Of a DNA stretch of 37,690 nt, positions 1 through 37,690 are shown piece by piece (the first letter of the stretch is position 1; the number at the start of each line of letters is the position of its first letter). This stretch comes from an uncultured bacterium (GTDB taxonomy: Bacteria > Bacillota > Clostridia > Christensenellales > CAG-917). The DNA lies in assembly GCA_949432885.1 (NCBI GenBank), contig CASQXY010000013.1:1-37690 (forward strand), given 5' to 3'. The translations under genes were made by a program, and so were the position numbers. The notes beneath the pieces were generated by a model. It searched no databases and was not told where the DNA came from. It was given only the letters and a program-made list of their open reading frames with translations.

Positions 1-53
1 AGGCCGTGCCTTACGTCCGTGAAATGTTCGGCGGCATGGTGGATATAAAGTGA
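1..53 (+). CDS. dnaX: DNA polymerase III gamma/tau subunit, C-terminal end (partial)
   Basis: An open frame enters from the left edge and ends at TGA 51-53; the last residues read VPYVREMFGGMVDIK. Only 16 codons are visible, so the call rests on position: dnaX-ybaB-recR is a widely conserved gene order, and ybaB and recR follow directly. The tail is compatible with the C-terminus of a DnaX protein but is too short to prove it. Any other gene upstream of ybaB is possible. Confidence 0.6.
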   Translation, partial: AVPYVREMFGGMVDIK

Positions 54-59
54 CTTTAC

Positions 60-79
60 AGCGATATCGCTAATATAAT
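60..79 (+). promoter_or_regulatory. Perfect 12 bp palindrome next to a TATAAT box upstream of ybaB
   Basis: AGCGATATCGCT at 60-71 is its own reverse complement and lies three bases before TATAAT (74-79). No good -35 hexamer lies at the usual distance, so this is a possible internal promoter with an overlapping site and not a proven one. Confidence 0.3.
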
Positions 80-109
80 AAAAACAACAAATTTCGGAGG
101 AACAGAAAT

Positions 110-433
110 ATGGCATACGGCGGATTCGGCGGCGGCAATATGCAGCAGCTTATGAAGCAAGCTCAGCAGATGCAGAGGAAAATGCAGGAGGCTCAGAAAC
201 AGATTGCCGAAACGGAAGTTACGGGAAGCGCGGCGGGAGGCATGGTGCAGGTGAATATGATGGCGGACAAAACGCCCGTATCCGTGACCATAAAGCCCGA
301 AGCGGTGGACCCCGAAGACGTGGAAATGTTGGAGGATATGGTGCTTGCGGCGCTTAACGACGCCATGAAACAGGCGGACCTTGTCGCAAAGGACCTTATT
401 GGACCGCTCGGCGGAGCCGCAGGTTTGATGTAA
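110..433 (+). CDS. ybaB: YbaB/EbfC family nucleoid-associated protein
   Basis: This 107-residue protein has the usual family length. It starts with a Gly/Met/Gln-rich stretch (GGFGGGNMQQLMKQAQQMQ), then the amphipathic helix and the VTGSAAGGMVQV beta region typical of YbaB/EbfC, and ends DLIGPLGGAAGLM. Family members form small dimers that bind DNA and are implicated in nucleoid organisation and, with RecR, in recombination. Its start has a clear ribosome site (GGAGG near 96-100). It sits between the dnaX tail and recR, with recR starting 9 bases after its stop, so the three are very likely co-transcribed. Confidence 0.92.
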   Translation: MAYGGFGGGNMQQLMKQAQQMQRKMQEAQKQIAETEVTGSAAGGMVQVNMMADKTPVSVTIKPEAVDPEDVEMLEDMVLAALNDAMKQADLVAKDLIGPLGGAAGLM

Positions 434-442
434 TAAGGACTT

Positions 443-1027
443 ATGAGATACATAGAACCGCTGGCGAATCTTATAGCACAGCTTGGCAAGTTCCCCTCCG
501 TAGGCGAAAAGACCGCGGCGAGATACGCATATCATATACTCAATGCTCCGCAGGAAGACGCGGACGCGCTTATCGACGCTATTCTGACCGTCAAGAGGGA
601 AGTGCACTTTTGCAGAGTATGCGGCAATTATACCGAGAACGATATCTGCGATATCTGCGCTTCGAGGGACAAGAGCGTTATATGCGTCGTAAAGGAGCCC
701 AAGGATATAGTCGCTCTTGAAAAGGTCAAGGACTTCAAGGGCGTGTATCACGTGCTCGGAGGGGTGATTTCTCCGCTGGAACATATAGGTCCGGACGACT
801 TGCGTATAAAGGAGCTTATCTCTCGTCTTGACGGAGTGGAGGAGGTCATACTCGCAACCAATCCCGACGTGGAAGGCGAGGCTACGGCAATGTATCTTGC
901 AAGGCTGATAAAGCCTTTCGGCATAAAGTGTACGCGTATAGCCCGAGGGTTACCCGAGGGAAGCGTTATAGAATATGCGGATGAAAGCACTCTCTCACGC
1001 GCTCTCGCGTCGAGGATTGTGCTGTAA
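443..1027 (+). CDS. recR: Recombination mediator protein RecR
   Basis: RecR works with RecO and RecF to load RecA on gapped DNA. The 194-residue product has the standard family length. It shows an N-terminal helix-hairpin-helix (LGKFPSVGEKTAARYA, about 14-29), a four-cysteine zinc finger (C57, C60, C69, C72), a Toprim domain beginning VICVVKEPKDIVALE, with ATNPDVEGEATA further on, and a C-terminal Walker-B-like tail with ARGLPEGS. The start has an AAGGA site just upstream. It follows ybaB by 9 bp in the conserved dnaX-ybaB-recR order, which makes the call secure. Confidence 0.97.
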   Translation: MRYIEPLANLIAQLGKFPSVGEKTAARYAYHILNAPQEDADALIDAILTVKREVHFCRVCGNYTENDICDICASRDKSVICVVKEPKDIVALEKVKDFKGVYHVLGGVISPLEHIGPDDLRIKELISRLDGVEEVILATNPDVEGEATAMYLARLIKPFGIKCTRIARGLPEGSVIEYADESTLSRALASRIVL

Positions 1028-1058
1028 TACGAATTAATTTTATTGGGAGGACCAAAGA

Positions 1059-1946
1059 ATGAAAAAAGTATGTCCTAAATGCGGATATTCCGACGAGAGC
1101 GGACAAACAAAGTTTTGCAGTATTTGCGGCGCCGCGCTCGTAGAAGACAAGTCGGATGACAACGGCTACGAATTTGATTTTTCCGACTCGGAAAGAGATG
1201 ACGAACGTTATTCATACGATACGGAATCTCAGTCCGGCATCGTAAACGACGGAGAGGATTTCGAGTTTAATTTCGGCGCACAGAACGCGCAGAATCAAGG
1301 CGACTGCAATGCATACGGGCAGAACGGAAGCAACTCTTATCAACAGGGCGGTTACTGCATGAATGCGGACTCATATGCTTCACAGGAGACCGATTGCGTG
1401 CCGATAAAAATCGATGACCGCAGGGCGAATAAACTCAAAAAGGATTTGTTCACTTGGACGATTTATCTGATATTCGTAAGCATTCTCAGATTTATATTTA
1501 TTTTTACGGATATGGATGATATAAACGAAATAAGGTCGGCTATTCCGTACTTCGAGGGCGAACCCATATACAACACCTTGAACGGACTCGTGTCTTGCTA
1601 TTATGCGGAGATAGTCGTGCTCGTATTGATTCTTGCGGCTTCAATAACGCTTACGGTATTTTGCGTCAAGCTGAACAAGTATGTATTCCCCGTGCATGAC
1701 GATTCGGTTTTTGCGGATGCAAAGAAGGCATTCTACGCTTCTATCGCCACGCTTGCGGTGGTCGCGGTATACTTCATTATCGAGGTTATAAGCATAGTGA
1801 TTACATTGCGTATTGACGCGTATCTCGACGCTGATACCTCATCCTTCTCGCAGTTAGTAATGCCCTTTATCGTAGACGTTCTGCTTTTGGTGGGAGCGAT
1901 AATCAGTTGCGTCAATTCGCGCAAGCTGGCAACCTGCAAGCAATAG
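1059..1946 (+). CDS. Zinc-ribbon membrane protein of unknown function
   Basis: The 295-residue protein begins with a zinc ribbon (C5-x2-C8, C20-x2-C23; the second pair reads CSICGAAL). An acidic, Gln/Asn/Tyr-rich low-complexity linker follows (about 29-120). The C-terminal half holds four likely membrane helices: about 130-150, 178-202, 226-248 and 262-282. A strong GGGAGG ribosome site precedes the start. It lies 31 bp after recR and is followed by a good terminator, so it is probably the last gene of the recR operon. Proteins with a short zinc ribbon, a disordered linker and a multi-helix bundle are common in Clostridia. I recognise no named family and assign no function. Confidence 0.75.
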   Translation: MKKVCPKCGYSDESGQTKFCSICGAALVEDKSDDNGYEFDFSDSERDDERYSYDTESQSGIVNDGEDFEFNFGAQNAQNQGDCNAYGQNGSNSYQQGGYCMNADSYASQETDCVPIKIDDRRANKLKKDLFTWTIYLIFVSILRFIFIFTDMDDINEIRSAIPYFEGEPIYNTLNGLVSCYYAEIVVLVLILAASITLTVFCVKLNKYVFPVHDDSVFADAKKAFYASIATLAVVAVYFIIEVISIVITLRIDAYLDADTSSFSQLVMPFIVDVLLLVGAIISCVNSRKLATCKQ

Positions 1947-1983
1947 AAAGGATACTTTCATCAAAACTGTTGAAAGCAGCTTG

Positions 1984-2014
1984 AAATCCGCCGATGACAG
2001 TCGGCGGATTTTTT
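1984..2014 (+). terminator. Rho-independent terminator after the recR operon
   Basis: Arms AAATCCGCCGA (1984-1994) and its complement from 2001, loop TGACAG, then a run of six T. It ends the transcript of ybaB, recR and the zinc-ribbon gene. Confidence 0.9.
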
Positions 2015-2098
2015 ATGAATTTTTATAGAGAGGAATATTTGTTTTTCGCTATATTTATTTTATATTTGAAAATAAGGAAGCAAAATTTACAGGTAAGT

Positions 2099-2128
2099 AA
2101 ACAAAAAGCGCGCTTTATGCGCGCTTTT
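2099..2128 (-). terminator. Terminator downstream of galT (works on minus, possibly both strands)
   Basis: Ten-base arms AAAAGCGCGC (2104-2113) and GCGCGCTTTT (2119-2128) with a TTTAT loop. Read on the minus strand the hairpin is followed by TTTTTGTTT, 25 bases past the galT stop. Confidence 0.85.
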
Positions 2129-2152
2129 GAGTTGATAAAGTCATAATTCCGA

Positions 2153-3700
2153 TTACTTATTTACAACGCTTTGAATAAACGCGTCGAATGCGGCTTGACC
2201 TTGTTCGTCGTTTTTGAACACCGCGGTCGTTTCCAATATGCGCTCGCAGGCGTTATTAATGTATTCGGTGATAACGTCGCTGGCTTTCTTTTCCGTACAT
2301 TTAGTCCCGTAATCGGACGCCAGTTGCGCAATCATTCCCAGGTGCTTGTGAAGAGGATGCTTTTCCTCTGCAAGCGATTTGAAATCGAGAGGCGTTTTTC
2401 CTGTAAGCAGGTCGCGCATCGCATTCGCTTCCGCCGCAAGTCTACCCGGCAGTATGAACAAGCCCATCACTTCGATGATGCCTATAGACTCCTGCTTTAT
2501 ATTGTGTAAATCTTCCGCGGGGTGGAATATGCCGAACGGATGAGATTCGTCCGTACGGTTGTTGCGTAAAATCAAATTGAGCTGATATTCGCCGTTTTCG
2601 TTTACGGAGGCTATTGGGGTTATAGCGTTATGTTGAACGGTCTCGCCGTCCTTTTGAGAGGAGCAAAGTATATTTACGTTCTCGTCGGAGTAGACGTCCC
2701 ATGCCTTGCGGAAGAGCTCCACCGTTTTTAGCAGTTGTTCTCTGTTTTTGCTCTCTATGCGCACAATCGAGTTGTACCAATCCACAACGGACACATTCAC
2801 GTCGGGGCAGGAACTGATAAGATAATGTCTGCGCGCTGGACGTTCAAACACGGGGAGAACTTTTTTCCCGCCCTGATAGTGGTCGTGCGCGAGAATAGAG
2901 CCTCCGACAATGGGAAGCGCGGCGTTGGAACCTATAAAATAGTGTGGGAAAATATCGAGAAAGTCCAGCATGCGTCTGAACGTTGCGTCCGATACGCACA
3001 TTGGGCGATGATTGCCGCACACTGCAATCAGATGATGGTCGAAATACTGATAAGGCGAGTATTGCATAAACCAGCGCTCGCCGTCAAGCTCGAAGGGAAT
3101 AACGCGGAGAGTTTGTCTTGCGGGCTTTGCGGCGTTCCCCGCAAACCCGATGTTTTCCTCGCAAAGCAGGCACTTCGGATAGCCGCCTTGAACGAGTTTT
3201 GCAAGGCGTACCTGTTCGGGAGTTTTTTCGGGCTTCGCAAGATTTATAGTAACCGTAATATTGCCTTTTTTGCACTCGTGCTGCCATTTTATATTTTTGT
3301 CAAGGTCGGGGCGGCGCAAATACGTGCTGTCTTCGCCGAGTTTGAAAAGCATATCGCACGCGCGCTCGCTTCCGCCGTATGCCGCGGTATCGTCAAACAT
3401 TTCCACCGTTTTGGAGGGCGCTGGCATAACGACGCCTACAAGTTTGCTTTCAAAAAGCTGTTTTTCGGCGGGTTCGATCAGCTTTATTCTTACAGCATAA
3501 TCCGAGAGCGCGTCGAGTACGGAATATATATCGTATTCCTTTGTATCGACCTCCGCAGGCTCTGAAAGTTTAAGAATGTCGAGAAGAGTATTTTGTGCGT
3601 AGATTGCGTCGAATTGGTCGAGATAAAGACGTTTTGTCGCATAATCGACGAGTTTATTTACATTTTGCTTAGCCTGATTCTCGTAAGAAATTCTTGCCAT
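2153..3700 (-). CDS. galT: UDP-glucose--hexose-1-phosphate uridylyltransferase, class II
   Basis: This Leloir-pathway enzyme exchanges galactose-1-phosphate with UDP-glucose. The 515-residue length and sequence fit the Firmicutes class II GalT family rather than the shorter class I enzymes. Recognisable parts are KCLLCEENIGFAGN (about 177-190), YFDHHLIAVCGNHRPM (about 219-234) and the catalytic-type histidine motif AHDHYQGG (271-278). The frame is open upstream to 3823, but I place the start at MARISYENQ (3700) because GGAGA lies five bases before it and the extra N-terminal stretch crosses the promoter region. It is divergent from galK. Class assignment is from memory of the family and is quite certain. 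Confidence 0.93.
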   Translation of the reverse strand: MARISYENQAKQNVNKLVDYATKRLYLDQFDAIYAQNTLLDILKLSEPAEVDTKEYDIYSVLDALSDYAVRIKLIEPAEKQLFESKLVGVVMPAPSKTVEMFDDTAAYGGSERACDMLFKLGEDSTYLRRPDLDKNIKWQHECKKGNITVTINLAKPEKTPEQVRLAKLVQGGYPKCLLCEENIGFAGNAAKPARQTLRVIPFELDGERWFMQYSPYQYFDHHLIAVCGNHRPMCVSDATFRRMLDFLDIFPHYFIGSNAALPIVGGSILAHDHYQGGKKVLPVFERPARRHYLISSCPDVNVSVVDWYNSIVRIESKNREQLLKTVELFRKAWDVYSDENVNILCSSQKDGETVQHNAITPIASVNENGEYQLNLILRNNRTDESHPFGIFHPAEDLHNIKQESIGIIEVMGLFILPGRLAAEANAMRDLLTGKTPLDFKSLAEEKHPLHKHLGMIAQLASDYGTKCTEKKASDVITEYINNACERILETTAVFKNDEQGQAAFDAFIQSVVNK

Positions 3701-3794
3701 AAAGTTCTCCGTGACGAAGTGGGATTTGAAAATTGCATTATCCGTGCCGAAACCGAATGAAGAAACGGTTGTCATAGCTACGAAGAGCGCAGAT

Positions 3795-3823
3795 ATTGTA
3801 GCATTTCCCGCGAGGCATTGCAA
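3795..3823 (-). promoter_or_regulatory. galT promoter
   Basis: On the minus strand TTGCAA (3818-3823), a 17 bp spacer, then TACAAT (3795-3800). The decamer ATGCTACAAT covering this -10 is identical to the one at the galK -10. The predicted leader is about 88 nt. Confidence 0.75.
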
Positions 3824-3878
3824 GCCGTTGCGGCAATTTGCGCGAAAATATTCTCGCGTGCCGCTTTGCTCATATTTA

Positions 3879-3907
3879 TTGCAAATACATTTCAGGTATG
3901 CTACAAT
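3879..3907 (+). promoter_or_regulatory. galK promoter
   Basis: TTGCAA (3879-3884), 17 bp spacer, TACAAT (3902-3907), the same hexamers and spacing as the opposing galT promoter. GAGGAG (about 3924-3929) is the ribosome site before ATG 3935. Confidence 0.8.
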
Positions 3908-3914
3908 GTAGCAT
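3898..3914. promoter_or_regulatory. Probable operator: 17 bp perfect palindrome over the galK -10
   Basis: ATGCTACA-A-TGTAGCAT has two perfect 8-base arms around one central base, and contains the whole -10 and the predicted start point. A bound protein would block RNA polymerase. The left half is repeated at the galT -10. No regulator gene lies in the window. Confidence 0.6.
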
Positions 3915-3934
3915 AATATTTTTGAGGAGAAATT

Positions 3935-5197
3935 ATGACATCAGATTGCGGATTTAAGTTGGAAGGTTCTGCATTCGACGGCATGTGCAGGGAGATTTTC
4001 GCTACTGACGGCGCGGCTCAACGCGGTAGGTTCGAGGCACTTTGCGAGGCGCACCGCAGGGAATTCGGCGTAAACGCGGACGCATTTTATTCTTCCCCCG
4101 GCAGAATAGAAATCGTGGGCAACCACACCGACCATAACGCGGGCAAAGTGCTTTGCGCGGCGATAAACTTCGATACGCTGTGCTGCGTTTCCCGAAATTG
4201 CGACGGATTTATAGAGGTCAAGTCCTCGGGATATCCCAAAATACGCGTGGACGTCTCCGATCCGCAGTTCTGCATGTCGGAGATAGGCACCTCCATTGCG
4301 CTCGTCAAGGGAGTGGTCGATTATTTCAGGCGGTCGGGAAAGAATGTCGGCGGATTTAAGGCGACTATGACCTCCGACGTTCCCAAGGGTTCGGGAGTTT
4401 CCTCGTCCAGCTCATTTGAACTCGTCATTGCGGAAATTCTGAACGTCATATACAACGACGGCGAGTGCGACGCGATTTTCAAAGCCAAAGCGGCGCAATA
4501 TGCCGAAAACGTATATTTCGGAAAGCCCAGCGGGCTTATGGACCAAAGCGCAATCGCGCTCGGCGGAGTAAACCTTATAGATTTCAGAGATTTGGAAAAT
4601 CCCGCGGTGGAAAACGCGCGTTGGAGCTTTGACGATTTGGATATATACGTCATAGCTACGGGCGGAGACCACAGCAATCTTACGGACGACTATTCGGCAA
4701 TAACAGTGGAAATGAAAGAGGCGGCGGCATGTTTCGGGAAAAAACTGCTCGGAGAGATATCGCGTAGCGATTGGGAAAACGGAAAGCAATCTTTAAGAGC
4801 TGAAATAAGCGAGAGAGCCTTCCTTCGCGCGGAGCATTTTTTCAGTGAGAACGAGAGGGTGGAAAACGCGGTAAAAGCCATTGACGGCAAGGACGAGGAA
4901 GCGTTTTTAAGCATCGTCAACGAGTCGGGGCTGAGTTCGAGATACAAACTGCAAAATACATATTCGCCCTCGGGGCGCAACAAAAACCTCGAAAACGCGT
5001 TGGATACGGTTGCCGGTATGCAGGAAGTGCTTGCAAGCAGAGTGCACGGCGGAGGTTTTGCGGGCACTATACTTGTGTTTACAAAAAAATCCGCAAGCGA
5101 AGCCGAGCGGAAGCTCATCGCCGTTTTTGGGAAGGAAAACGTGTTCAGGCTTTCGATACGCAAGTACGGCGCAATCCGCCTGAATTTGGAGAAGTGA
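3935..5197 (+). CDS. galK: Galactokinase
   Basis: Phosphorylates galactose with ATP to galactose-1-phosphate, the substrate of the neighbouring GalT. The 420-residue protein carries the GHMP-kinase signatures: the galactokinase motif GRIEIVGNHTDHNAG (56-70), the glycine/serine-rich ATP loop VPKGSGVSSSSSFE (149-162), the catalytic aspartate in GLMDQSAIALGG (D203), and the C-terminal SRVHGGGFAGTILVF. It has its own promoter with an overlapping palindrome. The stop codon is one base before the start of lgt, so galK heads an operon galK-lgt-pncB. No galE or galM is nearby. Confidence 0.96.
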   Translation: MTSDCGFKLEGSAFDGMCREIFATDGAAQRGRFEALCEAHRREFGVNADAFYSSPGRIEIVGNHTDHNAGKVLCAAINFDTLCCVSRNCDGFIEVKSSGYPKIRVDVSDPQFCMSEIGTSIALVKGVVDYFRRSGKNVGGFKATMTSDVPKGSGVSSSSSFELVIAEILNVIYNDGECDAIFKAKAAQYAENVYFGKPSGLMDQSAIALGGVNLIDFRDLENPAVENARWSFDDLDIYVIATGGDHSNLTDDYSAITVEMKEAAACFGKKLLGEISRSDWENGKQSLRAEISERAFLRAEHFFSENERVENAVKAIDGKDEEAFLSIVNESGLSSRYKLQNTYSPSGRNKNLENALDTVAGMQEVLASRVHGGGFAGTILVFTKKSASEAERKLIAVFGKENVFRLSIRKYGAIRLNLEK

Positions 5198-5198
5198 T

Positions 5199-6314
5199 AT
5201 GTGGACGGCAGTATTGGCAACGGCAAACGACCCTACGACGGCTTTTTCAATTGGCTCTATCGAAGTCAAATGGTACGCGTTATTTATCGTATTCTCCATG
5301 ATAATAGGGCTTACGTACGTTTGCGTGGAGTGCAAAAAGATAAATCTGAATACGGACGACGCTGTCGAGCTGTTTTTGTGGGTGATTCCGCTCGCCATCG
5401 TCTTTGCACGAATAATGTATATTATTCCCGGTCGCGTGGATGAGTACTTCCCTTGGAACAGTTGGAGCGATTTTGTGAGATTTATCGCCATATGGGAAGG
5501 CGGACTCACCATAATCGGCGGAATAGTAGGCGGCGTGCTCGGCGGAATATTCTTCACACTGCGGCACAGGAAGCAGTGCAATTTCGGCAACGTTGCGGAC
5601 CTTGTCGTCGTGCCTTTGCTTTCGGGTCAGATTATAGGCAGGCTTGGCAACTTCGTCAATCAGGAAGCTTTCGGGCTTCCTATAACGGATTCCAGATTCC
5701 ACTCCTTTCCTTTCGGGGTGTATATCAATCGTCCGAGCGGCGTCGAGGATAAATTCAGAGACGAGGTGTACGGACATATCGCGGCGGGCGGCGGAGGCAA
5801 CTGGTTTTGCGCGACCTTTTTTTACGAGATGTGCTGGAACTTTATCGGGCTTATGTTCTGTCTTGTATTTTGGAAAAAGGGCAAGCATAAAAAGTATCCG
5901 GGATTTATGCTGATATTCTATTTCTTTTGGTATATGCTCGGAAGATTGTGGTTGGAGTTTCTGCGTATGGACGCGGTGCCCGTTACAAAAGTGCTTTGCG
6001 GCGTCGTTTCGCCGATAGCCGCATTGCTGGGAGCGGCGTACTTGCTATTCTGCAACAGCAGAGATTCATACAAGCGAGTGCGCGCGCTTTACGCGGACAA
6101 CGCGCTCGGCGGCGCTCCGCTTACGCAGTACGACGTGAGGAATTACAGCTTCGTAGGCAAACTGTACGCGGGCAAAAACAATCCGCTGAAATACCTTTAC
6201 GGCAGAGACGGCTATATCGATATCGATTTTGAAAACGCCGATTACTATCGCGTTCCGAAAGGATATAAAAGCAGATTCAGACAGATAATGAAAACAGAAG
6301 AGTTTTCGTTATAA
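5199..6314 (+). CDS. lgt: Prolipoprotein diacylglyceryl transferase (with C-terminal extension)
   Basis: An integral membrane enzyme that transfers diacylglycerol from phosphatidylglycerol to the lipobox cysteine of prolipoproteins. It shows the Lgt signature GRLGNFVNQE (147-156), an early helix with WYALFI (25-30), the EGGLTIIGGIVGG region (100-112) and FFYEMCWN (207-214), equivalent to the conserved YE motif. At 371 residues it is longer than most Lgt proteins (roughly 260-300). There is extra sequence between the signature and the YE motif, and about 75 residues of soluble tail after the last helix. GGAGAAG upstream, within the end of galK, is the ribosome site. A likely client, a lipoprotein, is encoded at 8929-9825. 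Confidence 0.95.
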   Translation: MWTAVLATANDPTTAFSIGSIEVKWYALFIVFSMIIGLTYVCVECKKINLNTDDAVELFLWVIPLAIVFARIMYIIPGRVDEYFPWNSWSDFVRFIAIWEGGLTIIGGIVGGVLGGIFFTLRHRKQCNFGNVADLVVVPLLSGQIIGRLGNFVNQEAFGLPITDSRFHSFPFGVYINRPSGVEDKFRDEVYGHIAAGGGGNWFCATFFYEMCWNFIGLMFCLVFWKKGKHKKYPGFMLIFYFFWYMLGRLWLEFLRMDAVPVTKVLCGVVSPIAALLGAAYLLFCNSRDSYKRVRALYADNALGGAPLTQYDVRNYSFVGKLYAGKNNPLKYLYGRDGYIDIDFENADYYRVPKGYKSRFRQIMKTEEFSL

Positions 6315-6323
6315 GGAGTTACA

Positions 6324-7778
6324 ATGAAAAAAAACGATTACGTCACCGAGCGTGTAAAGACAAACAATCTCACGTTGCTCACGGACTTGTATCAGCTTAC
6401 GATGATGAACGGGTATCGCATCTGCGACATGGATAAGCGCAGAGCGGTTTTCGATATATTTTACCGCGGAGCGGGCGGATATTCCTATGCGCTTGCGGCG
6501 GGATTGGAACAGGCGATAGATTACGTCCTCAACCTGCATTTCGACGACAGCGACATCGATTATCTGCGCTCGCTCGGCATATTCGACGAGGCGTTTTTCA
6601 AGGTGTTGAAGGAATTCCGTTTCACGGGAGATATAAAGGCTGTGCCCGAAGGTACGCTGGTTTTTCCATATGAGCCGATAATGACTGTATCCGCGCCTCT
6701 TTGGGAAGCGCAGCTCATAGAGACGGCGTTGCTGACGTTTATAAATCATCAGACTCTCATAGCGACAAAAGCCGCTAGACTCAACGAGTGTACGGACAAC
6801 AAGATAAGCGAATTCGGACTGAGACGCGCGCAGGGAGCCGACGCCGGTATATACGGAGCGAGAGCCGCGTATATCGGCGGCTGCCGCACGACCTCCAACG
6901 TGGTTTCGGGCAAGCTGTTCGGCATTCCCGTCACAGGCACGCATTCTCACAGTTGGGTCATGTCCTTTGACAGCGAACTGGAAGCGTTTATGAAGTACGC
7001 TGAGATATATCCCGACAAATGCCTTCTGCTCGTAGATACGTACGACACGCTCAACAGCGGAATCCCCAACGCAATCAAGGTATTCGACAAGCTCAAAAAG
7101 GAAGGGCATAAGCCGCTCGGAATACGTTTGGACAGCGGAGATTTGGCATATCTGAGCCGCAAAGCACGCGTAATGCTCGACGAAGCGGGACATAGCGATT
7201 GTCTTATATTCGCAACAAACGATATCGACGAGGATATTTTGCTCGCGCTCAACAACCAAGACGCGAAAATAGACGTATACGGCATAGGCACAAAGCTCAT
7301 CACCAGCTACACCAACGCATCGCTCGGCGGCGTGTATAAACTCAGCGCCCTCGAAGAAGACGGAAAGCTGATTCCCAAAATCAAAATCTCAAACAGCCAC
7401 GAAAAGACGACCAATCCCGGCGTTAAAAAGGTTGTGCGCATATATAAGAACGGAATGGCGCAAGCGGATTTGATATGTCTCGAAGACGAGATTTTCGACA
7501 ATACAAAACCTCTTACCGTTTTCCACCCAGAATTTACCTACAAAAAGACTACGTATACGGATTACGAGGTTCGTGAGCTTATGGTTCCCATATTCAAAAA
7601 CGGCGAGCTCGTGTACGATATGCCGTCTTTGAGCGAAATAGGGGAGTACGCGGACAAATCGCTGTCGGAGTTTTTCCCCGAGTATCGCAGAGTGGTCAAT
7701 ACGCAGGTCTATAAGGTGGATTTGTCCAAAAAGCTGTGGACGCTGAAACAGGAATTGCTGAATTCGTCGGTTAAGTGA
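6324..7778 (+). CDS. pncB: Nicotinate phosphoribosyltransferase
   Basis: Converts nicotinate and PRPP to nicotinate mononucleotide in the NAD salvage pathway. The 484-residue protein starts with the family hallmark NLTLLTDLYQLTMMNGY, followed by FDIFYR and GYSYALAAGLEQ. The central GTHSHSWVMSFDSELEAF holds the active-site histidine region. KPLGIRLDSGDLAYLSRKAR and IFATNDIDED belong to the barrel's phosphate-binding half. The length is that of the long bacterial type. AAGGAG lies 8 bases upstream of the start, 9 bp after lgt. It is the third gene of the galK operon, with a terminator just downstream. The link to galactose genes looks like simple operon sharing. Confidence 0.96.
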   Translation: MKKNDYVTERVKTNNLTLLTDLYQLTMMNGYRICDMDKRRAVFDIFYRGAGGYSYALAAGLEQAIDYVLNLHFDDSDIDYLRSLGIFDEAFFKVLKEFRFTGDIKAVPEGTLVFPYEPIMTVSAPLWEAQLIETALLTFINHQTLIATKAARLNECTDNKISEFGLRRAQGADAGIYGARAAYIGGCRTTSNVVSGKLFGIPVTGTHSHSWVMSFDSELEAFMKYAEIYPDKCLLLVDTYDTLNSGIPNAIKVFDKLKKEGHKPLGIRLDSGDLAYLSRKARVMLDEAGHSDCLIFATNDIDEDILLALNNQDAKIDVYGIGTKLITSYTNASLGGVYKLSALEEDGKLIPKIKISNSHEKTTNPGVKKVVRIYKNGMAQADLICLEDEIFDNTKPLTVFHPEFTYKKTTYTDYEVRELMVPIFKNGELVYDMPSLSEIGEYADKSLSEFFPEYRRVVNTQVYKVDLSKKLWTLKQELLNSSVK

Positions 7779-7800
7779 GACGAACGACCGAATATGTTGC

Positions 7801-7828
7801 AAAAACGCGCCGAACGGCGCGTTTTTTG
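7801..7828 (+). terminator. Terminator after pncB
   Basis: Arms AACGCGCCG (7804-7812) and CGGCGCGTT (7815-7823) with a two-base loop, followed by six T. It ends the galK-lgt-pncB transcript. Confidence 0.9.
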
Positions 7829-8016
7829 TATTGGACATCATGCGACGTTTTGATACATGCTCATATGGGAAATACGCAAATTCATTTTGATGAAGTAAGC
7901 CGGATTAGATATCGTCACGCTTCCGCATGACAAATCTTCCCGTTTTGAGACATACGTTGCCAGATTACGACATTAAAACGGTGGGAGAATTATACATATC
8001 TCAAAAAGAGGTCGTT

Positions 8017-8748
8017 ATGAAAAAAGACAGAAAAAAGATGACAAGATTCGCGCGCAAAAGCAGAGGCTACGATATAAAAGCGGTCGAGAAGTTTATCGCG
8101 GAAGAGCAGACCCGTGCCGATGAGGTACAGCTCAACCAACGCGAGCGTATAAACGCGCTTACGGAGGAGTGCAACAGACTGTCCGAAGAAATAGAGGAGC
8201 TCAGAGGCAGAGAGGAGCAAATTAAATCCGCATTTATCGTAGCTTCGCGCAATGCGGATAAAATGACCGAGGACGTCAAAAGCAGATATGCGGCGGAGTT
8301 GGAGCGCTTAAAGCTGTTCAGAGCGAAATGGACGGGCGCGTATGACCAGCTGAAGGAAAGGTATCATTTCGACAAAGACGCTTTGAATATGGAGAGCGTT
8401 GCGGTTTCTACTCAGCTCGAACTTCAAAAATTTCTCATGCAGGATTTTTCCTTGAACAAAGGCGGAGAAAGGGACGAAATGGAGGAGTATTTCCGCAGCG
8501 AGGTCGACAGACTCACAAAGCAACAGCTTGCGACGCAGAAAGGCTCGGCTAATAATTTAAAGGCGCGAATCGACGAGGGAGATTCCGTGCCATCTTCCGC
8601 GATAGAAGAGCTTAGGGGAAGAATAAAGGACGCCGAGACAAACAAGTCGAAGGTGCAGGGCAGCGCGGCGTTCTCGCTTGAAGAGGCGTTGAATCCCACC
8701 GAGAGCCTTGCGGATATATGCAAGTCGCTCGGGTTGAAGTCGCTGTAA
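8017..8748 (+). CDS. DivIVA-like coiled-coil protein
   Basis: The 243-residue product begins MKKDRKKMTRFARKSRGYD and continues KAVEKFIAEE. The F-x-R-K-x-RGYD-x-x-x-V-x-x-F pattern is that of the N-terminal membrane-binding segment of DivIVA/GpsB proteins (compare FRGYDEDEVNEFL in DivIVA). A long heptad-type coiled coil follows (about 26-105), and further charged helices run to about 210. DivIVA proteins sense curved membrane and recruit division or polarity factors. Whether this one does so is inference. The frame is open back to 7927, but AAGAGG five bases before 8017 and the family-like start favour 8017. It stands alone between terminators. Confidence 0.65.
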   Translation: MKKDRKKMTRFARKSRGYDIKAVEKFIAEEQTRADEVQLNQRERINALTEECNRLSEEIEELRGREEQIKSAFIVASRNADKMTEDVKSRYAAELERLKLFRAKWTGAYDQLKERYHFDKDALNMESVAVSTQLELQKFLMQDFSLNKGGERDEMEEYFRSEVDRLTKQQLATQKGSANNLKARIDEGDSVPSSAIEELRGRIKDAETNKSKVQGSAAFSLEEALNPTESLADICKSLGLKSL

Positions 8749-8881
8749 AGCATGTTTTTTTCCATGCGAAAATATTTTTGAGCGTAAGGAGCGTAAGCGG
8801 GATAAATTATAGCAGGCAGAAATCGTTAAGTAATAATATTAATCCTATATAAATTAAAGAGTATAACAATATAATGGATAT

Positions 8882-8911
8882 AAAAAACGGGCGCATATAC
8901 GCCCGTTTTTT
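8882..8911. terminator. Bidirectional terminator between two convergent genes
   Basis: Twelve-base arms AAAAAACGGGCG (8882-8893) and CGCCCGTTTTTT (8900-8911) around CATATA. T runs on both strands serve the DivIVA-like gene (plus) and the lipoprotein gene (minus). Confidence 0.92.
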
Positions 8912-8928
8912 CTTGTATATTGGTTGAA

Positions 8929-9825
8929 TTATTGAATGGAGAGAGATTTCAAAGAATACTGCATCTCGAATCTTTCGCCCGTAGCCTCGTTTTTGTAAGG
9001 CTCTATTATCTTGACCAGAATATTTTTGATAGGCCAGTTTTGGTAGGTGATATTAGCGTCGTCGGCGGCGTAGTAGAGAGTTTGAGACATTCCCGTAACC
9101 TGCGTGGAGCGCGAAATGCCAATCTGATAGCAGGGCACGCCTTTTTCCGCATAGGCGTGGAGCGTATCGGTATAAGCGGTCTTTATTTCCGCAACGGAAT
9201 TGCCGCTTGCCGTAATAGTAGCCGTCGCTGCCTCGGTTTCGGTTACGAGCGGAAGAGAGAAGGAAAGAGCAAGACCCGAGGAAAAAGTAGTCACCGAACG
9301 CAGCGCCTGTTGGAACTGATTGTTGTCGAACACCGTTCCCGACGCGCCCACCGAGCCGCTTGAAGATTCGCCGTTTAGTATGCGCGTGTACTCGTAGTTG
9401 CCGCCCGCATAGGTGCCTTGCACGCTGAAAGTATTTTTGCCGTTTACGTTTTGGATTCTGTACGAATAAGCGGGCACCATATAGCTCGTGCCGCCGACCA
9501 AATTGTAGTAGCATCCCGTTTCGTATATCGTATCTTTATGCGCGAGTCTGCCTCTTACGAGTATACCTTCCTGCACATTTTTGAGAGTCGCGGTTCCGAA
9601 ATCTGTTATCTCACTGCCTGCGTTATATGCGTCGAGGCTGACCGTGTACGTGCCGGTAGAATTGTCGGCGGTGTCGAGAACGTCGTATTCAAACTGCTCG
9701 TGACGGTGGTGTTGCAAAATATTCGCAAGCTGACCCTGCGGTGTCGCCTTGTTGCAGGCGGTGAGTCCTATCCCGATTGTCAGAGTCATCACTAAAATTA
9801 AACAGATAAGTATAATCTTTTTCAT
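8929..9825 (-). CDS. Predicted lipoprotein of unknown function
   Basis: The 298-residue protein starts MKKIILICLILVMTLTIG with lipobox LTAC (C24), so it should be secreted, lipidated by Lgt and cleaved by signal peptidase II. The mature part is rich in Ser, Thr, Tyr and Asn with beta-type alternation, for example YTVSLDAYNAGSE, GGTSYMVPAYSYR and TATITASGNSVAEIKT. I recognise no domain. The frame is open to 9885, but the signal peptide fixes the start at 9825. TATAAT (9835-9840 on the minus strand) lies only nine bases before that ATG and no Shine-Dalgarno site is visible, so the mRNA may be nearly leaderless. Confidence 0.75.
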   Translation of the reverse strand: MKKIILICLILVMTLTIGIGLTACNKATPQGQLANILQHHRHEQFEYDVLDTADNSTGTYTVSLDAYNAGSEITDFGTATLKNVQEGILVRGRLAHKDTIYETGCYYNLVGGTSYMVPAYSYRIQNVNGKNTFSVQGTYAGGNYEYTRILNGESSSGSVGASGTVFDNNQFQQALRSVTTFSSGLALSFSLPLVTETEAATATITASGNSVAEIKTAYTDTLHAYAEKGVPCYQIGISRSTQVTGMSQTLYYAADDANITYQNWPIKNILVKIIEPYKNEATGERFEMQYSLKSLSIQ

Positions 9826-9834
9826 AATAAAGCC

Positions 9835-9862
9835 ATTATAACATAAAAAATTCAAACCGCAA
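9835..9862 (-). promoter_or_regulatory. Promoter of the lipoprotein gene
   Basis: Minus strand TTGCGG (9857-9862), 16 bp spacer, TATAAT (9835-9840). The predicted +1 falls two or three bases before the ATG. Confidence 0.6.
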
Positions 9863-10004
9863 CTTAAATAGAGTCTATTATTCAAATATAGCCGCCGAAT
9901 AAAGTATATTGGACTCGGAATTTCGGTTTTTAAGTGCGATTTTCAAACGGAGCGCGACGTTTTCTGCTGTCGCAAAGTCAAATTTATATACCGTCCCGAT
10001 AATT

Positions 10005-10037
10005 AAATAAATAAAAACTGTTAGTTTTTATTTATTT
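10005..10037. repeat. AT-rich 15 bp perfect inverted repeat upstream of addB
   Basis: AAATAAATAAAAACT (10005-10019), loop GTT, and the exact complement (10023-10037). It ends 11 bases before the addB -35. It lies between diverging genes, so it is not an obvious terminator; an operator or upstream promoter element is possible. Confidence 0.6.
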
Positions 10038-10048
10038 CGACATTGCCG

Positions 10049-10077
10049 TTGAAAGTTTGCGCGAGGACTGTTATAAT
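10049..10077 (+). promoter_or_regulatory. addB promoter, predicted leaderless
   Basis: TTGAAA (10049-10054), 17 bp spacer, TATAAT (10072-10077). The A of the addB ATG (10084) is seven bases after the -10, exactly where +1 is expected. Confidence 0.8.
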
Positions 10078-10083
10078 TCGGTT

Positions 10084-13000
10084 ATGAAAATAATCACTTC
10101 AAATTCATCTCGCTATGCGTACAGGGGCGTTTTGGAAGAACTGAAACTCCGCCGCAAAGAGAGTAATATAGTAATTGCGCCCGACAGATTCACGGCTTCC
10201 GTTGAAAGGGGGCTCATATCCTCCTTGGGAATAGAGAGCACCTTTGGCATAGAGGTCATGTCTTTTACGAGACTTGCGGACAGACTGGTAGGCAGAGCGA
10301 TAAAAAAGTGTCTAACGCCAGAGGGCTCCGTTATGCTCATAGGGCAGGTCATCGTGCAAAACCGAAACAAGCTAGAATACTACAAAAACGCCGCGTTCGC
10401 AAACGGATTTGAAAGCGAGCTTTATGCCGCGCTTACGGCAATACGCAACAGCGGCATAACGACGCAAGACCTGAAAGCGAAAATGAACGACATGCCTCCC
10501 TCTCTGAGAGCCAAGACGCACGATATCGCTCTCATATACGACGGATATCTGGATGCGCTCAGCGGCAGACACAGCGATTCGTCGACCAGACTGTATGCGC
10601 TTGCGGAGCACATAAAAAACCATCCCGAGAGCGTAGCCGCAATAAACTTTTACTGTACTGATATCTATGAGTTTTCCGCTCCTGAATTGGAGATTATATC
10701 CGCGCTTGTAAACAGCGCGCTGTCCGTTACGGTGGGCGTTACAAGCGGCTATGACAATCCAAACAGGCGCATATATCCCGACAGAGTTATAGCCAAACTC
10801 AAAGCGGCTTGCCGCGACAAAGTGACGGTGGAACGAAACGACGAGCCGCTGTCTCCGCCCGTACAGGCGATTTCGACAAGGCTGTTTTCCTATCGCCGTT
10901 CGGACGTCGGAACGGAAAACGGCGGAAAGGTGACGCTGCGCGTAGCAAAGGACAGATACGAAGAAATCCTAGCATTCGCGCTTGACGTTGTAGAGCACGT
11001 AAGAGCGGGCGGAAGATATAAGGACTTCGAGGTGTTCGTAAGCGATACGGACGACTATGCGGCGGAACTCAAAGCAGTTTTTTCGAGGTACGGAATCCCT
11101 TTTTTCATTGACGATAAGGAATTGCTGTCCGAGCAGACAAAGGTGCGCTACATGCTCGACGCCGTTGCATGCGCAAGAAGCGGTTTTCGCAGAAGAGAGG
11201 TGCTTGATTTCGTAAAGAATCCGCTTTTCTGCTATGTTGCGGGAGGAGAAGACAACGTCTATCTGTTTGAGAATTACGTGCTGAAATATAATATAGACCG
11301 TTCCCGCTTTTTCAGTGAATTTACACTAAAAGAGGATTTAAAGTATTCAAAATTCAGTAATAAAGGCGCGGATTGCAAAAACTGCGTCCAAAATCCACCG
11401 CCTGCCGAGAACGCAGCGCCCGAGGCGGTGCGCAGGATTCTTGTCGAAATCATGTCTCCGCTCACATCAAAAGGAAACGTTGATATCGGGGATTTTGTAA
11501 AAGCGGCGAGGCTCATGCTTGAAAACTGCGACAGCGCGTGGAGAGCTCATGTGGAAAGGCTCGCAGAGCTTAGCGAGTATTATCGCAAGTGTGCGGAGCA
11601 AGTCGATAAAAAGCTGTCGGACGTGCTCGAAGAGATAGAAACAGTGCTAGATATGCAGACGGACGTGGCAGGGTTTGAGAACATATTCAAATCCATGCTG
11701 AAAACTCTGAAAATCGCGCTTGTGCCAACCTATCTCGACTGCGTGTTTGTAGGCAGTTACGACAGTAGGTTTATGGGCGCGGGGCATATTTATATGATGG
11801 GCGCGACAAACGACAAATTCCCGAGAGCGTCGGGAGGCGGCGCGGTGCTCACTCCGAGAGACGAGGAGTATTTCCAAAAAATAGGGCTCAGCGTGACTCC
11901 CAACGAGAGGCAGAAGCTGATGACTGATATGTACGCGGTTTGCGACATAATGAAAAAACCGCACGGCAGGCTCTGCGTAAGCTATCCCGAATCGGGAGGC
12001 GGCGCGGCGCTCCGCCCCTCGGTAGCGATAAGGGAGCTTGCGGATTTGCTGTGCGAGAACGGCGCTCCTCTCAAAATAGAAAGGATAGATTTTGAAAGGC
12101 TCACGAGGCTTGGAGCGGAGGCATGCGCAAGGCGTTCCGCTACGCTGTTCGCAACTGAAAAAAGCAGTTATTACGAGGTTTTGCGCAACGCCGCGTCAGG
12201 TCGCGTTCCTCTCGAAGAGAGAGAAGCGTACGGTTCGGCGCTTATGTGCATGTCGGAAAGCGACAGACGGAGACTGGACGGGATATACGATACTCCCGAG
12301 AGGATATCTCTGCCAAAGGACGCGTATTTTGCCGAAAGCACGAGCGTAAGCAGACTGGAAACCTTTTTCAAGTGTCCTTACTCTCATTATTTCAATTACA
12401 TCCTCGGACTGAAAAAACGAAAGGACGGCACGCAGGAGGGCACGGAAAACGGCACAGTGCTCCACTTTGTTCTGGAAAGATTTTTTTCGGACGTGCGCGA
12501 CGGAATGATAACTTCAAAAAAACAGATACGTCAGAAGGCGTACGCTTATTTCGACGAGGCCATAATCGCAAACGGCTTCACGGTGCTGCTGGAAAAAGCG
12601 GATACCGGCAGACTGCTTGCGAGGGTAAAAGAAGAGGGCGTGCAGGTCTGCGAGGATTTGTACGATATATCTCTGCGCTCCGAGTTTAAGCCCGCGTTGC
12701 TGGAAGCCAAAATAGGAGAGAACGGAATAAACCCTATGTCGCTGACGGTCGGCGGCAAAAAAATAAGGTTGAAAGGCACTATTGACAGAGTCGATATGCT
12801 TGACGACATGTTTACAGTTGTGGATTACAAGACTTACAAGAGCGCCGACCTTACTTTAAAAGAGCTTTACTATGGGCAGAAGATACAGCTTTATATCTAT
12901 ATGAAAGCGGTCGAGGAAAGCTTGAAAGCCAATCCCGTAGGCGTTTTTTATCTTCCTATTTTCGCAGGTTTTACAGGCGATGGGACGGACAGATATAAAT

Positions 13001-13368
13001 ATAAAGGGCAGGTCACGGACAAAACGGAAATTATGCGGAAGCTGGATTCTTTGGCGGCTGACGACCCGAAAAAATCAGTGATACCTTTCAAACAGACGCG
13101 CGACACGTTGAGTTCGGAGGTGCATTTGACAAAAGAGAGCTTCGATATGCTAGGCGAATATGCCAAAAATCTCGCGGCAAAGGGCGCGGAGGAAATTGCG
13201 AACGGATACATAAAGCCTTCGCCCGTCAAAGACGCGTGCAAGCGATGCAGGTACTTTGAAATCTGCTCCTATTGCGAGCGCGAGGAACGCAAGTTTATGA
13301 AAACGTCCATGTCGTCCTTCAAAACGGAGACGGAACCTGCGGAGGTGAATTATGACGCATTACAATGA
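10084..13368 (+). CDS. addB: ATP-dependent helicase/nuclease AddB
   Basis: AddB is the second nuclease and structural subunit of AddAB, which resects double-strand breaks up to Chi sites for RecA. The 1094-residue protein opens KIITSNSSRYAYRGVL. Near the C-terminus it has SRLETFFKCPYSHYF (C764), GTIDRVDMLDD, and VVDYK of the PD-(D/E)xK nuclease. A cysteine cluster C1052-x2-C1055-x5-C1061 follows, which with C764 gives the AddB iron-sulphur pattern. An extra C1064 is also present. A TTG at 10057 opens the same frame but overlaps the promoter, so ATG 10084 is preferred. It overlaps addA by 17 bp. Confidence 0.96.
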   Translation: MKIITSNSSRYAYRGVLEELKLRRKESNIVIAPDRFTASVERGLISSLGIESTFGIEVMSFTRLADRLVGRAIKKCLTPEGSVMLIGQVIVQNRNKLEYYKNAAFANGFESELYAALTAIRNSGITTQDLKAKMNDMPPSLRAKTHDIALIYDGYLDALSGRHSDSSTRLYALAEHIKNHPESVAAINFYCTDIYEFSAPELEIISALVNSALSVTVGVTSGYDNPNRRIYPDRVIAKLKAACRDKVTVERNDEPLSPPVQAISTRLFSYRRSDVGTENGGKVTLRVAKDRYEEILAFALDVVEHVRAGGRYKDFEVFVSDTDDYAAELKAVFSRYGIPFFIDDKELLSEQTKVRYMLDAVACARSGFRRREVLDFVKNPLFCYVAGGEDNVYLFENYVLKYNIDRSRFFSEFTLKEDLKYSKFSNKGADCKNCVQNPPPAENAAPEAVRRILVEIMSPLTSKGNVDIGDFVKAARLMLENCDSAWRAHVERLAELSEYYRKCAEQVDKKLSDVLEEIETVLDMQTDVAGFENIFKSMLKTLKIALVPTYLDCVFVGSYDSRFMGAGHIYMMGATNDKFPRASGGGAVLTPRDEEYFQKIGLSVTPNERQKLMTDMYAVCDIMKKPHGRLCVSYPESGGGAALRPSVAIRELADLLCENGAPLKIERIDFERLTRLGAEACARRSATLFATEKSSYYEVLRNAASGRVPLEEREAYGSALMCMSESDRRRLDGIYDTPERISLPKDAYFAESTSVSRLETFFKCPYSHYFNYILGLKKRKDGTQEGTENGTVLHFVLERFFSDVRDGMITSKKQIRQKAYAYFDEAIIANGFTVLLEKADTGRLLARVKEEGVQVCEDLYDISLRSEFKPALLEAKIGENGINPMSLTVGGKKIRLKGTIDRVDMLDDMFTVVDYKTYKSADLTLKELYYGQKIQLYIYMKAVEESLKANPVGVFYLPIFAGFTGDGTDRYKYKGQVTDKTEIMRKLDSLAADDPKKSVIPFKQTRDTLSSEVHLTKESFDMLGEYAKNLAAKGAEEIANGYIKPSPVKDACKRCRYFEICSYCEREERKFMKTSMSSFKTETEPAEVNYDALQ

Positions 13369-16300
13369 AAAAAATACGGTTGTCGCGGATGTCATAAAAC
13401 CTAATGCCGCAGACGAAATCAGACTGGAAAAATTGAAAAAAGACGGCAATCTTACTCTTACCGAGGCTCAGAAGCAAGCGGTGCTCGCAAAGGGAAAGAT
13501 TCTCGTTTCGGCGGCGGCGGGAAGCGGAAAAACCTCGACCATGGTCAAGCGTATCATTCTTATGATTGCCGAGGGCGTGAGCCTTCGTAATATGTTGGTG
13601 CTCGTATATAACACCGCGGCGGCGGACGAGCTGAAAGAGCGGCTTCACCTCGAACTTTTCAATATGGCGTGCTCCGAAACGGGAGAACTAAGAGAGCGCT
13701 TCGGTCGGGAGCTTGACGAGCTTCCTCTTTGTCATATCTGTACGATACACAGCTTTTGCAACTCTCTCATACGCGACAATTTCGAGAAGCTCGGGATATC
13801 GCCTACCTTCGACGTGCTTGACGAGCAGGCGCACGCCGCGTATATGAACGAGGCTCTCAATAATGTTTTCGAGGAGTATTCCGAGGAGGGCGACGGGGAG
13901 TTTTCGGATATCGCGGAGATATTTTTGCAGGCGAGAAAGGAAGACAATCTGAAAACCAACATAATGAAACTGCGCGGAATTATAGACGTTCAGCCTGACA
14001 GAGAGGAGTTTATAAAAAGAGCTCTGGAATGCTTCGAGAGCTTTGATGAGAGCGAATTTATTGCCGTTCTAGAACACTATTATAAACGCTTTTTTGAAGA
14101 CGCGTCGGAGAGACTCTCGGATATCGAAGAAACGCTGTCCGCAATGTCCGTCGGCAGATTTTCGGAGGCGGTTTCCGAGACGTTGTCCTTTTGTACACAG
14201 GAACTGAATGCGTCGACGTTCAGGGAAATGCTATATATAGCTTCCGAATGCGAAAAGCCCGTTTTAGGCAGGAGAAGCCCCAAACTCGGCGAGCTTGAAA
14301 AGCAGACGACGGATATTGCCAAGTCGTATATCGACGAGGTGTACGGCGTCTGCGAGGAGCTTGAAGAATTATATGAATATTTAGAAGATTTTGAAGTTTA
14401 TCATGCACAAAACGCAGTTTATATAAAAAAATTGATAGAAATAACCAAGCGTTTTGACGATGAGCTCAAAAAAATCAAAAAAGAAGCGCAGGTTCTGTCA
14501 TTTGAAGATTTACAGCACGACGCGGCAAAACTTCTTACGGAATATCCCGAGCTCGGCGGCGAATACGAAGCGGTATTTGTGGACGAGTATCAGGACGTCA
14601 ATCCAACGCAGGAATTTATCATAGAGCGCGTCGTAAAAGGCGAGTGCTTTATGGTGGGCGACGTAAAGCAGAGTATTTACGGGTTTAGACTGGCGGACCC
14701 CAAGATATTCCTGTCGAGGCAGGAAAGCTATAAGAACGGCGAAGGCATTGCGATAGATTTCAACCGCAATTTCAGAAGCGCGAAAAATATTCTCGCATTT
14801 GTAAACGGAGTTTTCAATGCAGTTATGACGGAGAGGAGCGCGGATGTAAACTATAAAGATACGGCGGCGTTCGAGCTAGACGGCGCGCCCGAGGGCGGAA
14901 ACGTTCAGATTCATCTTTTCACGGAAAAGAAAACGGAACGTTCGGAAGCGGAGGGGCTATACGACATTACCAATCACAGGCAGACGGAGGACGGCGCGTC
15001 GGCGTCCGAGAGCGAGGGGCGGTTTATCGCAAGCGAAATCCGAACGCTTGTCGGCAGAGCCAAACGCGAGGGAGGCGGATACATAGGCTACGGGGATATA
15101 GCTATACTTTTCCGCAGCCGTTCGCGCGGGGCGCAGCAGATTGTGGAACAGCTAAAAAAAGAGGGTATTCCGATAGACGAAAGCGTGTTCGGCAGAAGCA
15201 CGGCAAGGCCCGAGAGGGAAATCATATCAATGCTTCGAGTGCTTGACAATCCGCGGCAGGACATTCCGCTCGCTGGCTTTATGCTTTCCTTTTTCGGCGG
15301 TTACAGCGAGAGCGAGCTTGCGAACGTCGCTATGCGCGAAGGCGATTGCCTTTACGACAAGGTTTTGGCGTACGCGGCTTTTGAAAGCGGAGGTACAGGA
15401 GAAGCGCAGTCGCACAATTATGACGCGGCGCTCGGAGAAAAACTGCGCGGCACGCTGAAAATGCTCGACGGATACAGGATAAAAGCCAGCTTCAAGAGCG
15501 TGTCGGAGCTTATGGACGGAATCGTGTCCGATTTCTGCTACGACGCCTATCTGATGATGGGAGGAGAGGCGGAGACATACGGGCTTAAAGCGTTTATACA
15601 GAGCGCGGCGAAGCAGAACGACTGTTCATTGGGAAGATTTTTGGACGGTTATTCCGAACTTGCGGACAGCCGTGCGCCGGCAGGCGGAGGAGAGCGCGTG
15701 CATATATCCACCTTTCACGGGTTTAAGGGACTGGAAATCCCCGTGACGTTTGTGGCGGACTGTGCGTACGGATTCAACTACGAATCGGGAAGCGGAGATT
15801 TGGTTGCGCTCGGAACGGGTTATATCGGACTTAAATATTTCGATTTCAAAAGGAAGCTGAAATTCAACACTTTGTCGAGGCTGGCGGTTTCCAAGCTTGT
15901 AAAACAGCAGAGGCTGAAAGAGGAAATGCGTCTCTTTTACGTAGCTCTGACAAGGGCGAAGCAGACGACGTATGTGACCGCCGCGCTATCGGCAAAAAAG
16001 AGGAGCGAATTCGGCGCGGTCGAAAAGATAGGCGGAGCGGGATGCGATTTGGATTTTATATCCTCGGCGATATGCAGGGGAAGCGTAGACGCGCCGGTTT
16101 TCTGTCATACGTCCGAGGAGTTTGCGGCGCGCTCGATAGACGTGACGCACGGCGTTCTGCCCTCCGACCGCAGGCTGGCGGAATATATTCTGAAAGAGAG
16201 AGAATACGTTTATCCGCATGCCGCGTCCACAAGGCTGGCGATGAAATACAGCGTTTCGTCGGTATACAAAGCGGACGAAAAATCCGTACCCGTTTTTGAA

Positions 16301-16807
16301 GAAGGAGCGAACGTGGGTACGTTGTATCACAGGATAATGCAATATATCGATTTCTTTGCCAGAGGAGAGGAACAGGTGAAATCGGAGCTTGGACGACTGG
16401 TATCCGAGGGATTGATAACGGAAGAAGAAGCGGACAAAATCGACGTCTCGCTTATAGTCGGATGCCTTGACTGCGAGGTTATGGATATGGCGAGGAAGGC
16501 TCTGCTTAGCGGCAGGTGCCTCAGAGAACAGCCGTTTATGATGTACAAGCCCGCAAACGAAATACGCGAGGATTTCAACTCGTCGGATAAAGTTTTGGTT
16601 CAGGGAGTAATAGACCTTTTCATCAGCGGGGAACGAAACGTGCTGGTGGACTTCAAATACTCGCGTTTGGATGACAAAAAACTCGTTGAAAAGTACAAAA
16701 CGCAACTTAAACTGTATAAAACGGCAATAGAAAGTGCGATTTCGGAAAAAATTGACGAGGTTTTGATATATTCGTTTATCAGCGGACGCGCGCTTAGATG
16801 CGATTGA
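13352..16807 (+). CDS. addA: ATP-dependent helicase/nuclease AddA
   Basis: AddA is the 3'-5' SF1 helicase and first nuclease of AddAB. The 1151 residues include LTEAQKQAVLAKGKILVSAA and Walker A AAAGSGKT (54-61), VYNTAAADELKERL, the motif II region AVFVDEYQDVNPTQEF, motif III VGDVKQSIYGFR, STFHGFKGLEIPVTFV, and motif VI FYVALTRAKQ. The C-terminal RecB-type nuclease shows VLVDFKYSR, with D1100 and K1102 at the catalytic positions. GGAGGT lies a few bases before ATG 13352, inside the end of addB, so the two are translationally coupled. Length and gene order match the Bacillus arrangement. Confidence 0.97.
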   Translation: MTHYNEKNTVVADVIKPNAADEIRLEKLKKDGNLTLTEAQKQAVLAKGKILVSAAAGSGKTSTMVKRIILMIAEGVSLRNMLVLVYNTAAADELKERLHLELFNMACSETGELRERFGRELDELPLCHICTIHSFCNSLIRDNFEKLGISPTFDVLDEQAHAAYMNEALNNVFEEYSEEGDGEFSDIAEIFLQARKEDNLKTNIMKLRGIIDVQPDREEFIKRALECFESFDESEFIAVLEHYYKRFFEDASERLSDIEETLSAMSVGRFSEAVSETLSFCTQELNASTFREMLYIASECEKPVLGRRSPKLGELEKQTTDIAKSYIDEVYGVCEELEELYEYLEDFEVYHAQNAVYIKKLIEITKRFDDELKKIKKEAQVLSFEDLQHDAAKLLTEYPELGGEYEAVFVDEYQDVNPTQEFIIERVVKGECFMVGDVKQSIYGFRLADPKIFLSRQESYKNGEGIAIDFNRNFRSAKNILAFVNGVFNAVMTERSADVNYKDTAAFELDGAPEGGNVQIHLFTEKKTERSEAEGLYDITNHRQTEDGASASESEGRFIASEIRTLVGRAKREGGGYIGYGDIAILFRSRSRGAQQIVEQLKKEGIPIDESVFGRSTARPEREIISMLRVLDNPRQDIPLAGFMLSFFGGYSESELANVAMREGDCLYDKVLAYAAFESGGTGEAQSHNYDAALGEKLRGTLKMLDGYRIKASFKSVSELMDGIVSDFCYDAYLMMGGEAETYGLKAFIQSAAKQNDCSLGRFLDGYSELADSRAPAGGGERVHISTFHGFKGLEIPVTFVADCAYGFNYESGSGDLVALGTGYIGLKYFDFKRKLKFNTLSRLAVSKLVKQQRLKEEMRLFYVALTRAKQTTYVTAALSAKKRSEFGAVEKIGGAGCDLDFISSAICRGSVDAPVFCHTSEEFAARSIDVTHGVLPSDRRLAEYILKEREYVYPHAASTRLAMKYSVSSVYKADEKSVPVFEEGANVGTLYHRIMQYIDFFARGEEQVKSELGRLVSEGLITEEEADKIDVSLIVGCLDCEVMDMARKALLSGRCLREQPFMMYKPANEIREDFNSSDKVLVQGVIDLFISGERNVLVDFKYSRLDDKKLVEKYKTQLKLYKTAIESAISEKIDEVLIYSFISGRALRCD

Positions 16808-16897
16808 ATTGCAGATTTTGCGCGTTATGCGCATAAAGCGACTTTAAAGTATTGTGATATTACCTAAAATTAACAGTAAAAGTTTATCTAAAACTTA

Positions 16898-16926
16898 TTG
16901 CTTTTTTTCAGCATAGTCTGTATAAT
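16898..16926 (+). promoter_or_regulatory. Promoter of the two-gene operon 16963-19554
   Basis: TTGCTT (16898-16903), 17 bp spacer, TATAAT (16921-16926). The predicted +1 is 16933, the A of a short ATG ORF. Confidence 0.8.
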
Positions 16927-16932
16927 CTTATT

Positions 16933-16950
16933 ATGTATTTATGCGCGTAA
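16933..16950 (+). CDS. Possible five-codon leader ORF (MYLCA)
   Basis: ATG TAT TTA TGC GCG TAA begins at the predicted transcription start and its stop overlaps AAGGAGG, the ribosome site of the next gene. A ribosome on it would cover that site. It may be chance; there is no ribosome site of its own, so it would need leaderless initiation. Confidence 0.25.
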   Translation: MYLCA

Positions 16951-16962
16951 AGGAGGGAGAGG

Positions 16963-18558
16963 GTGTTAACCGTATCGGCAGTGCAGTTTTTTTCCGAAGC
17001 GTTCGCTTGGTTTGCAAGGCTTTCAACCAAGTTGCCGAAGATAGATTTCAAGACATATTTCATAGTTGTCATTGCGCTGTTGTTGGGAGTCGGGCTTATC
17101 GTAGGATTGACATATTTCGGCTCGTACCGTTTCAAACTTCTCATTGCATGCAAAAAAATATTGCGTTATCTCGCGGACGCGGATTCGATTGACGACGACA
17201 ACGTAAGCGATTTTACGGCGCAGTGCTTTTCTTCAAAAGCGCCGTCCGCTTTGCGCGACTGCTGGGTTCAGTATCTCGGTGTGAGGTTCGGATATCCCAG
17301 TGAAATCGTCTCCGAGAAATCCGTATACGACGACAGAATAAAGCGCGTCAGAGAGGTCCGCGCAAGCGTGTATATCGGTATCGCGCTTATCATGATTGCG
17401 ATATTCGCGTTTTGGGGATGCGGCACTTTGAGTCAACCCGATATGGGCGTGATATTCTTCACAGGTCTGTTGATTTCGGGCGCGGTATATCTGGCTCTTG
17501 TGTTTATAAACCGCGCGTTGAGCAAATTGTGTCTGGAAACGTTCGGTCTCATGCAGGAGGACTTGGACGCGAAGGTGGATTTGCAGGTCGAAAAGAGCTA
17601 TGCTACGGACTCATCGCCGCTTGCTGAGCTAGCGGCTATGCTGGACGAAATCATAGCCCGAAACACTGCAAAGGACGTAGGCTTTGTCGCGGACGAGGGA
17701 GAGGAAACTCCTCTTGAAAAGCTCATCGCGGATATGCCTTCCGCGGCGGAGGACGGCGACGGGGGTCAAAGTCAAACTCAGAGCGAGGACGGGGAAGACT
17801 CCAAAGAGCAAATCGCAGATATCGAAGAGGTCAACGACGATTCGGAGAGCGTGACGGAAAGCGTCTCGGAAACGAGCGCCTCCAATGAGCAAGCCGAAGA
17901 AAAGTCCGAACCTAAAACCGCCGAGGAAAGCGAAGATAGTGCCAATCAAGCGCAACATGCGGCAAATGAAGAGCATTCAAACATTGCTCTATCCGCGGAA
18001 AATATGCCGATAGAAAATGCGGAAGAGGATGGCTCGGCGGAGGAGAACGGAGACGCAGAGTTTCCGACTTCCGAGGACAACATAGTTGAAGATAAGGGCA
18101 CTGCGGACGCTCAATCCGATTGCGAAGTCGAAAAGGAAGAACAGGACGCGGCGCAAATCGATAAAATAGAAGAGCGCGACCGCGGGGGTGCTCCGGAAGA
18201 GCAGGTATCGGAAGAGGCCGATGCGGAAGAGAATACGCCCGAGCAGGCGTCCGCAGACGAGAGTGCTTCGGAAAGCGGCGCAGATGTCGCCGAGGTAGAC
18301 GTCGGAAAAGAGCCTCAGGTCAAATATGTGGTCGATGGACCTGTCGAGGATGACGATATTGTAAAACCCGCAAAGCTCGTAAAGCTCCCCAATTTGGTGG
18401 ACTATATGCTTGCGCGCAATCCGTCTCGGAACATTTTGGTGAACATTTCCAAGTTGTTGATAACGACTCACGAGAAGTTCAAAAACAGTCCGCAGGACGT
18501 GGTAATTGTAGAGAACTGTATGAATAAGGTGCTGTCGGCATTACAGAATGCACGGTAA
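16963..18558 (+). CDS. Three-helix membrane protein with acidic linker and novel shared C-terminal domain
   Basis: The 531-residue protein starts at GTG with a strong AAGGAGG six bases upstream. It has likely membrane helices at about 31-52, 134-152 and 161-182, with a soluble loop (53-133) after the first. A disordered linker rich in Glu, Asp, Ser and Ala runs from about 225 to 450. The last 79 residues (453-531) form a compact domain starting VKYVVDGPVEDDDIVKPAKL, which recurs at the end of the next gene. The helix pattern, large cytoplasmic part and acidic tail suggest a membrane anchor presenting the domain on a flexible arm in the cytoplasm. I do not recognise either part as a named family. 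It follows addA by 155 bp but has its own promoter. Confidence 0.8.
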   Translation: MLTVSAVQFFSEAFAWFARLSTKLPKIDFKTYFIVVIALLLGVGLIVGLTYFGSYRFKLLIACKKILRYLADADSIDDDNVSDFTAQCFSSKAPSALRDCWVQYLGVRFGYPSEIVSEKSVYDDRIKRVREVRASVYIGIALIMIAIFAFWGCGTLSQPDMGVIFFTGLLISGAVYLALVFINRALSKLCLETFGLMQEDLDAKVDLQVEKSYATDSSPLAELAAMLDEIIARNTAKDVGFVADEGEETPLEKLIADMPSAAEDGDGGQSQTQSEDGEDSKEQIADIEEVNDDSESVTESVSETSASNEQAEEKSEPKTAEESEDSANQAQHAANEEHSNIALSAENMPIENAEEDGSAEENGDAEFPTSEDNIVEDKGTADAQSDCEVEKEEQDAAQIDKIEERDRGGAPEEQVSEEADAEENTPEQASADESASESGADVAEVDVGKEPQVKYVVDGPVEDDDIVKPAKLVKLPNLVDYMLARNPSRNILVNISKLLITTHEKFKNSPQDVVIVENCMNKVLSALQNAR

Positions 18559-18612
18559 TGACGCGGAGTTTATTCGTGAAATAAGAGCAAATAAAAAAAC
18601 AAGAGGTAAAGT

Positions 18613-19554
18613 ATGTTCGGGAAGAAAGCGAAATTAGCAGAGCAGCAGGCAACGGAAAAACAGGTTGCGCAACAAACCGCACAAGTGCAAGCTGACCAAA
18701 TGGAGCTTTATTGCGAAAGCGAATTGCTTGATGACGCCGATGAGAATGAAAACGTTCCCTATGCTTCTTTGCGTACGAAAAACGGCGACAAAGACATCAG
18801 AATATTCTATGAAAGCGAACTCATCGACGACGAAGACGACGAGCTTGTAGACGAAGACGACGAGTACGATGATGACGAATACGAAGAGGAAGAGGCCGCG
18901 CCCGCTCCCTCCGAAGTAAGACGTCCTGCGCCCGCATACTATGAAGACGATGAGGAAGAGGAAGACGAAGAGGTCGAAATCGAACTGGTTGTCGATACCG
19001 ACGAATTGAAGAGGGCAAAGGAAAGCGGAGTCGATATCGGCGAGGCTATAAGGCGCAGTATCGAAGGCGGCGCAATGGAGGACGACGATGAAGACGAGCT
19101 CGTAGAGGACGAGGCGGAAACCGAGGAAGAGTACGAAGAGGAGCCCGCGCAGGTCGAAGAGCCGCAAGCCGCCGTAGAGGAAGAACCTCAAGAAGAGCCC
19201 GAAGAGGAGGTATTCACTGAAGAAGAGCAGCAGCCCGTTCAACAGGTTGCAGAGCCCGTCCAAGTTGCAGAGCCCGTCCAAGTTGCAGAGCCCGCGCAGG
19301 AGGCTGAGGAGCCGGAAGTCAAGTACGTTGTCGAAGGACCTGTTGAGGACGACGATATCGTGAAGCCTGCAAAGCTGGTCAAACTGCCCAACCTAGTGGA
19401 TTATATGATTTCCTTGAATATGTCCAAGCGCATGAAGATGAACGTATGTATGCTTCTGCTTACGGCGTATCACAAGTATAAACACATCCCGCGCGAGAAG
19501 GCTATCGTCATCACGTGTATGAAAAAGATGCTCAACGCGCTTTTGCAGGGCTAA
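18613..19554 (+). CDS. Highly acidic protein with the same novel C-terminal domain
   Basis: This 313-residue protein has no membrane segment. Its start has AGAGGT upstream, and it lies 54 bp after the previous gene. A short basic, Gln-rich N-terminus (1-30) is followed by two related motifs, YCESELLDDADE (33-44) and FYESELIDDEDDE (65-77). Then come Asp/Glu runs and a helix-like block ELKRAKESGVDIGEAIRRS (131-149). A three-fold VAEPVQ repeat lies just before the C-terminal domain (236-313), which starts VKYVVEGPVEDDDIVKPAKL. The first 30 residues of that domain match the upstream protein at 29 positions and the remaining 48 at 17. It is probably a soluble partner or competitor of the upstream protein; function unknown. 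Confidence 0.8.
   Translation: MFGKKAKLAEQQATEKQVAQQTAQVQADQMELYCESELLDDADENENVPYASLRTKNGDKDIRIFYESELIDDEDDELVDEDDEYDDDEYEEEEAAPAPSEVRRPAPAYYEDDEEEEDEEVEIELVVDTDELKRAKESGVDIGEAIRRSIEGGAMEDDDEDELVEDEAETEEEYEEEPAQVEEPQAAVEEEPQEEPEEEVFTEEEQQPVQQVAEPVQVAEPVQVAEPAQEAEEPEVKYVVEGPVEDDDIVKPAKLVKLPNLVDYMISLNMSKRMKMNVCMLLLTAYHKYKHIPREKAIVITCMKKMLNALLQG
19246..19299 (+). repeat. Three 18 bp tandem repeats inside the acidic gene
   Basis: Units at 19246-19263, 19264-19281 and 19282-19299. The first two are identical (GTTGCAGAGCCCGTCCAA) and the third differs at its end. They encode VAEPVQ, VAEPVQ, VAEPAQ, an in-frame repeat that could vary in number between strains. Confidence 0.9.
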
Positions 19555-19603
19555 GCAATCGAAGCGTTTAGTTTGCCGATTTCAGCAAAAAACAGTGCAA
19601 AAA

Positions 19604-19640
19604 TCAAACGTCCCCTGTTTTTACGGGGACGTTATTTTTT
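19604..19640. terminator. Bidirectional terminator
   Basis: AACGTCCCC (19607-19615) pairs with GGGGACGTT (19625-19633), with T-rich tails on both strands. It separates the acidic-protein gene (plus) from corA (minus). Confidence 0.88.
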
Positions 19641-19678
19641 GTGTTTTATTTGACGTGTTTGCGGTTTAGCTACTGCGA

Positions 19679-20632
19679 TTATTTGAACATCTTCTTTTTT
19701 ATCAACACGATAAGCATAATGATGCAGATAATCACGTTGATGCCGACAACAATCCAAAATCCCCATTGCTTACCTTCAAAAGGAACGCCCGTATTCATGC
19801 CCCAAAGCGCCGCAATCATTGCGGGGACGTCCACCATAAGAGTGAGAATGGTGAGGGTCTTCATAACGATATTGAGGTTGTTGGAGATTATGGAAGCGTA
19901 TGCGTCCATAGTTCCATTCAAAATATCACGATATATATTCGACATCTCGATTGCCTGTCTTACTTCGATGAGCACGTCTTCCCATAGGTCTTCGTCTTCC
20001 TCATAGAATTTGACGAGCCTCGGGACCTTGTCGAGCACTCCGTTGTTTGAACGCAGCGAGGTGCTGAAATAGACGAGAGCCTTTTCGAGAGAAAGCATTT
20101 CTATAAGCTCCTCGTTTCGCATGGATTTTTCGAGTATGCCTTGCACGCGCTGGCTGGCTCTGTCTATTTGTTTGAGGTATTGCAGATATTTTTTTGCTAT
20201 AACGTACTGTAACTGTAAAAAGAATCGGGTGCGTTTGTGGATATTGAAATCGCGCACGTATCTGCCCGCAATTAGGTCGTAGATGATGGACGTCTCGTTC
20301 AGACATACGGTGACAAGCGTTTTGTCGGTCAGTATACAGCCGAAAGGCAAAGTAGCGTAGGTATACTTGTCGTCGTCCTCTTCCGTAATCGGAATGTCGG
20401 TGACAGCCATTATGACGGAGTCCTCTTTTTCTATATAAGCGCGCTCTTCCGCGTCAAGCGCGGCTTTGAGGTACTCTTCGGGAATGGCGGTGGCGGTTGA
20501 AATCAATTCGATTTCCTTGTCCGTAGGGTTGGACATATGAATCCATTGGTCGGAAAAGTCATAACCGTCGACAATAAGCTCCTTATCGACTTCCACGACG
20601 GATTTGTTGATTTTTTTGTAAACCTGAAACAT
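19679..20632 (-). CDS. corA: CorA-family magnesium/divalent cation transporter
   Basis: The 317-residue protein has the family layout. A soluble alpha/beta N-terminal domain (1-150, with TYATLPFGCILTDKTLVTVC at 91-110) is followed by long helices (about 150-260). Two C-terminal membrane helices (about 258-278 and 291-311) are separated by the loop with the signature GMN (278-280, in WGMNTGVPFEGKQWGFW), and a basic tail (KKKMFK) ends the protein. CorA forms pentameric channels for Mg2+ and sometimes Co2+ or Ni2+. I start it at MFQVYKK (20632), with AAGGAGG six bases before, rather than at the upstream ATG 20659. It is transcribed alone, divergent from ppdK. The ion preference cannot be read from the sequence. 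Confidence 0.93.
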   Translation of the reverse strand: MFQVYKKINKSVVEVDKELIVDGYDFSDQWIHMSNPTDKEIELISTATAIPEEYLKAALDAEERAYIEKEDSVIMAVTDIPITEEDDDKYTYATLPFGCILTDKTLVTVCLNETSIIYDLIAGRYVRDFNIHKRTRFFLQLQYVIAKKYLQYLKQIDRASQRVQGILEKSMRNEELIEMLSLEKALVYFSTSLRSNNGVLDKVPRLVKFYEEDEDLWEDVLIEVRQAIEMSNIYRDILNGTMDAYASIISNNLNIVMKTLTILTLMVDVPAMIAALWGMNTGVPFEGKQWGFWIVVGINVIICIIMLIVLIKKKMFK

Positions 20633-20961
20633 TTCGGCCTCCTTGCGGCATAGCAACACGCGCCGCGCAAAGAAACCTAAGCGTGTGCGCGATTATTGGA
20701 GTGGTTGACTACTTCGAGGGTCAGCGTCCATAATATTTGCACCTCATAAAACAAGATACTGATATTTTATCAAAAATAAGGAGACAAGGCAACAGTTTGG
20801 AAGCAAAATATTTGCGCGCGGACAATACGGAAACGCAGTTTTTTATTTATATGTTATAATTGCTATAATTTGTAAATATAATTTACTTTTTTCTTGCAAA
20901 AGTTTGGGTATTTTGATATCATAAATTTATCAAAAAAGAATTCTTTTAGGAGGACTTCTAA
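20633..20961. other. Divergent control region between corA and ppdK (329 bp)
   Basis: It contains ribosome sites at both ends, tandem extended -10 boxes for ppdK (20852-20869), and a short palindrome TGATA-TTT-TATCA near 20769-20781. On the corA side, TTGATA-N17-TTTATG on the minus strand is a weak promoter candidate. The corA leader can form a small hairpin (ACACGC/GCGTGT), but I could not fit it to the conserved M-box magnesium riboswitch. No tRNA or other RNA gene is evident. Confidence 0.5.
20852..20869 (+). promoter_or_regulatory. Two tandem extended -10 boxes upstream of ppdK
   Basis: TGTTATAAT (20852-20860) and TGCTATAAT (20861-20869) are back to back. Both fit the extended -10 rule TGnTATAAT; no strong -35 is seen. 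AGGAGG (20948-20953) precedes ATG 20962, giving a leader of about 85 nt. Confidence 0.65.
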
Positions 20962-23607
20962 ATGCAAAAAAAATACGTTTATCTGTTCACCGAAGGCAAT
21001 GCCGATATGCGCGAATTGCTCGGTGGCAAGGGCGCAAACCTCGCCGAGATGACAAAAATCGGTCTCCCCGTTCCTCAGGGATTCACGATTTCGACGGAGG
21101 CTTGCACTCAGTACTATGAAGACGGCAGACAAATTAACGATTCCATCCGTGCCGAAATCATGGACAATATCGTAAAACTCGAAACGATAGCCGGCAAAAA
21201 GTTCGGTGATAAGGAAAATCCGCTTCTTGTTTCCGTCCGTTCGGGCGCTAGAGCATCCATGCCCGGCATGATGGACACCATTCTCAACCTCGGTCTCAAC
21301 GACGAGGTCGTCGAGGTTTTGGCAAAGAAATCCAACAACCCCAGATGGGCGTGGGACTGCTATCGCCGTTTTATTCAGATGTTCTCCGACGTCGTTATGG
21401 AGGTCGGCAAGAAATATTTCGAGAAACTCATCGACGAAATGAAGCAGAAGAAGGGCGTCGAGTTTGACGTCGACCTGACCGCGGACGATTTGAAGGAACT
21501 TGCAAATCAGTTCAAGTCGGAATATAAGAATCAGTTGGGCAAGGATTTCCCATCCGACCCCAAGGAGCAGCTTTTCGAGGCAGTCAAGGCGGTCTTCCGC
21601 AGCTGGGACAACCCCCGCGCGAATATTTACCGCATGGACCACGATATTCCGTACAGTTGGGGTACGGCGGTCAACGTGCAGATGATGGCTTTCGGCAACA
21701 TGGGCGACGACTGCGGCACCGGCGTTGCGTTTACGCGTAATCCCGCCACGGGCGAACCCGGTCTTATGGGCGAGTTCCTTATGAACGCGCAGGGCGAGGA
21801 CGTCGTCGCAGGCGTGCGTACTCCTATGCCTATATCCAAAATGGCGGAGGTCTTGCCCGAAGTATACGAGCAGTTCCTCGGCGTTTGCAAGACCCTTGAA
21901 AACCATTACAGAGATATGCAGGATATGGAGTTCACCATCGAACAAGGTAAGCTCTATATGCTTCAAACGAGAAACGGAAAGCGTACCGCGGCAGCGGCTA
22001 TCCGTATCGCATGCGACCTCATCGACGAGGGCATGATTTCCGAGAAAGAGGCGCTTTTGCAAATCGACGCAAAGACGCTTGATATGCTTTTGCACCCCAC
22101 GTTCGACGCGGCGGCGCTCAAAGCGGCGGACAAGAAAAACGTTGTCGGCAAGGGTATCGCGGCGTCCCCCGGCGCGGCGGCAGGTACAATCGTATTCACT
22201 CCCGATGAAGCGGTCGAGCTCGGAAAGGCGGGCAAGAACGTCATTCTCGTCAGACTGGAAACCTCTCCCGAAGATATCGAAGGCATGAAGTATGCGCAGG
22301 GCATCCTCACCGTTCGCGGCGGACAGACATCTCACGCGGCGGTTGTCGCTCGCGGAATGGGCACCTGCTGCGTATCAGGCTGCGGCGATATCAAAATGCA
22401 CGAGGAAGAGAAGTACTTCGAGCTCGGCGGAAAGACATTCCGCGAGGGCGACGAGCTCTCTCTCGACGGCTCCACAGGCAATATTTACGATATTTGCATC
22501 AAGACCGTTCCCGCAGACCCCAACAGCGGTTATTTCGGAAGGATTATGCAACTTGCAGATAAGTATAAGGCGCTCGGCGTGCGTACCAATGCGGATACGC
22601 CGCAGGACGCGCAACGCGCGGCGGAGCTCGGCGCGCAGGGTATCGGTCTTACTCGTACGGAGCATATGTTCTTCGGACCGGGCAGAATCGATAAGTTCCG
22701 CGAGATGATTTGCTCCGACACTGTAGAAGAACGCAAGAAAGCCCTTGACGCAATCGAGCCCATGCAGCAGGCAGACTTTGAAGGACTTATGGAAGCTCTC
22801 CAAGGTATGCCCGTTACTATCCGCTTCTTGGACCCCCCGCTTCATGAGTTTGTTCCCACCGATGAAAAGGATATCGCATTGCTTGCAAAGGCAAAGGGTA
22901 AGACGGTTGAGGAAATCAAGATACTCTGCGATAGTTTGCACGAGTTCAACCCCATGATGGGTCACCGTGGATGCCGTCTTGCGGTTACGTATCCCGAAAT
23001 TGCAGAGATGCAAACGAGAGCTATCATCAAAGCGGCTATCAACGTCCAAAAACGTCACGCGGATTGGAAAGTCGTTCCCGAAATCATGATTCCGCTCATC
23101 GGCGAAATCAAGGAACTGAAATATTGCAAGAACACCGTCGTTAAGACTGCCGACGCCGTCATCAAAGAGGCCGGCATTGAGCTAAAATACGAAGTAGGTA
23201 CGATGATTGAGATTCCCAGAGCTGCGCTCACTGCGGACGAAATCGCAAACGAAGCGGAGTTCTTCTGCTTCGGCACGAACGACCTCACTCAGATGACTTT
23301 CGGATTCAGCCGCGACGACGCGAGCAAGTTCCTGCCCAGCTACTATCAAGCGAAGATTTACGAGTCCGACCCGTTTGCAAGACTTGACACGATCGGCGTA
23401 GGTAAGCTGATGAAGATGGCGGTCGAGCTCGGACACTCCGTCCGCAAAAATATCCACTGCGGTATTTGCGGCGAGCACGGCGGCGACCCGTCTTCTATCG
23501 AGTTCTGCCATGCAATCGGTCTTGACTATGTGTCTTGCTCTCCGTTCAGAGTGCCAATCGCAAGACTTGCCGCTGCACAGGCAAACATCAAGAATCCGAG
23601 AAAATAA
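20962..23607 (+). CDS. ppdK: Pyruvate, phosphate dikinase
   Basis: Interconverts pyruvate, ATP and phosphate with phosphoenolpyruvate, AMP and pyrophosphate; in anaerobes it serves glycolysis or gluconeogenesis. The 881 residues cover all three domains. The N-terminal nucleotide-binding part has LGGKGANLAEMTKIGLPVPQ and SVRSGARASMPGMMDTILNLG. The swivelling domain carries the phospho-accepting histidine in GGQTSHAAVVARGMG (H458). The PEP/pyruvate barrel holds GIGLTRTEHMFF, EFNPMMGHRGCRL, FCFGTNDLTQMTFGFSRDD and HCGICGEHGGDPSS. The length matches the bacterial enzyme. Codon choice looks more GC-rich and regular than in nearby genes, consistent with high expression. It forms a single-gene unit with a strong terminator. 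Confidence 0.98.
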   Translation: MQKKYVYLFTEGNADMRELLGGKGANLAEMTKIGLPVPQGFTISTEACTQYYEDGRQINDSIRAEIMDNIVKLETIAGKKFGDKENPLLVSVRSGARASMPGMMDTILNLGLNDEVVEVLAKKSNNPRWAWDCYRRFIQMFSDVVMEVGKKYFEKLIDEMKQKKGVEFDVDLTADDLKELANQFKSEYKNQLGKDFPSDPKEQLFEAVKAVFRSWDNPRANIYRMDHDIPYSWGTAVNVQMMAFGNMGDDCGTGVAFTRNPATGEPGLMGEFLMNAQGEDVVAGVRTPMPISKMAEVLPEVYEQFLGVCKTLENHYRDMQDMEFTIEQGKLYMLQTRNGKRTAAAAIRIACDLIDEGMISEKEALLQIDAKTLDMLLHPTFDAAALKAADKKNVVGKGIAASPGAAAGTIVFTPDEAVELGKAGKNVILVRLETSPEDIEGMKYAQGILTVRGGQTSHAAVVARGMGTCCVSGCGDIKMHEEEKYFELGGKTFREGDELSLDGSTGNIYDICIKTVPADPNSGYFGRIMQLADKYKALGVRTNADTPQDAQRAAELGAQGIGLTRTEHMFFGPGRIDKFREMICSDTVEERKKALDAIEPMQQADFEGLMEALQGMPVTIRFLDPPLHEFVPTDEKDIALLAKAKGKTVEEIKILCDSLHEFNPMMGHRGCRLAVTYPEIAEMQTRAIIKAAINVQKRHADWKVVPEIMIPLIGEIKELKYCKNTVVKTADAVIKEAGIELKYEVGTMIEIPRAALTADEIANEAEFFCFGTNDLTQMTFGFSRDDASKFLPSYYQAKIYESDPFARLDTIGVGKLMKMAVELGHSVRKNIHCGICGEHGGDPSSIEFCHAIGLDYVSCSPFRVPIARLAAAQANIKNPRK

Positions 23608-23924
23608 GTATGTAGTTTAACAATTAAAGGGACTCCGAATGGAGTCCCTTTAATTAATTTTTTATATTAATAATTTTTGCAAATGAATTTTAGTAAATTA
23701 AGAAAGTGTGAATTTTTTGGAACAAATTTTCAAGTTTGTCTTGGATAAAAAGCAACATGATAGGATTTCGGGATAATTATTTTTGAAATCGGCATTTTGT
23801 ATTTTAAGATACCTCGAAGGGATAAATTATATGTTAAAATCAATTCCTACCGGGAAATGGAGTGTAAGAGTTCTTTTTGACATTTATATAAACTCCTGTT
23901 CCGTTTCTGTAATAGTCTATCCTG
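23608..23924. other. Intergenic stretch after ppdK (317 bp)
   Basis: The ppdK terminator lies at 23622-23663. The rest is AT-rich and carries no gene I can support. The plus-strand frame from 23783 runs into the reductase gene and has neither a family match nor a convincing ribosome site. Confidence 0.6.
23622..23663 (+). terminator. Strong terminator after ppdK
   Basis: Perfect 15-base arms AATTAAAGGGACTCC (23622-23636) and GGAGTCCCTTTAATT (23641-23655), GAAT loop, then AATTTTTT. Confidence 0.95.
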
Positions 23925-25238
23925 TCAGATATCGCGTGCAAATGCGTCATATTCCGATTTCCATTTGCGAATTGCGTCTTCATCGTAAATGCGCGGCATT
24001 CTGGAAGCTATATTTTTGCCTTTCGCACTTTTGCGGAGTATGATTCTGATTTGCTTTATAAAGTCGGGTCGGCTCTTTGCGAGGCTTAGACTCTCGAATA
24101 TGCTTTTGAGCTGGAATGCCTCTTGATTTCTGATATCTAAACGTGCAAAAGCCAACAAACTTTCATTCAGAATGCCTGAATCGAAGAGCCAAATCAAATC
24201 ATCTTTGTTGAGATTCTGAAAGCGTGAACGAGCAATATAAGACATGTAGCAATTAGCGCCGAAGGAATTGTTGACTCTGACCGCGTATTGCCATAGCGAC
24301 TGCGCGGAAAAATCCGATGCTTTTTGTATTATATCCGCGAGGATTGCCGCGGCTTTGAGCGTGTTTTCTATGCCCGAGCCGGAAGTCGGCTTTGTCATAA
24401 ACGCGGCGTTGCCGATTATCGCATAGCCGTTTGCGACAATGGTTGCGAGCGGATATCTGACGGGAATGCTGTCTTCGGCAAATCTGACGCAATTATCGCT
24501 TATATATGGATTGCGTTTAGAGATATAGTCCAACGCTTCTTTGATTTGGGATTCGTCAAGCGTTGCGAATTTGCTTATCAATACGTCGGATAATGCAGAA
24601 TTTTCCGCGTCCTTGCACCACAGCACGCTGTAATGCTCGGGCATAAGATATACGTTGGACGGAGCTGGGGCTACGTCGGTTTTGGAATAGAAACCGCGAT
24701 AGCACTTAAGAAAGTCGTATTGTCCTATATCGTCATTCATACAGAATCTTTGCGGGATTTGCTTGCGGTACTTCGAGAACATTCCCGACGAGTCAATCAC
24801 TAGGTCGCAATACTCCGCGCGTCCGTTTATCGTAACGCCCACGACGTTGTCGTTATCGATAATCAAGTCTTCCGCTTCGACTCCGAAACGGATTTCCGAA
24901 TTGTCCTGTGCGAGTTGCAACATAAATTCGATAAGTTTTTTTCGGTCGACGTCGAGATTCCTGCTTGCGCGCATAGCCTGACTGATATATCCGCAACCCG
25001 ATGGGCTGAAAAATCTTAGAACCTGTTTATTGGTGTATGTATCCGAGGGTAAAGCAAGCCCTACCTTCTTGAAAGCGTCCTTATCCACCGCGTCGTACCA
25101 AGGGTATCCGAGCTCGTCGCGGCGGCGTTTTTCATAGACGGTAATATCGAAGCCTTTGAGCTTTGCAGCAATATACAAACCCCCCAGACCCGCGCCGAGT
25201 ATAACGACTCTTTTTCCACTCCCCGAATTTCTCACCAT
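23925..25238 (-). CDS. FAD-dependent oxidoreductase, geranylgeranyl-reductase-like
   Basis: The 437-residue flavoprotein begins with a dinucleotide-binding Rossmann motif, VVILGAGLGGLYIAAKL (G15-x-G17-x2-G20), and continues with DITVYEKRR. LVIDSSGMFSKYRKQIP and AIIGNAAFMTKPTSGSGIENTLKAAAILAD match the second FAD-contact region of the geranylgeranyl reductase / p-hydroxybenzoate hydroxylase superfamily. The substrate cannot be read. Members reduce isoprenoid chains or hydroxylate aromatic compounds. GAGGAA precedes the start, and the gene has its own promoter. There is no pathway neighbour, and it sits in the accessory segment beside a pseudogene and ABC genes. Confidence 0.82.
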   Translation of the reverse strand: MVRNSGSGKRVVILGAGLGGLYIAAKLKGFDITVYEKRRRDELGYPWYDAVDKDAFKKVGLALPSDTYTNKQVLRFFSPSGCGYISQAMRASRNLDVDRKKLIEFMLQLAQDNSEIRFGVEAEDLIIDNDNVVGVTINGRAEYCDLVIDSSGMFSKYRKQIPQRFCMNDDIGQYDFLKCYRGFYSKTDVAPAPSNVYLMPEHYSVLWCKDAENSALSDVLISKFATLDESQIKEALDYISKRNPYISDNCVRFAEDSIPVRYPLATIVANGYAIIGNAAFMTKPTSGSGIENTLKAAAILADIIQKASDFSAQSLWQYAVRVNNSFGANCYMSYIARSRFQNLNKDDLIWLFDSGILNESLLAFARLDIRNQEAFQLKSIFESLSLAKSRPDFIKQIRIILRKSAKGKNIASRMPRIYDEDAIRKWKSEYDAFARDI

Positions 25239-25286
25239 TCTTCCTCAGTTCATTAATTTTTTTCAAAATGCAAACGGAATACAACT

Positions 25287-25315
25287 ATGATAGCATTAAA
25301 GTTCAATTTTGGCAA
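25287..25315 (-). promoter_or_regulatory. Promoter of the FAD oxidoreductase gene
   Basis: Minus strand TTGCCA (25310-25315), 17 bp, TATCAT (25287-25292), with TGC before the -10 (extended type). Confidence 0.6.
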
Positions 25316-25321
25316 CTTAAC

Positions 25322-25362
25322 GAATTAGGAGTTAATATCAATATGAATTAGGAGTTAATATC
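25322..25362. repeat. Direct repeat, two copies of 18 bp
   Basis: GAATTAGGAGTTAATATC occurs at 25322-25339 and 25345-25362, separated by AATAT. It lies between the reductase promoter and the ligase remnant. Origin and role are unknown; it may be a duplication scar. Confidence 0.85.
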
Positions 25363-25458
25363 GACTGTTTTTGCAAGATATTTTCGTATTTTCTTTGACC
25401 GCGCGATTTTGTTTTTGCTTGAATTTAGCAGGTCTGCCACAGGGCAAGCTATGCTTTA

Positions 25459-25765
25459 AAAACCAAAAGCACCGCAAGGATGCTTTGTGTTGGTTTATTC
25501 TTGCTGCGCAAAGGCAAAAGCGTGATACTCGGTTATTATGACGAGAATAATGAATTGCAATGTAGAGGCAAATTGTTTTTGGACGTATCGGCAGAGGAGC
25601 GCAAGATAATAAATTATTTATAATACATAAAGTAAAAAAAGCTTGGGTTGACAAATACAAGAACGCTGTTTGTATCAAGCCTGAACTTGCAGTTGCTGTA
25701 CATTAGAAGCCGAAACAGTTAACGGCGGAATGCGTCAACCCGTATGGAAAGTATTAAGAGAATAG
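25459..25765 (+). pseudogene. Remnant of an ATP-dependent DNA ligase (C-terminal OB-fold part)
   Basis: Three pieces in three successive frames read like the C-terminus of an ATP-dependent (LigD-type) ligase. Frame one (to TAA 25621) gives CVGLFLLRKGKSVILGYYDE and then NELQCRGKLFLDVSAEER. Frame two (25632-25703, then TAG) gives KAWVDKYKNAVCIKPELAVA. Frame three (25703-25765) gives LEAETVNGGMRQPVWKVLRE and a stop. LGxY..G.L.yKG.v, (V/I)WIKPEL and LRQP-x-(F/W)-K are recognisable ligase features. Two frameshifts and two internal stops show decay. The adenylation domain with its active lysine is absent upstream, so the copy is also truncated. Family identity is from memory. Confidence 0.7.
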
Positions 25766-25784
25766 ATTATCAGGGACTCTTTCC

Positions 25785-27932
25785 TTATTTTATTGCTCCT
25801 TTATTTATTATTTCTACAGATGACATCTTTCGCAACCGTTTAAGAGGAAGTATACAACCAAGTATAATAGCGGTGAAGTCTATGGCAAATAGAATTATGA
25901 TTAGAGCAGGGTTAAATTTTAACAAGTCAAAACTAACATTACTGAAATCAACGATATAATTATTATATAAAACCGAGCCTACTGCTGTAAAAATGATAGA
26001 TAAAAGATATACTACGACGGCGATTATAAAGGAACTGTATAGGTATATTTTGCATTGCTGTCTGAAATTGGCACCGAGCGAAGTGATAATGCCGATTTGT
26101 TTTGTCTGACCAAATATAGAAGTCGCAACAAAATTTATCATAAATACAAAAGATACGATTAGCAATATTATGCCTATATATGTATAAAGGTTCTTGTCCA
26201 TATTTATGTAGTCTATTGAACGGTAAAACGCGTTTATTTCCATATTTCCGTCGGTCATAATACTGTTTGAAAAACGGAAAACATTATTATTGTTATTATA
26301 ATCGAAGACAAAATTCGCAAAACTTTTGAAATTGCTTTTGTTCGGGGTGATATTGCACAGGATATATGACCATTCGTCAAAACAGTTTTCGCTTATAAAA
26401 ATTTTCTCGTGATAGTTTTCGGCATACATTATGCTGCTTGATTGCGGATGAGATTCTGAACATTTTTTGTCGCATCCCGTATCGACTACGCCGACAATAG
26501 TTTTTATATCGCTGTCCCCGAATTTCCCGTTGTTGGGCATAGGCTTGCCGTTTGTAAAGGTGTTGACCAACACGGAAATACTGTGTCCGATAATATCTCC
26601 GGCAGAATTTATAGGATACGTTTGTCCGTTTTCTTTTATACCGGCTACCGAAAATGTATTGAGCATACATTCGTTTATAGCGATTTCGTTTTCATTTTCA
26701 GGCAATCTGCCTGTAATTTCAAAATTCATATTCCGACATTCCGACAAGCTCATATACATAAATCCGTCTGCGAACAGAGAAAGATGGTCGGAGGAAATCG
26801 GTATAATTTTATTAAGTTGCTTTACGGTTGCCGCTATCGAGTTTTGAAATGAATCGATGTAGGCACTGCATATCAAGTTTAATTGCAAATCATACTTATT
26901 CTGCAATAGGTTAATATCAGATTTTGACAGGCAAAGCTCGTTATATACAAACTTGTCGCCGCCTATTAATTGGTCAAACGTGCCAGTATTAGAGTTTTCT
27001 ACTTCCTGATATTTGTAAATTGCAGTGTATTCGAGATTTTTTTCGTATACGGCATTGATAAAACTTTTATACGGATTCATCATTGAGATATTAATGGATA
27101 ATCCAAATAAGGAAAACGTGATAACGGACATTATCAGCGTAATAATCAAACGAATCGGATGACGTTTGAAATTGCTACAACCGATTTTCAGTGCGGGCTT
27201 TAAGGGAAGTTTGGATTTATTCCATTGTTTATGCGAAGCGTTTTCCGAATTACAGGGAGTATCTGACGCGCTGTCGTTTATTATGACGCCGTCTTCGAGT
27301 TCTATTATACGGTCTCCGTAAGTAGCGGCATATTCTTTGTCGTGGGATACAACTATGACCAACTTATCCTTGGATAGTTCTTTCAATAAGGACATTACGT
27401 TGTCGCCGTTGCTTTTATCGAGCGCACCCGTAGGTTCGTCCGCAAAAATGATATCGGGATCTTTTATCAAAGCACGGGCAATGGCTATTCTTTGTTTTTG
27501 ACCTCCGGAAAGCTCGGTTACTTTGCGCTTTTCATATCCGTCCAATCCGACCTTTGTCAAAACTTCTTTTACATTATTATTCGTTTCTTTTTGTCCTTGC
27601 AGTTGAATTGCGAGAGCGATATTTTCTTCCACGTTCAACTCGGAAATCAGGTTGTATTCCTGAAATACAAAACCGCAACAAGTGTTTCTGTAATCGTCCA
27701 ACTCGCTTTTAGTAAGTTTGCAGAGGTCTTTGCCCGAAACTTCGATACTGCTTCCGTTATCCGCCTTATCTAACCCGCTTAAAACATTGAGAAGAGTAGA
27801 CTTGCCGCTGCCGGATTTTCCGAGAAAGAAAACCATGCCGCAATCAGCAAGGCAGAAATTTGCGTTTTTGAGCGCCTGAACGGGGAGGGACTTTTTAGGT
27901 CTGTACGTCTTTGATAAATTTGTTATTTTCAT
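25785..27932 (-). CDS. ABC transporter, ATPase fused to MacB/FtsX-type permease (copy 1)
   Basis: In this 715-residue protein the N-terminal ATPase has Walker A GKSGSGKST (38-46), Q-loop FVFQEYN, signature LSGGQKQR (141-148), Walker B IIFADEPTGALD (161-172) and the H-loop VSHDKEYA. A permease half follows: one helix at about 251-275, a large extracytoplasmic domain (to about 590), and three C-terminal helices. This is the type VII (MacB/LolE-like) fold used for export or signalling across one membrane, for example of peptides. The substrate is unknown. The ATPase is closely related to the upstream gene, 75 bp away. The permease part is only distantly similar, and the gene looks AT-rich. No clear terminator follows. 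Confidence 0.88.
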   Translation of the reverse strand: MKITNLSKTYRPKKSLPVQALKNANFCLADCGMVFFLGKSGSGKSTLLNVLSGLDKADNGSSIEVSGKDLCKLTKSELDDYRNTCCGFVFQEYNLISELNVEENIALAIQLQGQKETNNNVKEVLTKVGLDGYEKRKVTELSGGQKQRIAIARALIKDPDIIFADEPTGALDKSNGDNVMSLLKELSKDKLVIVVSHDKEYAATYGDRIIELEDGVIINDSASDTPCNSENASHKQWNKSKLPLKPALKIGCSNFKRHPIRLIITLIMSVITFSLFGLSINISMMNPYKSFINAVYEKNLEYTAIYKYQEVENSNTGTFDQLIGGDKFVYNELCLSKSDINLLQNKYDLQLNLICSAYIDSFQNSIAATVKQLNKIIPISSDHLSLFADGFMYMSLSECRNMNFEITGRLPENENEIAINECMLNTFSVAGIKENGQTYPINSAGDIIGHSISVLVNTFTNGKPMPNNGKFGDSDIKTIVGVVDTGCDKKCSESHPQSSSIMYAENYHEKIFISENCFDEWSYILCNITPNKSNFKSFANFVFDYNNNNNVFRFSNSIMTDGNMEINAFYRSIDYINMDKNLYTYIGIILLIVSFVFMINFVATSIFGQTKQIGIITSLGANFRQQCKIYLYSSFIIAVVVYLLSIIFTAVGSVLYNNYIVDFSNVSFDLLKFNPALIIILFAIDFTAIILGCILPLKRLRKMSSVEIINKGAIK
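27272..27500 (-). repeat. 229 bp tract identical to 29769-29997
   Basis: Base-by-base reading finds no difference between this stretch and 29769-29997 (offset 2497). It encodes the ATPase segment from the signature motif to just past the H-loop (about residues 145-220). Both flanks diverge abruptly. Confidence 0.92.
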
Positions 27933-28007
27933 ATTATATTCACCGAAAACCGTGTTGATGGTTAGATTTTTTTATCCGAGTTGCATTTCGTAGTAGCAAC
28001 AATAGAT

Positions 28008-30428
28008 TTATTCGTTTTGCAGATAATCTGTCGGCATTAGATTTGACAGCCTAATCAACGGAATAAAACAGCCGAGTAATGAGAAGAGTAGTACAGTGCC
28101 TGCAGTTATTAAATATGCGTAGATATTAAAGCCGAAGAACGATAAGGATATTCCGACGTACTCATTTAACAAGGTGCAGAGGATAGGAATACAGATTGAC
28201 ATACACACCAATATAATCAAGCCGACAATAAGACCTTCCCAAATGAATATTTTTATCAGATTGTAATTATTACACCCGTTTGCTTTGAGTATTCCGATAG
28301 TCTTGGTCCTGTCCGTCAGACTTTGCGACAGGAAATTCAACAGCAAACAAACGGAGAAAACCGCAAATACGCCGAAGACTATATAAGCAATTCGTTTTAT
28401 GCTGTTTACATAATCGGAAATGCCGTCTGCGTTGTTGATTATATAATTGTTGATTCTAAACGTACCGTTTTGCGGTATATAGTCTTTTATCGATTTATTG
28501 TTAACGACTATAAGAGAATCGAAGTCGCCGCCGATATGCCGATAAAGGCTTTCGTATGAATTGTTGTCAATCAGAATAGCACAATCTTCATCCAACGTAT
28601 GAAAGCCGTTTATTGTGAAGTCATATTGCAATCCGAATTTGATATCCGAATACGAACAAGAGAATTCATTCGGCAAGTCATAGATGTCGCAGTATTTTCT
28701 ATATACACTTATGATTTGTGCCGCATTATAATATTCGTCGCCTGTTTCATAGACATAAAGAGCGTAGAATAAAGAGCCGTAGTCACCGTAATTTGTTCCG
28801 TTAAATTCTATCGAGCAATCGTAATAACGCAGTAGTGCAGGGATTAAGATTGACGGAAGATAAGCGCCGTTATTCGCGTCATTGATTTTGACTAGGTTGT
28901 CATAGTTTTTATAGAGCGCTATTTTTTCTACGTCCATAATCTGCGATCCGTCAAATTCAAGCGAGCAACAAGCTCGGTCGGTATTTATGCCGACGCTTTT
29001 ATAATCTTCAATGTTTTTTACAAACAGTAAATTGTGTGCGGAGCAATTTATTTCATAGACAAATTCGCTTGCCAGCGACTGCTCGGCATTTGCATTTTTA
29101 ACGGTTGCGTATTTATTTGTATTTAAGTTTGTATCTATAATCGAGGTTATTGTATATGCGATATCGTCTATTCTAAGAGTTTTTCCTATCAGATTCAGTT
29201 CCGATTGTTCGGAGAATTTTAAGTGGTTAAGGACTTCGGCGGTGTATCTTGTAATACCAATTTCGTTTTTGTTCCGCGGCAGTTGTCCGTATAGCGTAAA
29301 ATCATAACCGTCGATTGTCTCTTGCGATAATTCGCAGATTTTGTTCGGCAGAAAAGAATAATATGTATTGAGCAAATCTGGATTTATTTCAACGTCATAT
29401 TCCATGGGATAGTCTATCGCGCCTATGCAAGTGTAACCTAAATTGCTATCGAAGCTCTCTTTCTCAGTTTCTTTTATAGGTATCGTATTGCTATCATTGC
29501 CGTATTTGTGCATTTGACTGTATGCAAGTCCGTTTGAACTTATCGCATCGAAAACAACGTCATTGAAACGGTTTAAACTTATTGTAAGAGAAACGCAGAA
29601 GATAGTAAACGCAACAATAGCCAAAAGTATTGTCGCTATCAGGCGTATGGGATGATTTTTGAATGTGCCGCATCCGATTTTCAATGCGGATTTTGCGGGA
29701 AGATGCGACAGCTTCCATTCGCCGTGAGATTGGTTATCTGTTTTAGAGCAGGGGGTATTAAAAGAATTGTCGTTTATTATGACGCCGTCTTCGAGTTCTA
29801 TTATACGGTCTCCGTAAGTAGCGGCATATTCTTTGTCGTGGGATACAACTATGACCAACTTATCCTTGGATAGTTCTTTCAATAAGGACATTACGTTGTC
29901 GCCGTTGCTTTTATCGAGCGCACCCGTAGGTTCGTCCGCAAAAATGATATCGGGATCTTTTATCAAAGCACGGGCAATGGCTATTCTTTGTTTTTGTCCT
30001 CCCGAAAGCTCGGTTATTTTTCGCTTTTCATATCCGTCCAATCCGACTAGCGCAAGCACGTCTTTAATCTTGTTTTGCGTGTCCTTTTGACCTTGCAGTT
30101 GAATTGCGATGGCAATATTTTCTTCTACGTTCAGTTCGGGAATGAGGTTGTATTCCTGAAACACGAAACCGCAGCAAGTATTTCGATAATTGTCTAATTC
30201 ATTTATTGACAGTTGGCATATATCTTTTCCCGAAACTTCAATACTGCTTCCGTTATCCGCCTTATCTAACCCGCTTAAAACATTGAGAAGGGTGGATTTG
30301 CCGCAGCCTGACTTTCCTAGAAAGAATATCATACCCGTATCTGCAATACTGAAACTAACGTTCTTTAAAGCCTGCACAGAGGGAGAGTTTTTTAATGTAA
30401 ATGTTTTTGATAAATTTGAAACTCTCAT
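28008..30428 (-). CDS. ABC transporter, ATPase fused to MacB/FtsX-type permease (copy 2)
   Basis: This 806-residue paralogue of the downstream gene is first in the operon. It has Walker A GKSGCGKST (38-46), LSGGQKQR (141-148), IIFADEPTGALD and VSHDKEYA. It then has a helix near 255-280, an extracytoplasmic domain about 90 residues longer than in copy 1, and three helices in the last 150 residues. Each protein carries one permease half, so the two may form a heterodimer, although homodimers are also possible. Part of the ATPase DNA is identical to copy 1 (see the repeat entries). The ribosome site GGAGAGG lies about 12 bases before ATG, which is rather far. No two-component system or regulator is adjacent. 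Confidence 0.88.
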   Translation of the reverse strand: MRVSNLSKTFTLKNSPSVQALKNVSFSIADTGMIFFLGKSGCGKSTLLNVLSGLDKADNGSSIEVSGKDICQLSINELDNYRNTCCGFVFQEYNLIPELNVEENIAIAIQLQGQKDTQNKIKDVLALVGLDGYEKRKITELSGGQKQRIAIARALIKDPDIIFADEPTGALDKSNGDNVMSLLKELSKDKLVIVVSHDKEYAATYGDRIIELEDGVIINDNSFNTPCSKTDNQSHGEWKLSHLPAKSALKIGCGTFKNHPIRLIATILLAIVAFTIFCVSLTISLNRFNDVVFDAISSNGLAYSQMHKYGNDSNTIPIKETEKESFDSNLGYTCIGAIDYPMEYDVEINPDLLNTYYSFLPNKICELSQETIDGYDFTLYGQLPRNKNEIGITRYTAEVLNHLKFSEQSELNLIGKTLRIDDIAYTITSIIDTNLNTNKYATVKNANAEQSLASEFVYEINCSAHNLLFVKNIEDYKSVGINTDRACCSLEFDGSQIMDVEKIALYKNYDNLVKINDANNGAYLPSILIPALLRYYDCSIEFNGTNYGDYGSLFYALYVYETGDEYYNAAQIISVYRKYCDIYDLPNEFSCSYSDIKFGLQYDFTINGFHTLDEDCAILIDNNSYESLYRHIGGDFDSLIVVNNKSIKDYIPQNGTFRINNYIINNADGISDYVNSIKRIAYIVFGVFAVFSVCLLLNFLSQSLTDRTKTIGILKANGCNNYNLIKIFIWEGLIVGLIILVCMSICIPILCTLLNEYVGISLSFFGFNIYAYLITAGTVLLFSLLGCFIPLIRLSNLMPTDYLQNE
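29769..29997 (-). repeat. 229 bp tract identical to 27272-27500
   Basis: Partner of the tract in the downstream ABC gene. A second, shorter identical block of nearly 50 bp lies further upstream in both genes, around Walker A. Confidence 0.92.
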
Positions 30429-30457
30429 TGTGCTTAATGCCCCTCTCCATAAAATAT

Positions 30458-30485
30458 ATTATAGCAGATATTCGACAAAAAGCAA
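30458..30485 (-). promoter_or_regulatory. Promoter of the ABC transporter operon
   Basis: Minus strand TTGCTT (30480-30485), 16 bp, TATAAT (30458-30463), preceded by TGC (extended -10). Confidence 0.65.
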
Positions 30486-30547
30486 TGCGGAATACTGGCG
30501 AAATGTTGGCAAATGGGTCTGTTCAACCCGACGGTAAACCATAGTAA

Positions 30548-30582
30548 TAAAAAAATCGGCTTCCGAAAAAGCCGATTTTTTA
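30548..30582 (-). terminator. Terminator after the GGGtGRT gene
   Basis: AAAAAATCGGCTT pairs with AAGCCGATTTTTT around CCGAAA. On the minus strand it lies just past the stop at 30599 and is followed by a T run. Confidence 0.9.
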
Positions 30583-30598
30583 TTCATTTTTATCTGAT

Positions 30599-31603
30599 TT
30601 ACTTGGTCAATGCCTCTTGAACGGCAACTGCGCAAGCGACTGACGCGCCAACCATAGGATTGTTGCCCATGCCGATTAAGCCCATCATTTCGACGTGCGC
30701 GGGAACGGAAGAGCTGCCTGCGAACTGCGCGTCGGAGTGCATTCTGCCCATTGTATCCGTCATACCGTACGAAGCGGGACCTGCCGCCATATTGTCCGGG
30801 TGGAGCGTACGTCCCGTGCCGCCGCCGCTTGCAACGGAGAAATACTTCTTGCCGCTGTCCACGCACCATTTCTTATACGTGCCCGCGACGGGATGCTGGA
30901 ATCGGGTGGGGTTGGTGGAGTTGCCCGTGATAGATACGTCAACGTCTTCGAGACGCATAATCGCAACGCCCTCTGTGACGTCATCCGCACCGTACACTCT
31001 GACAGCCGCGCGCTCGCCGTTGCTGTACGGAGTTTCCTTGACTACTTTGACTTCGCCCGTGAAATAATCCATTTTGGTTTGTACGTATGTGAAGCCGTTG
31101 ATACGCGAGATTATAAACGCCGCGTCCTTACCCAAACCGTTGAGAATGACTTTAAGCGGAGTTTTTCTGACCTTATTTGCGGTTCTTGCAATACCGATAG
31201 CGCCCTCTGCGGCGGCGAAAGATTCGTGACCTGCGAGGAAAGCGAAGCACTTGGTACTTTCTCTCAGCAGCATTGCGGCGAGGTTGCCGTGGCCGAGACC
31301 GACTTTGCGCTGTTCGGCGACGGAGCCGGGGATGCAGAAGGATTGCAGACCCTCGCCGATAGCCTCGGCGGCGTCCGCGGCGCCCGTGCAACCTTTCTTA
31401 ATTGCGATAGCGCAGCCGACGGTGTACGCCCATACAGCGTTTTCAAACGCGATAGGCTGAATACCCTTGACAATCGATTCGCAGTCTATACCTTTGTCGA
31501 GGCATATCGCTTTCGCGTCTTCCAGACCCTTGATGCCGTAGCTTGCGAGTACGGCGTTGATTTTATCTATTCTTCTTTCAAAACCTTCAAATGTTACACT
31601 CAT
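30599..31603 (-). CDS. GGGtGRT protein
   Basis: The 334-residue product contains the motif that names this family, SGGGTGRTLHPDN (259-271). Other conserved-looking blocks are GHGNLAAMLLRESTKCFAFLAGHESFAAAEGA and the C-terminal VEMMGLIGMGNNPMVGASVA. As I recall, the family is found in anaerobes next to NifU-like scaffold genes, as here, and its biochemical function is not established. It starts at MSVTFEGF (31603), with AAGGAG ahead, rather than at the longer frame to 31690. It begins 14 bases after the NifU-like stop, so the two are co-transcribed and likely act together in iron-sulphur chemistry (inference). Confidence 0.88.
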   Translation of the reverse strand: MSVTFEGFERRIDKINAVLASYGIKGLEDAKAICLDKGIDCESIVKGIQPIAFENAVWAYTVGCAIAIKKGCTGAADAAEAIGEGLQSFCIPGSVAEQRKVGLGHGNLAAMLLRESTKCFAFLAGHESFAAAEGAIGIARTANKVRKTPLKVILNGLGKDAAFIISRINGFTYVQTKMDYFTGEVKVVKETPYSNGERAAVRVYGADDVTEGVAIMRLEDVDVSITGNSTNPTRFQHPVAGTYKKWCVDSGKKYFSVASGGGTGRTLHPDNMAAGPASYGMTDTMGRMHSDAQFAGSSSVPAHVEMMGLIGMGNNPMVGASVACAVAVQEALTK

Positions 31604-31617
31604 AGTAAGTCTCCTTA

Positions 31618-32319
31618 TTATTCCTGTCTGGGGTCGATATACTTGACCGCGCCGTCCTCGGCTTTGAATCTGCCGTAGGTACCCGTGCATTTTGCGAGGG
31701 CTTCGTTGGCGTCGACGCCTTTCTTTATCATATCCATAAACACGCCGAGCTTGCAGAACTGATATCCGATAATCTGATTATCCTTATCGAGCGCGAGCTT
31801 TGTGACGTAGCCTTCCGCCATTTCGAGATAGCGGGGGCCTTTTGCAACGGTGGAATACATAGTGCCTATCTGGCTTCTGTGACCCTTGCCTAGGTCTTCG
31901 AGACCTGCGCCGATAACAAGACCGCCTTCGGAGAAAGCGGATTGCGTTCTGCCGTAAACGATTTGCAGGAACAGCTCTCTCATAGCGGTGTTGATAGCGT
32001 CGCAGACGAGGTCTGTGTTGAGAGCTTCGAGAATTGTTTTACCTGCGAGGATTTCCGCCGCCATAGCCGCGGAGTGGGTCATACCCGAACATCCGAGAGT
32101 CTCGACAAGCGCTTCCTGAATGATGCCGTCCTTGACGTTGAGGGTGAGTTTGCACGCGCCTTGTTGAGGAGCGCACCAGCCCACGCCGTGAGTGAGACCG
32201 CTGATGTCCTTAATCTCCTTAGCCTGAACCCATTTACCTTCCTCGGGAATAGGAGCGGGTCCGTGATTGGGGCCTTTTGCAACGCAGCACATTTCGTCGA
32301 TTTCGCGTGAATATTGCAT
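31618..32319 (-). CDS. NifU-like iron-sulphur cluster scaffold protein
   Basis: The 233-residue protein has an IscU/NifU N-type core: VGWCAPQQGACKLTLNVKDG (47-66), then VETLGCSGMTHSAAMAAEIL with the cluster-ligand-type cysteine C77, and CDAINTAMRELFLQIVYGRT. A second half (about 140-233) shows GYQFCKLGVFMDM and KCTGTYGRFKAEDG and is longer than a standard scaffold. It is probably a specialised variant working with the GGGtGRT protein. ATG 32319 is preceded by GGAAAG. A stronger AAGGAGG lies about 40 bases upstream with no start codon near it, separated from the ATG by a potential hairpin. Confidence 0.85.
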   Translation of the reverse strand: MQYSREIDEMCCVAKGPNHGPAPIPEEGKWVQAKEIKDISGLTHGVGWCAPQQGACKLTLNVKDGIIQEALVETLGCSGMTHSAAMAAEILAGKTILEALNTDLVCDAINTAMRELFLQIVYGRTQSAFSEGGLVIGAGLEDLGKGHRSQIGTMYSTVAKGPRYLEMAEGYVTKLALDKDNQIIGYQFCKLGVFMDMIKKGVDANEALAKCTGTYGRFKAEDGAVKYIDPRQE

Positions 32320-32381
32320 AGTCTTTCTTTCCCTATACGCGTTTGCGTAGCGGGAAAACCTCCTTAATAATTTCTTTGATA

Positions 32382-32410
32382 ATATTAGCATACAAAAAAA
32401 TATTTATCAA
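32382..32410 (-). promoter_or_regulatory. Promoter of the NifU-like/GGGtGRT operon
   Basis: Minus strand TTGATA (32405-32410), 17 bp, TAATAT (32382-32387), with TGC before the -10. The leader is about 55 nt. Confidence 0.55.
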
Positions 32411-32477
32411 TAAAAAACGCAAAGTTGATTTTATAATATCGTTTATTTAGGGAGTGCAAAAAACGGGCTGTATTCGG

Positions 32478-32506
32478 TTGAAAAAAAAGAGCGCTGGTGT
32501 TATAAT
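32478..32506 (+). promoter_or_regulatory. tyrS promoter
   Basis: TTGAAA (32478-32483), 17 bp, TATAAT (32501-32506), close to consensus. The leader of about 21 nt is too short to hold a T-box. Confidence 0.82.
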
Positions 32507-32533
32507 TCCGTTATCACAGATTCGGAGTTGAAA

Positions 32534-33748
32534 ATGGCGAAGCAAAACGTTATAGATATGCTCAAAGAGCGCGGACTTCTCAAACAAATAGTTTTTGAAG
32601 AGGAATTGAAAAAGCTCCTCGACAGCGGTTCTCAATCCTTTTATATAGGCTTCGACCCCACCGCGGACAGTCTGCACGTGGGACACTTTATGCAAATGAT
32701 TGTAGCAAAGCGTTTGCAGGACGCGGGGCACCGTCCGATTATCCTTATCGGCGGCGGCACGGCTATGGTGGGCGACCCCAGCGGCAGGACGGATATGCGC
32801 TCGATGATGACTCCCGAGACCATACGTCACAACGTAGAGTGCTTTAAGAGACAGATGCAGCGCTTCGTGCGTTTCGAGGGTGAGAACGCGGCGATTCTCG
32901 TTGACAACGCGGATTGGCTTCTCGGGCTCAACTATGTGGAATTCCTGCGCGACGTAGGCGCTCATTTTTCCGTCAACAGAATGCTTACGGCGGAGTGCTA
33001 CAAGCAGAGGATGGAAAAGGGACTTACTTTTCTTGAATTCAACTATATGCTTATGCAGGCGTACGATTTCCTCGTGCTCAACAGGAAGTACGGATGCGTG
33101 CTCGAATGCGGCGGAGACGACCAGTGGTCGAATATGCTGGCGGGAGCCGACCTTATCAGACGCAAGGAGCAGAAGGAGGCGTATGCCGTGACGTTCGCGT
33201 TGCTAACGACCGCGGAGGGCATAAAGATGGGCAAGACCTCGAAGGGCGCGGTGTGGCTGGACGCCGAAAAGACAACTCCCTACGATTTCTTCCAGTATTG
33301 GCGTAATATCGCGGACGCGGACGTGGAAAAGGTGTTCAGATATCTCACTTTCCTGTCTCTCGACGAGATTGCGGAGTTGACCAAGTACAACGACGAGCGT
33401 ATGAACAGGGCAAAGGAGAGGCTTGCATACGAGCTCACCTCTATGGTGCACGGCAAAGAGGTTGCAGACGAGGTGCTTGCAAAGGTTAAGGCGGCATTCT
33501 CGGGAGACAGCGAAAATATGCCGTCTGCTGTTATTCCCGCGGGAGTTAATCAGGTTGCGGAAATCCTTGTACACGTCGCAAAGGTTGCGTCAAAGGGCGA
33601 GGCAAAGAGGCTTATACAGGGCGGAGCGGTTTCGGTGGACGGCGTGAAAATTTCGGATATAGCTGCGTGCGTTACCGACAGTCAGCTTGCAAACGGATTC
33701 GTGTTGCAAAGAGGCAAAAAGAATTTCTATAAGGTGACCGCGGAGTGA
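32534..33748 (+). CDS. tyrS: Tyrosyl-tRNA synthetase
   Basis: Charges tRNA-Tyr with tyrosine. The 404-residue class I enzyme has the HIGH-type motif HVGH (48-51, in ADSLHVGHFMQM) and ECGGDDQWSNMLAG (191-204). The KMSKS equivalent is KMGKT (231-235). A C-terminal S4 RNA-binding domain follows with AKRLIQGGAVSVDGVKISD. It resembles the TyrZ-like Firmicutes form. A TTG at 32528 is in frame, but GGAG (32524-32527) is well placed only for ATG 32534. The stop overlaps the next start by four bases. Many Firmicutes tyrS genes have a T-box leader; this one does not. Confidence 0.96.
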   Translation: MAKQNVIDMLKERGLLKQIVFEEELKKLLDSGSQSFYIGFDPTADSLHVGHFMQMIVAKRLQDAGHRPIILIGGGTAMVGDPSGRTDMRSMMTPETIRHNVECFKRQMQRFVRFEGENAAILVDNADWLLGLNYVEFLRDVGAHFSVNRMLTAECYKQRMEKGLTFLEFNYMLMQAYDFLVLNRKYGCVLECGGDDQWSNMLAGADLIRRKEQKEAYAVTFALLTTAEGIKMGKTSKGAVWLDAEKTTPYDFFQYWRNIADADVEKVFRYLTFLSLDEIAELTKYNDERMNRAKERLAYELTSMVHGKEVADEVLAKVKAAFSGDSENMPSAVIPAGVNQVAEILVHVAKVASKGEAKRLIQGGAVSVDGVKISDIAACVTDSQLANGFVLQRGKKNFYKVTAE

Positions 33749-34383
33749 ACTGCTATCGTTTTATAGACGGCGAATACGAAATACGATATGAGATAAAACG
33801 CTCGGTTTTTATTGCGACCGCAAAGGGCGAGCTTGACGAGGACGGGGCGGAGAGTTTTGTAAAGAGCGTGAAAAAACGCTATCCCGACGCCACGCACAAC
33901 TGTTATGCGTACGTGAGCGACGAGCTCGGCAACCGCACGAGATTCAGCGACGACGGCGAGCCCGGCGGAACGGCGGGACAGCCTATACTCGAAGTATTGA
34001 AAAAACAGGGACTTGTCAAATCGGCTGTTGTCGTGACGAGGTATTTCGGAGGTATAAAGCTCGGCGCGGGAGGACTTGTAGGCGCGTATTCCGCCGCGGC
34101 GGCGGAAGCCGTGCGGGCGGCGAAAATATCCTTCAAAGAGGAGTGCAGGCTAATCCGTATCAAAGCCGATTATTCCGATTACGCCGCGCTCGAAAAGCTC
34201 TTCGCAAAAGGCGGCTGCCGCGTGGATTCCGTGGAATACGGAGACGGAGTCAGCGCACGCATGTATGTGAAAACGGATTATACGGAAGCGTTTTTGAAAA
34301 GCATACGCGAGCTCACATCCGCAAGAGCGCAGGCATCTGATACGGGCGAAGTGGGATATGAATGTCTGAGCGGCAGGTTTTAA
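33745..34383 (+). CDS. YigZ/IMPACT family protein
   Basis: The 212-residue protein has the two-domain layout of YigZ. The N-terminal UPF0029 domain holds DELGNRTRFSDDGEPGGTAGQPIL and VVVTRYFGGIKLGAGGLVGAYSAAA. A C-terminal ferredoxin-like domain follows (YSDYAALEKLFAKGGC). Bacterial members are conserved but poorly characterised; the eukaryotic relative IMPACT regulates the kinase GCN2. The start is GTG at 33745, overlapping the tyrS stop (GTGA), so translation is probably coupled. AAGGTG about 12 bases before may act as the ribosome site. No terminator separates it from tyrS. Confidence 0.9.
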   Translation: MNCYRFIDGEYEIRYEIKRSVFIATAKGELDEDGAESFVKSVKKRYPDATHNCYAYVSDELGNRTRFSDDGEPGGTAGQPILEVLKKQGLVKSAVVVTRYFGGIKLGAGGLVGAYSAAAAEAVRAAKISFKEECRLIRIKADYSDYAALEKLFAKGGCRVDSVEYGDGVSARMYVKTDYTEAFLKSIRELTSARAQASDTGEVGYECLSGRF

Positions 34384-34440
34384 TTGTATAAGCGCATAAG
34401 CGTAAATTGCGCGGTTGAAACATAAAAAATAGGTTTATAC

Positions 34441-34475
34441 TTGCAAAAATATGCAATAAACACAGGTTTTTGCAA
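34441..34475. repeat. Inverted repeat upstream of recX
   Basis: TTGCAAAAA (34441-34449) and its complement TTTTTGCAA (34467-34475), 17 bases apart, end just before the recX ribosome site. It could be a leader stem or an operator; it does not match the LexA box. Confidence 0.5.
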
Positions 34476-34488
34476 TCAGAGGTGAATT

Positions 34489-34983
34489 TTGGAATATCCG
34501 CTTGACGAAAAAAGAGCGGCGCAGGCTTACGAGGCGCTTGTCAAGTATCTTGCCGTCTGTCAGCGCTCCGAAAAAGAGTGTAAGGACAAATTATACGAAA
34601 AGGGATTTCATAGAGATGAAGTAGAGTTTGCCATTTCCAAAGCCAAGGGCTATCGATATATCGACGACGCTGAGTATGTGCGTAACTATCTGATATTCAA
34701 CAAAGAGAGATACGGCGCAAAGAAGATTGCATATAAGCTGACTGCGGAAAAGGGCGTGGATAAAAAACTGGTTGAGAATATTATCGCTGACAGTATAGAC
34801 GAGGATTTCGAGTATCGCACCTGTCTTGGATACGCCGAAAAATATGTCAGACAAAAGCATATCGAGGACAAGTCTCAGCTCAGAAAAGTTACGGCGTTTT
34901 TATATCAGAAGGGTTTTGATTGGAGGATTATAAACAAAGTTGCGGGAGATTTATTCGACGATAACTCGGAATACTTCGATTGA
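34489..34983 (+). CDS. recX: Regulatory protein RecX
   Basis: RecX binds and modulates RecA filaments. The 164-residue protein is built of the three-helix RecX repeats: AYEALVKYLAVCQRSEKECKDKL (about 13-35), the conserved YIDDAEYVRNYL and RYGAKKIAYKL (about 57-84), and the C-terminal KVTAFLYQKGFDWRIINKV. The start is TTG at 34489, with a good AGAGGTGA site ending four bases before; no ATG fits the N-terminus. A weak promoter candidate is TTGAAA-N15-TATACT (34415-34441), and an inverted repeat lies between it and the start. No recA is in the window. Confidence 0.9.
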   Translation: MEYPLDEKRAAQAYEALVKYLAVCQRSEKECKDKLYEKGFHRDEVEFAISKAKGYRYIDDAEYVRNYLIFNKERYGAKKIAYKLTAEKGVDKKLVENIIADSIDEDFEYRTCLGYAEKYVRQKHIEDKSQLRKVTAFLYQKGFDWRIINKVAGDLFDDNSEYFD

Positions 34984-35051
34984 CACCCCGTCGCGTAACT
35001 GAATTATGTCAAAAGACAACTGCTTTTTTTCGGGGCGCAAACGCGGCATAA

Positions 35052-35399
35052 TCAAGTTTCAAAAAATCCGAGAGATACGAGCAGAGCTTCATTGACTCTG
35101 GTCATCATATTGATAGGCAGTTCGCCTATCTTTTCTTTCAGGCGGCGCTTATCAAGCGTTCTGATTTGCTCCAAAAGCACGACGGAGTCCTTAGGCAGTC
35201 CGTACTGATTTGCGGGCAGGGCGATATGAGTGGGGAGTTTTGCTTTTTCGAGCTGAGATGTTATTGCGGCGGCGATAATGGTCGGACTGTATTTGTTGCC
35301 GACGTTGTTTTGCACAATCAATACGGGTCGTACTCCGCCTTGCTCGCTGCCGACAACGGGACTTAGGTCCGCATAATATAAATCGCCACGTTTTACCAT
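35052..35399 (-). CDS. mazF: EndoA/MazF-type mRNA interferase
   Basis: The 115-residue protein is nearly the length of Bacillus EndoA and strongly resembles it. It reads [20 protein letters not shown] with [12 protein letters not shown] following, and [16 protein letters not shown] and [20 protein letters not shown] after that. Catalytic-type residues R24 and T47 are present, so it should be an active RNase cutting a short mRNA motif. The start could also be the ATG at 35405, six bases upstream; neither has a strong ribosome site. No antitoxin gene of the usual type lies upstream; that side holds only a doubtful 42-codon frame before ddh. Convergent with recX. Confidence 0.92.
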
Positions 35400-35609
35400 A
35401 TCCATACCGCAGATTATTGTCAATTATTCAGGATTTTATCCCTCTGCATATTATGACGATTCAAAATAATTAAGTGAGAGTTTGAAGCTATGCCGATGCA
35501 AATTCATTTTTAAATTTCTTGCGCCGTTAAGCTTCGTCGTATTTACGCGCGTTTCGCTTTTATCGGTATAACCTCTCATATTTGCGGAATAAGCGAAATA
35601 ACTTTTATT

Positions 35610-36581
35610 ATGATAAAAATAGGCATAGTAGGTTACGGCAATTTGGGCAAAGCGTGCGAGCGTATCGCGGCAGAGACCGATAAATTTGCTCTGAAAGGGA
35701 TTTTTACACGCAGGAATCCGCGCGAGATCGTATCGCCGTTCGGTACGCCTGTGTACGCGCAATCGGAGATAGGCAAGTTCGAGAGGGATATCGACGTCGT
35801 ATGTATATGCACGGGTTCCGCTAACGACGTTACGGACTTAGGAAAGGGTTTGGCGGCGCGGTTCAACACCGTGGACAGCTTTGATACGCATGCGGAAATG
35901 AGCGATTATTTTTCGGAAATGAACAGAATCGCAACCGAGAATGAAAGGCTGTGCTTTGTCGGCATAGGCTGGGACCCCGGTCTCTTTTCGCTTATGCGCG
36001 CCTTGTTCGGCGGCGTTTTGCCTGACGGCGACACTCAGACCTTTTGGGGCAGAGGCGTATCGCAGGGACATAGCGAGGCGATAAGGCGTATAGACGGCGT
36101 GGCAAATGCCAAACAGTACACCGTTCCCAAGGAAGACGCAATCGAACTCGCACGCGAGGGCAAAGCGAGCGCGCTATGCGACAGGGACAGGCATATGCGC
36201 GAATGCTACGTCGTGGCAAAGGAGGGCGCAGACAAGGAATGGATACGAGAAAAAATCGTGGCGATGCCCAATTACTTCGCGCCATATGACACAACAGTAA
36301 ATTTCATAAGCGAAGAAGAGTTTGAAAAGAATCATTCCTCTATGGCGCACGGCGGCTTTGTTATGCGTTGCGGAGAAGCGAACGGAACAAAGCATAATCT
36401 GGAATTTTCATTGAGACTCGACTGCAATCCCGACTTTACCGCGTCCGTGCTTATGTCGTATGCCGCCGCCGTTGCAAGACTGTATAGGAACGGAATGCGC
36501 GGCGCAAAAACTATATTGGACGTTCCCGTCTCCGCATTGTTTGACGCTTGCGGAGCGGATATCGTGAAAAAGTTCGTCTGA
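35610..36581 (+). CDS. ddh: meso-Diaminopimelate dehydrogenase
   Basis: This NADPH-dependent enzyme makes meso-diaminopimelate directly from tetrahydrodipicolinate, a one-step shortcut for lysine and peptidoglycan synthesis. The 323 residues start with the nucleotide-binding MIKIGIVGYGNLGKACE (GxGxxG), then FTRRNP and CICTGSANDV. FVGIGWDPGLFSLMRALFGG and TFWGRGVSQGHSEAIRRIDGV are hallmarks of Ddh. HGGFVMRCGEANG and a dimerisation region with LDCNPDFTASVLMSYA complete it. No Shine-Dalgarno sequence is visible before ATG 35610, which is unusual here. It is divergent from mazF, and no other dap gene is adjacent. Confidence 0.95.
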   Translation: MIKIGIVGYGNLGKACERIAAETDKFALKGIFTRRNPREIVSPFGTPVYAQSEIGKFERDIDVVCICTGSANDVTDLGKGLAARFNTVDSFDTHAEMSDYFSEMNRIATENERLCFVGIGWDPGLFSLMRALFGGVLPDGDTQTFWGRGVSQGHSEAIRRIDGVANAKQYTVPKEDAIELAREGKASALCDRDRHMRECYVVAKEGADKEWIREKIVAMPNYFAPYDTTVNFISEEEFEKNHSSMAHGGFVMRCGEANGTKHNLEFSLRLDCNPDFTASVLMSYAAAVARLYRNGMRGAKTILDVPVSALFDACGADIVKKFV

Positions 36582-36652
36582 CCGCTTGCATATCTCGCGC
36601 GCTTTTTGTAAGATATAAAAAGCGATTGAGCAATAAAATTCGAGTGCAGGCT

Positions 36653-37312
36653 ATGAAGAATTACGATTATATTTTGTTTGACCTAGACGGAACGGTGACG
36701 GATAGCAAGCCCGGCATCTTGAACTGTATACGCTATGCGCTCGGCAAAAAGGGCATAGACTGTCCCGACAGTATTCTAGATAAAATGGTCGGGCCGCCTT
36801 TCAGAGTTTCCATGCACGATTTTTTGGGTCTCGAAATGCCGATGATAGAGGAACTCATCACTCTTTACAGAGGCGTATACGAGGCGGACGGCTGGAAGCA
36901 ATGCAGGATATACGACGGAGCGGTCGACATGCTTGAATCACTCAAAAGCGCGGGAAAGCACCTTGCAATCGCCACTTCCAAGCCTCTGAAATTTACAAAT
37001 ATTATGATTGACGGTCTTGGGCTCAGAAAGTATTTCGACTTTGTGGGCGGAGCAAGTTGCGACGCAAGCAAAGAGACAAAAGCCGACGTCATAACTCTTG
37101 TGCTGGAATCACTCAAAGTCGAAGATTTGTCGAAAGTGCTTATGGTCGGCGACAGACTCTACGATATGGACGGAGCTCGTATATGCGGCGTGGACGCGGC
37201 CGGAGTTCTTTGGGGATACGGCGATGAAGAGGAGCTTAAAGGACACGGAGCCAAATATATTTTCAGCTCTCCGCGCGAGCTTGCCCGTGCCGTAACGGGC
37301 GAGAGCGATTGA
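36653..37312 (+). CDS. HAD-family phosphatase, phosphoglycolate-phosphatase-like
   Basis: The 219-residue hydrolase opens MKNYDYILFDLDGTVTDSKP, with nucleophile D10 and D12. A helical cap follows (about 20-85), then LAIATSKPLKFTNIM (motif II) and VLMVGDRLYDMDGARICGVD (motif IV), with GVLWGYGDEEEL after it. The C1-cap arrangement is that of Gph/PpaX and of bacterial 5'-nucleotidases of the same family; the exact substrate is open. The frame extends upstream to 36548 across the ddh stop, but ATG 36653 matches the family N-terminus. The ribosome site (GCAGG) is poor. It lies 71 bp after ddh and may share its transcript. Confidence 0.88.
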   Translation: MKNYDYILFDLDGTVTDSKPGILNCIRYALGKKGIDCPDSILDKMVGPPFRVSMHDFLGLEMPMIEELITLYRGVYEADGWKQCRIYDGAVDMLESLKSAGKHLAIATSKPLKFTNIMIDGLGLRKYFDFVGGASCDASKETKADVITLVLESLKVEDLSKVLMVGDRLYDMDGARICGVDAAGVLWGYGDEEELKGHGAKYIFSSPRELARAVTGESD

Positions 37313-37349
37313 AGAACGGTATTTGTCATAAAAAGAAAATGTTTAACCT

Positions 37350-37397
37350 AAAAACGGCGTTTATATTACGGAATAGAAATATAAAACGTCGTTTTTG
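37350..37397. terminator. Probable terminator after the HAD gene
   Basis: AAAAACGGCGTTTATAT (37350-37366) pairs imperfectly with ATATAAAACGTCGTTTTT (37379-37396), ending in a T run. It lies between convergent genes. Confidence 0.65.
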
Positions 37398-37451
37398 CTA
37401 TTTTAATAGATATTTTTGTAGGAATAACTGAGACGAAAAGGCGAGGCATAT

Positions 37452-37690
37452 TCAGAATTTTTCAATAACGCTGAAATTGCACCGCGAGCGGATGAAACTG
37501 ATCTTGTGAACGCCTGCGGGCAGGATTTCGAGCTCTCCGTCACGGCAGTATTTTATGTCGTCGGAGTGTGGAACCGTCGCGCTGTAAACCTTTTTGAAAA
37601 TAATTTTGCCGTCGCGCTCCTTTTTCAAGCCGAAGTAAAAAACGCGGAAAAACGGGAAGAACATCTCTATAAGTCCGCGTACGCCGTCAT
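37452..37690 (-). CDS. C-terminal end of an unidentified protein (partial)
   Basis: On the minus strand a frame enters from the right edge and ends at 37452. The 78 or so visible residues include RGLIEMFFPFFRVFYFGLKK, ERDGKIIFKKVYSATVPHSD and GELEILPAGVHKISFIRSRC. An ATG at 37664 is internal to the open frame and is probably not the start. It has hydrophobic, beta-rich character and no motif I can name. It is convergent with the HAD gene. Confidence 0.5.
   Translation of the reverse strand, partial: DGVRGLIEMFFPFFRVFYFGLKKERDGKIIFKKVYSATVPHSDDIKYCRDGELEILPAGVHKISFIRSRCNFSVIEKF

Follow-up and report, generated by a model that had tools for sequence, protein, structure and literature searches.

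We report that two adjacent genes of an uncultured bacterium of the order Christensenellales, studied in a stretch of 37,690 nucleotides (the window), encode a membrane protein (MEM) and a soluble protein (SOL) that end in the same C-terminal domain, and that this pair apparently goes back to a single gene that had an internal start. The earlier description of a two-gene locus thus holds for the window, as a state that seems to be secondary. We consider it fairly probable that an ancestral internal-start gene was later split, and that the tethered and free copies of the domain share a partner, with the ratio between them controlling tethering.

Both open reading frames that the earlier note had placed here, with their shared C-terminal domain, are present and preceded by good ribosome-binding sites (Table 1). 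MEM begins at the GTG at position 16963, about 5 nt downstream of the ribosome-binding site AAAGGAGG; a later GTG was ruled out as the true start, since this ribosome-binding site belongs to GTG 16963. The arms that carry the domain are rich in acidic residues, with 71 D/E vs 10 K/R in the MEM linker and 91 D/E vs 15 K/R in SOL residues 1–235, which supports the proposal that acidic, flexible arms present one domain in a tethered and a free version. In the MEM linker of the window, no internal ATG is preceded by a ribosome-binding site. The ESEL(L/I)DD element close to the SOL start is a diverged repeat, present in two copies at 18715–18743 and 18811–18839.

Table 1. Coordinates of the features discussed, in nucleotides of the window
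Feature	Position	Strand	Remarks
addB	10057–13368	+	ADDB_N, PDDEXK_1; first gene of the conserved block
addA	13352–16807	+	directly 5' of MEM here and in the majority of orthologous loci read
MEM gene	16963–18558	+	531 aa, three membrane helices (predicted)
MEM N-terminal domain, residues 8–240	16984–17682	+	alignments A1/A3, AlphaFold2 model
MEM acidic linker, residues 241–452	17683–18318	+	fast evolving
MEM C-terminal domain	18319–18555	+	linear motif 18319–18384, then three-helix bundle about 18385–18549
Concerted tract	MEM 18319–18369, SOL 19318–19368	+	first 17 codons of the domain
SOL ribosome-binding site GAGG	18603–18606	+	upstream of ATG 18613
SOL gene	18613–19554	+	soluble acidic protein, 313 aa
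SOL N-terminal signature MFGKK...ESELLDD	18613–18744	+	inside the single-MEM-gene linker in sister genera
SOL C-terminal domain	19318–19551	+	homologous to the MEM C-terminal domain
corA	19679–20659	-	gene after MEM/SOL

The last 79 residues of MEM and 78 of SOL align without gaps, and the identities counted earlier, 29 of the first 30 residues and 17 of the following 48, were reproduced. Of the first 90 bases 72 are identical, and at 16 or 17 identical residues the two genes use different codons, in agreement with the synonymous differences already noted. Between the two window copies pS is 0.84, with synonymous sites near saturation, and pN is 0.014. When the genome of the window (1.45 Mb, 99% complete) was searched with MEM, the only matches were MEM and SOL. 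A structural model of the domain (52 sequences, pLDDT 83) leaves residues 1–22 mostly unstructured and folds residues 23–77 into a three-helix bundle (helices 23–32, 37–54 and 58–77). Because the modelled bundle starts at residue 23, the 30 most identical residues correspond to a linear motif plus helix 1; their high identity is confirmed, but they do not form a domain core as had been suggested.

In comparison with G009, the closest relative, dN/dS is 0.029/0.82 and 0.018/0.52 for the C-terminal domain of MEM and 0/0.77 and 0.009/0.49 for that of SOL. The N-terminal domain of MEM is also low, at 0.042/0.67, and the MEM linker, at 0.49/1.39, lies far above both the N- and C-terminal domains. 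These values indicate that the C-terminal domain is under strong purifying selection, as previously claimed. Scans of MEM and SOL against Pfam, NCBIfam, PADLOC and PHROGs gave no trustworthy match, a sequence search of the PDB found no relative, a phage search gave no match, and Foldseek with the C-terminal bundle returned nothing below E 2.7. Matches to 8xMP, DUF2975 and Csx18 (E 1e-6 to 1e-2, among A1 members) were mutually inconsistent and typical of hydrophobic helices, and were rejected. The profile search that had been proposed as a check thus found no family match, and the statement that neither protein could be recognised stands as regards known families, but not for the membrane part of MEM, which has fold neighbours in ZorA, ExbB and TolQ (see below).

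Comparison within and between genomes indicates that the first 17 residues of the domain evolve in concert in MEM and SOL. Among genomes of the window's genus (g1) that have both genes, agreement between MEM and SOL over residues 1–17 is 0.67 within a genome vs 0.49 between genomes, and this excess was reached in 0 of 5000 permutations, which ignore phylogeny. The comparison with orthologues is independent of that limit: over the same residues g1 orthologues agree at 0.47 for MEM and 0.56 for SOL, both below the within-genome value. The within-genome excess is absent from residues 18–30 in g1 and weaker in residues 31–75 (0.45 vs 0.39). In G009, the first 17 codons of MEM and SOL are identical at 48 of 51 bases, vs 42/51 and 44/51 when each is compared with its window orthologue, while over the rest of the domain 77/141 bases agree between paralogues and 128–130/141 between orthologues. 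Recent gene conversion would leave such a pattern, although only a short tract is involved. In the window itself synonymous sites are saturated, so the effects of gene conversion and of a common selection on the motif are not fully separable there. The earlier conclusion that the match is not due to recent copying therefore holds for the window, given its pS, but not for the locus generally, given the G009 tract. In one g1 sublineage (loci L040, L045, L046 and L047) the MEM C-terminal domain falls inside the SOL clade, which points to a conversion that covered the entire domain.

We searched the family, the order and the class with profiles of the N-terminal part (A1, then A3) and of the C-terminal part (A2). 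At E <= 0.001 the MEM N-terminal part was found in 132 of 396 genomes and 45 of 142 genera of the order, and the class-wide search gave marginal matches only beyond it. MEM is a conserved membrane protein family named in no family library. It lies directly 3' of addB–addA in nearly every family with readable contigs, namely the window's family and f5, f7, f8, f9, f18, f24, f28, f30 and f32, so that the locus does stay beside addAB, as the earlier note had asked, in about ten families. The usual order is addB–addA–MEM, often with corA next. In some contigs, of f13 and f29, addA was not seen near MEM: the contig ends early, the gene is unrecognised, or it has moved. In f7, in f13 and in part of the f24 proteins, MEM itself could be seen to end in the C-terminal domain; the ancestral form is therefore a single membrane protein ending in a bundle.

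Some features of these neighbourhoods were recorded in passing. The corA gene is inverted in the window's family and on the same strand as MEM in other families (L122, L123, L131 and L181). At L130 of G160 (9607–16443, minus strand), addB and addA read as a single ORF of ~2280 aa, either because AddBA is truly fused or through a sequencing error. In G371, which otherwise belongs to f5, a very strong N-domain match lies at a contig start and may be contamination. Further along the window, at 25785–30428 on the minus strand, two tandem genes encode proteins of 715 and 806 aa, each starting with a LolD/MacB-type ABC ATPase domain.

Separate SOL proteins start with MFGKK or MFGKR (in G017, very near the start), followed in most of them by an ESE(L/I)-type acidic element, and the other separate SOL genes have GAGG or a close purine-rich variant at the same place before the ATG. 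This SOL start is found within the linker of the single-gene MEMs of the sister genera g7 and g8, as MFG(K/R)K, and of g9, as MFGWKRKE; in g7, no convincing ORF lies between MEM and corA. An SD-like site stands 4–15 nt before the linker MFG ATG in 15 of 15 single-gene MEMs (11 nt in g8), and before 0 of 37 other linker ATGs; these 15 genomes, from three sister genera, are related and not independent observations. Synonymous identity around the internal ATG is 0.81 in g7 vs 0.56 gene-wide (3 of 20000 resamples reach the observed value), 0.88 vs 0.64 in g8 (447 of 20000) and 0.92 vs 0.73 in g9 (200 of 20000), and among the 12-codon windows of the g7 gene, those that cover the internal start site rank highest. 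Judged by this signature, and in spite of the 11-nt spacing in g8, the g7, g8 and g9 genes probably make the MEM and SOL forms from one gene via an internal start. Older families (f24, f7, f5 and others) have MEM but no internal start, so not every lineage needs the free form.

In a tree of concatenated AddA, AddB, CorA and PPDK, g9, then g7, then g8 are successive relatives of g1. Since the one-gene genera branch around the nested g1, the two genes of g1 look derived. Co-occurrence of both genes in relatives, which the earlier note had asked about, was seen in g1 and g10, and the two-gene form is confined to these two genera. Over residues 31–75 the MEM and SOL domains of g10 are sister sequences (76% to each other and no more than 56% to all others), so that the g10 split looks independent of that in g1, and the window's genus and g10 appear to have split the gene separately. 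The history could also have run in the opposite direction, an ancestral MEM and SOL pair having fused in g7, g8 and g9, with the ATG and GAGG as relics or as peptide-coding sequence and no short product. Such a fusion would need a similar number of steps and would agree with the two-gene state in both main branches (g1 and g10), and MFG(K/R)KK could itself serve as a basic peptide motif. A peptide motif, however, does not explain why synonymous conservation around the ATG exceeds the gene average in three genera, and the SD has been kept in all 15 genes when no other linker ATG has one; the sisterhood of the g10 domains is also what separate duplication would give, although conversion could mimic it. 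We therefore regard the fusion as unlikely.

Partial losses are also found: only a soluble domain protein is present at the locus in g3 and g5, and SOL alone in G017, with G017 and g3 having kept the soluble domain protein and no detectable membrane part, which we count in favour of our main reading. The survival of G017 and g3 with no detectable MEM would also suit a view of MEM and SOL as old tandem paralogues with unrelated jobs, in which the domain acts as a general tail for stability or dimerisation, and so would the divergence of residues 31–75, over which MEM and SOL of the same genome are about 45% identical. We hold this to be distinctly unlikely, given that the motif evolves in concert in the two genes and that an internal-start arrangement is seen, both of which imply that the two forms are under shared selection.

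An AlphaFold2 model of the MEM N-terminal domain (32 sequences, pLDDT 73.6, pTM 0.59) places TM1 at about residues 29–53, TM2 at about 133–155 and TM3 within a long helix of about 158–204; the corresponding model helices are 28–52, 132–154 and 157–203. The predicted cytoplasmic helical loop contains invariant N79 and W100 (model numbering) and a conserved RFGYPSE, and the predicted topology agrees with that of the MotA/TolQ/ExbB/ZorA stator superfamily (three or four helices), with a cytoplasmic loop between TM1 and TM2/TM3 and a cytoplasmic C-terminus. Foldseek found ZorA as the closest structure (prob 1.00, E 2e-3, TM 0.55). In fold alignment the top five matches were ZorA from two organisms, followed by ExbB (Z 9.3) and TolQ (Z 8.6); the best (VIA) had Z 12.1 and rmsd 5.3 over 212 residues, which is under the aligner's safe level for helical bundles, and Shewanella ZorA had Z 10.8 and rmsd 3.7 over 174 residues. 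Designed helical proteins score up to Z 10.1, over about 80 residues only. The model is suggestive, not proof, of a ZorA/ExbB-like fold in the membrane part of MEM, which we do not assign to the superfamily.

In Zorya, the cytoplasmic tail of ZorA has been proposed to recruit nucleases (PMC11890865), and MEM adjoins a helicase-nuclease. Taken with the rank of ZorA, ExbB and TolQ among the fold matches, this would fit a MEM that is an active ion-driven stator of the ZorA/ExbB/MotA type with an unrecognised B subunit, its C-terminal domain coupling rotation to an effector such as AddAB. Several results make such a motor very unlikely. PF01618 (MotA_ExbB) had no match in MEM or in 12 genomes including that of the window, ExbD and MotB_plug had no match among 12 genomes, and no ZorB-type partner was found in them. 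None of 32 MEM members hit the PADLOC ZorA profile, and TM2 and TM3 of 32 MEM sequences have no conserved polar column, no invariant polar residue and no Ser/Thr pore ring. Profile–profile comparison of MEM with MotA did no better than a CorA control, and a match to a ZorA-like clostridial profile was discarded when its probability fell from 80% to 3.6%, the level of that control, without two ill-fitting members; the best Z score, too, stays below the safe level.

We return to the reading in which a split internal-start gene supplies tethered and free copies of one domain. MEM would be anchored in the membrane by a three-helix part of ZorA/ExbB-like fold and reach into the cytoplasm with a long flexible arm that carries the terminal motif and bundle, and SOL would be the same arm and bundle with no membrane part. 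In the ancestor of this lineage a single mRNA would most likely have yielded both products, the short one from an internal ribosome-binding site and ATG (MFG[KRW]K...), and duplication of the 3' part of the gene would have produced two genes in the window's genus and, separately, in g10, with the motif held alike in both products after the split. The MEM and SOL bundles presumably meet the same partner, or each other, and the ratio of free to tethered domain would set the amount of partner held at the membrane. The sequences show the shared domain, the synteny, the internal-start signature, the apparently separate splits and the concerted evolution. We infer that internal translation actually takes place, and that the products oligomerise, compete or co-assemble; that the partner might be AddAB, DNA or a DNA-repair complex is a guess.

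The linkage to addAB and the AT-hook arrays of family f28 are leads that point towards DNA or DNA repair and are not functional evidence. In 5 of 8 f28 genomes read, the tail of the MEM orthologue has 3–8 AT-hook-like motifs of the form (K/R)(x)GRP(x)(K/R). At f28 loci L127, L162, L163, L165, L166 and L189, MEM is roughly 750–1030 aa long, with KRGRPRK-like arrays in the cytoplasmic tail, and f28 MEM comes directly after addA wherever the junction was read. A broader conjecture, which we think rather doubtful, is that an order-wide, AddAB-linked MEM with a motor-less stator fold tethers a DNA-repair or nucleoid complex to the membrane, and that the free tail copy, made by an internal start and later by two independent splits, sets the amount tethered.

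The locus offers a natural series from one gene with two products to two genes, comprising the putative internal start in three genera and two apparent splits, together with partial losses and a shared motif that is still being exchanged. Automated annotation of single-gene genomes would overlook the second product. The MEM family, for its part, is tied to AddAB across an order and appears to have the fold of a rotary-motor subunit without the rest of the motor.

Among known systems, the likeness to AT-hook proteins lies in the f28 MEM tails, whereas MEM and SOL of the window have no AT-hooks and their arms are acidic. ZorA seems to resemble the modelled MEM in fold, as the best match over about 210 residues; it is also like MEM in its membrane helices with a cytoplasmic loop and long cytoplasmic C-terminal tail, and in being encoded beside DNA-cutting enzymes. 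MEM differs from ZorA and from ExbB/TolQ in having no significant sequence match to them, no polar ring in the pore and no B subunit that could be found; unlike ZorA, it occupies a conserved chromosomal locus and not a defence island, and its tail ends in a bundle after an acidic tether, while that of ZorA is a helical rod. The gene arrangement finds its parallel in SctQ/HrcQ/SpaO (with flagellar FliM–FliN), where a full-length protein and its C-terminal part likewise come from one gene and are encoded separately in other species. In hrcQ the internal start has a GAGG 11 nt before codon 211, the C-terminal product stabilises the full-length protein and functions together with it, and HrcQa and HrcQb are separate proteins in another species (PMC8553256). 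The two systems are unrelated in sequence, and the long form here, MEM, is a membrane protein which, unlike SctQ/HrcQ, retains its own copy of the C-terminal domain after the split.
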